From a virus, in IMG/VR virus record IMGVR_UViG_3300027861_000046, positions 1 through 48,103 of that record: a stretch of 48,103 nt of DNA. One strand, written 5' to 3'. This document shows, piece by piece, positions 1 through 48,103 of the stretch (position 1 is the stretch's first letter; every line of letters starts with the position of its first letter). Made by a program: the position numbers and the translations under genes. The notes beneath the pieces are model-generated. The model was not told where the DNA came from and searched no databases. It worked only from the letters and a program-made list of their open reading frames with translations.

Positions 1-341
1 CATTTTGGTTTTGTGGTTTGTCCTGGTTGTTTGGCACAGGGTTTTCCGGCATATTTGCCACCCAATTGAACCCAACCAGGCTTGCCATCACTAGACCTAC
101 TCTTGCCAAACCAGTCACGCAAAGAACTATCACCACTTTTCGATTCACTTACTCCTCCACCATCTCCACCATTACCATTACCGTTTCCATCCCCATTACC
201 ATTTGTAGGAACATCGATACCAGTTTCTTCTGGTTCCTTTCCTCCACCAGAAAATCTAGCGGTTACTCTTAAACCCTTCGGAATAGGTTTACAAACCTCA
301 TCCGTATAACAATAATAATATCCTTGCTTACACTTTTTCAT
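1..341 (-). CDS. Partial gene: glycine-rich small structural or unknown protein (C-terminus outside window)
   Basis: The ATG is at 341 and the frame stays open for 113 codons to the left edge, so the C-terminus is missing. The visible part begins with a Cys/Tyr-rich stretch (MKKCKQGYYYCYTDEVCKP), then a Gly/Asn-rich linker of GNG repeats (about residues 53-68), then SLRDWFGKSRSSDGKPGWVQ and GGKYAGKPCAKQPGQ. That last part resembles the Trp/Lys/Cys motif (W.GKPC.+..G) of short phage and algal-virus proteins grouped around DUF5872. It is 14 bp downstream of gp16, where T4-like phages carry the large terminase next, so gp17 is probably just outside the window. The function is unknown; the reading frame itself is clear. 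Confidence 0.75.
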   Translation of the reverse strand, partial: MKKCKQGYYYCYTDEVCKPIPKGLRVTARFSGGGKEPEETGIDVPTNGNGDGNGNGNGGDGGGVSESKSGDSSLRDWFGKSRSSDGKPGWVQLGGKYAGKPCAKQPGQTTKPK

Positions 342-355
342 CGATGAAAAGTAGT

Positions 356-775
356 CTATTCTTTATTATTTAGAAAACCTTGCTTAAGCATTTTTTGAAG
401 TTCTGATGTGGACCCAACAAACACTGCATTATTAGTAACATTATTTGTGGTTTTCTTAGTTTCGTCTTCTACATCCTTAAGTTTCTTTTGTAGATCAATT
501 AACTTATCAGTAGTATCAGCAACACTCTTAATCAACTGCCCTGCGACCTCATATGCCCTTGGACTGCCTCCTTCCCCTGCTACCTCCATAATGCCATTGA
601 TTGCCTCCTGACCCTTCTCTATGAGGGAGTAGAGGTTCGCACGACTATAGATATAATCTTTCTCTATATCATCATCTTTCGATTTTACAATTTCAGGTTT
701 TTTGATTGGTTTTGACTCGACAATATCACTCTCAATATTCAGAGCCTCATCTATGGAATCATAATTGTTATTCAT
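356..775 (-). CDS. 16: Terminase small subunit (gp16-like)
   Basis: This 139-residue acidic protein follows gp15, which is the T4 gene order. In T4, gp16 (164 residues) forms a ring that recognises DNA and stimulates the gp17 packaging motor. The central part (residues 45-110, from SRANLYSLIEKGQEAINGIM to DLQKKLKDVEDE) is predicted helical with coiled-coil character, as expected for the oligomerising core of small terminases. The C-terminus is short and polar. The call rests on position, length and helical pattern rather than an invariant motif. It starts 5 bp after the gp15 stop, consistent with one late transcript. Confidence 0.8.
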   Translation of the reverse strand: MNNNYDSIDEALNIESDIVESKPIKKPEIVKSKDDDIEKDYIYSRANLYSLIEKGQEAINGIMEVAGEGGSPRAYEVAGQLIKSVADTTDKLIDLQKKLKDVEDETKKTTNNVTNNAVFVGSTSELQKMLKQGFLNNKE

Positions 776-780
776 ATCTA

Positions 781-1830
781 TTAAATGTCAATTTGTTGAG
801 TTGGACTATAATTTTTAGAATCGGAAAAAGTTTCCCATGTTTCATTGAAACCAAAATCATCACCAGGTACGATGAGTGCATCATCCGCAGGAGTTAGAAG
901 ATTTAAATCTGCATCTTTGAGATGTGTTGCTTTTGTAGTTGATTCGAAACCTCTTTCAACATATAATTGTGTTGAAGAGGGAATTTCTTTAATATAAATT
1001 ATTTCTTGATCAATAGAAACTCTGTCACCAACATTAAATCCTGTAGTGCTTTGTACAGGAATTAGAATATCATTTTCTGCAATTGTTTCTGTCAAATCTC
1101 CAGTATTATCATTATCATAATCTTTCTTTGCTCTAGGAGTTGTAATATATCTCATTTCTCTCTTCGCAGTCTTTCTATTAGTGTTGGTATAAAGATCAAC
1201 CTGAACTTTTTTGATTAAATTATCCGTAGAATCTGCAATTGGTCCAAATATATATGTCTTTGCGGTAAATCTTAAGGTATAAATTAATGCCCTTCTTACA
1301 GAAAAATCACCTTCATAATCATCTTGAAAATCTATGCTATTTAATTCAATTGGAATATCTTTTTTCTCCCCAATAGATTCAATTAAATCAATTGTAAGGT
1401 TAAAAGATGGTTGAAAGAAGGGTAAAATTTGCTCTATAATTTGTAATGCATCATCATTTAACTTTGCATAAATGCTCAATTCAAAATCAATATCATATGG
1501 AACAGGCATGTAAACTATTTTTGTAGTTCCATCTTTTCCACATGCTTTAAATGTTTGAGTAATAGTAGTTTTCCTTGCGGAATCATATCTTAGTCCTGTC
1601 ATTTCAAAAGACATTCTAGGCAAAGTAATTGCAATAGATTTTGAAAGATCTGCCTGTTGTTGAATTTTTGCTAAGAACTTTTGTGATGGACCATAACTTA
1701 ATCCCACTTTAGTCTCATCGACAATATCTCCATCATTTTCTAGATGTTTAATATAAATGTTATTAAATAGTGTACCAAAACCAATAATAGTTTTGCGTAT
1801 GATTTCGTGATAAAAATATGTTCCTAACAT
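781..1830 (-). CDS. 15: Tail completion and sheath stabiliser protein (gp15-like)
   Basis: In T4, gp15 forms the hexameric terminator ring on top of the tail tube and sheath and joins the tail to the neck. The N-terminus (MLGTYFYHEIIRKTIIGFGT followed by LFNNIYI) and the core TLPRMSFEMTGLRYDSARKT are typical of the T4-like family. The protein has 349 residues against 272 in T4. Part of the excess is a module at about residues 250-310 with VQSTTGFNVGDRVSIDQEII and VERGFESTTKATH, which also occurs in the gp7-like protein. Its start overlaps the gp14 stop by one base, so translation is probably coupled. Confidence 0.92.
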   Translation of the reverse strand: MLGTYFYHEIIRKTIIGFGTLFNNIYIKHLENDGDIVDETKVGLSYGPSQKFLAKIQQQADLSKSIAITLPRMSFEMTGLRYDSARKTTITQTFKACGKDGTTKIVYMPVPYDIDFELSIYAKLNDDALQIIEQILPFFQPSFNLTIDLIESIGEKKDIPIELNSIDFQDDYEGDFSVRRALIYTLRFTAKTYIFGPIADSTDNLIKKVQVDLYTNTNRKTAKREMRYITTPRAKKDYDNDNTGDLTETIAENDILIPVQSTTGFNVGDRVSIDQEIIYIKEIPSSTQLYVERGFESTTKATHLKDADLNLLTPADDALIVPGDDFGFNETWETFSDSKNYSPTQQIDI

Positions 1831-3269
1831 TAAAATTCTCCAAATGGATTAGTTTCTGTGAAGTCCAATATACTTTCTCCTTCTAATTCAAATTCTTCGT
1901 TAGAGTCATATGAATCCTCGTAACTATTTGAATTGTAAGATGTAACTATATAACTTGCCGACGATTCTGATCCTACGATAAGTTCTCCAGATAAAAATTT
2001 GCCATCATTTATAGCGACTCTCAGTACTCCAGGAGGATTTGCCGAATCTACTTCTGTTAATATATCAAATTCTCTTACATATGCGATTGTTCCGGAAGTA
2101 GTTCCAGTTACTTTTTCATTATACTCAAAATTTCCTCCAAATCCAGTACCAGCAGCAGAAACGGAAACTGTAGGTGTTACTGTATACCCAAAACCAGCAT
2201 TAGTAATTTGAAATGATGTTATCGTACCATTACTATCAATAATTGCTTCCACCAATGCCGTTTGACCAATACCAGGTTCTGGATTTGGAACTGATACTGT
2301 TGGTTTTTGGTAATAACCGATTGGACTATTAGTAAGTAAAATTTTTCTTAACCCATCATTTACAACAACAGATGTTGCTGATGCACCTACCCCACCTCCC
2401 CCAGTAATTGTTACTGTTGGAGGATTGTTAACATCATAATTTCTTCCACCATCAGTAATTCTTATAGATTCGATGGATTGTATTCCACCCACAGAAGTTG
2501 TAATTGCGACTGCGGTTGCATTAATTCCAAAAACTCCTCCCGGAGATTCTGATATAGTCACAGTAGGTGTTGAAGTATATCCATAACCATCTTCGTTGAG
2601 AATAATTTGTCCTACTACTCCATCTGAAATAAGTGCCCCTGCTTCCACATTAGTAGCAGAAACTGGTGCTAAATTTATGGTTGTAATATATCCTTCATCT
2701 TCTACAGTTCTATCAAGTTCTTCTATTGAAGTATCAATAGATTCATTTTCGTATTCATAGAGTTCACATTGAAGTTCATAGATATAATTTTTACCTAGTT
2801 GATAAAAAGGTTTTTCATGTTCGACTCTTTTTATCTCAAACAATCTTTGACCTAAAGGAAAATAAATTAAATCACCTTCAGAAGGTCTATTTGCTAATAA
2901 TGGTTCAATTCCAGTTAAAGAACCTTGTTCAATAGCATAATTGGTTCCCTGTAAAAATGTCGAAATAAAATCCTCAAATCTTTCTCTGGAAATAATTAAA
3001 TTTATTTCATTTTTCAATCTCAATCCAAATTTTGTCATAATATCAGATCCAGGAGAATATCCTTCATAATTATCAAGATATGCTTCTATTAAAAAACTAT
3101 CATTAAATTTTGATGTTTCTACTTCGTTGAGAATATTATCAATATTTATTACTTTTCTTGGTAAATAATATACATCAATACCATAAATTTTTAACTGTTC
3201 ATTAATTAGATCTTGAACTAAGAATTGTTCTGTAGAAGAACCCTGAAGAAAAAATGGATTTAATGCCAT
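1830..3269 (-). CDS. 14: Neck protein gp14 with long beta-repeat extension
   Basis: gp14 is a head-completion or neck protein that, with gp13, connects the portal to the tail. Residues 1-190 carry the family core: MALNPFFLQGSSTEQFLVQD, IDVYYLPRKV, FGLRLKNEINLIISRERFED and SEGDLIYFPLGQRLFEIKRV. After this core the protein runs to 479 residues, against 256 in T4. The extra part (about 205-430) holds repeated Gly-Tyr-Pro beta units such as NEDGYGYTSTPTVTISESPG, DGGRNYDVNNPPTVTITGGG and NAGFGYTVTPTVSVS. These units recur in gp7, gp8 and the 2458-residue protein. The tail end is very acidic. I infer the extension decorates the neck or binds a partner. Confidence 0.92.
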   Translation of the reverse strand: MALNPFFLQGSSTEQFLVQDLINEQLKIYGIDVYYLPRKVINIDNILNEVETSKFNDSFLIEAYLDNYEGYSPGSDIMTKFGLRLKNEINLIISRERFEDFISTFLQGTNYAIEQGSLTGIEPLLANRPSEGDLIYFPLGQRLFEIKRVEHEKPFYQLGKNYIYELQCELYEYENESIDTSIEELDRTVEDEGYITTINLAPVSATNVEAGALISDGVVGQIILNEDGYGYTSTPTVTISESPGGVFGINATAVAITTSVGGIQSIESIRITDGGRNYDVNNPPTVTITGGGGVGASATSVVVNDGLRKILLTNSPIGYYQKPTVSVPNPEPGIGQTALVEAIIDSNGTITSFQITNAGFGYTVTPTVSVSAAGTGFGGNFEYNEKVTGTTSGTIAYVREFDILTEVDSANPPGVLRVAINDGKFLSGELIVGSESSASYIVTSYNSNSYEDSYDSNEEFELEGESILDFTETNPFGEF

Positions 3270-3274
3270 AGTTA

Positions 3275-4114
3275 TTAACCTATCATATCGTATGGTGGAA
3301 GTTCATATTCAGAAGACATACTCTGTTTTATTGCTTCCAATTCTCTTTCGGCATCTTCATAAAGTTGTCTTCCATTTAGTTCAATTCCTCCAGGAAGTTT
3401 GACTCCATTGAATTTAATTAAATTTTGTCCCCATTGTTTTTTTATAAGTGCTGTCAAGTATTTTTTTATAAATGAATCATTATAAACTTGAGTAAATGAT
3501 TCTGGATCTAATGCCCTGTAACAATCAATTACAAAAAATGTATCTTTAGATTGTGCTCCCCAATCTATATCTAAATATAATCTATCTTGTCTTTTGTTAT
3601 ATCTTATCTGTTTATCTGTGGTGAGTAAAAAATCAATATCTTCGAGATATGTTTTTGTCATTGCATAAGTTAGCAAGTCAACGGAACTAAAGGAATAAAG
3701 ATCATTTAAAAAAAGTTGGTACTTAATACTAAACATTCCTCCTGATATTGTACTAGTATCAAATTTAAATATTTTTTCAATTCCTATTACAGAATCTGGA
3801 ACTTGAATATAATTGGAATTTTCATAAAAACTAAAAGTAGTTGATGTACCGACTATAGTTGATGTTCCTGTAGTTGTTACAATTCCAACTTCACCTGGTC
3901 CTCCTGCCTTTCCCCTATTAATATCATCTTGAGATATTTTATATTTTAAAAACATTCTCTCGACACCATCAAAGTGTCTTTCATTGAAATACTGAATGGC
4001 ATCATCAACTAAATCATCAATTTGATCATCATCAACGTTAATTTCTAAAACCGGTGCTCCCAGTTTTCTAAGACAATAGTTAATTAATCCTTGTCTTGTA
4101 CTTGGTTTAGCCAC
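3275..4114 (-). CDS. 13: Neck protein (gp13-like)
   Basis: This is the head-to-tail connector protein of T4-like phages, 279 residues against 309 in T4. Recognisable segments are STRQGLINYCLRKLGAPVLE, INVDDDQIDDLVDDAIQYFN and ERHFDGVERMFLKYKISQDD near the N-terminus, and KKYLTALIKKQWGQNLIKFN with GVKLPGGIELNGRQLYEDAE near the C-terminus. The start is GTG: the sequence TAGTGG shows the upstream stop TAG sharing its G with GTG. The order gp13-gp14-gp15-gp16 matches T4. In T4, gp13 and gp14 act together on filled heads before tail joining. Confidence 0.93.
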   Translation of the reverse strand: MAKPSTRQGLINYCLRKLGAPVLEINVDDDQIDDLVDDAIQYFNERHFDGVERMFLKYKISQDDINRGKAGGPGEVGIVTTTGTSTIVGTSTTFSFYENSNYIQVPDSVIGIEKIFKFDTSTISGGMFSIKYQLFLNDLYSFSSVDLLTYAMTKTYLEDIDFLLTTDKQIRYNKRQDRLYLDIDWGAQSKDTFFVIDCYRALDPESFTQVYNDSFIKKYLTALIKKQWGQNLIKFNGVKLPGGIELNGRQLYEDAERELEAIKQSMSSEYELPPYDMIG

Positions 4115-4779
4115 TAGTATGATCCTCCATCAATAGTGCTTGTCCATGCAGGAGTACCTATTCCCGCTGTTTCTAGTGTTGTTAATATATAGTTACTTGT
4201 TTCAATTGAAGTTTCTGTACTAGATGCTCCAACTAATTTCCCATCATTGTCGAAGTATGCGACACCATTGGGTCCGTTATAATCGCCAGAATCATAATAT
4301 AAACCTTCGGTAACTGAAACAAATCCAACAATACTTACATTATCATTTATGTATAAATTACCTCCTACATAAAGATCTCCTCCAGTAGTGGTAATTCCCC
4401 CAGAAGAAGAAAGTGATGTAATTCCAACAATAGATATATTTCCACCAATATTTACAGATTCACTTACACCAATACCACCATTAACTACTAATGCACCAGT
4501 TGAAGTTGATGAAGAATTTGTTTCGTTGGTAAAAGTTACTATACCAGATAATACTAAAGTGGACGAATCTATAGTATCCGTCATCACAAAAGTTTGTGTA
4601 GAAAGATCCCATACAAGGATCATTCCATCACGAGTCTTTAATTGAGCATTAACATCATTTAAATCAATTAATTTTGAAGCTGCAGAAGTTTGTTGAGATA
4701 AAACTTTTACAGCATTTTGAGTACCTGTTCTCGCCTTTATAGTTCTATTATTAACAACTTTTGCTTTTATACCTGACAT
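4114..4779 (-). CDS. Virion structural protein, fibre-like, unassigned
   Basis: The 221-residue product has a conserved N-terminal patch (IKAKVVNNRTIKARTGTQ, TRDGMILVWDLSTQTFVM) followed by Gly/Ser/Thr/Val-rich beta repeats such as STGALVVNGGIGVSESVNIG and GGITTTGGDLYVGGNLYI. Repeats of the form GALVVxGGxGVxxxVNIGG are typical of phage tail-fibre and baseplate-fibre shafts. It lies between gp13 and the 2458-residue baseplate protein and overlaps the gp13 start by one base. A late-expressed virion protein is likely; I cannot assign it to a specific T4 gene. Confidence 0.7.
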   Translation of the reverse strand: MSGIKAKVVNNRTIKARTGTQNAVKVLSQQTSAASKLIDLNDVNAQLKTRDGMILVWDLSTQTFVMTDTIDSSTLVLSGIVTFTNETNSSSTSTGALVVNGGIGVSESVNIGGNISIVGITSLSSSGGITTTGGDLYVGGNLYINDNVSIVGFVSVTEGLYYDSGDYNGPNGVAYFDNDGKLVGASSTETSIETSNYILTTLETAGIGTPAWTSTIDGGSY

Positions 4780-5123
4780 TATCTAGTCACTCCTCCTCTA
4801 ACTATTGCGGATCCTTCAACCGCTTTTGTTATAGAAGTTTCTCCTGGAGATGTTAATTTTACATCATAAACATATCTTCCTGGTTTTATGCCTTCGGTAA
4901 TTGTAGATGCCAAACTAATAGAAATTATGCCATTAGTACCATCACCGACAATATTTGTATTCACAACTGTAAATATAGAACTTGAGTATGTTTTTCTTAT
5001 TTGTGAGTTTATAGTATATCCACTCAAATTTAATGGAAGATTTGTATTACTGTCTTCTAATTCAAATGTAGTTTCAAAATCAAATCCTTGCTCAATCACT
5101 ATATTTGATACGAAAACTGCCAT
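4779..5123 (-). CDS. Small beta-rich structural protein, unassigned
   Basis: The 114-residue product begins MAVFVSNIVIEQGFDFETTF and contains NLSGYTINSQIRKTYSSS and KPGRYVYDVKLTSPGETSIT. This Ig-like beta pattern, including a GYTxxxQIR strand, resembles the N-terminal domain of phage baseplate or receptor-binding accessory proteins (BppU-like). That similarity is judged by eye. A TATAAATA late promoter lies about 31 bp upstream of the start. It is followed directly, with a one-base overlap, by the fibre-like 221-residue gene. Confidence 0.65.
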   Translation of the reverse strand: MAVFVSNIVIEQGFDFETTFELEDSNTNLPLNLSGYTINSQIRKTYSSSIFTVVNTNIVGDGTNGIISISLASTITEGIKPGRYVYDVKLTSPGETSITKAVEGSAIVRGGVTR

Positions 5124-5153
5124 TATTTTAATATTTTTTTGTAGTTATACGTA

Positions 5154-5161
5154 TATTTATA
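5154..5161 (-). promoter_or_regulatory. T4-type late promoter (TATAAATA)
   Basis: TATAAATA on the minus strand, about 31 bp before the ATG of the 114-residue gene, inside the last codons of the 69-residue gene. It would drive the neck genes gp13-gp16 separately from the upstream giant genes. Confidence 0.8.
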
Positions 5162-5366
5162 ATTTAGATTTCAATAACTCATTTAATAGAATTTTAATTT
5201 CTTGAATGTCACGTTTCATATTATTTAATTCTTCTTTCTCGGAAGTTTTTCTTTTCATCCTATTCATATATCTATCATAAGCAATATCGTCACAATTAAC
5301 AATTGCTCCAGTATCCTCATCTCTATAAAGATGAGGATGATCTTTAACTTTTATTAAATTCTTCAT
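5157..5366 (-). CDS. Small conserved unknown protein with C-terminal coiled coil
   Basis: The 69-residue product starts MKNLIKVKDHPHLYRDEDTG and AIVNCDDIAYDRYMNRMKRK, then changes to a heptad-like Glu/Lys/Leu helix (EELNNMKRDIQEIKILLNEL). Its ATG overlaps the stop of the 2458-residue gene (ATGA), indicating coupled translation. Similar short proteins sit near gp13 in cyanophage structural blocks. The late promoter for the next gene lies inside its last codons. It may be a minor virion or assembly protein; no function can be read from the sequence. Confidence 0.7.
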   Translation of the reverse strand: MKNLIKVKDHPHLYRDEDTGAIVNCDDIAYDRYMNRMKRKTSEKEELNNMKRDIQEIKILLNELLKSKL

Positions 5367-8300
5367 GCTAATGCGATTGTTCGAAGATCACTAATAATTG
5401 GTGCATTTGCCTGATCAGTTCCTGACATAATAATTTTAATTGAATATCCACTAAATTCTCCCAAATCATTAGCACTAAACTCATATTCTAAGAACTGGTT
5501 AGCAGAACTTGCAGGAACTTTAACATCAGATTTCCCGTTATTTAAAGATGGATCAACAACTCTAAATCCACCATCAGAAGTTGTAACAAGATTCTCATAT
5601 CCAGGGAACAATTCAAATTCTTGTTCAATTTCAGATGAATCATCTCTGACAAGACTATAAAGAACTCTAATGTCTGAAGATGCAGGTCTATATGCCCCAA
5701 GTATAACCTTCAAAGAAGATGCTGGTTTAGAAAGACTAACAGTATCAGAAACATAGATTGCTGAGTGTGGATCATCTAAAATAGAATTTACTCTAAAATC
5801 AGTAGCAAAATCAGTAACAGGTCTATTCAAATAGTTTGATGCAAATTCAACAGTAGAATTTTCTAGATTTATAATTGGAGATAAATTTTCATCTGTACTG
5901 TTTAGTGTAATTGCTGCAGTAAATGATCTTCTTCCAGAAACATTATTGAATACTGGTTGTTGTAATTCATTTACTCTAGAGCACACTATTCTGGTAGATT
6001 TTAAATTATTGAAAGAATTTAACTCTACAGGTTCTACTTCATTTAAAAGTTGGAAAGAAGTTTCAGTGCCATCAATACTAGTTCCGGTTGTCGTTCGAAT
6101 TACGGCACTTACTGAAGTCGAATCTCCAGGTGCCTGAACAAAGAATCTCGGATTTAAAGAATTAAACTGAATATTTTCAGTTGCATAGACATTATTTCCA
6201 CCACCAACAAATTGTCTATTAAATGATAATTGTGGCAAAGTTGCAGTATCTGCAGATCTATTTACTCCATATGTAGCACTTCGATCTATTTCAACATAAT
6301 ATCCATTAGAATCAATTCCAGTATCGGAAATATCATAAATTACATTATTAATTCTTCTTAAAGATACTCCATTAAACTCATATTTCTGAACCTTAGAATT
6401 AACTTCATGAGATTCAGTTTTTCCTTCAATACCTCTAACAAGAGTTCCTAATTCATTTGAAGATACTGTTTGGTATGATATAACTTCATCTCCAATTTTT
6501 ACATATCCTGGATTAGAAGCACTAACAGTCAATCCCTCAAAAGTTTCAAAGACGGAAGAATCTTGAACAAATATTGTATTCAATTCTGTTGATAATAAAC
6601 CAGCAGTAAGAATTGATGGAGAAATATCAGATTCAACACCACTCAATTGCAATTTATTATTATTGGCATACATTCCATGATTGAAATGACTTACCTCTAA
6701 GTAATTTCCAGAATTTGTACCTGTGTTTGTTCTATCTGTAATTTGAGTAGTACCTAAAGATACAATGGTTGTATCAGTATCATAGTAACTTACTCCAATA
6801 CCAGTTCGGAATGCATTTCCTGCACCAACTTCACCTTGAACATCAGTCAAGTAAAGTGTATCTCTTCCAGTAATTGCACTAATAGAAATTAATGCACCTC
6901 TTCCAGTTGTGCCACTATTAACCTCTACTACATCACCAACTTCATATCCGGAACCACTATCAGTTATTGTCACATTAGTGATTGCACCATTTCCATCTAC
7001 ACTATCAATAGTAAGTTTCAATCCACTACCTTTTCCGACCAGAGTAGTTGTTGCTAAATCCGACTGAGTTGTATAATTTTCTCCACCATTAGTAACTGTT
7101 GGAGTTCCACTAACTGGCCCTCCAGCATACTCAATATATCCATAACTATTTGGAATAGAACCAGCAATTTTTCTACCAGTATTTAAAATATCAATCAGTC
7201 CAGAATCTGTGAATGTTGTAACTCCAAGATTGACAGTTTTTGGTAGACCTGTAACTGGGTTTGTAAGTAAATTATTTACATATCCATTACTTTGATCTAA
7301 AGGTGGATTGCCAAAATATGCAATACCCGTATTTGCTGTGAACTTTGCTTTATAAAGTTTAAATTTAAGATCTAATTCTTGTGTAGGTGTCCAAATAGAT
7401 CCATTTTGAGACTTAAACAAACTACCAAGTGCGAATTGCTTACTATAAATGACTGCTTCTGCATCAGGTAAAGATTGTGTATTAACAGTTCTCTCTCCCA
7501 TTTTTGCAATCCAAACTTCATATTCATCTGAAGTAGGTGCAAGTAAAACTACAGCATATTCATTTCCTGGGGCAAGATATTTCGGTTCATCAAATGTAAC
7601 TCTTGTCGCAGTTTCTCCAGTTGCTGATGTTGTAATTTGATCTGGATATAATGTTTTAGATTCTCCAACCAGATTTAGAGTTGGAATACCAAGTTCCACT
7701 GTTCTTATTTGAACTTCAAGAGGTTCACTACCTGCTGGTTTGTTAGCAAAATAGATATCTAATTCAGTAAGAACTACACCTTTATCATCACTACTAAATC
7801 CATTTAAATCGGGAGCATCAATATCTCTACCGACAACAAATGACTGTGCAAGAGGATCAGATCTTCTCGCTCTAACAACCTCACGTCTAGTTGTTGTTAT
7901 AGTTGTAGTACGTCTTACCGTAGTGTCAATAGTTGTCGTTACTGTAGTCTGTATTTGTCTTGTTAAGAGAGTTCCAACAGCACTATAAGATCCTTGACCG
8001 GTAGAAATTAACTTACTTCCAGGTAATGGTTTGGTATTTGTAGAACTACTAGTTAATAAGTATGTCTTTTTACCAGTAAGAAGTCTTGGATTTGGTGCCG
8101 GATTTGTATGTGGATTCTTGATAAAGAATGAACCAAAAAGATCTCCATAATTATCAGATATCAATCTTAAATCTTTTACATATGCAATTGCACCACTCGT
8201 TTGCCCAACAATTTTTGCTCCTTTGGTAATGTATCCAAAAAATCTTCCCTGTGCTTCATCAGATAATGAATTCAAATCAATATTTAATGTTTTAGATGAT

Positions 8301-11300
8301 TGACTATAAGAATTTGGCAAATTCTCCTTTCTTACATATGGATTAATGTTATAAGTTCTTGATGGTGAATTGAAGGAACCTTCTTTATGATTTGATGTTG
8401 CAAGTCTAAACCGACCTGTTTCTTGTCCACCTTTATATACTTTTACTGTTTCACCTGATGTAAATGATCCTTGTAAAGTGCCAGATGTTTCTAAAGATGT
8501 GCTATTAGCAATTTCTACGAGTTTTGGTATAAAATCTACATTACTATGATTATCTAAGAACTGATAATGTCTTGTGAGGGGTTTTAGTGATCTTCCGAAG
8601 AAAGAAACATTTCTAGATCTAATATATTGCTCATCACCACTTGAGATTAGAACATCTCTAGATCGTACATCAACTCTAGTTCTAGAACTTATTGAAGTCT
8701 GTGTTCTAGAGTTTGTACTACTTCTCCAGTCTGTTCTTTGCGTTGCTTGTCTGATTCGAAGGAGAGCAAATGCAAAGAAATCCAATCTATTTCTAAAACG
8801 AGGTATTTCAGGTGTTTCATTCTGTATTGGTATTGATACTGTGTTTCTAACAGTGTTAGTAACAACATTAGTAGTTCTTCTTGTTATATTCTGTACAGAA
8901 GGAGGAATGTATATTGTTCTAATCCAAAAATCATTTTCTGGGGATAATTTTACACTTCCAACATATTCTATTACATGGAATGGATTGACATTTTCAACAC
9001 GAGTAGCAAGTGGTTGCTCTAACCAATCAATAGAATCATATTTTAGAGTAACAACATTTCCAGTTTTTTGAATATTTGGATCTAATAACTCAAAGTTGGT
9101 TGTTAAATCTAAATTTTCTTCAGAAATTTCTGATGAAGGTAAAACTCTTTGTCTTAAGGAATTTGAAAGAAGTCTTGGTCTCAATTGACCTTCACTAATA
9201 TCTGCTGATGTTAAATTTTGGTCAGAAAGATTGCCATCTACAAAATTATCTACAAAGAAACCAGACTTAAATCTATTATTACCATCTTCATCTTCAATAC
9301 GCAATGCTTCAGTACTCACCTCTAATAAACTTAAAGATGTGACTCTTTCTAAGTTTTCTATTCTATCTTCAAGTTGACCAATATCTCTCATGGTATATCT
9401 TCTATTATCAACCAAATTAATAGAAACATCATCAGGGTCATAAAGATATGGTGGAAGTATAATCGTTGCCAATTCCATCAAACTTTGATCATTACTTGGA
9501 GATGCTTTTGGATCTTTTGCTGAAACACCTTTACTAACAATAAGGTTTTCAAACTTATCAAGATATAATTTATCAATTCTAGGAAGATAAAAATCAAACC
9601 CAATTAAAGAACTCTCACCAGGTTTTAAGTTATAATCTGTAGTAAATGTTCTTGACCCAAAATCAAATGGTGAAGAACTTATTCCTGAATAATTAACAAC
9701 TCTTGGTCTAAAATCTAATGTATCAGAAGCTCTAACATTATTAGGTCCAATTGTAGGAATATCATTTAAAAATCTATCAGAATCATAACTTAAAACAGTA
9801 AATACATCTCCAGTATCTGATGCAGGAACTATATAATGATCAAAAACAACTAGCAACCTTTTAGATGGTTCCGAATCTGTTGTTCTAATCAATCTTGAAT
9901 AATCATAATATTCATTTTTCTGTCCACCATCAAGAACAAAATTATTTGTTACATTATTATATTTTCCTAATGTAATAGACTGAACAGTAGATATAATATT
10001 AGATTCTTTAAATGTTACAGTTTCTCCCGCAATAAAAGTATTCTGGTTTAGATAAACTACTCCCAGTTTATCTAAACCACCTGACGAACCACCTTCTGGA
10101 TCAGTGGAAGCATTATTTGTGACTACTCTTGCAACTGTTCCACTTTCAGAACCAATGATATTTTCACCAATAATCGCATCTGTTCCAACATTAGATATTG
10201 AAGAAAATTTTATTACGTCTAATGTGGGATTTGCAGTATTTGTTGATTCGTATACTACAAGAACTTTTGAGACATCAGGAACATTTAATGAAATTTGATC
10301 ATCTTGAACTCTGAGTCCATAATATGGATTATATGTTAGTCCATCATTGATTGATATGCTAGATGCAGACCCAGATTGTGCTAATTTTGATAACTCGACT
10401 ACTTCTACTGCACTTCTAGTAAATTTTTTGATTTTACTTTGAATTCCATTCTTTTTGAGAGTTGTATTTACAACTATATCTGATTGATCGGAGGTTAATC
10501 CTTCAATTTCGACTCCAGTTCCCCCTCCAGTAAGAGTAAATGCATCAGAAGTTATTGTTCCAATTCCTCCCCCAGTATAATGAATAGAATATCTTTCTTG
10601 ATCAAATGATTCGTAAAATGCACTTGTAATACCAGTTGGTAGTAGACCAAATACCAAATCTCCATCAACATCAGTTGATCCTTGAGTTATTTGCTTTGTT
10701 ATTGCTAACTGCGAATTAGAAAGATCAACTGAAGATATGTTAGATTCAGGTAGATTTGTATAAAGAAATCCATTTTCACTATTTCTTATTTGTGCTTTTC
10801 TAAGATTTGCTGTATAATTTCCATTTCCGATGGAAGTTCCGTCATATACTCCACTAACACTATCAATACTAGCAATAGTTAGTGTTGCTAAATCTGAAGA
10901 AATTGATACAATTCTATTATATTTTAAATTAGTTCCCTCTACGACACTAATTATTTCGTTCTCTTTCACTCCAGAGAATAATTTTCCTGGACTTGTTACT
11001 TGAGTTCCAGTGACATTAACTTCTGTAATCCCATTAGAGAATTTTCTAGGACTTAGAACTGCATCTGCAGTAAAATTATATCCTGTAGATAAAAATGCAG
11101 AAAAACTTGGAAACTCTTCTGCTCCTTTTTGTCTAACAGTATCAAGTTGGTCAATTGTATTTTGAGTAAAACTTGCAATTGTTAATGCAGTTTCAATTCC
11201 ATTAACAATTAGTTTTTCTCCGGTTACAAAAGTTCCTGAAGTTTGAGAAAGATTTAAATCTGCTGTAGAGGCACCAAGAACAACAAAACCACTTGCTCCA

Positions 11301-12739
11301 CTACTTTTTCCTTTTATAAAGGAGGAAGTTGGAATTTCAGTTGCCGTTACACTTCTATTAAAAGTTACAGTTGTATAAGTTTGAATATCATAAAGATATA
11401 AATCCCATTGAGTTGCTGCACCAGAATATGCAGCATCAGTCAAGTTAAAGGTATATACTCTCGCAGCACCAATTATCGACCCCAATTGACCATATAAATC
11501 TAAAGTTTCATTTTCTTTTGGAGCACCACGGACATTATTAACTCTAAGTAAATGCCCCATCTCAAATGGAATATTTGCACTATTAATAGTTTCAGTGTCT
11601 CTTGGTTTTTCTATATCTATAGCAGTTTCTGTATCTAAAGTAACATCATAACCATCGACATATGCTCTTCCTGGACTTACCTGTAGACACATTAAGTCAT
11701 CTGATGGAGTATTTCCTTGCTCTGTGGTCTCACCTTCCAAGTATAATCCATCATTGTCAATTCTATCATTTAATGAATTGAGGGCTTTAACATCAAATTC
11801 ATCTACTGCATAATGACCAGATTCATCAAATGTTCTTTCTGCAATATAATCTCTTATTAAATTATAAACAGGTTTATTTTCAATTTTTTTAATTCTTCCT
11901 TCATCTACTCTTAATATCTCTACAAAATCAGTATCTGTATTATTAGATATTTCTTTTTTTGTAAGTGTTAATGCTATCTTTAATCTGTCTGCTCCTGGTG
12001 CTGCAAAATTAGTGAAACCACTTGCATTATCATACAAGGATGAATCATCTTTTGCATTTACAATAGTTTCTGATATTTTTAATCCTACTCTATAAGAAGG
12101 AGTATTTGTATAATAATCTAATATAAGTGTTTGCTTAGAAACTTCTACAAATGTTCCTCTAATAAAGTAAACACCATTATCTATAAATGCCGCTGAACCG
12201 GTAGATGTTGCATTTTGAGAAATTAATGATGCAAATACGGTTCCTGCATTAATTGTAGTGTTACCATATGTAACATTTTCACTTGCAAATAATTGCTCCC
12301 CATCTTGGAAAGTATCTACTTCTGCATCCTCTCCAGATTCTCCATATTTTACATAAATTGTAATATCAGTTACTAAATCACTATCAGATGTAAGTGCAAC
12401 TTCTTGAATAGATGCTGTTACTCCCGAAAGTTGTCCTGTAATCTTCTTTCCAATAAAATTTTTAATATAAACAGAGACATCTATACCTAAATTGACCGCA
12501 TTTAGTTTTACTGCAGAAAACTGATTATCAAAAGTTACAGATCCTGGAAGAACCATAGATCCTTCTTTAAAAATATTTCCACCAAAAGACTCTACTTGAT
12601 TTTGTAAGATGGACTGGAGAGTTGTTAATTCTCTAGCCTGAACTGGATATCCTGGTTTAAATAAAACTTTATAAAAGTTTTTATCCCCATCAAAATCATC
12701 ATAGTATGGGCTTATATTTAAGTCTGTGTTTTGTGCCAT
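5363..12739 (-). CDS. Giant baseplate or tail structural protein with DUF4815-like N-terminus
   Basis: The 2458-residue product begins with ISPYYDDFDGDKNFYKVLFK and PGYPVQARELTTLQSILQNQ, the signature of the DUF4815 family of cyanophage virion proteins. The N-terminal half continues as a long beta-rich region with DTLDFRPRVVNY. A middle region near residue 1620 has SDPLAQSFVVGRDIDAPDL. Near 1930 there is a Gly-Tyr repeat (VTITDSGSGYEVGDVVEVNS) and near 2080-2130 an IGDEVISYQTV...RGIEGKTESH module shared with gp7 and gp15. It sits between gp8 and gp13, where T4 encodes gp9-gp12 (fibre connector, wedge and short fibre), so I infer it fills part of that role. The same-strand coding of small genes around it supports a late operon. 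Confidence 0.88.
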   Translation of the reverse strand: MAQNTDLNISPYYDDFDGDKNFYKVLFKPGYPVQARELTTLQSILQNQVESFGGNIFKEGSMVLPGSVTFDNQFSAVKLNAVNLGIDVSVYIKNFIGKKITGQLSGVTASIQEVALTSDSDLVTDITIYVKYGESGEDAEVDTFQDGEQLFASENVTYGNTTINAGTVFASLISQNATSTGSAAFIDNGVYFIRGTFVEVSKQTLILDYYTNTPSYRVGLKISETIVNAKDDSSLYDNASGFTNFAAPGADRLKIALTLTKKEISNNTDTDFVEILRVDEGRIKKIENKPVYNLIRDYIAERTFDESGHYAVDEFDVKALNSLNDRIDNDGLYLEGETTEQGNTPSDDLMCLQVSPGRAYVDGYDVTLDTETAIDIEKPRDTETINSANIPFEMGHLLRVNNVRGAPKENETLDLYGQLGSIIGAARVYTFNLTDAAYSGAATQWDLYLYDIQTYTTVTFNRSVTATEIPTSSFIKGKSSGASGFVVLGASTADLNLSQTSGTFVTGEKLIVNGIETALTIASFTQNTIDQLDTVRQKGAEEFPSFSAFLSTGYNFTADAVLSPRKFSNGITEVNVTGTQVTSPGKLFSGVKENEIISVVEGTNLKYNRIVSISSDLATLTIASIDSVSGVYDGTSIGNGNYTANLRKAQIRNSENGFLYTNLPESNISSVDLSNSQLAITKQITQGSTDVDGDLVFGLLPTGITSAFYESFDQERYSIHYTGGGIGTITSDAFTLTGGGTGVEIEGLTSDQSDIVVNTTLKKNGIQSKIKKFTRSAVEVVELSKLAQSGSASSISINDGLTYNPYYGLRVQDDQISLNVPDVSKVLVVYESTNTANPTLDVIKFSSISNVGTDAIIGENIIGSESGTVARVVTNNASTDPEGGSSGGLDKLGVVYLNQNTFIAGETVTFKESNIISTVQSITLGKYNNVTNNFVLDGGQKNEYYDYSRLIRTTDSEPSKRLLVVFDHYIVPASDTGDVFTVLSYDSDRFLNDIPTIGPNNVRASDTLDFRPRVVNYSGISSSPFDFGSRTFTTDYNLKPGESSLIGFDFYLPRIDKLYLDKFENLIVSKGVSAKDPKASPSNDQSLMELATIILPPYLYDPDDVSINLVDNRRYTMRDIGQLEDRIENLERVTSLSLLEVSTEALRIEDEDGNNRFKSGFFVDNFVDGNLSDQNLTSADISEGQLRPRLLSNSLRQRVLPSSEISEENLDLTTNFELLDPNIQKTGNVVTLKYDSIDWLEQPLATRVENVNPFHVIEYVGSVKLSPENDFWIRTIYIPPSVQNITRRTTNVVTNTVRNTVSIPIQNETPEIPRFRNRLDFFAFALLRIRQATQRTDWRSSTNSRTQTSISSRTRVDVRSRDVLISSGDEQYIRSRNVSFFGRSLKPLTRHYQFLDNHSNVDFIPKLVEIANSTSLETSGTLQGSFTSGETVKVYKGGQETGRFRLATSNHKEGSFNSPSRTYNINPYVRKENLPNSYSQSSKTLNIDLNSLSDEAQGRFFGYITKGAKIVGQTSGAIAYVKDLRLISDNYGDLFGSFFIKNPHTNPAPNPRLLTGKKTYLLTSSSTNTKPLPGSKLISTGQGSYSAVGTLLTRQIQTTVTTTIDTTVRRTTTITTTRREVVRARRSDPLAQSFVVGRDIDAPDLNGFSSDDKGVVLTELDIYFANKPAGSEPLEVQIRTVELGIPTLNLVGESKTLYPDQITTSATGETATRVTFDEPKYLAPGNEYAVVLLAPTSDEYEVWIAKMGERTVNTQSLPDAEAVIYSKQFALGSLFKSQNGSIWTPTQELDLKFKLYKAKFTANTGIAYFGNPPLDQSNGYVNNLLTNPVTGLPKTVNLGVTTFTDSGLIDILNTGRKIAGSIPNSYGYIEYAGGPVSGTPTVTNGGENYTTQSDLATTTLVGKGSGLKLTIDSVDGNGAITNVTITDSGSGYEVGDVVEVNSGTTGRGALISISAITGRDTLYLTDVQGEVGAGNAFRTGIGVSYYDTDTTIVSLGTTQITDRTNTGTNSGNYLEVSHFNHGMYANNNKLQLSGVESDISPSILTAGLLSTELNTIFVQDSSVFETFEGLTVSASNPGYVKIGDEVISYQTVSSNELGTLVRGIEGKTESHEVNSKVQKYEFNGVSLRRINNVIYDISDTGIDSNGYYVEIDRSATYGVNRSADTATLPQLSFNRQFVGGGNNVYATENIQFNSLNPRFFVQAPGDSTSVSAVIRTTTGTSIDGTETSFQLLNEVEPVELNSFNNLKSTRIVCSRVNELQQPVFNNVSGRRSFTAAITLNSTDENLSPIINLENSTVEFASNYLNRPVTDFATDFRVNSILDDPHSAIYVSDTVSLSKPASSLKVILGAYRPASSDIRVLYSLVRDDSSEIEQEFELFPGYENLVTTSDGGFRVVDPSLNNGKSDVKVPASSANQFLEYEFSANDLGEFSGYSIKIIMSGTDQANAPIISDLRTIALA

Positions 12740-12745
12740 CTTTTT

Positions 12746-14260
12746 TTAGAATTCCAGAATAATTTTGATGTCTTCTTTTTGTCTAGAGTCTCTCTGAACT
12801 TCGGGTCGGTTGTCAATATAAATTATATCCCCCGTCTTTTTATTTATCTCTGGATTTGCAAGACCATTTGTAAAAGTAACTCCCAGATTAATCTGCTTAT
12901 TATTAACAACTACAACACTACCATTTAAGTTAGTATTAATATTTGCAGAACCTCCACTAGTATTAAATTCAATATCATTACCAGAAATAAATGGTACTAT
13001 ATTTTTTGTACTGTTACTAAGTGTTTGATCTACCTTATTTCCAAAACATAATGATCTGTCTTGGTAATATTTCAGAACTTTAGTATCATTATCAAATGAT
13101 ACAACATAACCTCTTGCAATAACATTATTACCTTGATCTTGCGTTATTATTTCTCCAATATCCACATTTCTAGACTCTGATAGTCCAATACCAGAAAGAG
13201 ATGAGAATGTATTTTCGGTAAAAGTTACTCCTGCTCCAGAAAATGTTTCGGGATTTTTTATAATTCCGACCTGGGCAAATTTAGTGTCTATTGGAAAATC
13301 TTTAGTCGAATCATCAAATCTCGCATACATTAAAACTTTATCTGTTCCCAACTCATCATAAATGTTATATCCATGACCTTTTGATGGGGGAATTATGGGT
13401 ATTAATTTAGCCGGATTACCAGTTGCAGGTAGATCAATAATTCCATAAGTATATCCTTTTCCACCATTTGTCACCGCAACATCTGTTATAACTCCATTAT
13501 TTGTTGTTATAGAAACTGTAGCACCACTTCCATCTCCTAAAATATCTGCAGTCGTGCCTGTAGTGTATCCTGTCCCACCATCCTCAATATATACTGCTTT
13601 TATTTGATTATTGTTAGTATCAGAATTTCCTCCTTCTCTAATAGTTTGAATACTAGAATCCGTTGTGGTTAACCAATCATTAGGGACTGTAATATATTCT
13701 GTAGAATCAAATTTAATTACATCTAATGGAGAAATGCTGAATAGATATTTCCATCTATATCCATCAGATCCTGCAACAGATGGTTCTACATCAGTCTGTG
13801 TTGGTTCTATTGTCGATCCTGTAACAGTGGGATTAGTACCAAAAGAACCATTATCTATGCAAATATAAACTTTAAATTCACTTGTGACAACATAATAATT
13901 TGCATCATATAATCTTACCGTTTTGGATACAGGTATTTCATTACCTTGTCGATAATCATGACGATACATGTCATAAGGAGTATTTGCAACCCATTCAACT
14001 TTTCTTATAACTCTTCTGGCATTTTCTGTAGTAATTTTCTTACCAAATAAACTAGTATCTCTATAATGAGACAAATATTGAAAATTATCTACAGGATTAT
14101 TAGTTGTGCTTGTATTCCAATTGTCAGTTCTTCCAAATCCAACTGATCCTGGAGTTGGATTTGATAAACCTAAGAAAGCATAGTAAGAATTATTACTGAT
14201 AGACTCTACAAAAGAACCAGCATTCAATATTCTAAATTGATCTGTTACGAATGCGGACAT
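12746..14260 (-). CDS. 8: Baseplate wedge subunit gp8
   Basis: T4 gp8 is a dimeric wedge protein that joins gp7, gp10 and gp6. The clearest evidence is the C-terminus: DIIYIDNRPEVQRDSRQKED then IKIILEF aligns with the T4 ending MIYMENRPP...EEINILFTF. The N-terminus has SNPTPGSVGFGRTDNWNTST, like the T4 FGRSEPW segment. EPSVAGSDGYRWKYLFSISP (about residue 160) matches T4 DGYVWEYLFEIPP. It is 504 residues against 334. An inserted Gly-Tyr module (VYIEDGGTGYTTGTTADILG and AVTNGGKGYTYG, about 225-280) explains much of the difference. A TATAAATA late promoter lies 18-25 bp before the ATG. Confidence 0.93.
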   Translation of the reverse strand: MSAFVTDQFRILNAGSFVESISNNSYYAFLGLSNPTPGSVGFGRTDNWNTSTTNNPVDNFQYLSHYRDTSLFGKKITTENARRVIRKVEWVANTPYDMYRHDYRQGNEIPVSKTVRLYDANYYVVTSEFKVYICIDNGSFGTNPTVTGSTIEPTQTDVEPSVAGSDGYRWKYLFSISPLDVIKFDSTEYITVPNDWLTTTDSSIQTIREGGNSDTNNNQIKAVYIEDGGTGYTTGTTADILGDGSGATVSITTNNGVITDVAVTNGGKGYTYGIIDLPATGNPAKLIPIIPPSKGHGYNIYDELGTDKVLMYARFDDSTKDFPIDTKFAQVGIIKNPETFSGAGVTFTENTFSSLSGIGLSESRNVDIGEIITQDQGNNVIARGYVVSFDNDTKVLKYYQDRSLCFGNKVDQTLSNSTKNIVPFISGNDIEFNTSGGSANINTNLNGSVVVVNNKQINLGVTFTNGLANPEINKKTGDIIYIDNRPEVQRDSRQKEDIKIILEF

Positions 14261-14277
14261 ATTAATAGTTTTTTATA

Positions 14278-14285
14278 TATTTATA
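14278..14285 (-). promoter_or_regulatory. T4-type late promoter before gp8
   Basis: TATAAATA on the minus strand, 18-25 bp before the gp8 ATG, in the 44-bp gap after the gp7-like gene. It gives gp8 and the 2458-residue gene their own late start. Confidence 0.82.
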
Positions 14286-14304
14286 AGACAATTTTAGTTT
14301 TCAA

Positions 14305-17300
14305 TTATACTTCTCTTTTGGGCAATGCTCCAGTTTTTCTAATGCCAATACCTCTTCTCTGAATTGTTGGATATGTTGTCAATCCAGATACGGTATTTCC
14401 AGTAACTCCAATTGATATTGGGTTTGCAGATCTTGTTCCACCTTCTAATAATCCCCATGAGTATTTTCCAACTGGATTTAATATACTTCCAGTAGTTCCA
14501 AGACCAACTATATTAGAATTTGAATCTACATTACATGTAATAATTCCAATTGCATCATTATTAGATATGGCAGAAACGTAATAAACATTATCTAAGAAAG
14601 TAGTTCCAATTCCAACAACTGCAGAATTTGAATTGTCGATTGAGGTAACTCCACTACCAATTTGAGTATCATATATGTAAATTGGATATCCTACCGATAG
14701 TCCATTAAAATATTGATCAGTAACGTTATGCTGTACTTTAAATTCTAATGCTAAAGGAACACCAACTCCAGATGCTGTTGTAATACCAGTTACAATACCA
14801 GAGAAACCAGAGAAACCAGTAATACTAGGAGCACTAAATCCTGTGATTTTTTCAATATTAAGATTTGGAGTTTCGGCAAATATTGTGGGAGCAACTGTAT
14901 ATCCAAGTCCAGGATTGGTAATTGTAGTTCCAGTAACTATCCCATTCGTAATAGATGCCGTTGCTGTTGCTGTTGTTGTTCCTATCCCTACAAATTTCAG
15001 ATTTATTGTCGTTTGATTTGGTAAATATCCAAAACCAGAATTAGTCGTAGTTATTCCATTTACAGATCCATTTCCATCAATCGAAGCAGTAAATAAAGCA
15101 GTGACTGGATTAGTATCTTCTATAATTACTGCATCTAATGGAGTCGAAGAATCGGTGTATCCATTATCAGTTTCATAATTAAATAATTCTACATTATCAA
15201 CAAATATTTCAGTGTCCGTTGTAGACACATCTTTGATAATTCTTGCAGTTGGGAAGATTAACGGTTCTAATACATCTCTTGATTTATATACATATTGACC
15301 ATTAATTTTCTTATCTGTTTTTTGCTTAGTCCAAGATAAAGGTTTGTAATTGGTTTCATCAACTCCTAATCCAGTATATCGATTAGTTTCAAATTTATCA
15401 GAGAAAGTTAAGTTATAAACTGTTCTTTCATCTTGTGTTATTGTATTTGGATAAATGTTATTACTTATAACTTGAACAATATCACCAGTTTCTATAGTTG
15501 GTATAATATTATCAACTAATATAGAATCAGTTCCATCAACACCTTTATAGAAGTAAATTTCAATTTCATCTTGAGGTAGTGGTGCTCTTGTAAATACAAA
15601 TGATGTCCCACCCTCAAAGATATAATTTTCTACTGGTTTTTGCAATACTCCATTAACAAAAATTATAAGAACATTGTTAATATTTTCTTCAATTGGAGAA
15701 TTTTTTTGAGGTTCAAAACTCAAAAGTTCTGAATTGTAATTAAGTGGGAATCTAGTTCTTGATCCATCTTGTAAGTTTTGAATGGAATCAATATAATCAA
15801 GTTCACCAAATTCCCAAGCAGCAAAATTATCAGAGTAAGTATCAACTACTGTAATCTCAAAATCTGATATTGGAGACGATAGAGAACCATCAGTGACTAA
15901 TCCAACTGGTTTGAATACATCACCTCTTCTGAAATTATATCCTGGTCTTGAGAATTTAACTTCACTTACTTCGAATAAAGTAGATCCTATTCCCGTAGAT
16001 CCACTAACTTTTAAATCTACTAATAATCCATTTCCTGTATCAGTTGTTGCTCCAATTCCTAACCTAGAAACACCAACTACTGGTAGATTCTTATATGATG
16101 GATCAGAAACGAATATTTCAGGATTACTATATCCAGTTCCTCCACCAACAACATTAAATGATAAAGTTCCTCCAACACCAATATTTGCTGTGATTGTTGC
16201 TGCAGCACCAGAATGACCACTTTCGTATACTGATATTCCAATAGAAACTAAACCATTGTATCCAGAACCATGTCCTGTCGTTCCTAGTCCAACAGATACA
16301 ATAGAACCTCCAGCACCAACAACAGCAGTCACAGAAGCACCTACAAGTGGTGCAAACCCAAGTCCAGGTGTAGATCCATAAGAAACTATAATTCCACCTC
16401 TAGGAACTTCATTTAAATTAACATCGTAATCAGAAACAATATATTGAAGTGGGTCATTGAAACTTGTAATACCTGAGAATTCTACAGTTGTTATTCCTGC
16501 ACTGGAGTCTTCTAAGATTTGATAATTGAATCTTGTTGGATTATTATCAGTTTTGGGTGATTGATAAATGTTATTAATGAATACTAAACCACTTGCACCT
16601 TCTGTTCCAATTCCTGTAGTATTTGCACCACCAACTTTCAGAGTAAATGTTCTTCCAATTCCAGTAAATTCATCGGACAAATCATCATAAACTTTATTAT
16701 TGTCATAATTAGATTTAAAAAATACTCTACCAGTAAATGATGAAGTTTCAAAATCTAAATTATTTTTTGTTTTTGCGATTTGTGGATTACCTCTTGGTGC
16801 TTCCGTGAAATAAATTTCACTGTCTTCAATATTAAATGATCCTTTATAAATTCTTACTAAGGTGGAATCTGCATGAGTTGTTGCGGAAGAACCCACAAAT
16901 CCTCTCTTAACCTCAACTAAATTTATAGTTCCATTATTTGTAATTGGTCCCACATTTGTTGTTCCAAAACCAACATTAGTGACACCCATATATTCTTCAT
17001 CAACTTTCAATATATCTCTTGGATTTATTGTTGAAATTCCACTCAAAGACACAATAGTTCCGATATTGTTTAGAGAACCACCAACATTTCCACTCAAAGT
17101 ATGTGTAATCTTAGTAGGTGCTATTGGGTATTGGACCAATTCATCAACAGTTAAGATGCACTTAGTGTTTCTTTCTTTCATAGTGAATCTATGAGCATTT
17201 CCTTCTCCAAGAGAAGTAAATGTTGTTCCAATTCCTGCAGCAGCTGCTGTAGTTGTTATTGCTACTTTGAAAGTATTTTCGGTTAATTTAATAGCATATA

Positions 17301-20300
17301 CTGTTGATGGCAATTCTCCACTAGAAGTAACCACTGCACTAGTTCCAACACCAACGATTGTAGAGTTTGGAGTATAGATTAATTCTTCTCCAGTTACGAA
17401 GAAGTGATTTTGAATTGTAAATATTCCAGTAGATGCATCTAATGCAGATGAATTGGGATTAAATTTCTTCGAGAAAATTGGAATATTATTATCAGTCAAT
17501 TCAAAACTACTTTTATTAATCCTATTGAGATTAATAGCATTATAGAATTTTTCATCAATACTTTCAGTTACGGAACCATATGATAAATCTAAAGGTTCAT
17601 TAACAACATCTATTAGAGAATAAAATGATTTACTGAATATTTCAATATCAATTTGACCTGTTTGATTTGCATCTGGGAAGAATTTAAGTATTAAATCACT
17701 TCCAGATATTTCTCCACCAAATGTTCCAATACCAGAAGCATCATCCAATTCACTATCATCATTAGATACTGAAAGGAAAGGTAATTGTTGAGTATAAACA
17801 TCAGATCCTTCATCAATTAACAAAACCTGATGGAGTGCTTTTGTAGAACCTATACTTACTTGAATTAAAGATTTTGATGCATTAAATAAAGATCTATCTA
17901 AGGTTTGAATTGTTGTAGAGGAAGCACCTACTGTAGAATAATATCCAGAATCGTAAATTATGCTTCTTTCTTGACCATCAAATTGTTCAGAAGATTTAAA
18001 TCTGTATGTACCAATTCCAGTAGATGTTGTACCAAATCCAACAATATTAGTTCTTATCTTAAGTTGATCAGAAGAAGTATTTTCGTGTATTAGTGATAAA
18101 ACTCCACTTCCCAAGTCAGTGCAAGTGAATATACCTATTTGATTTCCTGTCGAAGAACTCAAAACATTGCTATCAATATAGTATTCTGACATGAAAGTAT
18201 TTGTTCCAGCAATAGAAACATATAATCTCACATAATTCATGTCATTGGTTTCCGTATTGATCACTTGTGCATTAACATAAAGAGATTTGAAATTATTAGC
18301 ATCTAAAGAAATAATTGTTGTAGTTCCAATTCCTACACTAGTATTTTCTATATTTACAGAACCTGTCAAATTAACAAAACCTATAGACTGTGTTCCAACA
18401 CCAGATAAAGTTGAATTAAATATTTGCTTAATTACTTTTAGATCATAATTTGTATTAATTGTATCATTTGGAACAAATCTTAAGAAAGTTTTTTCAGTTT
18501 CGTCTGTAAATAAGTCAAAAATACCATAATTAAATTCTTGTCCAGATATGGACTCATTTTCAACAATGACTGATTCTAATTCATTTTTTAAAATAGTAAT
18601 ATCTGTTAACTGAAGTTCAGTACCATCTTCACTAGACACTCTTAATAAGTAATTAAAATATGTTCTATTATCAAGTTCTTCTACTAATAAAAATTCTGTA
18701 GATTCAGATTCTGAGTTTGAGAATTGATTTTGAAGATCATCAATTGTTAATACATTAAGATTTTTTAATTCTGTATAATTTGTAAGTCTTTTAGTTTTTA
18801 ATTTTAAAAATTTTGATTTTGAATCTACAACATCAACATCAATAACATTATCAAAATTATTAATAGTGTCTACTCTTTTCTCATCAATTACATCATAAAC
18901 TATAGTAATTCCATCTTTAGTAGTAGATAAACCTGCACTTGTATTTGATGTTATTCCAGTGTCCGCAAAATTTTTCAATCCACTTGTATGAACTAAACTT
19001 TCTACTGGAGATTGCTGATCTCTATATGTTATTGAACTCTTTACGGAATAAGATAAATTTTGATAGTAGTTATTATCTGGAGTGACCTGAAAATCTTCAC
19101 TTAATTTTCCAGTTTCAGTATCCCAACCAATATCTTTTGTGTTAGAATATCCAACATTAAATGTTCCTTCATTTAAATTTATAGACTTAATTGTTGCGAC
19201 AGTGCCAGATTCATTTCCAATAACAACCTCACCTACTGATAACTCATATGATCCTAAAACTTTTAAAGAATCTCCACCACTTCCTGTAACTTCCAAATCT
19301 CTTATTATCTTATTTGAAGATAAAGTTTCTCCAATAAAAAATTTGGATGGTTCTTGAACTACCTTGAAAGTAGGATAATCATTTTTATTAATTATTACTC
19401 CACTAAAATCTTGAATTGGTTTTGCAATTCCAGTATTTGTGGTGAATTCGGATACACCAATAGAGACTGTATCATTAACTCCCGCAGTGCTATATCCCTT
19501 TACCTTAAAGAATTTGTATCCATAATCAGAAGAATTGAATCCATCTCCATCGGAACTAGATTTTATAATACCTTCAATGAATACTTCATCTCCAACAGCA
19601 AATGGTGGAGTATTAAAAGTATTTCCAATACCAGGTGTTGATATTGTGCATGTGAAAGTATCACTATTTGATGATTCTACCTTTTCAATCGCAACACCAT
19701 TATTATTATTTGTTGTAAAAACTTTTACAGTTTCATCAGGTAAACCTTTTGGTTGTACTTTAATATCTAAAGAAGAAATTGCAGATCCTGTTATTTTTGC
19801 CTCAATAAATCCAGAATCTATTACACTTCCATCTTTAGAGTTTACAAGAGTGATTGATGGTGCAGATACATAACCTTCACCTCCACTAATTATTGATATC
19901 TGACTTAATGTATTTGAATCTTTTAATACAATATTTGGAGAAACCTTAACCTTAGGTCTTAAAGTTTTATCCGAAGAATAGGTAAATCTATTATTGATGA
20001 CTCTACTTTCTTTTATAGAACCTACATCTATAGATTTTACGTTTACGATTAAATCTACTCCAGAAACAGAGTTTGTATATTTTAAAGAAGGTAATTTTTT
20101 ATATCCAGTTCCTGAAGATATAATACTTAAAGATTTAACTGGCCCAGATGGAGAATTTGATATTGTTGAGTACTCTAATGTGTCACATTCGGTTGAACCA
20201 TAAGAAAGTTTTTCTGGTTTTTTGTCAATATTTACATTAAAGGTTGTTGCCGCAACACCACTAATAGTATATGAGTTATTATAGTCACTATCAACATACT

Positions 20301-23300
20301 TAATACTTGAATAATTATTAACATCAGTATCGGACTTAACTAATACTCCATCTTTTTCTAAGGTATAGAACAATTCACTAATTTGTAAGTTGTAATCTAA
20401 TGTAAGAGTTGCTGTAGATGTTACTCCAACAGTTCCTACTCCAGATACATTAAAAGTGACACTAGAACCAGTAGAAACAAATTCATTATTGAACTCTTTG
20501 TCCTGATACAATCTCAAACTATAATTTACGAGTGAAGAATCTGAAAGGTCAAATACTAAATTATTATTTTTGATTGGTTGTAATTGTGGGTTAATTAATG
20601 AGATTGATTGTGAAGAACTTCCTGTAGAAGCAAAACTTACAACTGTCGGAGGATTTTTCTGAGAATCTATTAAAGTTTCACATAGATTAATTCTATTTCT
20701 ATTAATCCTATAAACAAAATATTCCTCAGATCCATTATCCTCATAAAGAATTTTGTCTCCGGTTACTAAACCATGATCCGAAATAGTAATTTCGTTAGAT
20801 GTAGTATTAATTCCTGTAGAGTTGAATCCAATTGGATTGACTACAATATTATCAATTTCCGATTTATAAAGAACACGAACTGCTGTTGAAGTTCCAGTAC
20901 CGACTGAAAGATTTGGTTGAACATCTAATGTTACTGTATCTCCATTTTGAAGTTCATGAGAAGTTGATACAGAAACAGTCACTACATTCTTATCTACATC
21001 TCCCAATATTTGAGTATAATTAGATTCGAATGAATACTTATCACTATCATCTCCATTATCATGGAAGAACAATTCTTCACCTGCAATTTCAGTCTTTAAT
21101 CCAATAAGACTTGGACTTTTCTTAACTACAAAAAGGTTGCTTTGGTCTAGCAAAGGTTGTTGTGATGCAGACAATCCATCAATAGAAACATTTATATCTA
21201 TTCCATTTTTAGTATAAACAACTGGTTGATTCGTTACAAAAGGATGATTTTCAATGTAAATTTCTTTTGTAGGAATACTTCTAATTACATTAGGAATATT
21301 GCCAAATGTAAATGATGTACTGTATCCAACACCACTTATAGTTCCAACACCAACAGATTCTCTAGGATTGAAGAAAACCTTATCATTTACTTTTGAATCA
21401 AATTTATCTACAGATTTGGAAATTGTAAAAGAATCTGGTAAGAAAGATACTGCTGTTCCAACAGTATGTGATACACCTGCCAATCCTCTTTCGATTCTAA
21501 TAATATTTTGATTTTTAAATACTTCAAGAATTTTTAAAGTTTCTGTTTCAATACTAATACTACTACCAACTGATACTTGTTCTGGAATTGGAGAAACATA
21601 AATTTCTGTTGTAAATCCTACAGATGCAGATGTTATAGTAGAAAGACATCTTCCATTTGTATAAGAAGGAACTGTAATTTGATGTGTTCCATTAAGTGCC
21701 GATAGATTTGTAGAAAAACCAGATATAGTTACATAATCTAAATTTAAAAGGTCATGATTGGGTAATATTGATATTTTTACTCTACTCGTAGATTCCCATG
21801 TAAAAATAGAATTTAAGTATTCAGTTGAATTTGTATTTAATTCTATAATACTCTTTCCTTTAACAGAAGCAACACTAACATCTAAACCACTTCCTGAAGT
21901 ATCTGTATTATCAAATACTAATTTATCTCCAACTTTGTAATTACTACCAGAATTTTCAATCTCTATAGATTTTGCAGAGTCTGATGTTACAGACACTACT
22001 TCTATTTTTTGATCTAAAATATCACTAGTTTCATTAATAAAATCATAATCAGACTTTAATTCTGATACTTTGTAAGGAAAAGTATTTCTTAATAAATTTG
22101 AATTATTGAAATCAAATGATTGATCCAAATTGGAATTAGAAATTAATTTTGATTTATACTTATTGCCTATAAAATATGGGAATTGATCTATCGTAGCATG
22201 ATATGCATAAACACCATTTGGATACTCTATATTTTTTTCATATCTACCATTATATTCATCTAAATCTCCATCTCCATTAAATTGATAGTCTTCAACAAAA
22301 AATCCAGCATCAAATCCGGATGGTCTATCTTCAACATTCGATGTATTTAAGATATATCCAGATTCTAATGATTTCAATCCTGAAGATGTATCATTAGGAT
22401 TGATGTATCCATATGGCCCGTAGATTGGATTGCCATCATAAGACCATCCGATTATTCTTGAGATACTGGTAGATCCTGAACCTACTTCACTTTCTTTAAA
22501 AGAATTTCTCAAATTCTCAAAATACTTTGATACTGAATATTGAAGATTATCGTTACCTTCTAATAAAACTTCTCCAGTAGTGAATCTTGTAATATTGTCA
22601 TTTAAAGTCAATTTTCTTATTTGTGGATCAATGAAGGAATTTTTTCCTGATGAAACAACTTGAATCTTTGTATTTGATGCTGAATATCCAATACCAGTAT
22701 TCAAAACCTTAACTTCTGATATTTGACCATTATTAATTATTGCTCGTAATTCTGCACCGGTTCCAGAACCAGAAACAATCAATTCTGGAACAGAATAATA
22801 TTCACTTCCAACAAAACTTGTAAAAACACTAATTATTCTTCCATTAACAATTGATGGTGTTAATTGAGCAGATTTTCCATTTTTTATAGAGATTATTGGT
22901 TTTTTCTCTAAATTTAAAATTGAAGATCCATATCCAGTTCCAGATTCATAAACATAAGCATCAACAATACTTCCTTTTACTACTGGAGTGACTACTAAAT
23001 CTCGATACTCTTGAGTAGTAGTTCCAAATCCTACAGTATTATATTTAATTGAAACAGAAATTTCCGGATATTTGAAATATTGATATCCACTTCCCGTACT
23101 ATTAAATGTTTTATAATCTTGTCTTTCATAATTTGAAGTAACTGTTCCTCCAATTCCAGCATCACACAATCTAAATGAATCGTCATCAAGTTTTAATACA
23201 TAATATTGATTTGTAGTTGTAATTCCAGATATTTGTCCAGATTCATAATCATATTCAATAATTTCACCATCATTAAATCCATGATTTTTGAAATTGACAG

Positions 23301-26172
23301 TGTTTTGTGTTGTAGATATTCCTGTAGGTTTTACAATTAACTTTCTATTAGTATATCCTTTTCCTTCATCAATTACTTTTATGTAAGAAACTTCTTTTGA
23401 AGATGAAAGAGTTGAGAATTTGTGTGTTCCAATAGAACCGGTATAGATTCCTACAACATTTGTATTTGATTGCTGATCACTTAAATTATTATATAATTTT
23501 ATTGTTTTATTATTAGTGACACCGACATAATATACTGAATTAGTAGGAAGATTAATATTATTCGATACCGTTCCAATTTCTATCGGATTATTGCCTAAAG
23601 GATTATAAATTACTTCCTGACCATTGACAAAGTTATGATCTGTTAAAAATATAATTTGATCTGTTGTTTCACTAACTCCTCCACCATTAGAAAATTCGTC
23701 TGCATTAAATAAAACTTCTCTAGGTTTTTCAATTATTACAGGTTCGATTACAGCACCACTACCATTTCCTCCTGAAATATTAATAGAAGTTATCTCTCTA
23801 ATATTATAATCTTGCGAATCTACATATACTTTTTCAAAACCTCCACTAATAACAGGTTGAATTTTTGCAGCAGTGCCAACACCAGTAGAAACTTCAACTA
23901 ATGGGGGATTAATTACATCAAAATCTTCTCCACCAGAAAGAATATTTACATCTTCAATTGGACCATAATAAATTACATCTTTAGATTTATAGTTATTAAT
24001 TTCAACACCATTGATTAACATTCCAGTAGTTCCTGGAGTTGTTAATGTTCCGGAACCATTTTCAATATTTTTTTCTAATGGAAACTTTCTTAAAAGTTTT
24101 TGTATTCCTAGATCAGTTTTTATTTGATAATCTAAAGTAAATGTATGAGTTCCTATACCAGAATTTGGTACTTGAAATGTTACATTACTATCTGAATCTA
24201 ATAGGGAAGGTGTAGTATATAATTTAAATTGATTTGTAGATGTTACTTTTACATAATAATTACCAGTTTGCAATCCAACTAAAGGTTCATCTTGTGGAAG
24301 ATAATATATTTTATCTCCCGTTAAGAAGGGAATAGAAGGATTGAATTCAATAAAGTTATAGATATCATTACTTTCAGAAAATTCTGGAATATTAAAAGTA
24401 CTAGCAATACTTACTTTTTTAATACTAGTTTCAATATCAAGACGATAATCTACAATCTCCTCCTCATCTTCGTCTAAAATTACTTCTGATGGTAATGAAT
24501 TTGATGCAACATATGCATAATCATCCTTATCAGCATATAAATTAAGTATATCTGATAATACAGAACTACTCCCAAAATTCGAACCGGAAGATTTTGTTTT
24601 ATTTAATTTTCTTCTTATATCATATTCTTTATTTGGATCTAAAGTTGGTTTGTTTATTAAAGTTAAAGAATTTTCTGAAACATCAATATTTTGAATGTAT
24701 GGTGTATTAGAAGAAAATACTATAGTTTCACTACCTCTTTCTAATATTTCAACTTCATCTCCAATTTTTAAGCTGGATCTATCAATATCGGACCCTAACT
24801 CATTAGTACTATTATTTACAATCTGATATCTTGTACTAGTATTGTAGATAAAAGAATTTGCAAAAATTTCTTTCCAATTTGAATTTCTATTTTTAATCTT
24901 ATCTCCAAGATTTTTAACTGTAATTATATCATTTTCATCTACCTTAAAGTCTTCATTTTCTTCTACTAAATCTTGTATTACTCCAAGCAATATTAATTCA
25001 ACTTTCTTAGAAGTATCTCCATCTTCATAAGAAAAGTAAGTGTCTTTAGATCTAATATTTGATGATGTAGTTATAATATCGTTGATACCAGTACATCCAA
25101 AAAATTGATTAATACTTTTTCCAGTATAAGAAATAGTATTATTTCCAGAAACTAATGTCCCTGATTGTGGAAAACTTACTGTCGAATCTACTGTTAAAAT
25201 AGAAGACCCTACTGATACACTTTCAATTAACTTTGTATTTGGTGTGATTTCAAAATTTCCTACAACTGAAGATGAGTTTTCAGTATTTCCGATATAAAAT
25301 TCAATTTTGTAGAATGTTTTCCCTTTTCTTGAAAATGGTTCTATAGCCGATATTGAGGCAGTTGTATTATCATCAGTAGTTTTTATGAGAGTTTGTCCGA
25401 CAATCTTTGAAGGTTCTCCTGATATTACTTCTGCTATTGCAACTTCTCTTCTTACATAATTTGCAGAAGATGGTTTGATTAAATAATCTTCCAAATTTAT
25501 AATTGAAGGAGTTTCTCCAAAAATAACTTTGAAAAGTATTTTTATTGCTTCGTCTGTTCCTTTAGAAGCATAAAAATCTTTTGCTCTTCTGATGAAATTT
25601 CCAACGTCAATTTCATCTACAAATTTAATATCTTCTAATCCTGGAGTAAAAGTATACTTCAGTTTTTTATAAAAATCTTTTAAAAATAAAGAACTTAAAT
25701 TCTGAACAGATGTATCGTTAGAATGCCCTGCTGCTGTTGATGTGGAAAAAACAAGTTCTCCACGATTTAAATCTTGATGATAATCAGTTACTCCACTAAA
25801 TCCACGAACACATCCAGTAAAACTATTCGTAGTAATTCCAGTATATGTGATGATTTCATCATCAATTTTAAGAAGTCCATACTGATTTGGAAATCCTTTT
25901 GTACTGGAGACACTAATTATAGTATCAGTAGATGTTATACTAGAACTAGTTGTTGTACTATCAACAATAACTTCCGGTTTTAAGTTATCTAATTTTAAAT
26001 ACTGATCTAGATTATCACTAATATCAATAGGACCACCTTGATATTCTTGAGAAATATAATATTGTTTTAAAAATTCTACCGCATTCGGACTTTCATCCAA
26101 TATAAAACTTGGAAGTTGATGATCAATTAAATCTTGTACTTTGATTCTAGATTCAAAACCAGTTTGTATCAT
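14305..26172 (-). CDS. 7: Giant baseplate wedge protein (gp7-like) with YHYH domain
   Basis: At 3955 residues this is about four times T4 gp7 (1032), the wedge initiator; the assignment rests on position between gp6 and gp8 and on similarity to large cyanophage wedge proteins. The N-terminal 270 residues (SFILDESPNAVEFLKQYYIS, AKDFYASKGTDEAIKILFKV) look like the conserved wedge-docking part. Residues 78-132 hold the STKGF...IDDEIITYTG...RGFSG module. Around residue 1237, GWSYDGNPIYGPYGY and, about 85 residues on, YAYHATIDQFPYF mark a YHYH-type domain. Many Gly-Tyr repeats and VGIGTT-type turns fill the rest. Near residue 3490 a segment FVNGVLQKPVENYIFEGGTS resembles fibre-attachment domains. 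It directly follows gp6 with one base between. Confidence 0.88.
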   Translation of the reverse strand: MIQTGFESRIKVQDLIDHQLPSFILDESPNAVEFLKQYYISQEYQGGPIDISDNLDQYLKLDNLKPEVIVDSTTTSSSITSTDTIISVSSTKGFPNQYGLLKIDDEIITYTGITTNSFTGCVRGFSGVTDYHQDLNRGELVFSTSTAAGHSNDTSVQNLSSLFLKDFYKKLKYTFTPGLEDIKFVDEIDVGNFIRRAKDFYASKGTDEAIKILFKVIFGETPSIINLEDYLIKPSSANYVRREVAIAEVISGEPSKIVGQTLIKTTDDNTTASISAIEPFSRKGKTFYKIEFYIGNTENSSSVVGNFEITPNTKLIESVSVGSSILTVDSTVSFPQSGTLVSGNNTISYTGKSINQFFGCTGINDIITTSSNIRSKDTYFSYEDGDTSKKVELILLGVIQDLVEENEDFKVDENDIITVKNLGDKIKNRNSNWKEIFANSFIYNTSTRYQIVNNSTNELGSDIDRSSLKIGDEVEILERGSETIVFSSNTPYIQNIDVSENSLTLINKPTLDPNKEYDIRRKLNKTKSSGSNFGSSSVLSDILNLYADKDDYAYVASNSLPSEVILDEDEEEIVDYRLDIETSIKKVSIASTFNIPEFSESNDIYNFIEFNPSIPFLTGDKIYYLPQDEPLVGLQTGNYYVKVTSTNQFKLYTTPSLLDSDSNVTFQVPNSGIGTHTFTLDYQIKTDLGIQKLLRKFPLEKNIENGSGTLTTPGTTGMLINGVEINNYKSKDVIYYGPIEDVNILSGGEDFDVINPPLVEVSTGVGTAAKIQPVISGGFEKVYVDSQDYNIREITSINISGGNGSGAVIEPVIIEKPREVLFNADEFSNGGGVSETTDQIIFLTDHNFVNGQEVIYNPLGNNPIEIGTVSNNINLPTNSVYYVGVTNNKTIKLYNNLSDQQSNTNVVGIYTGSIGTHKFSTLSSSKEVSYIKVIDEGKGYTNRKLIVKPTGISTTQNTVNFKNHGFNDGEIIEYDYESGQISGITTTNQYYVLKLDDDSFRLCDAGIGGTVTSNYERQDYKTFNSTGSGYQYFKYPEISVSIKYNTVGFGTTTQEYRDLVVTPVVKGSIVDAYVYESGTGYGSSILNLEKKPIISIKNGKSAQLTPSIVNGRIISVFTSFVGSEYYSVPELIVSGSGTGAELRAIINNGQISEVKVLNTGIGYSASNTKIQVVSSGKNSFIDPQIRKLTLNDNITRFTTGEVLLEGNDNLQYSVSKYFENLRNSFKESEVGSGSTSISRIIGWSYDGNPIYGPYGYINPNDTSSGLKSLESGYILNTSNVEDRPSGFDAGFFVEDYQFNGDGDLDEYNGRYEKNIEYPNGVYAYHATIDQFPYFIGNKYKSKLISNSNLDQSFDFNNSNLLRNTFPYKVSELKSDYDFINETSDILDQKIEVVSVTSDSAKSIEIENSGSNYKVGDKLVFDNTDTSGSGLDVSVASVKGKSIIELNTNSTEYLNSIFTWESTSRVKISILPNHDLLNLDYVTISGFSTNLSALNGTHQITVPSYTNGRCLSTITSASVGFTTEIYVSPIPEQVSVGSSISIETETLKILEVFKNQNIIRIERGLAGVSHTVGTAVSFLPDSFTISKSVDKFDSKVNDKVFFNPRESVGVGTISGVGYSTSFTFGNIPNVIRSIPTKEIYIENHPFVTNQPVVYTKNGIDINVSIDGLSASQQPLLDQSNLFVVKKSPSLIGLKTEIAGEELFFHDNGDDSDKYSFESNYTQILGDVDKNVVTVSVSTSHELQNGDTVTLDVQPNLSVGTGTSTAVRVLYKSEIDNIVVNPIGFNSTGINTTSNEITISDHGLVTGDKILYEDNGSEEYFVYRINRNRINLCETLIDSQKNPPTVVSFASTGSSSQSISLINPQLQPIKNNNLVFDLSDSSLVNYSLRLYQDKEFNNEFVSTGSSVTFNVSGVGTVGVTSTATLTLDYNLQISELFYTLEKDGVLVKSDTDVNNYSSIKYVDSDYNNSYTISGVAATTFNVNIDKKPEKLSYGSTECDTLEYSTISNSPSGPVKSLSIISSGTGYKKLPSLKYTNSVSGVDLIVNVKSIDVGSIKESRVINNRFTYSSDKTLRPKVKVSPNIVLKDSNTLSQISIISGGEGYVSAPSITLVNSKDGSVIDSGFIEAKITGSAISSLDIKVQPKGLPDETVKVFTTNNNNGVAIEKVESSNSDTFTCTISTPGIGNTFNTPPFAVGDEVFIEGIIKSSSDGDGFNSSDYGYKFFKVKGYSTAGVNDTVSIGVSEFTTNTGIAKPIQDFSGVIINKNDYPTFKVVQEPSKFFIGETLSSNKIIRDLEVTGSGGDSLKVLGSYELSVGEVVIGNESGTVATIKSINLNEGTFNVGYSNTKDIGWDTETGKLSEDFQVTPDNNYYQNLSYSVKSSITYRDQQSPVESLVHTSGLKNFADTGITSNTSAGLSTTKDGITIVYDVIDEKRVDTINNFDNVIDVDVVDSKSKFLKLKTKRLTNYTELKNLNVLTIDDLQNQFSNSESESTEFLLVEELDNRTYFNYLLRVSSEDGTELQLTDITILKNELESVIVENESISGQEFNYGIFDLFTDETEKTFLRFVPNDTINTNYDLKVIKQIFNSTLSGVGTQSIGFVNLTGSVNIENTSVGIGTTTIISLDANNFKSLYVNAQVINTETNDMNYVRLYVSIAGTNTFMSEYYIDSNVLSSSTGNQIGIFTCTDLGSGVLSLIHENTSSDQLKIRTNIVGFGTTSTGIGTYRFKSSEQFDGQERSIIYDSGYYSTVGASSTTIQTLDRSLFNASKSLIQVSIGSTKALHQVLLIDEGSDVYTQQLPFLSVSNDDSELDDASGIGTFGGEISGSDLILKFFPDANQTGQIDIEIFSKSFYSLIDVVNEPLDLSYGSVTESIDEKFYNAINLNRINKSSFELTDNNIPIFSKKFNPNSSALDASTGIFTIQNHFFVTGEELIYTPNSTIVGVGTSAVVTSSGELPSTVYAIKLTENTFKVAITTTAAAAGIGTTFTSLGEGNAHRFTMKERNTKCILTVDELVQYPIAPTKITHTLSGNVGGSLNNIGTIVSLSGISTINPRDILKVDEEYMGVTNVGFGTTNVGPITNNGTINLVEVKRGFVGSSATTHADSTLVRIYKGSFNIEDSEIYFTEAPRGNPQIAKTKNNLDFETSSFTGRVFFKSNYDNNKVYDDLSDEFTGIGRTFTLKVGGANTTGIGTEGASGLVFINNIYQSPKTDNNPTRFNYQILEDSSAGITTVEFSGITSFNDPLQYIVSDYDVNLNEVPRGGIIVSYGSTPGLGFAPLVGASVTAVVGAGGSIVSVGLGTTGHGSGYNGLVSIGISVYESGHSGAAATITANIGVGGTLSFNVVGGGTGYSNPEIFVSDPSYKNLPVVGVSRLGIGATTDTGNGLLVDLKVSGSTGIGSTLFEVSEVKFSRPGYNFRRGDVFKPVGLVTDGSLSSPISDFEITVVDTYSDNFAAWEFGELDYIDSIQNLQDGSRTRFPLNYNSELLSFEPQKNSPIEENINNVLIIFVNGVLQKPVENYIFEGGTSFVFTRAPLPQDEIEIYFYKGVDGTDSILVDNIIPTIETGDIVQVISNNIYPNTITQDERTVYNLTFSDKFETNRYTGLGVDETNYKPLSWTKQKTDKKINGQYVYKSRDVLEPLIFPTARIIKDVSTTDTEIFVDNVELFNYETDNGYTDSSTPLDAVIIEDTNPVTALFTASIDGNGSVNGITTTNSGFGYLPNQTTINLKFVGIGTTTATATASITNGIVTGTTITNPGLGYTVAPTIFAETPNLNIEKITGFSAPSITGFSGFSGIVTGITTASGVGVPLALEFKVQHNVTDQYFNGLSVGYPIYIYDTQIGSGVTSIDNSNSAVVGIGTTFLDNVYYVSAISNNDAIGIITCNVDSNSNIVGLGTTGSILNPVGKYSWGLLEGGTRSANPISIGVTGNTVSGLTTYPTIQRRGIGIRKTGALPKREV

Positions 26173-26173
26173 A

Positions 26174-28075
26174 TTACTTTCTTACTAAATTTCCGTTTGA
26201 ATAACTTGATGTATAGAAGTCGTTAATAAATCTGGTGCCAGATATTTCATCCCCAGAAGCAATCACATCCCTAACAATATTTATTGTACTTTTAGAAATG
26301 TTTAATGAGATATACAAGTCTCTTAATCCAACAACATCATTAGATTCTGGGAATGCTTGTATTTCAATTAATCCATTACTTAATGAAGTTGAAGTAATAT
26401 TAATAGTATTTAAAATTACTTCTCCTTTCAAATAATCAACAGTTCCTGCTGATTTTACAACGACTCTAGTTTCATCAGATATTTGCTTTACAATTGATAA
26501 GGTCCCCATTTTTAAATCTGCATTAGGAATATCTGTAAAATAAACCGTATCAGATTCACCTGAAATTTTAAATCCAGTAGATTTTATATTAAATCCTCCA
26601 GATTTTACATTAAATCTATTTCCATAACATAGTTCATATTGTACAAACTTATTAAGAATAGGTGATAAATCTCTACGAATAATAATTTTTGTAATATTTG
26701 ATGTAATCGCAGTATCTGTATTATCAATAACTTGTTGTACTTTACTATATCTAAGTCTTCCACCAAATTTATTTAAATCTAAAGACTCTGAATATTTTTG
26801 AAGAGAATTTGTAACAGAAGTTTTTAATGTATCTGGACTTGATACTTGTGAATAATTATAGTAAACAGAACTATTCAGTTCGACATAGAGAATTTTAAGG
26901 TCAGTTATTTTTTGATTTATACCAGATACTGTAAATTGCTTTAACTTTGATAAAATTTGTGTCTTATTAAAATCCGAAACAAATGTTCCATTCTTTGGTT
27001 TAATACTAATCTGAACCGTACCGAACTCGGGAGGATTCATTTCTTCTCCACCAACTACTGATACCGATTCAGTATCTGGATATATTCTTTTTATAATTGC
27101 TTCATAGTCTCTTGATGTAACAGCTCTGTATTGAGACGAATATAATCTTGGTGCATAATATTTAATTGAATCTATTGGTTCAATATCCCCACCATTGATT
27201 GATGATTGATTAGTTGTAATCGTAACAGTTCCTGGATCAATAACCGCACCAGTCGCAGTTTCTAGTGTTCCAGAGAATGAGAAACTAGAAGCACCATTTC
27301 CATCTCTTCCATCTGTAATAATATAGTTGGCAGTAATTATAGTTCCATCAGAACCAACAGCATCTCCCAATTTTTTACCAATAAGACCATCACCAAATCT
27401 TAATTCGTATTTTTCATCTTGAACTTCATTGATGAAGAAAATTCTAGAGTTTTTATCTACATCAAAAATATTTTCTGAAAGAAAATATTCAATACCAAGT
27501 CCATCTTGTTCTGTTTTTTTAATGTATACCTTAAGTGTCGATGTATCAACGAAAGAATTATTCAGAACAAATCTTTGATCTAAAGAACCATCATACTGAA
27601 ATTGTTTGGTTAAAAATATTCCCTGATAAACATTGAGGTTATTGAAAGATGCTATACCATCCACAACGTTTGCTGTAACGTCCTCTGGAATGGCAAAGGT
27701 ATATGTAGTGTCATTAGCACTCCCTACACATACTATGCCTGCCTTAAGGGTCAATGTAGGAGTATCTGTGCTAGTTGTTACATTAAAGGATATCTGTGCT
27801 GTTGATGCGACTCTAGAACGGGGTACATAACCAATGTTACCTGCCAGAGAAACTACATTCTCTCGAAGAGTTGCCGAATCCAAAAAGGATTCATTCACAA
27901 CCATATTCGAATTAAATGCAGTAATGTAAGTATTATATGCTAATGTATCAATTAAAACTGAAAAATTTGATCCTTCAAAGTCAAAGTCCGTGAATGTAGA
28001 GTTAGCACGGAGATAATCTTTGATAGAAGTTTTTATCTGATCAAAATCTAGATTTGTATATTTTGTAAAAGGCAT
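26174..28075 (-). CDS. 6: Baseplate wedge subunit gp6
   Basis: gp6 forms the continuous ring of the T4 baseplate and controls the hexagon-to-star change during infection. The protein has 633 residues against 660 in T4. The N-terminal motif YTNLDFDQIKTSIKDYLRAN followed by STFTDFDFEGSNFSVLIDTL and YNTYITAFNSNMVVNESFLD is the hallmark of T4-like gp6 and related J-like wedge proteins. The region around residues 310-345 (APRLYSSQYRAVTSRDYEAI) is also conserved. It is flanked by gp25 (1 bp gap) and gp7 (1 bp gap), so these wedge genes are co-translated. Confidence 0.95.
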   Translation of the reverse strand: MPFTKYTNLDFDQIKTSIKDYLRANSTFTDFDFEGSNFSVLIDTLAYNTYITAFNSNMVVNESFLDSATLRENVVSLAGNIGYVPRSRVASTAQISFNVTTSTDTPTLTLKAGIVCVGSANDTTYTFAIPEDVTANVVDGIASFNNLNVYQGIFLTKQFQYDGSLDQRFVLNNSFVDTSTLKVYIKKTEQDGLGIEYFLSENIFDVDKNSRIFFINEVQDEKYELRFGDGLIGKKLGDAVGSDGTIITANYIITDGRDGNGASSFSFSGTLETATGAVIDPGTVTITTNQSSINGGDIEPIDSIKYYAPRLYSSQYRAVTSRDYEAIIKRIYPDTESVSVVGGEEMNPPEFGTVQISIKPKNGTFVSDFNKTQILSKLKQFTVSGINQKITDLKILYVELNSSVYYNYSQVSSPDTLKTSVTNSLQKYSESLDLNKFGGRLRYSKVQQVIDNTDTAITSNITKIIIRRDLSPILNKFVQYELCYGNRFNVKSGGFNIKSTGFKISGESDTVYFTDIPNADLKMGTLSIVKQISDETRVVVKSAGTVDYLKGEVILNTINITSTSLSNGLIEIQAFPESNDVVGLRDLYISLNISKSTINIVRDVIASGDEISGTRFINDFYTSSYSNGNLVRK

Positions 28076-28076
28076 T

Positions 28077-28478
28077 TTATCTGGTTGCCTCTAGGAGGAA
28101 TGAATATTCTTGTGTCGGAAACTCTTGACCAATAATATCAAATATAACTGTTACATTAAATGTATTTTCGTCTGCTATTGGATCTACCTGAACGATCAAA
28201 TTTTCGACTCTATCTTCAAAATTATTAATTGCAATTTCAATTTGGTCCTGAATAACTGATGCAGTACCAAAATCAACGAACTCAAATAGACTTCTTCTTA
28301 CATCAGATCCCAACAAAGAGTTAAAAAATCTCTCTGTTGGGATAGTTTCTACTATATTTCTTACGGAACGACGAATTGCGTTCTCATTTTTAAGAATCGG
28401 AAGATCTTTTGTCACAGGATGAGGCTCAAAAGACAAACTAATGTCCTTGAATGACCGTGATATCCTCTGAATTGCCAT
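28077..28478 (-). CDS. 25: Baseplate wedge subunit gp25
   Basis: The 133-residue product matches T4 gp25 (132 residues), the lysozyme-like-fold wedge protein that nucleates sheath polymerisation. Typical segments are SRSFKDISLSFEPHPVTKDL, ENAIRRSVRNIVETIPTERF and FNSLLGSDVRRSLFEFVDFG. The last carries the conserved R(S)LFE surface shared by contractile systems including type VI secretion (TssE). It is the first gene of the large late block, with a TATAAATA promoter 23-30 bp upstream of the ATG. Confidence 0.96.
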   Translation of the reverse strand: MAIQRISRSFKDISLSFEPHPVTKDLPILKNENAIRRSVRNIVETIPTERFFNSLLGSDVRRSLFEFVDFGTASVIQDQIEIAINNFEDRVENLIVQVDPIADENTFNVTVIFDIIGQEFPTQEYSFLLEATR

Positions 28479-28500
28479 TGTTAAAGAGTTTTCTTAATTA

Positions 28501-28508
28501 TATTTATA
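28501..28508 (-). promoter_or_regulatory. T4-type late promoter before gp25
   Basis: TATAAATA on the minus strand, 23-30 bp before the gp25 ATG and just after the stop of the 58-residue gene. It is the start of the large late structural operon. Confidence 0.85.
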
Positions 28509-28510
28509 CT

Positions 28511-28687
28511 CTATTCCTGAAGATTCTTCTGCCCTTTCTTCAAATCATCATGCATAATCTCCTGAATTACTCTTTCTTCAGGATCTTCAGTTTTTTTAGG
28601 TAATGACCAGTAATCTGTGGTCAAACTTGTTGTTCCCCACACTTCTTTCATGTAACTTACACTTCCATCAACCGGTGAATTGCTCAT
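28511..28687 (-). CDS. Short conserved unknown protein (58 aa)
   Basis: The ATG at 28687 has a good ribosome site (AGGAGC, 5 bp upstream), and the frame runs 58 codons to a TAG just before the gp25 late promoter. The product starts MSNSPVDGSVSYMKEVWGTT and ends with a charged helix (PEERVIQEIMHDDLKKGQKN). The WGTTSLTTDYWSLP stretch looks ordered. It sits between the structural block and the small-gene region. A transcription accessory protein such as gp33 was considered because of size and the acidic or amphipathic tail, but nothing decisive is visible. Confidence 0.7.
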   Translation of the reverse strand: MSNSPVDGSVSYMKEVWGTTSLTTDYWSLPKKTEDPEERVIQEIMHDDLKKGQKNLQE

Positions 28688-28740
28688 TTTGCTCCTGATT
28701 AGTAAAATCAGAACTTTTTGAGGGGTTACTATCCCTATTT

Positions 28741-29418
28741 TTATTTATTTTCACCCTCTTCGGATGAATTTTCACGTTCTTGTGCCGTCTTCCAGAAATA
28801 TTCGTCCTCACGTCCCATTCCAAGTCGTTCAAATCCATTTTCAACCTGATAATATTGAGTTGAAACCTTAAAATCAGGCATTTTTGGTTCGACAGGTGTC
28901 AAACTATTGTCAAAAATACGTAATCTATTGTTTGGATACAGTGCATACTGCCCATTCTCAAGTTCAATTAGGTTATGAGACTTATGTTCGGCAGGATTTT
29001 CACTGGTAGCCCAATCAACATAGTCCGGATCATGATGATAGTTGTCTATGGTACAAATATAAGTACCTTTTACATTACCATAGTCCCGTGTATAACATTC
29101 AAAGTCCATTGAACCAATAAATTTCTTATCCACTGAGACGACCCCATAGTCCATACAATTCCAAAACTGTAGGTTTGGTAGGTTCATGTCCGGACTTGGT
29201 GTCTCAGGGTCTGCTACAAAGGCACTGATAGGCAATTTATCATACATTGCCGCATATTCTGGTAGATAGTTCTCAAAATAAAAAGCACGTCCAGGGATCG
29301 ATTTAACCGATACCCAGACGCCCTTTACAAATTCACCATGTCCACTTTGATGATCCGTTAGATATTCCTTACGAACCCATACTTCTTGTGATGGAAGATT
29401 TGCAATCAAACATGCCAT
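28741..29418 (-). CDS. Conserved cyanophage protein of unknown function (225 aa)
   Basis: The product begins MACLIANLPSQEVWVRKEYL and contains GVWVSVKSIPGRAFYFENYL, LPNLQFWNCMDYGVVSVDKK and ICTIDNYHHDPDYVDWATSE, with an acidic Glu/Asn tail. It has no signal peptide or membrane segment. The arrangement resembles a soluble, aromatic-rich single domain found next to the baseplate genes in many cyanomyoviruses. Two in-frame ATGs lie close together; the upstream one at 29418 keeps the conserved MACLIANLP start. Possible roles include a minor virion or assembly protein; this is inference from location only. Confidence 0.8.
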   Translation of the reverse strand: MACLIANLPSQEVWVRKEYLTDHQSGHGEFVKGVWVSVKSIPGRAFYFENYLPEYAAMYDKLPISAFVADPETPSPDMNLPNLQFWNCMDYGVVSVDKKFIGSMDFECYTRDYGNVKGTYICTIDNYHHDPDYVDWATSENPAEHKSHNLIELENGQYALYPNNRLRIFDNSLTPVEPKMPDFKVSTQYYQVENGFERLGMGREDEYFWKTAQERENSSEEGENK

Positions 29419-29446
29419 ATGGTGACGATAAAACTACACCTATATA

Positions 29447-29599
29447 TCAACCCCGTCCTTGTCCACGATATACTTTACGCTTCCCATTACGAGAAGTCGC
29501 GGCATATTTTGTGTGCTTCCCACATCCCTGACGAGTTTTTTTCGGTTTGGCTTCCACAAAACCATTGCCACTCAATCCAACCTTTGAACGCACTGCCAT
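29447..29599 (-). CDS. Small basic conserved protein (50 aa)
   Basis: A strong ribosome site (AAGGAG, 6 bp before the ATG at 29599) supports this 50-codon gene. The product is highly basic: MAVRSKVGLSGNGFVEAKPK, then TRQGCGKHTKYAATSRNGKR and a KVYRGQGRG end. The core KTRQGxGKHTKYAATSRNGK recurs in marine T4-like phages and resembles small nucleic-acid-binding or ribosome-associated proteins. A role in binding DNA or RNA is inferred from charge alone. It lies in a run of same-strand small genes between the glycosyltransferase and the 225-residue gene. Confidence 0.8.
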   Translation of the reverse strand: MAVRSKVGLSGNGFVEAKPKKTRQGCGKHTKYAATSRNGKRKVYRGQGRG

Positions 29600-29608
29600 A
29601 ATAACTCC

Positions 29609-29770
29609 TTAATACTTTGTGATTTTTGTTTCTAGATCTTGTGGTCTTGGAAAACCTTTCTGATAATACTCTACCGAAAGGTCCTCCATCTTATCAAAAT
29701 ACTCCTCCTCCGTCAAGTTCTTATACAGAACTTTCCCTTTATGGAGAATTGTATATTCTGTCAGTCCCAT
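29609..29770 (-). CDS. Conserved small protein (53 aa), start coupled to glycosyltransferase
   Basis: I place the start at 29770, where ATG overlaps the stop of the upstream gene (ATGA), rather than at an in-frame ATG 17 codons upstream inside that gene. The product reads MGLTEYTILHKGKVLYKNLT then EEEYFDKMEDLSVEYYQKGF and a PRPQDLETKITKY tail. The last part, with a short aromatic/acidic helix ending in TKI, is a pattern seen in small phage proteins that follow this family of glycosyltransferase-like genes. Function is unknown. Confidence 0.75.
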   Translation of the reverse strand: MGLTEYTILHKGKVLYKNLTEEEYFDKMEDLSVEYYQKGFPRPQDLETKITKY

Positions 29771-30528
29771 CAGATGACTCTTGTCTTCTCGTGCCCAACT
29801 CTGATACGTGGATCGCACCAAATCTCAAAACCCGCTTCGATAGCATCGAGACAGAATGATACATCCTCTCCACACATATCCTGTACCTCCCCACTCTCAA
29901 AGACCTGCATCTTAGGAGCAAACCATGGATACTTCATTCCATCATTCTCAAAGACTCCGTGCTTAATTAGCAACCATCCAAATCCGGCATAGTCTACAGT
30001 GAAAGGTTTACGTCTCTTTGAAATACTCTCCCCAGTCTCATGATTCATCACTCCACCACTCTTACGGAAGTCGTCCTCATCTAACCAATGTGCAACTGAA
30101 GTCGTCTTACCATCTTCGGTCATATACCATCCACTTGCAATATCTTGATCCATTAGAACCAATTGCCAAAACTTCTCTGTGTTAAACACAATATCACTAT
30201 CAATCCATAATTGCCAATCATACTGCAACTTACCGTCCCATGGAATTTGATCCGGTCCTCTCAGTACATTCGCACCTAAACATTTGCATCTTGCAAAGTT
30301 TACCATCGATGAATAATCTTGAGAAATTTGGATACTCGCTCCTGCTTGCACTAAGTCAAAACAAAGTTGTACAAAGTTTTTGAGATATGTATAAGAAACT
30401 CCTCTACCAGGTAAACAAAAGACAATGGACTTGCCTCTTACCATTTCCTTTGCTTTCTCATAGTCCCACTCTTCAATACTCTCAGTTGCTTTGGGAGTCT
30501 TTGCTTTTACTGTAAATCCTTTAGCCAT
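29770..30528 (-). CDS. GT-A-type glycosyltransferase-like protein
   Basis: The 252-residue product has the layout of a GT-A fold transferase: an N-terminal KSIVFCLPGRGVSYTYLKNF strand-helix, a helix with SSMVNFARCKCLGANVLRG, then WQLWIDSDIVFNTEKFWQLV with the metal-binding DSD at residues 110-112. Downstream are DYAGFGWLLIKHGVFEN and EDVSFCLDAIEAGFEIWCDP, matching the acceptor-side (G.D..F) motif. It would move a sugar from a nucleotide-sugar donor; the acceptor could be phage DNA, virion protein or host surface glycan. It has its own sigma70-like promoter (30552-30580), unlike the late genes to its left. Confidence 0.78.
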   Translation of the reverse strand: MAKGFTVKAKTPKATESIEEWDYEKAKEMVRGKSIVFCLPGRGVSYTYLKNFVQLCFDLVQAGASIQISQDYSSMVNFARCKCLGANVLRGPDQIPWDGKLQYDWQLWIDSDIVFNTEKFWQLVLMDQDIASGWYMTEDGKTTSVAHWLDEDDFRKSGGVMNHETGESISKRRKPFTVDYAGFGWLLIKHGVFENDGMKYPWFAPKMQVFESGEVQDMCGEDVSFCLDAIEAGFEIWCDPRIRVGHEKTRVI

Positions 30529-30551
30529 AACTTTAAATGAACTACTTCACT

Positions 30552-30580
30552 ATCATAACACTCTATCTATACTCAGTCAA
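30552..30580 (-). promoter_or_regulatory. Sigma70-like promoter TTGACT-17-TATGAT before the glycosyltransferase
   Basis: -35 TTGACT at 30575-30580 and -10 TATGAT at 30552-30557, spacer 17 bp, 24 bp before the ATG at 30528. The -35 is in a 19-bp tandem duplication, which offers a second TTGACT at 30594-30599. Confidence 0.75.
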
Positions 30581-30607
30581 TACTTCGGTACTCAGTCAAG
30601 ACTTCGA
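30570..30607. repeat. 19-bp tandem duplication
   Basis: TACTCAGTCAATACTTCGG (30570-30588) is followed by TACTCAGTCAAGACTTCGA (30589-30607). The first copy supplies the promoter -35; the second overlaps the last codons of the AbrB-like gene. Confidence 0.85.
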
Positions 30608-30762
30608 ATTACAATACAATCATTCTCTACCTCAATGTTTACTTCTGTTCCCTCGTACCACCCCTTCTCATCACATATCCATTCTGGTATCGTTACATAG
30701 TGTTCACCACTTACTGGGTCGATCTCTATAGTCGTAAAATTTTCCTGCGGATTTTTTTGCAT
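30592..30762 (-). CDS. AbrB/SpoVT-like small protein, possible antitoxin or regulator
   Basis: The 56-residue product from the ATG at 30762 is MQKNPQENFTTIEIDPVSGE, then HYVTIPEWICDEKGWYEGTE and VNIEVENDCIVIRSLD. The order of a beta strand, a (V)TIP turn, a short helix with GWYEGTEV, and a final hairpin IEVENDCIVIR matches the swapped-hairpin AbrB/MazE fold, which binds DNA as a dimer. The frame extends upstream to a GTG at 30948, overlapping the HicA-like stop, but that extension is translated from G/C-run hairpin DNA and I do not use it. The similarity is by eye. It could regulate nearby early genes. Confidence 0.6.
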   Translation of the reverse strand: MQKNPQENFTTIEIDPVSGEHYVTIPEWICDEKGWYEGTEVNIEVENDCIVIRSLD

Positions 30763-30809
30763 ATCTTTGAATCCTTGATGCCGTTTTTTATATATGAAAA
30801 TTTTTTTGT

Positions 30810-30935
30810 GGGGGGGGGTCTTGGTAAATCCTCCGAGGTTTATATTTAGAGGTCGATAGGGGTCGTTTATAGCTTCCAGGGACCCATGGATTTTATATAC
30901 GGGGGCATACAACATAAGGGGGGCAATCACCCCCC
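30810..30935. other. G-run cluster with GGGGGG/CCCCCC hairpin
   Basis: The plus strand has G9 at 30810-30818, G4 at 30859-30862, G3 at 30879-30881, G5 at 30901-30905 and G6 at 30918-30923. The last forms a perfect 6-bp hairpin with C6 at 30930-30935 (loop CAATCA). This is very unusual in such AT-rich DNA. It lies between the HicA-like and AbrB-like genes (30763-30944, no firm gene). Confidence 0.75.
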
Positions 30936-30944
30936 ACTGCTGTA

Positions 30945-31142
30945 TCACGAACGAATGCCCCTATCTATCAACTGCCTGCGAACTCCCCTCCTAACTTGAT
31001 TCATAGCATGAGGACATGATGGTGATGAAGGGGCAGTATAAGTAAATCCTATGTAATGCCTAAAGACTAAATGTGTCCTTTGACGTTCTAAGTTATAACC
31101 CATAGAATCCATAAAGATGCGTACTTCTTTTTTGTATTTCAT
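30945..31142 (-). CDS. HicA-like small protein (65 aa)
   Basis: The product is MKYKKEVRIFMDSMGYNLER followed by QRTHLVFRHYIGFTYTAPSS and a C-terminal PHAMNQVRRGVRRQLIDRGI. The sequence GY-LERQRTHLVFRH resembles the beta-beta part of the HicA fold (GF...RQKGSH..Y), in which the Ser-His is replaced by Thr-His. The final P/H-rich turn and basic helix match the 'PxH...kkGtLrsILk' part. HicA proteins are mRNA-cleaving toxins normally paired with HicB; no HicB is visible here. It overlaps the ligase-like gene by ATGA, so both are co-translated. Toxin function is an inference. Confidence 0.6.
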   Translation of the reverse strand: MKYKKEVRIFMDSMGYNLERQRTHLVFRHYIGFTYTAPSSPSCPHAMNQVRRGVRRQLIDRGIRS

Positions 31143-32044
31143 GATATGGAGAATTTAGTGTTGTTAAAGTTAGCATAACTGAACTGCTCACGATTAACTA
31201 ACTTAAATGTACCATACTCATTAGAGTAGACATAACCCTCACCACCGATTGGAGTTTGTCCGATGTATGCCTTTGGACCATTATTCCGACAGAGATAGAT
31301 AGCATCTTCTTTTATCGACTTAACTAATAACCAGAAACTGATGAGTTTCTCATTCATAAAGGTAGAAGCAATGACAGGACGATTCTCACGAATACAAGAA
31401 TTAAGTTCCTGTTTAATCAGTTTGGCATCCTTATCTGTTACAAACTCAACGTTCTGTGCCATTACCTTAGCAAAAGAAATTACATCGTCTAAGTCATGGA
31501 ATCTCTTCAGTCCATCATCATAACGACCGGATGCAATCGTTGCTCTGGGTTTTACAAACTTACAATAGAATGTATCTGTAATAGTGAAGTTCATCGGGTG
31601 TGCGATTGCATCCCTTAAATCACTCTCTGCTGTGTAATACGTATGAGGGGCAATGATAATCTCCTCCTCTACAATGTTATCGAACTGATAGGTGATTGTG
31701 TTCGGTGTGTATTCATCAGACCCACCGAATCCGATAAAGTCACCCTGAAAGATGCCGTCAGTTAGTGGAAGATAGTCATAGCACTTATGAAGAATATTAG
31801 CAACATTGCCCGTGTGGTTTGCATCAATATCCTGATGCGATTCGTTGATTTTGATCTTTACTTTATTAAAGACTGATTTAGTTCCTACAAAGAAATTACC
31901 GGTCGCAGGATTCTTTCCCCATACGATTGCCGGTGCCCCATCCATCTTTACTGACAGATTGCCCTCATTACGTAGACAATCAAGAGCACTTAAATCACCG
32001 GTGAGAATGGAATCTTCGGGATGTTCGATGTGCTTGTTTTGCAT
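31139..32044 (-). CDS. Ligase-like nucleotidyltransferase (DUF6267-like)
   Basis: The 301-residue product has LSVKMDGAPAIVWGKN at residues 30-44. K33-x-D-G is the adenylation motif of ATP-dependent DNA and RNA ligases and capping enzymes. FFVGTKSVFNK follows at 51-61. Near the C-terminus EGYVYSNEYGTFKLVN supplies motif IV-like (EGxV) and motif V-like (FKLVN) residues. The first segment (HIEHPEDSILTGDLSALDCL) matches a family found in many marine phages, which I recall as DUF6267. It lacks the extra domains of replicative ligases. It might seal nicks, act on RNA, or adenylate another substrate. The next gene (HicA-like) overlaps its stop. Confidence 0.72.
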   Translation of the reverse strand: MQNKHIEHPEDSILTGDLSALDCLRNEGNLSVKMDGAPAIVWGKNPATGNFFVGTKSVFNKVKIKINESHQDIDANHTGNVANILHKCYDYLPLTDGIFQGDFIGFGGSDEYTPNTITYQFDNIVEEEIIIAPHTYYTAESDLRDAIAHPMNFTITDTFYCKFVKPRATIASGRYDDGLKRFHDLDDVISFAKVMAQNVEFVTDKDAKLIKQELNSCIRENRPVIASTFMNEKLISFWLLVKSIKEDAIYLCRNNGPKAYIGQTPIGGEGYVYSNEYGTFKLVNREQFSYANFNNTKFSIS

Positions 32045-32086
32045 AATGTTGAGAAAAAAGTGAATGAATAAGGTGGAGAGTTTGTA

Positions 32087-32302
32087 TCAGATAGGGAAGG
32101 AAATATTCTTTGCCTCAGGATTGCAACGATATTTGCCGGGGTCACTACCTTTGAAGGACGAACATGCACCGGCATGGATATAAGCAGGAACTGCTACGTT
32201 ATCACTGGAAACCCACAAAGTGCGACGGGTAGTGATTGAAGAGGCAATGCGGAACATATTAGAGAATGATGAGAATGAGAACGATTGAGTAGAAACGGGC
32301 AT
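32087..32302 (-). CDS. Small Ser/Arg/Cys-containing protein, unknown (71 aa)
   Basis: The product starts MPVSTQSFSFSSFSNMFRIA and continues SSITTRRTLWVSSDNVAVPA, with two cysteines near the C-terminus (AGACSSFKG, KYRCNPEA). No known motif is recognised. A purine-rich AGAGTGGG lies 8-15 bp before the ATG. It is placed between the 105-residue gene and the ligase-like gene on the same strand. Some similarly short Ser/Trp-rich proteins occur in cyanophages at this position. Coding is likely; function unknown. Confidence 0.6.
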   Translation of the reverse strand: MPVSTQSFSFSSFSNMFRIASSITTRRTLWVSSDNVAVPAYIHAGACSSFKGSDPGKYRCNPEAKNISFPI

Positions 32303-32332
32303 AGATTGATGCCCACTCTTTTTTGGTTTTAA

Positions 32333-32650
32333 TCATGCAAGACGCATACCGTCAAAGAAAGGAATTGGTGAACCTTGATAGTTAACGAACCACTGAAAGT
32401 TTTTTTGAAAAACATACTCACCGTCCATTCCGAAGGCAGAAAGTAAAGCATTCAAACGTGACTTTGTGGTCTTTGATTGATAACCACCGTCGAACAATTG
32501 CATCCAATCTTCACCGATTGTGGCAATTTTGTTGCCGTGGAGGTATACGTCAGACGTGCCCTCCCAACCGGGGATAACAGTCGTATTGGCAGATGCCCAA
32601 CGTTCGTCATTCTGAACTGCTGCGATCATCTGGGTTTCGATTTTGCGCAT
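32333..32650 (-). CDS. Conserved phage protein (105 aa), unknown function
   Basis: The product begins MRKIETQMIAAVQNDERWAS and contains ANTTVIPGWEGTSDVYLHGN, then SKTTKSRLNALLSAFG. The order MRKIExQMxxAV...NTxV...VYLHGNxIAxI...TxSRLNALL is a pattern repeatedly seen in early-region genes of cyanophages and other marine phages. It is a soluble alpha/beta protein with no membrane segment or signal. It is the last gene before the repeat-separated region; the first cassette A copy lies 58 bp upstream of its ATG. Function unknown. Confidence 0.8.
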   Translation of the reverse strand: MRKIETQMIAAVQNDERWASANTTVIPGWEGTSDVYLHGNKIATIGEDWMQLFDGGYQSKTTKSRLNALLSAFGMDGEYVFQKNFQWFVNYQGSPIPFFDGMRLA

Positions 32651-32707
32651 GAGAGGCAGGTAGAAAGGTCTGAGAGGTGTGGTGAGGTGCTGTCCCCTCC
32701 ACTTCTA

Positions 32708-32794
32708 TACAATACACGATTTTCAGGTCTGTGCCGGAACCTTGTGACACTTTGTCCGACTGTCTACTCGCATCTGACCTGAGTATCATTTAGT
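32708..32794 (-). repeat. Intergenic cassette A, copy 1
   Basis: This copy spans TACAATACACGATTTT to ATCATTTAGTG (plus-strand reading) and contains the shared core GTGCCGGAACCTTGTGACAC. It lies between the 57-residue gene and the 105-residue gene, so on the transcribed strand it ends up as leader DNA of the 105-residue gene. It is nearly identical to copy 3 in its left end (GACCTGAGTATCATTTAGTG with CGCATCT before it). It lacks the GGTGAATTTCTGATGACTTAA leader found in copies 2, 4, 5, 6 and 7. Confidence 0.9.
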
Positions 32795-32811
32795 GGGGAG
32801 ATTGCCTCCCC
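32795..32811. other. Hairpin GGGGAG / CTCCCC
   Basis: A perfect 6-bp stem with loop ATTGC sits between cassette A copy 1 and the stop of the 57-residue gene. There is no U-run after the stem in either direction, so it may act as an RNA-processing or stability hairpin rather than a terminator. Confidence 0.5.
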
Positions 32812-32817
32812 TAAGTA

Positions 32818-32991
32818 TCAATTAACGACTGTGAGTTCTATATTCTTTGCCATCCAAATCTGTTCGATGATATCATCAAGAGTGGCAATCTGTTCATCGA
32901 AAGTATTATCTTTCGTAATAGAACTACACCTGATAAGTTCACCTCTACGGTCTACAAGTGCCATTCTTAAGTTAGTGCCAGAAATGTTCAT
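32818..32991 (-). CDS. Small unknown protein (57 aa)
   Basis: The product is MNISGTNLRMALVDRRGELI, RCSSITKDNTFDEQIATLDD and IIEQIWMAKNIELTVVN. The first half could form a beta hairpin and the second half an amphipathic helix. It is on the same strand as its neighbours, bounded by linker repeat B upstream and by a hairpin and cassette A downstream. No family is recognised. Compositional pattern and fit between the repeats support coding. Confidence 0.6.
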   Translation of the reverse strand: MNISGTNLRMALVDRRGELIRCSSITKDNTFDEQIATLDDIIEQIWMAKNIELTVVN

Positions 32992-33027
32992 TGAGTGTTA
33001 GTTAGTGAGTGAATGAGTAAGTGTTAC

Positions 33028-33306
33028 TTACATAACCTGCTCTAGAGCAACTTTACCATAAACTTCATAGAAACAATCCCATGCCCATTTATCATTTACG
33101 AAAGAATTGCAACCTTCTACCTGATCAACAATCCAATCATATGCCATATCTAAATCAGCATCCATTTCACCCACAAAATTATACAAACCTTCCATTGCTG
33201 ATTTGAAATTAGGGTCTTCCATTAGTGATAATGCTGTCTTACCAGTCTCATTATCACGAATAATCATTTGACCTTCGATGTTGTATGCTTTGGAGAATTG
33301 TGACAT
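33028..33306 (-). CDS. Small acidic unknown protein (92 aa)
   Basis: The product begins MSQFSKAYNIEGQMIIRDNE and continues TGKTALSLMEDPNFKSAMEG, then an acidic helical part MDADLDMAYDWIVDQVEGCN and WAWDCFYEVYGKVAL. It is a soluble aromatic/acidic protein of unknown role. Cassette A copy 2 with its GGTGAATTTCTGATGACTTAA leader lies directly upstream, giving TTCACCT about 10 bp from the ATG. Linker B follows the stop. This arrangement (cassette, gene, linker) repeats through the region. Confidence 0.7.
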   Translation of the reverse strand: MSQFSKAYNIEGQMIIRDNETGKTALSLMEDPNFKSAMEGLYNFVGEMDADLDMAYDWIVDQVEGCNSFVNDKWAWDCFYEVYGKVALEQVM

Positions 33307-33311
33307 TTGAG

Positions 33312-33424
33312 AGGTGAATTTCTGATGACTTAACTAGAATACACGATTTTGAGGTCTGTGCCGGAACCTTGTGACACTTTGTCCGACTGTCTACTCGCGG
33401 CTGACCTGAGTATCATTTAGTGAT
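33312..33424 (-). repeat. Intergenic cassette A, copy 2
   Basis: This long version carries the leader GGTGAATTTCTGATGACTTAA, then CTAGAATACACGATTTTGAG, the core GTGCCGGAACCTTGTGACAC, and GCGGCTGACCTGAGTATCAT. On the transcribed strand the order is stem-loop core, TGTATTCTA, then a leader running to the ATG at 33306. It is almost identical to copy 4 up to GGCTGACC. Confidence 0.92.
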
Positions 33425-33460
33425 ACCACAGTTAGTGTTAGTTAGTGAGTTGAGTAAGTG

Positions 33461-33613
33461 TTACTCAGGTCTAAGTTTCACAGTATAAATCTCAAAGTTT
33501 GGATGCAATTCTTTGCATCTTGCATATGCTTCGGCAGCAGTTTCTATCATGTAAGAAAGCACATCGTGCATCTGTTTTTTAGTGTCGTAACCGTAGCAAT
33601 TCCAGACAGGCAT
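33461..33613 (-). CDS. Small unknown protein (50 aa)
   Basis: The product is MPVWNCYGYDTKKQMHDVLS, YMIETAAEAYARCKELHPNF and EIYTVKLRPE. The central stretch is a single amphipathic helix followed by a beta strand (EIYTVKLRP), similar in layout to short phage proteins of unknown function. Both ends lie against linker repeat B: the stop TAA is inside one copy and the next copy starts just before the ATG. Coding is inferred from this placement and codon pattern. Confidence 0.6.
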   Translation of the reverse strand: MPVWNCYGYDTKKQMHDVLSYMIETAAEAYARCKELHPNFEIYTVKLRPE

Positions 33614-33662
33614 GTGATTTAGTGAATGAATGAGTAAGTGTTACTTAGTAATCAGTATGGCA

Positions 33663-33929
33663 TCAACCAAAGGGAATCTCTTTAATCTCCCATTCTTTAA
33701 TATTTGATTCTACAAGATCCTGAACTGTATTTTTTCCCCAACCCAACCTCTCACATTTTTCTTCTGCCCATGCAGTCAATCGTAATAACTCGGAAACATC
33801 AGTCTTCTTAATGTACTCTTCAGCATCTTCTCTGGTATGAAATACTTTAGAGAATTTATCACCAATAACATTATCACATCCTTCGTTGAAAGGATACTCA
33901 ACGTGAAATACTAGAAAAACTGAAGTCAT
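33663..33929 (-). CDS. Small alpha/beta unknown protein (88 aa)
   Basis: The product begins MTSVFLVFHVEYPFNEGCDN and VIGDKFSKVFHTREDAEEYI, then KCERLGWGKNTVQDLVESNI and ends KEWEIKEIPFG. The pattern 'FLVFHxEY...VFxTREDAExYIKK' is typical of small phage and bacterial proteins in which a strand is followed by an EDAExY helix; they often turn up in early regions. The ATG at 33929 is preceded by TTTCTTTCTATC, with no strong ribosome site. Function unknown. Confidence 0.7.
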   Translation of the reverse strand: MTSVFLVFHVEYPFNEGCDNVIGDKFSKVFHTREDAEEYIKKTDVSELLRLTAWAEEKCERLGWGKNTVQDLVESNIKEWEIKEIPFG

Positions 33930-33963
33930 GATAGAAAGAAAAGAATGAATGAGTAAGTATTAC

Positions 33964-34155
33964 TTAGTGTGAGTAAGTTCCCATATGATCACCTAATTCA
34001 ATAACAGTATGTCCGAGGTAATCTTCAACCCAGACAATGGAATTAAACTCTTCGAACATTGAATAGGCAACATCGATAGCATGATCCTGAGAAGCACAAT
34101 TCTCAGTTTCGTTGAACTCAGGGCAGTGAACTGTGTAAACCAAAATCGAACTCAT
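33964..34155 (-). CDS. Small acidic unknown protein (63 aa)
   Basis: I use the ATG at 34155, preceded by AGAAGGGTCAAAGAA, because upstream in-frame codons are translated from cassette A copy 3. The product is MSSILVYTVHCPEFNETENC, ASQDHAIDVAYSMFEEFNSI and VWVEDYLGHTVIELGDHMGT. It resembles the previous gene's layout: strand, then an AxDHAIDVAYSMFEEF helix, then strand with a trailing acidic end. Both may be members of a diverged family. Function unknown. Confidence 0.68.
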   Translation of the reverse strand: MSSILVYTVHCPEFNETENCASQDHAIDVAYSMFEEFNSIVWVEDYLGHTVIELGDHMGTYSH

Positions 34156-34169
34156 TTCTTTGACCCTTC

Positions 34170-34257
34170 TACAATACACGATTTTGAGGTCTGTGCCGGA
34201 ACCTTGTGACACTTTGTCCGACTGTCTACTCGCATCTGACCTGAGTATCATTTAGTG
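34170..34257 (-). repeat. Intergenic cassette A, copy 3
   Basis: It spans TACAATACACGATTTTGAGG to CTGAGTATCATTTAGTG and carries CGCATCTGACC like copy 1. It lacks the TTCTGATGACTTAA leader. Its left end supplies the last codons and TGA of the 56-residue gene at 34248-34418, so the repeat inserted or was exchanged at a gene end. Confidence 0.92.
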
Positions 34258-34418
34258 GGGAAATTACGGCAGACAGCATCACATAGCATCTCCTGCAACA
34301 TATCACTAGACTCCTCACATATGTGTCCTGAATCACTACAATCAGAAACAATAGAGATAATATCTTCCATCAATTTTTCCCGTGCTGATAACATCTCAAG
34401 TGTGTCGTTGTTAATCAT
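34248..34418 (-). CDS. Small unknown protein, paralogue of 35940-36107 (56 aa)
   Basis: The product is MINNDTLEMLSAREKLMEDI, ISIVSDCSDSGHICEESSDM and LQEMLCDAVCRNFPTK. Both ends match the gene at 35940-36107 (MINNDTLEM..., LMEDII.IV, LCDAVC.NFPTK), while the middle differs, so the two are paralogues. The ATG is preceded by cassette A copy 4 leader DNA (AATTCACCCCAAAA). The final codons and TGA are made by cassette A copy 3. It is probably helical; function unknown. Confidence 0.68.
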   Translation of the reverse strand: MINNDTLEMLSAREKLMEDIISIVSDCSDSGHICEESSDMLQEMLCDAVCRNFPTK

Positions 34419-34424
34419 TTTTGG

Positions 34425-34518
34425 GGTGAATTTCTGATGACTTAACTAGAATACACGATTTTGAGGTCTGTGCCGGAACCTTGTGACACTTTGTCCGACT
34501 GTCTACTCGCGGCTGACC
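34425..34518 (-). repeat. Intergenic cassette A, copy 4
   Basis: It has the same structure as copy 2 (leader GGTGAATTTCTGATGACTTAA, TAGAATACACG, core, TACTCGCGGCTGACC) but breaks off at GGCTGACC, where copy 2 continues TGAGTATC. The break point is followed by linker B-type DNA (TGTTACTTAGTGTGAG). This hints at recombination between the two repeat families. Confidence 0.92.
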
Positions 34519-34526
34519 GGTTTGTG

Positions 34527-34634
34527 TTACTTAGTGTGAGGTGAGTTAATAACTGTAACCCAGTTAGTTGGGGGTGATAGTTTGTTCGATACTTTCACCC
34601 ACCGACCTTTAAAACGAACGAGAGTAAATTTCAT
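34527..34634 (-). CDS. Very small basic unknown protein (35 aa)
   Basis: The product is MKFTLVRFKGRWVKVSNKLS, PPTNWVTVINSPHTK. Its ATG overlaps the stop of the 49-residue gene (ATGA), which argues for coding despite the short length. The last codons ACT AAG TAA come from linker repeat B. The beta-rich, basic sequence could bind nucleic acid, but that is a guess. Confidence 0.5.
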   Translation of the reverse strand: MKFTLVRFKGRWVKVSNKLSPPTNWVTVINSPHTK

Positions 34635-34783
34635 CAGTAATCTATCTTACCGTTGAGATATCCTTCCACATCAAACTTCTTATCATCTTCATACTCTTCT
34701 TTGTATTCAATCACATCATAAATCTCACCGGGCATGTCATTAATCTCAGAGAAAATGTCAGTGTCGAAAGTGTCGTAATCCAT
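34634..34783 (-). CDS. Very acidic small unknown protein (49 aa)
   Basis: The product is MDYDTFDTDIFSEINDMPGE, IYDVIEYKEEYEDDKKFDVE and GYLNGKIDY: about a third Asp/Glu. Such acidic, short proteins in phage early regions often act as DNA mimics or host-protein decoys, but nothing here shows a target. It is co-translated with the following 35-residue basic gene through an ATGA overlap, so the pair may act together. Linker B precedes its ATG. Confidence 0.6.
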   Translation of the reverse strand: MDYDTFDTDIFSEINDMPGEIYDVIEYKEEYEDDKKFDVEGYLNGKIDY

Positions 34784-34819
34784 TTTAAAAAGTGTTAGTG
34801 AGTGTGAGTTGATTAAGTG

Positions 34820-34993
34820 TTACTGTATAACTTTCTCAACGATTTTCACATTTTCAATTTCGTATTCAGACGTAATTTTTTCTTCCTTATAACGTTCAGC
34901 ATCAGAATAATCAGAAAAAACTTTACATCCCTCAGCATCTTCAAAATCATATCTGTCACCAATGATCACGGTGTATACGACGTAAACTTTCAT
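34820..34993 (-). CDS. Small alpha/beta unknown protein (57 aa)
   Basis: The product is MKVYVVYTVIIGDRYDFEDA, EGCKVFSDYSDAERYKEEKI and TSEYEIENVKIVEKVIQ. The layout strand, loop, FSDYSDAERYKEEK helix, then a YEIENVKIVEKVI strand matches a common phage small-protein fold in which 'VFSDYxDAExYKxE' follows a first strand, also seen at 33663-33929. Linker repeat B flanks both sides. Function unknown. Confidence 0.65.
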   Translation of the reverse strand: MKVYVVYTVIIGDRYDFEDAEGCKVFSDYSDAERYKEEKITSEYEIENVKIVEKVIQ

Positions 34994-35034
34994 TTTTGTT
35001 CCTGATTAGAATGAGTGAGTTGAGTAAGTGTTAC

Positions 35035-35232
35035 TTATGAATTCATATCAGTCCAAGTTTCTTCACCATAGCAATCGATAATCTCTTCTTTTAAATCTTC
35101 CATATCATAATCTTTGATATTCTGCTCAATACTTTCAACAGCAAGAGTAATCAAAGTGTTCATATCCATTCCCTCCACAATCATCTCCGCATAAGCATTT
35201 TTGAGTGTATCGAGTTTGTTAGTAGTGATCAT
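35035..35232 (-). CDS. Small helical unknown protein (65 aa)
   Basis: The product begins MITTNKLDTLKNAYAEMIVE, then GMDMNTLITLAVESIEQNIK and DLKEEIIDCYGEETWTDMNS. It is almost all helix with an acidic end. The phrase 'AYAEMIVEGMDMNTLITLAVESI...EEIIDCYGEE' is of a type common in T4-like cyanophage early genes. Linker B lies on both sides. Function unknown. Confidence 0.68.
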   Translation of the reverse strand: MITTNKLDTLKNAYAEMIVEGMDMNTLITLAVESIEQNIKDYDMEDLKEEIIDCYGEETWTDMNS

Positions 35233-35279
35233 TTGAAAAAAAAGTGTTAGTTAGTGAGTGTGAGTTGAGTAAGTGTTAC

Positions 35280-35519
35280 TTAATCTATAAGTTCTTTCAT
35301 CATGTTATTAACCTCGATTCCGTCTATCTTTACATCATCCCACTTACATCCGTCCGGTGTTTCTTTACTACCAGCATCGTGGATGATACTTACCATGTGT
35401 CCGTAAGTTCCACCATCCCTTGCAATGTCACATGCTAGTTCATACAAACCACAATCATTTCCGATCCAGAGAGCAACATTCCAGGTTTCCCAATTTGCCC
35501 AACCGTTGTAACCTTCCAT
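35280..35519 (-). CDS. Conserved phage protein with NWETWNVALWIGND motif (79 aa)
   Basis: The product begins MEGYNGWANWETWNVALWIG, then NDCGLYELACDIARDGGTYG and ends with EVNNMMKELID. The WxNWxTWNVALWIGND...LYxLA motif defines a small protein family widespread in phages (recalled as DUF7249). Its role is unknown. Cassette A copy 5 leader (GGTGAATTCCTGATGACTTAA) lies immediately upstream and linker B after it, the same cassette-gene-linker pattern as its neighbours. Confidence 0.8.
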   Translation of the reverse strand: MEGYNGWANWETWNVALWIGNDCGLYELACDIARDGGTYGHMVSIIHDAGSKETPDGCKWDDVKIDGIEVNNMMKELID

Positions 35520-35521
35520 TT

Positions 35522-35602
35522 GGTGAATTCCTGATGACTTAACTACAATACACGATTTTGAGGTCTGTGCCGAAACCTTGTGATAGTTCCTTGACTGTCA
35601 CA
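35522..35602 (-). repeat. Intergenic cassette A, copy 5 (diverged core)
   Basis: The leader and TACAATACACGATTTTGAGG are conserved, then the core differs: CCGAAACCTTGTGATAGTTCC followed by TTGACTGTCAC. GTGATAGT and ACTGTCAC form an 8-bp stem (one wobble) around TCCTTG. The stem-loop resembles those at 36170-36193 and 41503-41527, linking cassette A to the GTGCCAGT stem-loop family. Confidence 0.85.
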
Positions 35603-35816
35603 CAGTACGAATCGTGATGCCCATCATTAACTCGTGAGCAACATCGATAGAATCATCTTCCTTTACAATTGGAAGATTAGTATCAACAAACTCCGAAGCA
35701 AGATCCATCATTAACTCGTGCATTCTCTCATCTGCTGCAGCAAACTCAGCAAACTCTTCTACGAAACCTGATGCTAACCTACGAATTGCTTCGTCATGGA
35801 CATTGAGCATACTCAT
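35598..35816 (-). CDS. Small helical acidic protein (72 aa)
   Basis: The start at 35816 gives MSMLNVHDEAIRRLASGFVE, EFAEFAAADERMHELMMDLA and SEFVDTNLPIVKEDDSIDVA. Upstream in-frame codons fall in cassette A copy 6 and are not used; a second ATG six bases on is also possible. Nearly all of it is predicted helix, with repeated pairs of acidic and hydrophobic residues. Function unknown. Cassette A copy 6 provides the leader. Confidence 0.62.
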   Translation of the reverse strand: MSMLNVHDEAIRRLASGFVEEFAEFAAADERMHELMMDLASEFVDTNLPIVKEDDSIDVAHELMMGITIRTV

Positions 35817-35818
35817 TT

Positions 35819-35935
35819 GGTGAATTTCTGATGACTTAACTAGAATACACGATTTTGGACCCTGTGCCGTGACCTTGTGACACTTTACCGATTGGGAGGC
35901 AGCTGACCTGGGCATCATTTAGTGATACCACAGTT
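35819..35935 (-). repeat. Intergenic cassette A, copy 6 (diverged core)
   Basis: The leader (GGTGAATTTCTGATGACTTAA) and TAGAATACACGATTTT are kept, but the core reads GGACCCTGTGCCGTGACCTT, then CTTTACCGATTGGGAGGCAG. Substitutions lie mainly in the arms while ACCTTGTGACACTTT is unchanged, a pattern suggesting the conserved piece is a binding or structural element. It ends CTGACCTGGGCATCATTTAG. Confidence 0.88.
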
Positions 35936-35939
35936 AGTG

Positions 35940-36107
35940 TTACTTAGTAGGGAAATTTTTACAGACAGCATCACATAGTCGCGTTGTCAATTCATCACTC
36001 AATCGATCACTTATAATGCCACTAAGTTCACCATCAACAATTGCGATGATATCTTCCATTAACTGTTCTCTGCTCATTAACATCTCAAGTGTGTCGTTGT
36101 TAATCAT
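35940..36107 (-). CDS. Small unknown protein, paralogue of 34248-34418 (55 aa)
   Basis: The product is MINNDTLEMLMSREQLMEDI, IAIVDGELSGIISDRLSDEL and TTRLCDAVCKNFPTK. The first 23 residues and the last 10 match the 34248-34418 product; the middle (SGIISDRLSDEL) is different. Its stop TAA falls in linker-type DNA (ACTAAGTAA). Cassette A copy 7 precedes the ATG, so gene and cassette were probably duplicated together. Function unknown. Confidence 0.68.
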   Translation of the reverse strand: MINNDTLEMLMSREQLMEDIIAIVDGELSGIISDRLSDELTTRLCDAVCKNFPTK

Positions 36108-36112
36108 TTTTG

Positions 36113-36165
36113 AGGTGAATTCCTGATGACTTAACTACAATACACGATTTTGAGGTCAGTGACCA
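36113..36165 (-). repeat. Intergenic cassette A, copy 7 (truncated)
   Basis: Only the leader (GGTGAATTCCTGATGACTTAA) and TACAATACACGATTTTGAGG remain. After GTCAGTGACC the cassette core is replaced by the right-hand arm of the nested palindrome at 36168-36257, which carries the GTGCCAGT stem-loop. This truncation shows that the stem-loop part of cassette A is exchangeable. Confidence 0.85.
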
Positions 36166-36167
36166 TC

Positions 36168-36257
36168 TAGTGTGCCAGTTCCTCTACTGTCACATCCATT
36201 AGAATTCTAATGGGTCTTATAAGGTTCTTCGGTGCCAGTAGAGGAACTGGCACACTA
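36168..36257. repeat. Nested palindrome: 26-bp inverted repeat around a 16-bp palindrome
   Basis: The arms 36168-36193 and 36232-36257 are inverted copies with one mismatch in 26 bp. The outer 22 bp are perfect, running from TAGTGTGCCAG to CCTCTACTG. Each arm can also fold on itself: GTGCCAGT-AGAGGA-ACTGGCAC on the right is perfect, the left has one mismatch. The 38-bp spacer contains CATTAGAATTCTAATG, a perfect 16-bp palindrome, and on the minus strand TTATAAGACC. The right arm includes the stop of the 50-residue gene. Cassette A copy 7 abuts the left arm. Confidence 0.95.
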
Positions 36258-36407
36258 ATACACGTCTACAGTCTCTCTGATGCTAATATCAACATTCTCG
36301 TCACCTTCTAGTCCTAAGATATCATTCCAATTGATATCTTCTAGATTTAAATCATCATAACACTCGATGTCTAATGTAACACTTATGATGCGTTTGTGTG
36401 CGTACAT
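36255..36407 (-). CDS. Small conserved unknown protein (50 aa)
   Basis: The product is MYAHKRIISVTLDIECYDDL, NLEDINWNDILGLEGDENVD and ISIRETVDVY. The strand-rich pattern 'ISVTLDxECYDDLNLEDINW...L.GLEGDENVDISIxE' matches a very common small phage protein that looks like a ferredoxin-like beta-alpha-beta piece. The TAG stop lies in the arm of the nested palindrome. Upstream of the ATG the CTCGT array begins. Confidence 0.75.
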   Translation of the reverse strand: MYAHKRIISVTLDIECYDDLNLEDINWNDILGLEGDENVDISIRETVDVY

Positions 36408-36410
36408 GTG

Positions 36411-36807
36411 TATCTCGTGTGATGTGTGTTATAATGTGTTATGTGTACACATATCTCGTAGTGTATATGTGTATCTCGTATGTTATGCGTAATGTTTATA
36501 CGCAAGCTCTACGTAATCACATGTATCTCGTGCGTACTCATCATCTATCTCGTATGTATCCTGGGTGTTATGTGTATCTCGTAGTGTATATGTGTTATGT
36601 GTATCTCGTACATAATGCTCATACATCTCGTCCTTATAGTACGTATAAGACTCGTTGTTATAATGATACTGTAACTCGTGGTCTTCGTAATACATGGGGT
36701 CTCGTAGAGATTTGTATGTTACTTGTATATTATACAGACATCTCGCACGTATGTCAAGTGTGATCTCGTGCGGCATTCATAAGCATTATTTATCAATCTC
36801 GACGAGA
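36411..36807. repeat. Spaced CTCGT repeat array (about 14 units)
   Basis: The tetramer CTCG, usually within ATCTCGTR, occurs on the plus strand at 36414, 36455, 36475, 36527, 36549, 36578, 36605, 36627, 36651, 36675, 36701, 36742, 36764 and 36798. Most steps are 20-29 bp, near two helical turns; larger gaps are 34, 41, 41 and 52 bp. Between units the DNA is rich in alternating TG/TA (such as GTGTGCGTACATGTGTAT). The rightmost unit is a palindrome, TCTCGACGAGA. The spacing is unlike CRISPR. I interpret it as an iteron-type protein-binding array next to the origin-like region. Confidence 0.8.
36483..36776 (-). CDS. Doubtful gene: Tyr/Asp/His-rich repeat-containing protein (97 aa)
   Basis: The minus-strand frame stays open through much of the CTCGT array and would encode a Tyr-, Asp- and His-rich protein: MPHEITLDIRARCLYNIQVT, then YYEDHELQYHYNNESYTYYK and RDTHNTYTLRDTHNTQDTYE. 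The internal repeats are the array itself read in shifting frames. There is no convincing ribosome site (GCTTATGA before ATG). It could be a real fast-evolving gene whose codons contain the array, or an accident of a stop-poor repeat. I favour the array as the functional element. Confidence 0.3.
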   Translation of the reverse strand: MPHEITLDIRARCLYNIQVTYKSLRDPMYYEDHELQYHYNNESYTYYKDEMYEHYVRDTHNTYTLRDTHNTQDTYEIDDEYARDTCDYVELAYKHYA

Positions 36808-36898
36808 AAAATGTGTGGGTCTCAGAGTTTTTATGCGGGGTGGTTGACAAAATGCTCCGAGTGTGATAGCCTGTCGGTAAAGGTCACAAGACCTGAGA

Positions 36899-36960
36899 GG
36901 TTTATCAGAAGGTTTATAAGGGGTTTATAAGAGTATTAGAGAAGGTTTATAAGAGTATTA
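36899..36960 (+). repeat. AT-rich iterons phased at 11/22 bp
   Basis: Four GGTTTATAAG-type units start at 36899 (GGTTTATCAG, diverged), 36911, 36922 and 36944, so the steps are 12, 11 and 22 bp, close to whole helical turns. The last two extend to the 17-mer GGTTTATAAGAGTATTA. This arrangement fits a duplex-unwinding element or iterons bound on one face of the helix. Confidence 0.85.
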
Positions 36961-36979
36961 AAGTATAATAACTAAGGGG

Positions 36980-37030
36980 TTTTCCACACATAAAAGGCAC
37001 TTATCCACAGAAATAACCCACTTATCCACA
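36980..37030 (+). promoter_or_regulatory. Three DnaA boxes at exact 21-bp spacing
   Basis: TTTTCCACA at 36980-36988, TTATCCACA at 37001-37009 and TTATCCACA at 37022-37030 all point the same way, with starts 21 bp apart (two helical turns). TTATCCACA is the strong E. coli box and TTTTCCACA the form reported for cyanobacteria. Three perfect matches with equal steps in 51 bp are very unlikely by chance. Confidence 0.8.
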
Positions 37031-37052
37031 GACTTGTTAGAAAACAGTTTTA

Positions 37053-37060
37053 TATTTATA
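37053..37060 (-). promoter_or_regulatory. T4-type late promoter TATAAATA beside the origin-like region
   Basis: TATAAATA on the minus strand would send transcripts leftwards through the DnaA boxes, the iterons and the CTCGT array. There is no gene start directly downstream for about 280 bp, so it may make a non-coding or priming RNA, or a long leader. Confidence 0.55.
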
Positions 37061-37117
37061 ATACCATTTAAAACCTATTTTTTAACCTATAATGTAACAA
37101 TCGATACACTTTACCCA

Positions 37118-37756
37118 TTACTTACTCTTTACCTCTCCAAATAGTTTGTTCATATAATTAAGCACTTGTTCATCTACATTCTCAGTGATAGTTGCTTCTA
37201 CTACATCATCAATAGAATCACCTGTCCATACACTCTTAGTCGCATCAGCAGTAATCAGAAATGCCTTAAGTTTAATCTTAGTCTTATCTTCTTTCTTCTT
37301 TCTTTTGATGGCAATTAATCCATTAATATGATTAGTAATCTTTGTATTTTTAATCTCTCCATTAATCTTATACTTTACCTTTGACATACAGGTTAATTCT
37401 TTTATGTCATCACTATTCCAGATAAGACAATGATCAAATATATCATCAGGAAGATTTTCATTTACAGACATAGGCATGGCACTGGATCTGGAATCATACA
37501 AGAGATCGGATCCACGAATTCCAAAAAGAGCACGAATGATATCTTCATCATCAGATGTTTTTGCAAGATGTCTCATTAACCAACTATCATATGAGTATAC
37601 TTGATATGTCCTACAATTTTTATAATACTTCTTTTTCCATTCTTTACGGGCAACCCTATTATACTCTTGCATAACTGATTCATCTGAATAGCAATCAATG
37701 ATATGTAAAATTAATTCTTTTTCTGTTTTGAAGTTGGAGAATAGTTTTTTGAACAT
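37118..37756 (-). CDS. Unknown protein (212 aa), first gene right of the origin-like region
   Basis: The start at 37756 gives MFKKLFSNFKTEKELILHII then DCYSDESVMQEYNRVARKEW and KKYYKNCRTYQVYSYDSWLM. The rest has SVNENLPDDIFDHCLIWNSD and a Lys-rich segment KRKKKEDKTKIKLKAFLITA near residue 155, ending in an acidic helix. The basic middle may contact nucleic acid. No enzyme motif is seen. An in-frame ATG 23 codons upstream would overlap the next gene and is less likely. The position next to the origin makes it worth checking as an initiator, but that is speculation. Confidence 0.7.
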   Translation of the reverse strand: MFKKLFSNFKTEKELILHIIDCYSDESVMQEYNRVARKEWKKKYYKNCRTYQVYSYDSWLMRHLAKTSDDEDIIRALFGIRGSDLLYDSRSSAMPMSVNENLPDDIFDHCLIWNSDDIKELTCMSKVKYKINGEIKNTKITNHINGLIAIKRKKKEDKTKIKLKAFLITADATKSVWTGDSIDDVVEATITENVDEQVLNYMNKLFGEVKSK

Positions 37757-37770
37757 GATGTTTTGTGAAT

Positions 37771-37962
37771 TCAGTGAGTATGAATGGTTAGAGTTTTGCC
37801 ATCTGATGACAAACCTATGGAACAATGAGTGAGTTCCGGTCTGATCTCTCTAGTACTAGCAGTACCACCATTGCAATAATAGGGCGAATGATCAACAACT
37901 AACACTTCAACACTTGATAGTATTGTTGCATAGATTTCATTTGAATCAATTGTGTACTTCAT
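37771..37962 (-). CDS. Small unknown protein (63 aa)
   Basis: Starting at 37962 the product is MKYTIDSNEIYATILSSVEV, LVVDHSPYYCNGGTASTREI and RPELTHCSIGLSSDGKTLTI. It is beta-rich with two cysteines. It begins one base after the stop of the membrane-protein gene, so both are probably co-translated. Function unknown. Confidence 0.6.
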   Translation of the reverse strand: MKYTIDSNEIYATILSSVEVLVVDHSPYYCNGGTASTREIRPELTHCSIGLSSDGKTLTIHTH

Positions 37963-37963
37963 T

Positions 37964-38155
37964 TTATGAATTGGCAAGCATATGATATTGCAGAATGGTA
38001 AGAAATGTTATAAGAGGAAGAAACATAATAATTCCTTGTAAGACCTGATTTTTAATCATTTCCATTACAAAAAAAATCCATCCAACAACAAGACCGGTAA
38101 AAAACAGGACAACTGCCACCTGACCAATTGCCTGTAGAAGAATTCCAAAATCCAT
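37964..38155 (-). CDS. Small membrane protein with two transmembrane helices (63 aa)
   Basis: From the ATG at 38155 the product is MDFGILLQAIGQVAVVLFFT, GLVVGWIFFVMEMIKNQVLQ and GIIMFLPLITFLTILQYHML. Two hydrophobic helices (about residues 8-31 and 39-57) with a short charged turn (EMIKNQ) between suggest a two-pass inner-membrane protein. Phages use such proteins in host takeover, superinfection exclusion or lysis; I cannot choose. An upstream in-frame ATG would start in the GTT microsatellite. Confidence 0.7.
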   Translation of the reverse strand: MDFGILLQAIGQVAVVLFFTGLVVGWIFFVMEMIKNQVLQGIIMFLPLITFLTILQYHMLANS

Positions 38156-38162
38156 AATTGAG

Positions 38163-38188
38163 GTTGTGTTGTTGTTGTTGTTGTTGTA
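38163..38188. repeat. GTT trinucleotide microsatellite
   Basis: The plus strand reads GTTGTG then GTTGTTGTTGTTGTTGTTG, so the minus-strand leader of the membrane-protein gene contains an AAC run just downstream of repeat D copy 1. The run may vary between isolates and alter leader length. Confidence 0.8.
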
Positions 38189-38228
38189 ATGAGTATAAGT
38201 CATCTAGGTGCCCTGTGGGGGTTAGGTG
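38185..38228 (-). repeat. Promoter repeat D, copy 1
   Basis: On the minus strand it reads CACCTAACCCCCACAGGGCA, CCTAGATGACTTATACTCAT. TATACT (38192-38197) looks like a -10 element; no good -35 is seen. It lies upstream of the membrane-protein gene and matches copy 2 except at one internal base. Confidence 0.85.
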
Positions 38229-38234
38229 GACATT

Positions 38235-38477
38235 TTATAAAGTGTTTTTTCTCAAGAATAGTTCTCTATTCAGTTGTTTGAACTCCTCACTTCTTTTTAT
38301 GTAATCATCTTCAAAGAAGACAATCTCAACCTCTTTTGATACTCCACTTCTAACAAGAGTGACTTTAATCGATGGAACAGTTGTATATTTGTAACTTTTC
38401 TCACTTTTCTCAACTGCTATGACATCATCAAGGCAGAATGTAACATCATTTGAATAATCAGTGAAGAATGTTTTCAT
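38235..38477 (-). CDS. Small unknown protein (80 aa)
   Basis: The product begins MKTFFTDYSNDVTFCLDDVI and AVEKSEKSYKYTTVPSIKVT, then LVRSGVSKEVEIVFFEDDYI. It reads as an all-beta domain followed by a basic helix (KRSEEFKQLNRELFLRKN). The ribosome site AAAGGAA lies 6-7 bp before the ATG, between the gene and repeat D copy 2. Function unknown. Confidence 0.68.
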   Translation of the reverse strand: MKTFFTDYSNDVTFCLDDVIAVEKSEKSYKYTTVPSIKVTLVRSGVSKEVEIVFFEDDYIKRSEEFKQLNRELFLRKNTL

Positions 38478-38490
38478 GAGTTCCTTTGGT

Positions 38491-38534
38491 TGTAATGAGT
38501 ATAAGGCATCTAGGTGCCCTGTGGGGGTTAGGTG
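38491..38534 (-). repeat. Promoter repeat D, copy 2
   Basis: It contains GATGCCTTATACTCATTAC with TATACT at 38498-38503, upstream of the 80-residue gene. The block ATGCCTTATA[A/C]T also occurs at the promoters near 41475 and 46420, so this looks like a shared promoter module. Confidence 0.85.
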
Positions 38535-38543
38535 TGACAGTTC

Positions 38544-38792
38544 TTATTCTGTCTCATAAACACTCTTTCGACTCTTCACATAACTAAGATCCTTCCATTG
38601 ATGCGGATAACACAATAACAAAGTATGAATGAACTTATGTTTCTCCTCACGGGTATACTCACAATTGGGTTTAGGTTTCACTCCTGTCTCAATCGTAATA
38701 TACAAACTATCAACAAAATAGACCCATCCTTCATGTATCACACCATGATGATTCCATCTTACATAATCATTAACCTTTGGTTGATAACTCAT
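38544..38792 (-). CDS. Conserved marine phage protein (82 aa), unknown function
   Basis: The product begins MSYQPKVNDYVRWNHHGVIH, then EGWVYFVDSLYITIETGVKP and KPNCEYTREEKHKFIHTLLL. The order KVNDYVxW...EGWVYFxxxxYxTIExxVKPKPNCEYT...HKxIHTL is a well-marked family in marine T4-like phages. The cysteines (Cys-44, Cys-61) and histidines (54 and 64) could form a metal site, though this is not certain. Its ATG overlaps the stop of the next upstream gene. Confidence 0.82.
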   Translation of the reverse strand: MSYQPKVNDYVRWNHHGVIHEGWVYFVDSLYITIETGVKPKPNCEYTREEKHKFIHTLLLCYPHQWKDLSYVKSRKSVYETE

Positions 38793-39067
38793 GAGTACAA
38801 TACTGCCTCTAATGGATTATAATTCTTTTGCATTGAACTATAAGGTGTCGTATTCTTAATTGATACTTCCTTACCTACCTTCTTTGAATTGATTGGAGCA
38901 TAATACTTTCCCTTCTTTGTCGAATAAAACCCCCATATTGATTTGGGAGGTGTATCTCTATAAGAGAACTCTGCATGATTGATTATCCATACTGCATCAT
39001 ACCTTGCATTAAATGATTCAAATGAATAAGAATAACCTTCGGGTGGTAGATGTGGGAAGTCAATCAT
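38789..39067 (-). CDS. Conserved marine phage protein (92 aa), unknown function
   Basis: The product begins MIDFPHLPPEGYSYSFESFN, then ARYDAVWIINHAEFSYRDTP and SIWGFYSTKKGKYYAPINSK. The pattern FPHLPPEGYSYxFExF...IWGFYxTKKGKYYxPINSKxVGKxV is shared among cyanophages. It is co-translated with both neighbours through ATGA overlaps (39067 and 38792). It is probably a small beta-rich soluble protein; no enzymatic motif is seen. Confidence 0.82.
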   Translation of the reverse strand: MIDFPHLPPEGYSYSFESFNARYDAVWIINHAEFSYRDTPPKSIWGFYSTKKGKYYAPINSKKVGKEVSIKNTTPYSSMQKNYNPLEAVLYS

Positions 39068-39216
39068 GATACTCTTACAACCTTTAATCGTTTTGGACTT
39101 GTACCTTCATTTAATTGTGCTTCATAATACTTCTTACATTCTTCCTTTGTTAATGGTCCCGTGATATCAGTCCATCCTGATGTTTCTTCTTCTTGGAGTT
39201 TATATAATTCTTCCAT
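39064..39216 (-). CDS. Small unknown protein (50 aa)
   Basis: The product is MEELYKLQEEETSGWTDITG, PLTKEECKKYYEAQLNEGTS and PKRLKVVRVS. The order 'W.DITGPLTKEECKxxYExxLxEGxxPxRLKVxRV' is a pattern of short phage proteins resembling a helix-turn with a basic tail. Its stop overlaps the next start by ATGA. Function unknown. Confidence 0.7.
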   Translation of the reverse strand: MEELYKLQEEETSGWTDITGPLTKEECKKYYEAQLNEGTSPKRLKVVRVS

Positions 39217-39221
39217 AGAGA

Positions 39222-39461
39222 TTAAGTGCAGAATACCTCTATTATACCACTTTCATAATCATCCGCCAACTCTAACTTAGTCGCAGTTACAATCTTCTCC
39301 ATAATTAAATGACCATAGTTTTTATTATAGTATTGTAATGATTCCTCAGATAACAATTCAAGGGCTTCTACATCATTCTCTGCAATTAATGCAACTAACC
39401 CTCCATATTCTGATGCCGGAAATGGCACCCAGTAATCAACAAGATACATATACTTTTTCAC
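39222..39461 (-). CDS. Conserved T4-like phage protein (79 aa), GTG start
   Basis: The product is MKKYMYLVDYWVPFPASEYG, GLVALIAENDVEALELLSEE and TATKLELADDYESGIIEVFC. The opening KKYxYLVDYWVPFPxSEYGG is conserved in this family across T4-like phages. I use a GTG start at 39461 because it preserves the N-terminal pattern and overlaps the upstream stop (GTGA). It is a small alpha/beta protein of unknown function. Confidence 0.78.
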   Translation of the reverse strand: MKKYMYLVDYWVPFPASEYGGLVALIAENDVEALELLSEESLQYYNKNYGHLIMEKIVTATKLELADDYESGIIEVFCT

Positions 39462-39625
39462 AAGAACTCCGCAGTAAAGTAATCAACAGTCAGTTCCATC
39501 TTGGCAGCAGTGTTTTCAATAAATTCATCCAATACCTCAGGGGCATCCTCCTTGACTACTGTATACCATGAATACCATAACTCTGGATTGGTCTGTGGTG
39601 TGACTTTAGAAAGATTGGTCAACAT
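39458..39625 (-). CDS. Small acidic unknown protein (55 aa)
   Basis: The product is MLTNLSKVTPQTNPELWYSW, YTVVKEDAPEVLDEFIENTA and AKMELTVDYFTAEFL. It overlaps the upstream gene by 20 bp and its stop lies within the GTG start of the next gene. A Trp/Tyr cluster (ELWYSWYTVV) precedes an acidic helix. The frame sits between well-supported neighbours and its codon pattern fits coding. Function unknown. Confidence 0.62.
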   Translation of the reverse strand: MLTNLSKVTPQTNPELWYSWYTVVKEDAPEVLDEFIENTAAKMELTVDYFTAEFL

Positions 39626-39821
39626 AAGATTCGTAATTGAGTTCGACGTTTGTTGTGTCTAATGTGGCATAATAATCATACAACCGATCATACAATGTGT
39701 CAATACTACCTGATGATCGATTGATCTGTATCTCATCTATACTCTCCACTAATTCAAGTGCCTTGAGTATAATATCTAATTCATGTACATTCAGTTCAAT
39801 GTTAACCTCAGTCTTTTTCAT
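39606..39821 (-). CDS. Small acidic helical protein (71 aa)
   Basis: The product is MKKTEVNIELNVHELDIILK, ALELVESIDEIQINRSSGSI and DTLYDRLYDYYATLDTTNVE. The first strand followed by two helices (LNVHELDIILKALELVES, DTLYDRLYDYYATL) looks like a small alpha-helical phage protein. It lies 4 bp after the upstream gene. No known domain. Confidence 0.65.
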   Translation of the reverse strand: MKKTEVNIELNVHELDIILKALELVESIDEIQINRSSGSIDTLYDRLYDYYATLDTTNVELNYESYVDQSF

Positions 39822-39825
39822 TCTT

Positions 39826-40005
39826 TTAAAAAAATAATCTTACTAAGTTGATAATTGTTATAATTGTCAATGCACTAGTTTGAATCCATATCGTTCTGTT
39901 TTGTATTGCTATTGTGTTTTCTTGTATTTGGATTCGTTCATCTTTTAGTTCCGACATCACTTTACGAAACTCTGCATTTTTGTTTGCTTTGTCAATTTCA
40001 TTCAT
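39826..40005 (-). CDS. Small coiled-coil membrane-anchored protein (59 aa)
   Basis: I use the ATG at 40005, 4 bp after the upstream stop and with GGAG 10-13 bp before it. The product is MNEIDKANKNAEFRKVMSEL, KDERIQIQENTIAIQNRTIW and IQTSALTIITIINLVRLFF. A polar coiled coil leads to a single hydrophobic helix at the C-terminus (about 44-59), as in tail-anchored proteins. Such a layout suits a membrane-bound partner or antiholin-like role, but the role is unproven. Confidence 0.65.
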   Translation of the reverse strand: MNEIDKANKNAEFRKVMSELKDERIQIQENTIAIQNRTIWIQTSALTIITIINLVRLFF

Positions 40006-40009
40006 TAAC

Positions 40010-40264
40010 TTACAATACTCCAATTGCTTGTGTTTTGAAATAAAGACCCGCTAATTGCATCATATCAATTAACTTTGATTGTATCTCCTCTAATTGTTCT
40101 GCATCTACATCATCATCCCAAAAATCTATAATCTCAAACTCATCAAAGTTTAAGTTGAGATGATTAAATGGAACACGGAATAATTCACCCTCACTACAAA
40201 CCGTATACATGCAATTGTGCTCCTCAACTGTTAGAAATACACCAGAAAAAGTTAAATCAGTCAT
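40010..40264 (-). CDS. Small acidic unknown protein (84 aa)
   Basis: The product begins MTDLTFSGVFLTVEEHNCMY, then TVCSEGELFRVPFNHLNLNF and WDDDVDAEQLEEIQSKLIDM. A beta-rich N-terminal half is followed by an Asp/Glu cluster (DFWDDDVDAEQLEE) and a helix. The start overlaps the upstream gene's stop (ATGA). No family recognised. Confidence 0.66.
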   Translation of the reverse strand: MTDLTFSGVFLTVEEHNCMYTVCSEGELFRVPFNHLNLNFDEFEIIDFWDDDVDAEQLEEIQSKLIDMMQLAGLYFKTQAIGVL

Positions 40265-40410
40265 CAGAAATCAAGAGAAAGTTGTTCAAATTCAAGATGG
40301 TCACAGCACGTATCATCATCGTGCAAATCAATCATGTCCGTGTCTGTGTGCTTAAAGAGTTTATCAAACAGATCATTCACGAACTCTTGATTCGATTGTT
40401 GTTGATTCAT
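40264..40410 (-). CDS. Small acidic unknown protein (48 aa)
   Basis: From the ATG at 40410 the product is MNQQQSNQEFVNDLFDKLFK, HTDTDMIDLHDDDTCCDHLE and FEQLSLDF. It is Asp/Glu/His rich with a Cys pair that might bind metal (DDDTCCDHLE). It overlaps the start of the upstream membrane gene by 38 bp, and its stop shares an ATGA with the next gene. Function unknown. Confidence 0.58.
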   Translation of the reverse strand: MNQQQSNQEFVNDLFDKLFKHTDTDMIDLHDDDTCCDHLEFEQLSLDF

Positions 40411-40513
40411 AGTTCTGAAACAGTTTGGAATCACGATGGGACAAAAATACCAAATAAACACTGAGGGCAAATGTAATACAAATGCCACTCAATACATACT
40501 GAATTACTTTCAT
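40373..40513 (-). CDS. Small single-pass membrane protein (46 aa)
   Basis: The product is MKVIQYVLSGICITFALSVY, LVFLSHRDSKLFQNYESTTI and ESRVRE. A hydrophobic helix (about residues 4-24) is followed by a charged cytoplasmic-type tail. Its ATG overlaps the stop of the 26-codon ORF (ATGA). It overlaps the following gene by 38 bp in a different frame, which is unusual but common among these compressed genes. Confidence 0.55.
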   Translation of the reverse strand: MKVIQYVLSGICITFALSVYLVFLSHRDSKLFQNYESTTIESRVRE

Positions 40514-40593
40514 CAACCTACTGCCATAGGAGCATACTCTGCTCTGGATTCGGGTTGAGCAAGTCGTGCTTTGAGTGCGGGTGACATCTTCAT
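40513..40593 (-). CDS. Very short ORF (26 aa) with the same C-terminus as 41171-41440
   Basis: The product is MKMSPALKARLAQPESRAEY, APMAVG. Its last residues EYAPMAVG are the same as the end of the 89-residue gene at 41171-41440 (SEYAPMAVG), and the DNA matches over ACTGCCATAGGAGCATACTC. It looks like the remnant or the acceptor of a gene-end exchange. It follows a TATAAT-type promoter cassette. Translation is plausible but unproven. Confidence 0.45.
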   Translation of the reverse strand: MKMSPALKARLAQPESRAEYAPMAVG

Positions 40594-40615
40594 GGGATCG
40601 GTTGCGTATGTGCTT

Positions 40616-40621
40616 ATTATA
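40616..40621 (-). promoter_or_regulatory. Promoter cassette C, copy 1 (TATAAT)
   Basis: The minus strand reads CACTCTGTCCTATAATAAGC. TATAAT is a consensus -10 but no -35 consensus is found at 16-18 bp. The same CACTCTG(C/T)CC block precedes TATAAT at 41120 and TATACT at 40903, so it is a recurring promoter module. Confidence 0.6.
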
Positions 40622-40670
40622 GGACAGAGTGGGGTCAGCAGTGCCCCCTGCTGTGCCAGTTCCTCAGTTG

Positions 40671-40874
40671 TCATGCCACTCTTGACATACCAGCAAACAT
40701 ACCAGCAATGAAAGCATCCTTAAGTGCGTCTCTGATTGACTCCACATAAACCTCATGAAAGTCCAGACTATCAGAGTTTCTGACTTCTAATGTTTCGACA
40801 CTTGGAAAGTGTTTCTGAGCAATACTAATCAAAAGATCATCAACAACTTTTTTGATTTCAGTGTCAGTGGTCAT
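40671..40874 (-). CDS. Conserved phage protein, DUF6900-like (67 aa)
   Basis: The product is MTTDTEIKKVVDDLLISIAQ, KHFPSVETLEVRNSDSLDFH and EVYVESIRDALKDAFIAGMF. The order 'LxxIAxxHFPxxETLExRxSDSLDFHxxxVxxIRxALxxAFxAG' is the DUF6900 pattern of short phage and plasmid proteins. It lies between promoter cassettes C1 (downstream) and C2 (upstream) on its own, the cassette-gene-cassette plan seen here. Its role is unknown. Confidence 0.8.
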   Translation of the reverse strand: MTTDTEIKKVVDDLLISIAQKHFPSVETLEVRNSDSLDFHEVYVESIRDALKDAFIAGMFAGMSRVA

Positions 40875-40897
40875 GGTGGTTTATCTTGTATGTGAAT

Positions 40898-40903
40898 AGT
40901 ATA
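40898..40903 (-). promoter_or_regulatory. Promoter cassette C, copy 2 (TATACT)
   Basis: The minus strand reads CCCCCACTCTGCCCTATACT. Immediately upstream is a tandem of CTCTGCCC units (GGGCAGAGT repeated on the plus strand at about 40904-40935). The leader to the ATG at 40874 is about 25 nt. Confidence 0.55.
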
Positions 40904-40942
40904 GGGCAGAGTGGGGGCAGAGTCAGGGGCAGAGTGGACGGT

Positions 40943-41092
40943 CTAGTAAGTGGTTTGAGTTTGTACTATAACATCTTTAACCGTAGTAGCAGTACCGTAG
41001 TAGCGGTGCAGGTTTACATAAGTACCAACCAAAGTAAAAACCGTCGCAACAACTTGAATGAAAAGCAATGTTTTTGTTGGGAAATTAGTCAT
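40943..41092 (-). CDS. Small single-pass membrane protein (49 aa)
   Basis: The product is MTNFPTKTLLFIQVVATVFT, LVGTYVNLHRYYGTATTVKD and VIVQTQTTY. One hydrophobic helix (about residues 9-27) with a positive N-terminus suggests an inner-membrane single-pass protein. ACGGAG, about 18 bp before the ATG, and the TATAAT cassette C copy 3 precede it. Function unknown. Confidence 0.62.
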   Translation of the reverse strand: MTNFPTKTLLFIQVVATVFTLVGTYVNLHRYYGTATTVKDVIVQTQTTY

Positions 41093-41114
41093 GTGGTTGT
41101 TTGTTTACTCCGTT

Positions 41115-41120
41115 ATTATA
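41115..41120 (-). promoter_or_regulatory. Promoter cassette C, copy 3 (TATAAT)
   Basis: The minus strand reads CACTCTGTCCTATAATAACG, the same as copy 1 up to the last two bases. On the plus strand GAGGGCAGAGT occurs twice in tandem right beside it (about 41130-41151). The cassette separates the 49- and 89-residue genes. Confidence 0.6.
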
Positions 41121-41170
41121 GGACAGAGTGAGGGCAGAGTGAGGGCAGAGTGGACACTGCCCCAAGTGGT

Positions 41171-41440
41171 TCATCCAACTGCCATAGGAGCATACTCTGA
41201 ACGTGGCATTTGATCCAGATTAAAGTCAGTTACCACCGCACCATTCGCAATACGTTCTGACCATTCATGACGTGCTGTGAGTGCCGTCACCGTTGAATAA
41301 GACTTGAGACCATTCTTATTAAATGTAACACGTTTCTGAAAACGTTTGACAACGACTTTCATACCTTTAACATCATCTGCCTCGGCAATGAATGCCTCAG
41401 GAAAGAAATCGACTGTGGTGACGAGTGTGGTGAGTTGCAT
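41171..41440 (-). CDS. Small conserved unknown protein (89 aa)
   Basis: The product begins MQLTTLVTTVDFFPEAFIAE, then ADDVKGMKVVVKRFQKRVTF and STVTALTARHEWSERIANGA. It ends VTDFNLDQMPRSEYAPMAVG. The middle (KGMKVVVKRFQKRVTFNKNG) is a basic beta-rich segment; the end resembles a small cyanophage protein family. Its last codons are duplicated at 40513-40560. A TATAAT promoter at 41470-41475 lies 30 bp upstream. Confidence 0.72.
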   Translation of the reverse strand: MQLTTLVTTVDFFPEAFIAEADDVKGMKVVVKRFQKRVTFNKNGLKSYSTVTALTARHEWSERIANGAVVTDFNLDQMPRSEYAPMAVG

Positions 41441-41469
41441 GTGAGTGGTGTTCCCTTGATTACCTCTAT

Positions 41470-41475
41470 ATTATA
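41470..41475 (-). promoter_or_regulatory. Early-type promoter TATAAT for the 89-residue gene
   Basis: The minus strand reads GTATGCCTTATAATATAGAG. The best -35 at 17 bp is CTTGGA, which is poor. The GTGCCAGTTTCTCAACTGTC stem-loop lies 30 bp upstream, so the order is stem-loop then promoter. The -10 covers the last codons of the methyltransferase gene. Confidence 0.6.
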
Positions 41476-42397
41476 AGGCATACAGAGCACTCTCCAAGGG
41501 GTTCTGTGCCAGTTTCTCAACTGTCATACGTCCTCTTGCTATTTCTGTATAGTGTTCACTAAGATCCATACCAACAAAGTTTCTATATTGTCTTATGGCA
41601 GCGACTCCAGTGGTGCCACTACCACAAAATGGGTCAAGGACAATAGAATTGGCAGGAGAATAGATCTTAATAAGATATTCCATTAATGATACTGGTTTGA
41701 CTGTAGGATGATCATTATTTTCTCCCTTTTCTTTCTTTGTTGCTCTTGGTGCATAAAAATATTTTTGCTCAGAAGGTTGTACTTCACCAATAATATTCAT
41801 TGGATATCTTCCGGCAACATTAGCACCAGTAGTTTCTTTTGGTATTGGTTCATTTGTAGATAGATCGATCCAATACTCTTCTTTGGTTTTAATATCACAT
41901 GCTTTGTTCTGAATACCACCAAATACTCTACGTTTCTCACCACCCTTAATCCAACCTGTCGGTGGTTTGCCATCCCACGGAACACGGGTATTCTCAATAT
42001 CAATCAGACCACATCCCCATTTTTCATGATTCTCTTTGAGAGAACCTTCATAAGGTTTCTGTCCTACTACAATCGGTTCGTGTGCTGGTTTCAATCTATT
42101 ATATTTTGCCATCTTGGTTGTGGTCATCCACATAATCTGGTCCTTAATAACAAAACCAGCATCCTCTACATTACATGCCAGACGATGATACAATTCTGGA
42201 GAACAAAATGCAAGACAAAAAGCACCTGGTCGCAAAGTCCTATAGACCTCACGCCAGATGTCTACATCGGGAACAGAATGATCCCAGTGATCCATACCCA
42301 TACCATATGGGGGATCAGTGATACATGAATGGAAATAGTTCTCCCCATAAGTGGAGAGAACTTCTTTACAATTACCTTTATATATTGAAAACTTCAT
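41471..42397 (-). CDS. DNA methyltransferase, probably N6-adenine (DPPY, beta class)
   Basis: The 308-residue product starts MKFSIYKGNCKEVLSTYGEN. The catalytic motif IV, TDPPYGMGMDHWDHS, has DPPY at residues 28-31, indicating N6-adenine methylation. The S-adenosylmethionine motif I, LDPFCGSGTTGVAAI, comes near the C-terminus (FCGSGT at 257-262), preceded by HPTVKPVSLMEYLIKI. This circular order (IV, target recognition, X, I) marks the beta class. The middle (80-220) is the likely target-recognition region. It overlaps the ParB-like gene by 20 bp and lies in one operon direction with the nuclease at 43495-44025. It could protect phage DNA from host or phage nucleases. An upstream in-frame TTG at 42400 is ignored. 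Confidence 0.93.
   Translation of the reverse strand: MKFSIYKGNCKEVLSTYGENYFHSCITDPPYGMGMDHWDHSVPDVDIWREVYRTLRPGAFCLAFCSPELYHRLACNVEDAGFVIKDQIMWMTTTKMAKYNRLKPAHEPIVVGQKPYEGSLKENHEKWGCGLIDIENTRVPWDGKPPTGWIKGGEKRRVFGGIQNKACDIKTKEEYWIDLSTNEPIPKETTGANVAGRYPMNIIGEVQPSEQKYFYAPRATKKEKGENNDHPTVKPVSLMEYLIKIYSPANSIVLDPFCGSGTTGVAAIRQYRNFVGMDLSEHYTEIARGRMTVEKLAQNPLESALYAL
41503..41527. other. GTGCCAGT stem-loop
   Basis: TGCCAGTT-TCTC-AACTGTCA forms an 8-bp stem with one mismatch. It belongs to the family also seen at 36170-36193, 36232-36255, 40651-40674 (weaker) and 35578-35602. It lies inside the methyltransferase C-terminal codons, upstream of the 41470 promoter. Confidence 0.6.
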
Positions 42398-43367
42398 CAA
42401 TTACTTGATAATCATTTACCTCTACTATTTTAACATACTTGTCAACCGTTCCAATAGAACTACCTTTTTTATAGAGTCTTTCTTTTTTTCCAGTTTGTTC
42501 AAGATATGCTTGATTTAACCAATAAAGGAAACCATCAGTCAATACAGGAATAGTATCATAGTTTGCCGCAAATGATGCATCTTTATGCTTTACCCAATTA
42601 AGTAATTCAGTAACACCATCTTCTCTATTCTCAGCATCAGGTAAATTAAATTTGTTAGTATATACTCTCTGGACAATGGATCTAGCAATGTCATTATCAT
42701 GCTTTTTCAAAAATAGAAGTGAAGCAGTTTTTAATGGATGTGGAAACTTATCAATTTTTTTAGTTTCCCATGCAAATGAATCTAAGAATAATATTTCTTT
42801 CTTAAATTCACCATAAATGACAATTAAACCATTACCATCATATCCACCAGTTTTAGGGAATTGCTTCTCATTATAATAATGTGCTGCCCATGTTAAACCA
42901 GTAACTTGATAAAGGTTGGTATTTTTAAGAGACATGTTAAGATACCTACATGCACCATAAGCAAGGTCAGAGGATTTTTCAGCACTTGCACTATTATCAA
43001 ATGTATAATATAAGTCTCTTACTCCTTCAATACTATCAACTTTATAATGTTGAGAAATTAAATTTTCAGGTACAAAATCAGATAAACCCTGCTTCCAGAA
43101 TTCTCTTCTTGTGTGAGCATCTATTAAAAATACTTGCCCTTTATACCATTGCTTACCGGTAACAGGATCCCATGCATCGCAGGTTAATTCTGCAGTAGCG
43201 ATCATAGTATGTTGAGGAAGAAGTTTACTGAGTTTATCAAAAACTTTCTTTTCACCTGCTCTTTTCTTGTGATTACGTTGTACTGGTGATTGTTCCAGTA
43301 GTAAAAAACCATCGTAATCGTATGGTCTTATGCCAAGTACATTGGCAAAGTTCTTTTTATTAGACAT
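42378..43367 (-). CDS. ParB/Srx-like protein of a methyltransferase operon
   Basis: I start at 43367 (MSNKKNFANVLGIRPYDYDG); an ATG 20 codons upstream is also open but has a weaker context. Residues 74-92 read WYKGQVFLIDAHTRREFWK. The 'xVxLIDxHTRxxxxK' pattern is the ParB-type motif (D.G/HR) known from ParB/sulfiredoxin nuclease-like proteins, with Y120 to S134 (YTFDNSASAEKSSD) next. The following 200 residues are helical with no known motif. ParB-like domains are often fused to or beside DNA methyltransferases in phages, as here (20 bp overlap). The role could be nicking, CTP-dependent DNA binding or regulation. A TTGACT-17-TATAAT promoter drives it. Confidence 0.62.
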   Translation of the reverse strand: MSNKKNFANVLGIRPYDYDGFLLLEQSPVQRNHKKRAGEKKVFDKLSKLLPQHTMIATAELTCDAWDPVTGKQWYKGQVFLIDAHTRREFWKQGLSDFVPENLISQHYKVDSIEGVRDLYYTFDNSASAEKSSDLAYGACRYLNMSLKNTNLYQVTGLTWAAHYYNEKQFPKTGGYDGNGLIVIYGEFKKEILFLDSFAWETKKIDKFPHPLKTASLLFLKKHDNDIARSIVQRVYTNKFNLPDAENREDGVTELLNWVKHKDASFAANYDTIPVLTDGFLYWLNQAYLEQTGKKERLYKKGSSIGTVDKYVKIVEVNDYQVIDEVFNI

Positions 43368-43448
43368 AATGTGGCTCAAATGTATATAAGAGAAATAAAA
43401 ACTACTCGATGGATACTTCCGTTCCATAACTTTTCATTTTCAATGTTT

Positions 43449-43477
43449 ATTATAAAAGAAGAGGGAAGATAAGTCAA
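43449..43477 (-). promoter_or_regulatory. Sigma70-like promoter TTGACT-17-TATAAT
   Basis: -35 TTGACT at 43472-43477 and -10 TATAAT at 43449-43454 are separated by exactly 17 bp. The -35 lies in the loop of the hairpin 43458-43486, so termination of the upstream gene and initiation of the ParB-like gene share DNA. Predicted start of transcription is about 43442. Confidence 0.8.
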
Positions 43478-43486
43478 TCCCTCTTC
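43458..43486 (-). terminator. Rho-independent terminator overlapping a promoter
   Basis: On the minus strand GAAGAGGG (43486-43479) and CCCTCTTC (43465-43458) form a perfect 8-bp stem around a 13-base loop and are followed by TTTTAT. It lies 9 bp past the stop of the nuclease gene. The loop contains the -35 of the next promoter. Confidence 0.8.
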
Positions 43487-43494
43487 ATAATTTG

Positions 43495-44025
43495 TTACCA
43501 GGTGTGATTCAGGACATTAGATTCGCACTGTTGACGTTCAAAGTGCTTGAAGTAGTCTTTCTTACCAGCACCGTTCTGAACATACATATTGCGGATGTAA
43601 AAATCAAAACCACGGGAATCTTCATGCCATTCTTCATCCATTTGATGAAGTTTCAGAACTGCATTCAATTCTTCAGTTAGATTATTGAATTGTTGACGTT
43701 TCTTGGTAGAAACAACATCATCGGCAAAAAAGATTGTTGTTTGATTGTAACGATTACTGCTGAAGATGTAAACAACACCTTCTTTCGGCAATCCACCATT
43801 GTAAGTAGGATAAGTTTGCTTACTTGACTTACATTCAATGTCAACGGTTTTACCATCTTCAAGGAACACTCGGAAGTCTGGTGAGTTGTGGGTTCCGTTA
43901 GGTTGAGCAATATATCGGAATCCGTGCTTAATCAACAGATCCTCTACCTGCTGTTCATGAAATGGATTGTCTTGAGAATTGGACTTGTAAGGGAGGAGCA
44001 GAACCTCTTGCCAGAATTTTTTCAT
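43495..44025 (-). CDS. PD-(D/E)xK nuclease, probable type II restriction endonuclease
   Basis: The 176-residue product begins MKKFWQEVLLLPYKSNSQDN. Residues 45-68 give THNSPDFRVFLEDGKT, then VDIECKSS: P49-D50, then E64-C65-K66 thirteen residues on, the PD-X13-ExK catalytic pattern. It continues with KQTYPTYNGGLPKEGVVYIF and SSNRYNQTTIFFADD, a strand-loop layout common in type II enzymes (the 'N.GLP' turn). Size fits a small restriction or degradation nuclease. Its promoter (44068-44096) is near-consensus sigma70. With the methyltransferase two genes on, a restriction-modification pair is the simplest reading; a nuclease degrading host DNA is the alternative. Confidence 0.82.
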   Translation of the reverse strand: MKKFWQEVLLLPYKSNSQDNPFHEQQVEDLLIKHGFRYIAQPNGTHNSPDFRVFLEDGKTVDIECKSSKQTYPTYNGGLPKEGVVYIFSSNRYNQTTIFFADDVVSTKKRQQFNNLTEELNAVLKLHQMDEEWHEDSRGFDFYIRNMYVQNGAGKKDYFKHFERQQCESNVLNHTW

Positions 44026-44067
44026 GTTGAACTCGGACTTGATTGCCCGTTGTTTGTTTACCTTGTT

Positions 44068-44096
44068 ATTATAACCCCATATTGCCTGGAGGTCAA
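44068..44096 (-). promoter_or_regulatory. Sigma70-like promoter TTGACC-17-TATAAT
   Basis: -35 TTGACC at 44091-44096 and -10 TATAAT at 44068-44073 with a 17-bp spacer. It is the best match to the bacterial consensus in the window and drives the nuclease gene, whose ATG is 43 bp further on. It points to early expression by host RNA polymerase. Confidence 0.85.
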
Positions 44097-44138
44097 GGGG
44101 TTTTGGAAGAATTGAACCGGTTTGCCGACTGGCACACT

Positions 44139-44555
44139 CTATTCCTCATTTATCCACAAATCATATAACCTTTCTTCTTCCTCACGGGATTCAATTTCAT
44201 GTGGTTGATCCTCATAATCGTAATTACTCACTGGTTCGAGTGAATAACACAATTTTCCATATCGGGATCGCAGGTCACCACGTATCCACTGTGCCATATG
44301 AGTCAGTTCATGAAAAAGAGTTTTTATATAAGTTTCCTTATCCATATGTGCCTGAAGTTCAATCAGGAAGTGTCGTGGTCGATAATATCCATCAATCACA
44401 TCACAATAACCAACAACACCATCACGTTTCAGTCCTTTATGAATAATGTCCACATCAATTTTATGTCGTGGAAAATATTCATTCAAAAACCAAGAGGTAA
44501 CATCCTCACAGATGATCTTAGAATAACCGTATCCAAAATGGTAGATGCTAGACAT
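44139..44555 (-). CDS. SprT-like zinc metallopeptidase
   Basis: From the ATG at 44555 the 138-residue product is MSSIYHFGYGYSKIICEDVT then SWFLNEYFPRHKIDVDIIHK. The key segment ETYIKTLFHELTHMAQWIRG places HELTH at residues 82-86, the HExxH zinc site. The third ligand is probably in DQPHEIESREEEERLYDLWI (His-115 or the acidic residues after it). Upstream, HFLIELQAHMDKETY fits the strand before the helix. It matches the SprT/wallabidopsin-like 'minigluzincin' peptidases common in cyanophages. Likely substrate is a DNA-bound or phage protein. GGGGAA lies close to the ATG. Confidence 0.82.
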   Translation of the reverse strand: MSSIYHFGYGYSKIICEDVTSWFLNEYFPRHKIDVDIIHKGLKRDGVVGYCDVIDGYYRPRHFLIELQAHMDKETYIKTLFHELTHMAQWIRGDLRSRYGKLCYSLEPVSNYDYEDQPHEIESREEEERLYDLWINEE

Positions 44556-44613
44556 GTTCCCCAATGTAAAAACCAGATAAATGATGAGATGAATAAAAGT
44601 TTTTCTTTAGATG

Positions 44614-44772
44614 TCATGCCGGTGTTACACTCCATTCATCCGTTGGAACCATTGTGTCAATGACATGCTTGACATTTTCAATTCCATAAACTACAACCTC
44701 CTGAGTTGAAGTGTAACCATTTTTCTTCTCACGTTTCCATGAGACAATCCATCGATCACATGATACTTTCAT
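44614..44772 (-). CDS. Small unknown protein (52 aa)
   Basis: The product is MKVSCDRWIVSWKREKKNGY, TSTQEVVVYGIENVKHVIDT and MVPTDEWSVTPA. It starts 3 bp after the stop of the upstream gene. Trp and Lys residues in the first half suggest a beta hairpin that may bind nucleic acid. No family is recognised; the frame and operon fit make coding likely. Confidence 0.62.
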   Translation of the reverse strand: MKVSCDRWIVSWKREKKNGYTSTQEVVVYGIENVKHVIDTMVPTDEWSVTPA

Positions 44773-44775
44773 TGT

Positions 44776-45075
44776 TCAAATACTTTGGGTTTTGGTTGAT
44801 TGAGACCAATTTTCTATCTTAGATTTTCTTTCTTTATAAACCTGACGATCATAATATAATTTCAATTGTCTTATATTCATTGGCGACAGTCCTTCAAAAT
44901 ACCAAAGACTTTGGTCATATTTAATATACATATGACCTCTAGACTCAAGAAAGATTTTTATACGACGTATTTTTTGTTCCCAATGAATCGTTTTTTGTTG
45001 ATTGCGATGAGGTTGTTTTGCCCCTTTTACAATGTTAGTTTTGTAATCTTTGGGATCAATTAAATAATTTTCCAC
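44776..45075 (-). CDS. Basic unknown protein (99 aa), GTG start
   Basis: The product begins MENYLIDPKDYKTNIVKGAK, then QPHRNQQKTIHWEQKIRRIK and IFLESRGHMYIKYDQSLWYF. There is no ATG nearby, so GTG at 45075 is used. The end (YYDRQVYKERKSKIENWSQS) is strongly basic. The pI and aromatic content would suit nucleic-acid or membrane-surface contact. No family recognised. Confidence 0.6.
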   Translation of the reverse strand: MENYLIDPKDYKTNIVKGAKQPHRNQQKTIHWEQKIRRIKIFLESRGHMYIKYDQSLWYFEGLSPMNIRQLKLYYDRQVYKERKSKIENWSQSTKTQSI

Positions 45076-45103
45076 AATTCAGATTGTTGAAGTAATCGAC
45101 GAT

Positions 45104-45304
45104 TCAACCATGATTCTCCATAAAATCGTCAAGAGTATAAATTTCGTCAGTTGATGTTTCTTCAATCAATTGTTCGATTGTAAGTTCTTCCATCTCCTTA
45201 CGATATTCTTCTGGTGTTGGATCTTCTGGGTCATAATCATCATGGCAGAGATAGTCCCACTCATGCACCAAAGCATCGATCAATTGTTCTTTAGTGTAAT
45301 CCAT
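45104..45304 (-). CDS. Small acidic unknown protein (66 aa)
   Basis: From the ATG at 45304 the product is MDYTKEQLIDALVHEWDYLC, HDDYDPEDPTPEEYRKEMEE and LTIEQLIEETSTDEIYTLDD. The N-terminal 'YTKEQLIDALVHEWDYLCHDDYDPEDxxPEEYRxxMExLTxEQLxEEExxDE' is a pattern common in T4-like cyanophages. It starts 2 bp after the previous stop. Upstream in-frame codons belong to the other gene's end and are not used. Confidence 0.75.
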   Translation of the reverse strand: MDYTKEQLIDALVHEWDYLCHDDYDPEDPTPEEYRKEMEELTIEQLIEETSTDEIYTLDDFMENHG

Positions 45305-45306
45305 AA

Positions 45307-45693
45307 TCAAGCACCCTGATAGTATGCGTTGCGGTAGAGATATCCACCTGCCCAATCACAGTTCTCCAGAACAAACTCACGTTCTTGGATGATTAACAGA
45401 TTGAAACGAACACCTTTTGCTGGTGCTTTGATTGATGCTGCCTTGTATACTTCACCTGTTTTCTTATCAATGAAGGCATGAACTGATTCAGTTTGACCAT
45501 CTACACACTGCATCACTTTGTGATACTTACGACCAGAGATTAGTGCATAAGAATAGTTGCGACCATTTGGATGTGAACGTTGATGACTTTGCTGAAGAGC
45601 ATCACAAAGCATCAGACCATACTTAGTGACATTGAGTTGGATGGTGTTCTGAGCATCTTTCTGAGCAACGTAGTCGGTGAAGGTGGCAGTCAT
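45307..45693 (-). CDS. Conserved cyanophage protein (128 aa)
   Basis: From the ATG at 45693 the product is MTATFTDYVAQKDAQNTIQL then NVTKYGLMLCDALQQSHQRS and NGRNYSYALISGRKYHKVMQ. It is a soluble alpha/beta protein with a central basic strand (GRKYHKVMQCVDGQTESVHA) and an aromatic end (CDWAGGYLYRNAYYQGA). The same start and order are seen in many cyanophages near early genes. The promoter/stem-loop at 45718-45750 lies upstream. Function unknown. Confidence 0.78.
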   Translation of the reverse strand: MTATFTDYVAQKDAQNTIQLNVTKYGLMLCDALQQSHQRSHPNGRNYSYALISGRKYHKVMQCVDGQTESVHAFIDKKTGEVYKAASIKAPAKGVRFNLLIIQEREFVLENCDWAGGYLYRNAYYQGA

Positions 45694-45717
45694 GGGTGGT
45701 CTCCCTTGTATGAATGT

Positions 45718-45750
45718 ATTATAGAGCATCCTGAGAGGGTTTCAGGATGC
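45718..45750 (-). promoter_or_regulatory. Stem-loop plus TATAAT promoter cassette
   Basis: On the minus strand GCATCCTGA-AACCCTC-TCAGGATGC (45750-45726) is a perfect 9-bp hairpin followed by TCTATAAT (TATAAT at 45718-45723). There is no clear -35, as the 17-bp position falls in the loop-side arm. The order of stem-loop then -10 is the same as in the other cassettes of this region. Confidence 0.75.
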
Positions 45751-45978
45751 ATTGGGACACTTAGGCAAGTGGTCTATATTCCAAATTTTATAGTAATATT
45801 CTTTTTTACGACATTCGATCATAGAGTTAATAGTCAACCCAGAAAAAGAATGAAGATTTTTTTTCTGAAGTTTTAGTTCATTCATTTTCCACCAATTATC
45901 AAATCTCCGAACTTTTTCTCTTATATCTGTGTTATGGTATTTTGTTGCAAAATTACAATCATTCCTATAATAACTCAT
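45742..45978 (-). CDS. Basic unknown protein (78 aa)
   Basis: The product begins MSYYRNDCNFATKYHNTDIR and EKVRRFDNWWKMNELKLQKK, then NLHSFSGLTINSMIECRKKE. It is Lys/Arg/Tyr rich, with cysteines at 8, 56 and 74. Its ATG overlaps the stop of the upstream gene (ATGA). The high charge suggests RNA or DNA contact. Function unknown. Confidence 0.65.
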   Translation of the reverse strand: MSYYRNDCNFATKYHNTDIREKVRRFDNWWKMNELKLQKKNLHSFSGLTINSMIECRKKEYYYKIWNIDHLPKCPNAS

Positions 45979-46388
45979 TTGACTGGACCAGCAGGGATTT
46001 CCACAGGTTCTGGTGCTACCATATCATCGAAATAGTTCATATCATAAGCAAACCAGTTACCATTACGGAAGATATAGGAGTATTCTTCACCATCAGAGAA
46101 GAACTCTTCCATGTCTTTATCAAGACGTGGTGCATTATCTTCAAGAGATTCACCACGCATAGTGTAATACAAAGCACCAGACTCAGGCAGAGTTTCATTA
46201 CCCCAACCGGCATTAGTCCAGGTGCAGGACATATTACCACCGTCAATCAGTTCCTTCACTTTCTCAACGGTATCATAGTTGTCACGCAGAACTTTACCAT
46301 TGAACGCAGGATAACCATCATAATGGCAGTAGACAGAAACGATGCTCTCATCTTGAAGTTGGATGCCGATACGTGATCTGGTGCCCAT
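45975..46388 (-). CDS. Conserved T4-like phage protein (137 aa), MGTRSRIGIQ family
   Basis: The product begins MGTRSRIGIQLQDESIVSVY and CHYDGYPAFNGKVLRDNYDT, then VEKVKELIDGGNMSCTWTNA. The start 'GTRSRIGIxxxDxSIVSVYCHYDGYPxxNGxxLxxxY' is a well-known family across phages and some bacteria, of unknown function. The C-terminal part (EYSYIFRNGNWFAYDMNYFD) is aromatic. A TATAAT promoter fused to a terminator lies just upstream (46415-46447). Confidence 0.82.
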   Translation of the reverse strand: MGTRSRIGIQLQDESIVSVYCHYDGYPAFNGKVLRDNYDTVEKVKELIDGGNMSCTWTNAGWGNETLPESGALYYTMRGESLEDNAPRLDKDMEEFFSDGEEYSYIFRNGNWFAYDMNYFDDMVAPEPVEIPAGPVK

Positions 46389-46414
46389 GGTGTGTGTGTC
46401 TCGATTACCTTGTT

Positions 46415-46443
46415 ATTATAAGGCATAAAAAAGACCCTGTAAG
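46415..46443 (-). promoter_or_regulatory. Early-type promoter CTTACA-17-TATAAT
   Basis: TATAAT at 46415-46420 and CTTACA at 46438-46443 with a 17-bp spacer; the -35 falls in the loop and upstream arm of the terminator hairpin 46427-46447. The -10 context ATGCCTTATAAT is the same as near 41475. It drives the MGTRSRIGIQ gene. Confidence 0.75.
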
Positions 46444-46447
46444 GGTC
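46427..46447 (-). terminator. Rho-independent terminator after cp12, fused to a promoter
   Basis: On the minus strand GACCCT-TAC-AGGGTC followed by TTTTTT is a perfect 6-bp stem with a three-base loop and a U-run. It lies 28 bp after the cp12 stop and immediately before the next -10 box. Confidence 0.85.
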
Positions 46448-46474
46448 AGTGTGACACCTCTTAAACTGTCTCAA

Positions 46475-46702
46475 TCAGTCTTCATAAACTTTACATTCGG
46501 GTTCTGATGGGTTAGCATCACAATACAGTTCTAATGGTGTCGGATCATGATGATCACCTGCTTCAATCTCTTCCTTATGATGTTCAGCATAATCTTCTAG
46601 TTCATGTAGCTCACCTTCAATATGTCTCCTTTGTTGTGGAGAGATTGTTGGGTTTTCAAGGATTTCTTTGTCCTTTGCGATGTGAGTTTCGATATTTTCC
46701 AT
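46475..46702 (-). CDS. cp12: CP12-like Calvin cycle inhibitor
   Basis: The C-terminus LELYCDANPSEPECKVYED matches the CP12 signature (Cx8C with the VYxD end); the cysteines are at 61 and 70. In host CP12 the oxidised C-terminal loop docks on GAPDH and, through the N-terminal part, on phosphoribulokinase, shutting down the Calvin cycle. The protein is 75 residues, the usual CP12 size. The host N-terminal Cys pair is absent, as in other phage CP12s; the N-terminal region has SPQQRRHIEGELHELEDYAE, matching the phage version. It is one of the classic metabolic genes of cyanophages and is thought to divert carbon toward the pentose phosphate pathway. A terminator follows it. Confidence 0.93.
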   Translation of the reverse strand: MENIETHIAKDKEILENPTISPQQRRHIEGELHELEDYAEHHKEEIEAGDHHDPTPLELYCDANPSEPECKVYED

Positions 46703-46723
46703 TGTGTTATTGTTCTTATACTT

Positions 46724-46879
46724 TTATTTATTTTGACTTTTTGCCTTTTCTACCAAATAATCAGCAAGAGCTTCCATTCTTTCAGGATGAATTGAACGAA
46801 TACCTGCCTCTTTTAGGGCAATTTTCATACTTTTTTCTTCATTTTCAGTCAATTTCTTGCCATTTTTTGGTAAAGTCAT
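46724..46879 (-). CDS. Small unknown protein (51 aa)
   Basis: From the ATG at 46879 the product is MTLPKNGKKLTENEEKSMKI, ALKEAGIRSIHPERMEALAD and YLVEKAKSQNK. A basic, mostly helical protein. AGGATAAG lies upstream of the ATG; a TTG 14 codons upstream is the alternative. It precedes cp12 in the same direction and may share its transcript. Confidence 0.65.
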   Translation of the reverse strand: MTLPKNGKKLTENEEKSMKIALKEAGIRSIHPERMEALADYLVEKAKSQNK

Positions 46880-46953
46880 AGATTTCTTATCCTGTGTTGA
46901 TATTCTAACATTAGAATCCAATAATATCTAGGAATTTAAGATTTTATCCATAT

Positions 46954-47184
46954 TTATTCATCGGTATTGAACCAAGAATCAAATATACCACTATCTCCAG
47001 GTTTACGATTTTCAAGTTTATCAAGAATTTCATCAGTATGGATGACTGATTCTATTTTACCAATCATATCTGCAATAGTGCTACAAACCATTGGCCTTTC
47101 TTGTCTTGCGGCAAAAGCAAGTGCATTGCGAAGTGATAGTTCTGCTTCTTTAAGTGATTCTTCGACTGATTGTGAAAGTGCCAT
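46954..47184 (-). CDS. Small helical conserved unknown protein (76 aa)
   Basis: The product begins MALSQSVEESLKEAELSLRN, ALAFAARQERPMVCSTIADM and IGKIESVIHTDEILDKLENR. It resembles a coiled-coil or helical-bundle protein; the order VEESLKEAExSLRNALAFAARxERPxVxxxIAxMIxxIE is known from small T4-like cyanophage proteins. It starts 2 bp after the upstream stop. Function unknown. Confidence 0.75.
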   Translation of the reverse strand: MALSQSVEESLKEAELSLRNALAFAARQERPMVCSTIADMIGKIESVIHTDEILDKLENRKPGDSGIFDSWFNTDE

Positions 47185-47186
47185 AA

Positions 47187-47321
47187 TTATTTTTTCGGTG
47201 TTAGAGGTTCAATTTTTTCCATTTCATTCCATATTTCCTCAAAATCTTTAAAATTCCATTCATCATAAGAGTTCCAAAAATCTTCCCAGTCTTTTTGGGA
47301 ATTGGTGACATCTTCATTCAT
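47187..47321 (-). CDS. Small Trp/Glu-rich unknown protein (44 aa)
   Basis: The product is MNEDVTNSQKDWEDFWNSYD, EWNFKDFEEIWNEMEKIEPL and TPKK. It has four tryptophans and many acidic residues in a helix with an i, i+4 aromatic pattern. It overlaps the upstream gene's end by 8 bp and is followed 2 bp later by the 76-residue gene. Function unknown. Confidence 0.6.
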   Translation of the reverse strand: MNEDVTNSQKDWEDFWNSYDEWNFKDFEEIWNEMEKIEPLTPKK

Positions 47322-47475
47322 GAGAGTTAAGTTCATCTTTAATTGCCTGTTCCATGAAAGATTGGATTTCCTTACTGGTCATTGTATTTAACCAACTCCA
47401 GTTAGGATCTTCTTTATCCCATTCAAGATCAAATGAACCATCTTCATTCTGATGAACTTTAAGAGAATCAGTCAT
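47314..47475 (-). CDS. Small acidic unknown protein (53 aa)
   Basis: The product is MTDSLKVHQNEDGSFDLEWD, KEDPNWSWLNTMTSKEIQSF and MEQAIKDELNSHE. The pattern 'xLKVxxNEDGSFxLEWDKxDPxWxWLNxMTxxEIxxFxxQAI' is a small cyanophage family with an EF-hand-like acidic turn. It overlaps both neighbours by 8 bp. Function unknown. Confidence 0.65.
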   Translation of the reverse strand: MTDSLKVHQNEDGSFDLEWDKEDPNWSWLNTMTSKEIQSFMEQAIKDELNSHE

Positions 47476-47641
47476 CTTTCTGTTTCCTACGAACTTTTTT
47501 CATTTCTTTCATCTCAGATTTAATCATTTGATATGCATCTTCTGATGAAAGTTTATTTGCCATTTCCATAGCAGTAATGATTTCTACTCTCGTTCCAAAA
47601 TGTTGTAGTGCCTTTTCAAAATCATCTAATTCTTCGTACAT
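47468..47641 (-). CDS. Small helical unknown protein (57 aa)
   Basis: The product is MYEELDDFEKALQHFGTRVE, IITAMEMANKLSSEDAYQMI and KSEMKEMKKVRRKQKDD. 'FEKALxHFGTRVEIIxAMEMANKLSSEDAYQMIKxEMKxMK' is typical of small helical phage proteins with a basic tail. It starts 2 bp after the upstream stop and overlaps the next gene by 8 bp. Function unknown. Confidence 0.7.
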   Translation of the reverse strand: MYEELDDFEKALQHFGTRVEIITAMEMANKLSSEDAYQMIKSEMKEMKKVRRKQKDD

Positions 47642-47643
47642 AA

Positions 47644-47898
47644 TTACAAATCCTTGTAGGATCCTCCACCAGAAACAACTATGGTATGATCATCTAAAGT
47701 CCCATCCTGCTCACATTTGAGATGAAATCTTGTCATGATGATTACATTATCTCTAACAGCACCAGTGAGCATTTTGCGTCCTTGTTTAGTCATCGAAGAA
47801 AACAAACCATAACGAGTTTCCCAAACATAGAAACACTCGTCAATAAGTTCGGCACCTTCTGGTATAATGACTTCTGGTTTTGTATCAGTTTGAATCAT
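47644..47898 (-). CDS. Small unknown protein (84 aa)
   Basis: From the ATG at 47898 the product is MIQTDTKPEVIIPEGAELID, ECFYVWETRYGLFSSMTKQG and RKMLTGAVRDNVIIMTRFHL. It ends HTIVVSGGGSYKDL. The aromatic beta pattern (YVWETRYGLFSSMTKQGRKM) looks like one small beta domain. The ATG lies inside the end of the upstream gene (14 bp overlap). Function unknown; a similar gene is common in cyanophages. Confidence 0.72.
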   Translation of the reverse strand: MIQTDTKPEVIIPEGAELIDECFYVWETRYGLFSSMTKQGRKMLTGAVRDNVIIMTRFHLKCEQDGTLDDHTIVVSGGGSYKDL

Positions 47899-48103
47899 TG
47901 TTTTCTTCCGGTGGTTTTTTATTGAATCCAAAAGGTCCTACTTTAGTTTCAGACCTTTTCTTCATAACAACACCAGCAAGAGACTCCATAATTTTAAGGA
48001 TGTCTTCTGCCTTAGCACCTTCACCAAGTTCTTTGGCAACATAAAAATACTTATCAAAGAACTCTTGACTGTGCTCTTTATAGTCTTCGACTGTGATTGG
48101 TTG
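47885..48103 (-). CDS. Partial gene at the right edge: helical unknown protein
   Basis: The frame is open from the right edge to TGA at 47885, giving at least 72 residues: QPITVEDYKEHSQEFFDKYF, YVAKELGEGAKAEDILKIME and SLAGVVMKKRSETKVGPFGF ending NKKPPEENNDSN. The N-terminus is outside the window. It is a mostly helical protein with a flexible tail, of a kind often found with small cyanophage early genes. Function unknown. Confidence 0.75.
   Translation of the reverse strand, partial: QPITVEDYKEHSQEFFDKYFYVAKELGEGAKAEDILKIMESLAGVVMKKRSETKVGPFGFNKKPPEENNDSN

Follow-up and report, generated by a model that had tools for sequence, protein, structure and literature searches.

T4 is the textbook example of a phage whose replication begins independently of host DnaA, a protein that it is not known to employ. 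T4-like cyanophages are among the most abundant viruses in the ocean, and the cluster of DnaA boxes studied here raises the question of whether such phages begin replication at a dedicated site with the help of the host initiator. The window, that is, the whole 48,103-bp virus fragment that was analysed, comes from a T4-like virus of marine Synechococcus and is a close relative of Synechococcus phage S-SKS1 (Llyrvirus, host WH7803). Our literature search, which had most subscription journals outside its reach, turned up no publication that describes a DnaA-box origin for T4-like cyanophages and none on a Syn9 transcriptome.

Three DnaA boxes lie in the same direction on the plus strand of the window, at 36980-36988 (TTTTCCACA), 37001-37009 and 37022-37030 (both TTATCCACA), with the exact 21-bp spacing reported in the first-pass annotation. 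The GGTTTATMAG repeats described beside them were also verified (36899-36953, plus strand); they start at 36899, 36911, 36922 and 36944 (steps of 12, 11 and 22 bp), and the copy at 36899 (GGTTTATCAG) has one mismatch. A point missed earlier is that each of these repeats duplicates, in tandem, a portion of the leader described below. The whole window contains eight TTWTCCACA sites against 1.89 expected, a count reached by none of 100 shuffles, and two such sites within 60 bp were found in none of 300 Markov-random sequences of window length. The three boxes and their spacing are identical in S-SKS1, where the upstream repeat forms a cleaner array of five 22-bp copies (AGAAGGTTTATAAGAGTATTAG). 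There the element is intergenic (annotated as 'none'), occurs once in the genome and holds three of the nine genomic TTWTCCACA sites.

The boxes had been recognised correctly and their location, 36899-37030, was right, but the feature is wider (about 36841-37100), and what forms its core, namely a conserved counter-directed promoter, a leader and an AT-rich stretch, had been overlooked. The sigma70-type promoter (36844-36872, plus strand) comprises a -35 TTGACA at 36844-36849, a 17-bp spacer and a -10-like TAGCCT at 36867-36872, and is directed against the flanking genes. Its -10 hexamer is weak and it was absent from a consensus promoter scan; the R1 model, built on promoter plus leader, matched at 36841-36904 and spans it. 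The conserved leader follows at 36873-36898 (plus strand); its consensus in a 70-sequence alignment is GCTCGCTWAGATCACAAGACCTGAGCACATTTA, and it has diverged in the lineage of the window.

The AT-rich flank had weak BLAST matches in other cyanophages, from which a common plan was traced: TTGACA, 17-18 bp, TAnnnT, a leader (GCTCGCTWAGATCACAAG...ACATTTA), then a variable stretch and finally an AT-rich core. When viral contigs were scanned for promoter and leader, without regard to DnaA boxes, at least 120 matches came up; those listed, together with the named phages, make up 103 dereplicated elements, and the -35/-10 spacing is 17 or 18 bp in all 103 aligned. With the R1 model, 12 named cyanophages gave a single strong match each; most of them fed the model, so that these matches show single copy and not independent discovery. 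A second match in P-SSM2 was non-significant (E 0.25). Syn9, which was left out of the model, provides an independent check, with one weaker match adjoining paired TTTTCCACA boxes. The model found no match in S-PM2, P-SSM4 or S-RSM4, and therefore the element is not universal or has diverged beyond the model in these phages. Overall, it is a conserved DNA element of T4-like cyanophages, present once per genome, that resembles a replication start site.

Most phages have no gene behind the conserved promoter, and the longest downstream ORF opposes its direction in 60 of 74 elements. In S-8S53, S-8S55 and S-BM3, the promoter points towards a gene behind it and can therefore serve an mRNA too. Additionally, terminator-like hairpins facing incoming gene transcription were enriched, being found in 24 of 90 elements versus 24 of 838 control windows.

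DnaA boxes are present in 45 of the 103 elements, and two or more in 42, nearly all elements having been picked by promoter and leader rather than by boxes. A few named elements (those of S-SM2, S-BM3, Syn33 and the S-SKS1 lineage) were found via box-bearing queries. Box density in the elements was 210 times that of flanking DNA, where 22 of 4502 random 300-bp windows contained a box, and scrambled motifs gave only 0-2 hits. Omitting the elements reached by box-bearing queries leaves the picture as it is, since the 99-element set used before the last additions already showed it (42 with boxes, 224-fold density). Most boxes (95 of 110) have the form TTTTCCACA, which is that of most cyanobacterial oriCs (PMC4674748), in agreement with the earlier assignment to the cyanobacterial DnaA type. 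Same-direction pairs were spaced 21 bp 18 times and 42 bp 12 times, with further pairs at 11-12 and 32-33 bp, and same-direction boxes followed a 10.5-bp period (n = 48, Rayleigh R 0.91; the nominal p is too small, since the sequences are related). Conservation in relatives had been named as a check by the first-pass annotation: the triplet is identical in S-SKS1, and the 21-bp spacing recurs in many cyanophage lineages.

The named box carriers are S-SKS1, S-SSM4, S-SSM6b, Syn33, S-SM2, S-BM3, S-8S53, S-8S55, AG-345-O18 and Syn9, and BLAST hits suggest S-RIM12 and S-CAM8 as likely further ones. The boxes are found in either orientation with unchanged letters. P-SSM2 and many other cyanophages carry the element without DnaA boxes, and DnaA is therefore no general requirement. 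A separate cluster of three TTTTCCACA boxes 12-13 bp apart was seen in S-PM2 at 19231-19264 (L286, 4232-4265); it overlaps the tRNA-Asn/tRNA-Leu gene junction, has no R1 match there and was left out of the count. A scan of viral contigs for TTATCCACA pairs yielded a mixed set and was likewise left out of the analysis.

Just past the boxes of the window lies an AT-rich core (37046-37090, unstranded; TTTTATATTTATAATACCATTTAAAACCTATTTTTTAA), a candidate DNA unwinding element, and only 0.15% of the 40-mers in the window are equally or more unstable. Averaged over all elements, the minimum of helix stability falls 140-200 bp from the -35. In 34 of the 45 DnaA-type elements every box lies before the core, and in six the boxes flank it; the median distance from the start of the last box to the core is 25 bp. 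The origin-like anatomy proposed earlier is supported, and the cluster of host-form boxes lies beside an easily melted AT-rich element. A T4-type late promoter motif, TATAAATA, lies within the core on the minus strand (37053-37060) and reads back through the boxes in the gene direction; it is not conserved in every element. The window has only four copies of this motif (5154, 14278, 28501 and 37053), all on the gene strand (minus), and those at 14278 and 28501 precede large structural genes, as would suit late promoters; the cyanophage late motif has been given as NATAAATA (PMC2984593). Early and late transcription could hence cross the element in opposite directions.

The slot occupied by DnaA boxes in some elements holds other arrays elsewhere. 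At least two TTGAGAA sites, spaced 11-12, 20-21 and 23-24 bp, were found in 29 elements, none of which has a DnaA box (0/29, Fisher p about 1e-9). The named carriers are Synechococcus phages S-SRM01 (Serangoon Reservoir) and, by BLAST hit, DSL-LC03, and the arrays also occur in many environmental contigs. Helically phased TTCTCAA/TTGAGAA arrays were seen in L147, L151, L169, L223 and L264 (S-SRM01). Further arrays in the slot are made of AGTAACT-type 11-bp units, GATACGAAT or GGATASTATCC; 11-bp arrays of the AGTAACT/AGATACT type were observed in the further cyanophages L150, L154, L156, L166 and L217. The tandem repeats of the elements have periods of 10-12, 20-24 and 32-34 only, as expected if proteins bind one face of the helix. 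Similar promoter variants (-10 TACGCT or TAGACT) bear both DnaA and TTGAGAA arrays, which suggests that arrays may have been swapped. DnaA boxes would then be only one of several interchangeable box arrays. We tentatively propose, as a possible account, a shared origin chassis (counter-directed promoter, leader and melting core) into which initiator-binding arrays are swapped: host DnaA boxes in many phages of marine Synechococcus, TTGAGAA boxes in the carriers given above, and at least three further phased arrays. If so, the choice of initiator would be a fast-changing trait, perhaps set by the host, rival phages or satellites. A nearby gene tracking the array type was sought and rejected, the associations resembling lineage markers among short unknown proteins.

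The first-pass annotation set these phages in contrast to T4, but the plan of the element is closer to T4 oriE than that contrast implied. T4 oriE has evenly spaced 12-nt repeats, which have no proven role, and an early promoter (PMC3016281). In the T4 annotation, oriE (position 79355) is on the minus strand and lies upstream of gene 6, its primer RNA being antisense to gene 5; the cyanophage element lies upstream of gp6, past purM and small genes. Both are antisense to late genes and combine an early-type promoter with evenly spaced short repeats. Unlike the intergenic element, oriE lies inside gene 5 with the small genes repEA and repEB, and no plus-strand ORF of at least 40 aa starts between the promoter and 37165 in the window. 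DnaA is not mentioned for oriE in the review (PMC3016281), in contrast to the box-bearing cyanophage elements, and the R1 model had no match in T4. The likeness is one of position and architecture rather than demonstrated homology. The R-loop origins oriF and oriG also place a promoter before an AT-rich unwinding element (PMC3016281), but they use MotA middle promoters, with no phased boxes described, and cyanophages lack motA (PMC2984593).

We favour reading the element as an early-transcript origin that shares the layout and position of T4 oriE and, in many lineages, recruits host DnaA as well. Host RNA polymerase would start an early transcript at the sigma70-type promoter, opposite to the gene direction, and host DnaA would bind the three boxes, which are in phase with the helix. 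Together, DnaA on its boxes and the passing transcript may open the AT-rich core just past the boxes, where the phage T4-type replisome (gp41, gp59, gp61, gp43 and others, which S-SKS1 encodes) would load, and the early transcript might prime the leading strand. At a later stage, transcription directed by gp55 may start from TATAAATA on the opposite strand, pass back across the site and silence the origin. Judged from sequence, host DnaA very probably binds the element, and the element probably works as a replication origin; that both hold together is somewhat probable.

DnaA is a known transcription factor in bacteria, and the element might instead be a DnaA-controlled or DnaA-titrating early promoter, at which DnaA tunes an early transcript, either noncoding or antisense, or whose boxes sequester DnaA and so halt host replication. 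We consider this unlikely. It fits boxes downstream of a conserved promoter, the gene behind that promoter in a few phages, and three boxes per genome copy that would multiply with the phage; however, two to four boxes per genome would be a poor sponge early in infection, and titration leaves unexplained the conserved melting core, the fixed promoter-leader-boxes-core order, the helical phasing and the exchange of DnaA boxes for unrelated phased arrays at the same place. Constant promoter and core next to variable boxes, together with elements devoid of DnaA boxes, would also suit a T4-type origin fired by the transcript alone, with the boxes binding accessory factors and DnaA unneeded for firing. 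Such a mechanism has precedent in T4, where oriF and oriG need only a promoter and an unwinding element and the oriE repeats have no proven role (PMC3016281), but many lineages have strongly retained exact DnaA boxes at 21 or 42 bp, which suggests that the boxes are truly used. Along with the promoter reading above, this is the chief alternative to an origin that recruits DnaA, and we regard it as quite unlikely.

A structured noncoding RNA gene, with the boxes as parts of RNA stems, is very improbable. The promoter is conserved with mostly no gene behind it, and folding was better than that of shuffles for three of six RNAs, one of which includes a terminator hairpin; against this, folding was worse than that of shuffles for the window (z +0.9) and for S-SKS1 (z +2.6), the occurrence of boxes in both orientations does not suit RNA stems, and helical phasing is a property of DNA. 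An Rfam search of the element gave no match, and this candidate was dropped for that reason and for the missing extra folding in the window and S-SKS1.

The preferred reading, an early-transcript origin that recruits DnaA, can also be set beside two other types of origin. Like cyanobacterial oriC, the element has clustered TTTTCCACA boxes (PMC4674748). It differs from oriC in lacking an adjoining dnaN or dnaA, in having only two to four boxes with strict 21-bp helical phasing, and in its counter-directed promoter. Iteron plasmid origins that carry DnaA boxes (P1 oriR, F and pSC101) pack phased repeats, DnaA boxes in tandem and an AT-rich core into about 200 bp. The element shares these three features but belongs to a lytic phage whose genome measures 170-250 kb and encodes its own replisome. 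A nearby Rep gene was sought and rejected, as none was recognised among the neighbours, whose proteins match no Rep family in PHROGs or Pfam.

A turn in GC skew, also put forward as a check, did not appear: the cumulative skew has no turn at the S-SKS1 element, and in four other genomes its broad maximum lies 6-17 kb away from the element. This is weak evidence, because the skew is probably dominated by one-sided gene direction. If host DnaA does bind a dedicated origin in many T4-like cyanophages, the start of their replication would be tied to the replication control of the host itself. The element offers a precise 250-bp target in the cultured phages S-SKS1, Syn9, S-SM2, Syn33, S-SSM4 and S-BM3, through which where and how T4-like cyanophages begin replication becomes directly testable. 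It is located at 151.3 kb in S-SKS1, 52.65 kb in Syn9 and 58.1 kb in S-SM2.

In addition, a field of ATCTCGT / TCTCGACGAGA repeats was observed upstream of the promoter in the window (36400-36810). Similar repeats, TCTCGTCGAGA or ATCTAGTCGAGAT, lie upstream of the element in L002 (2670-3080) and L126 (3590-3880).
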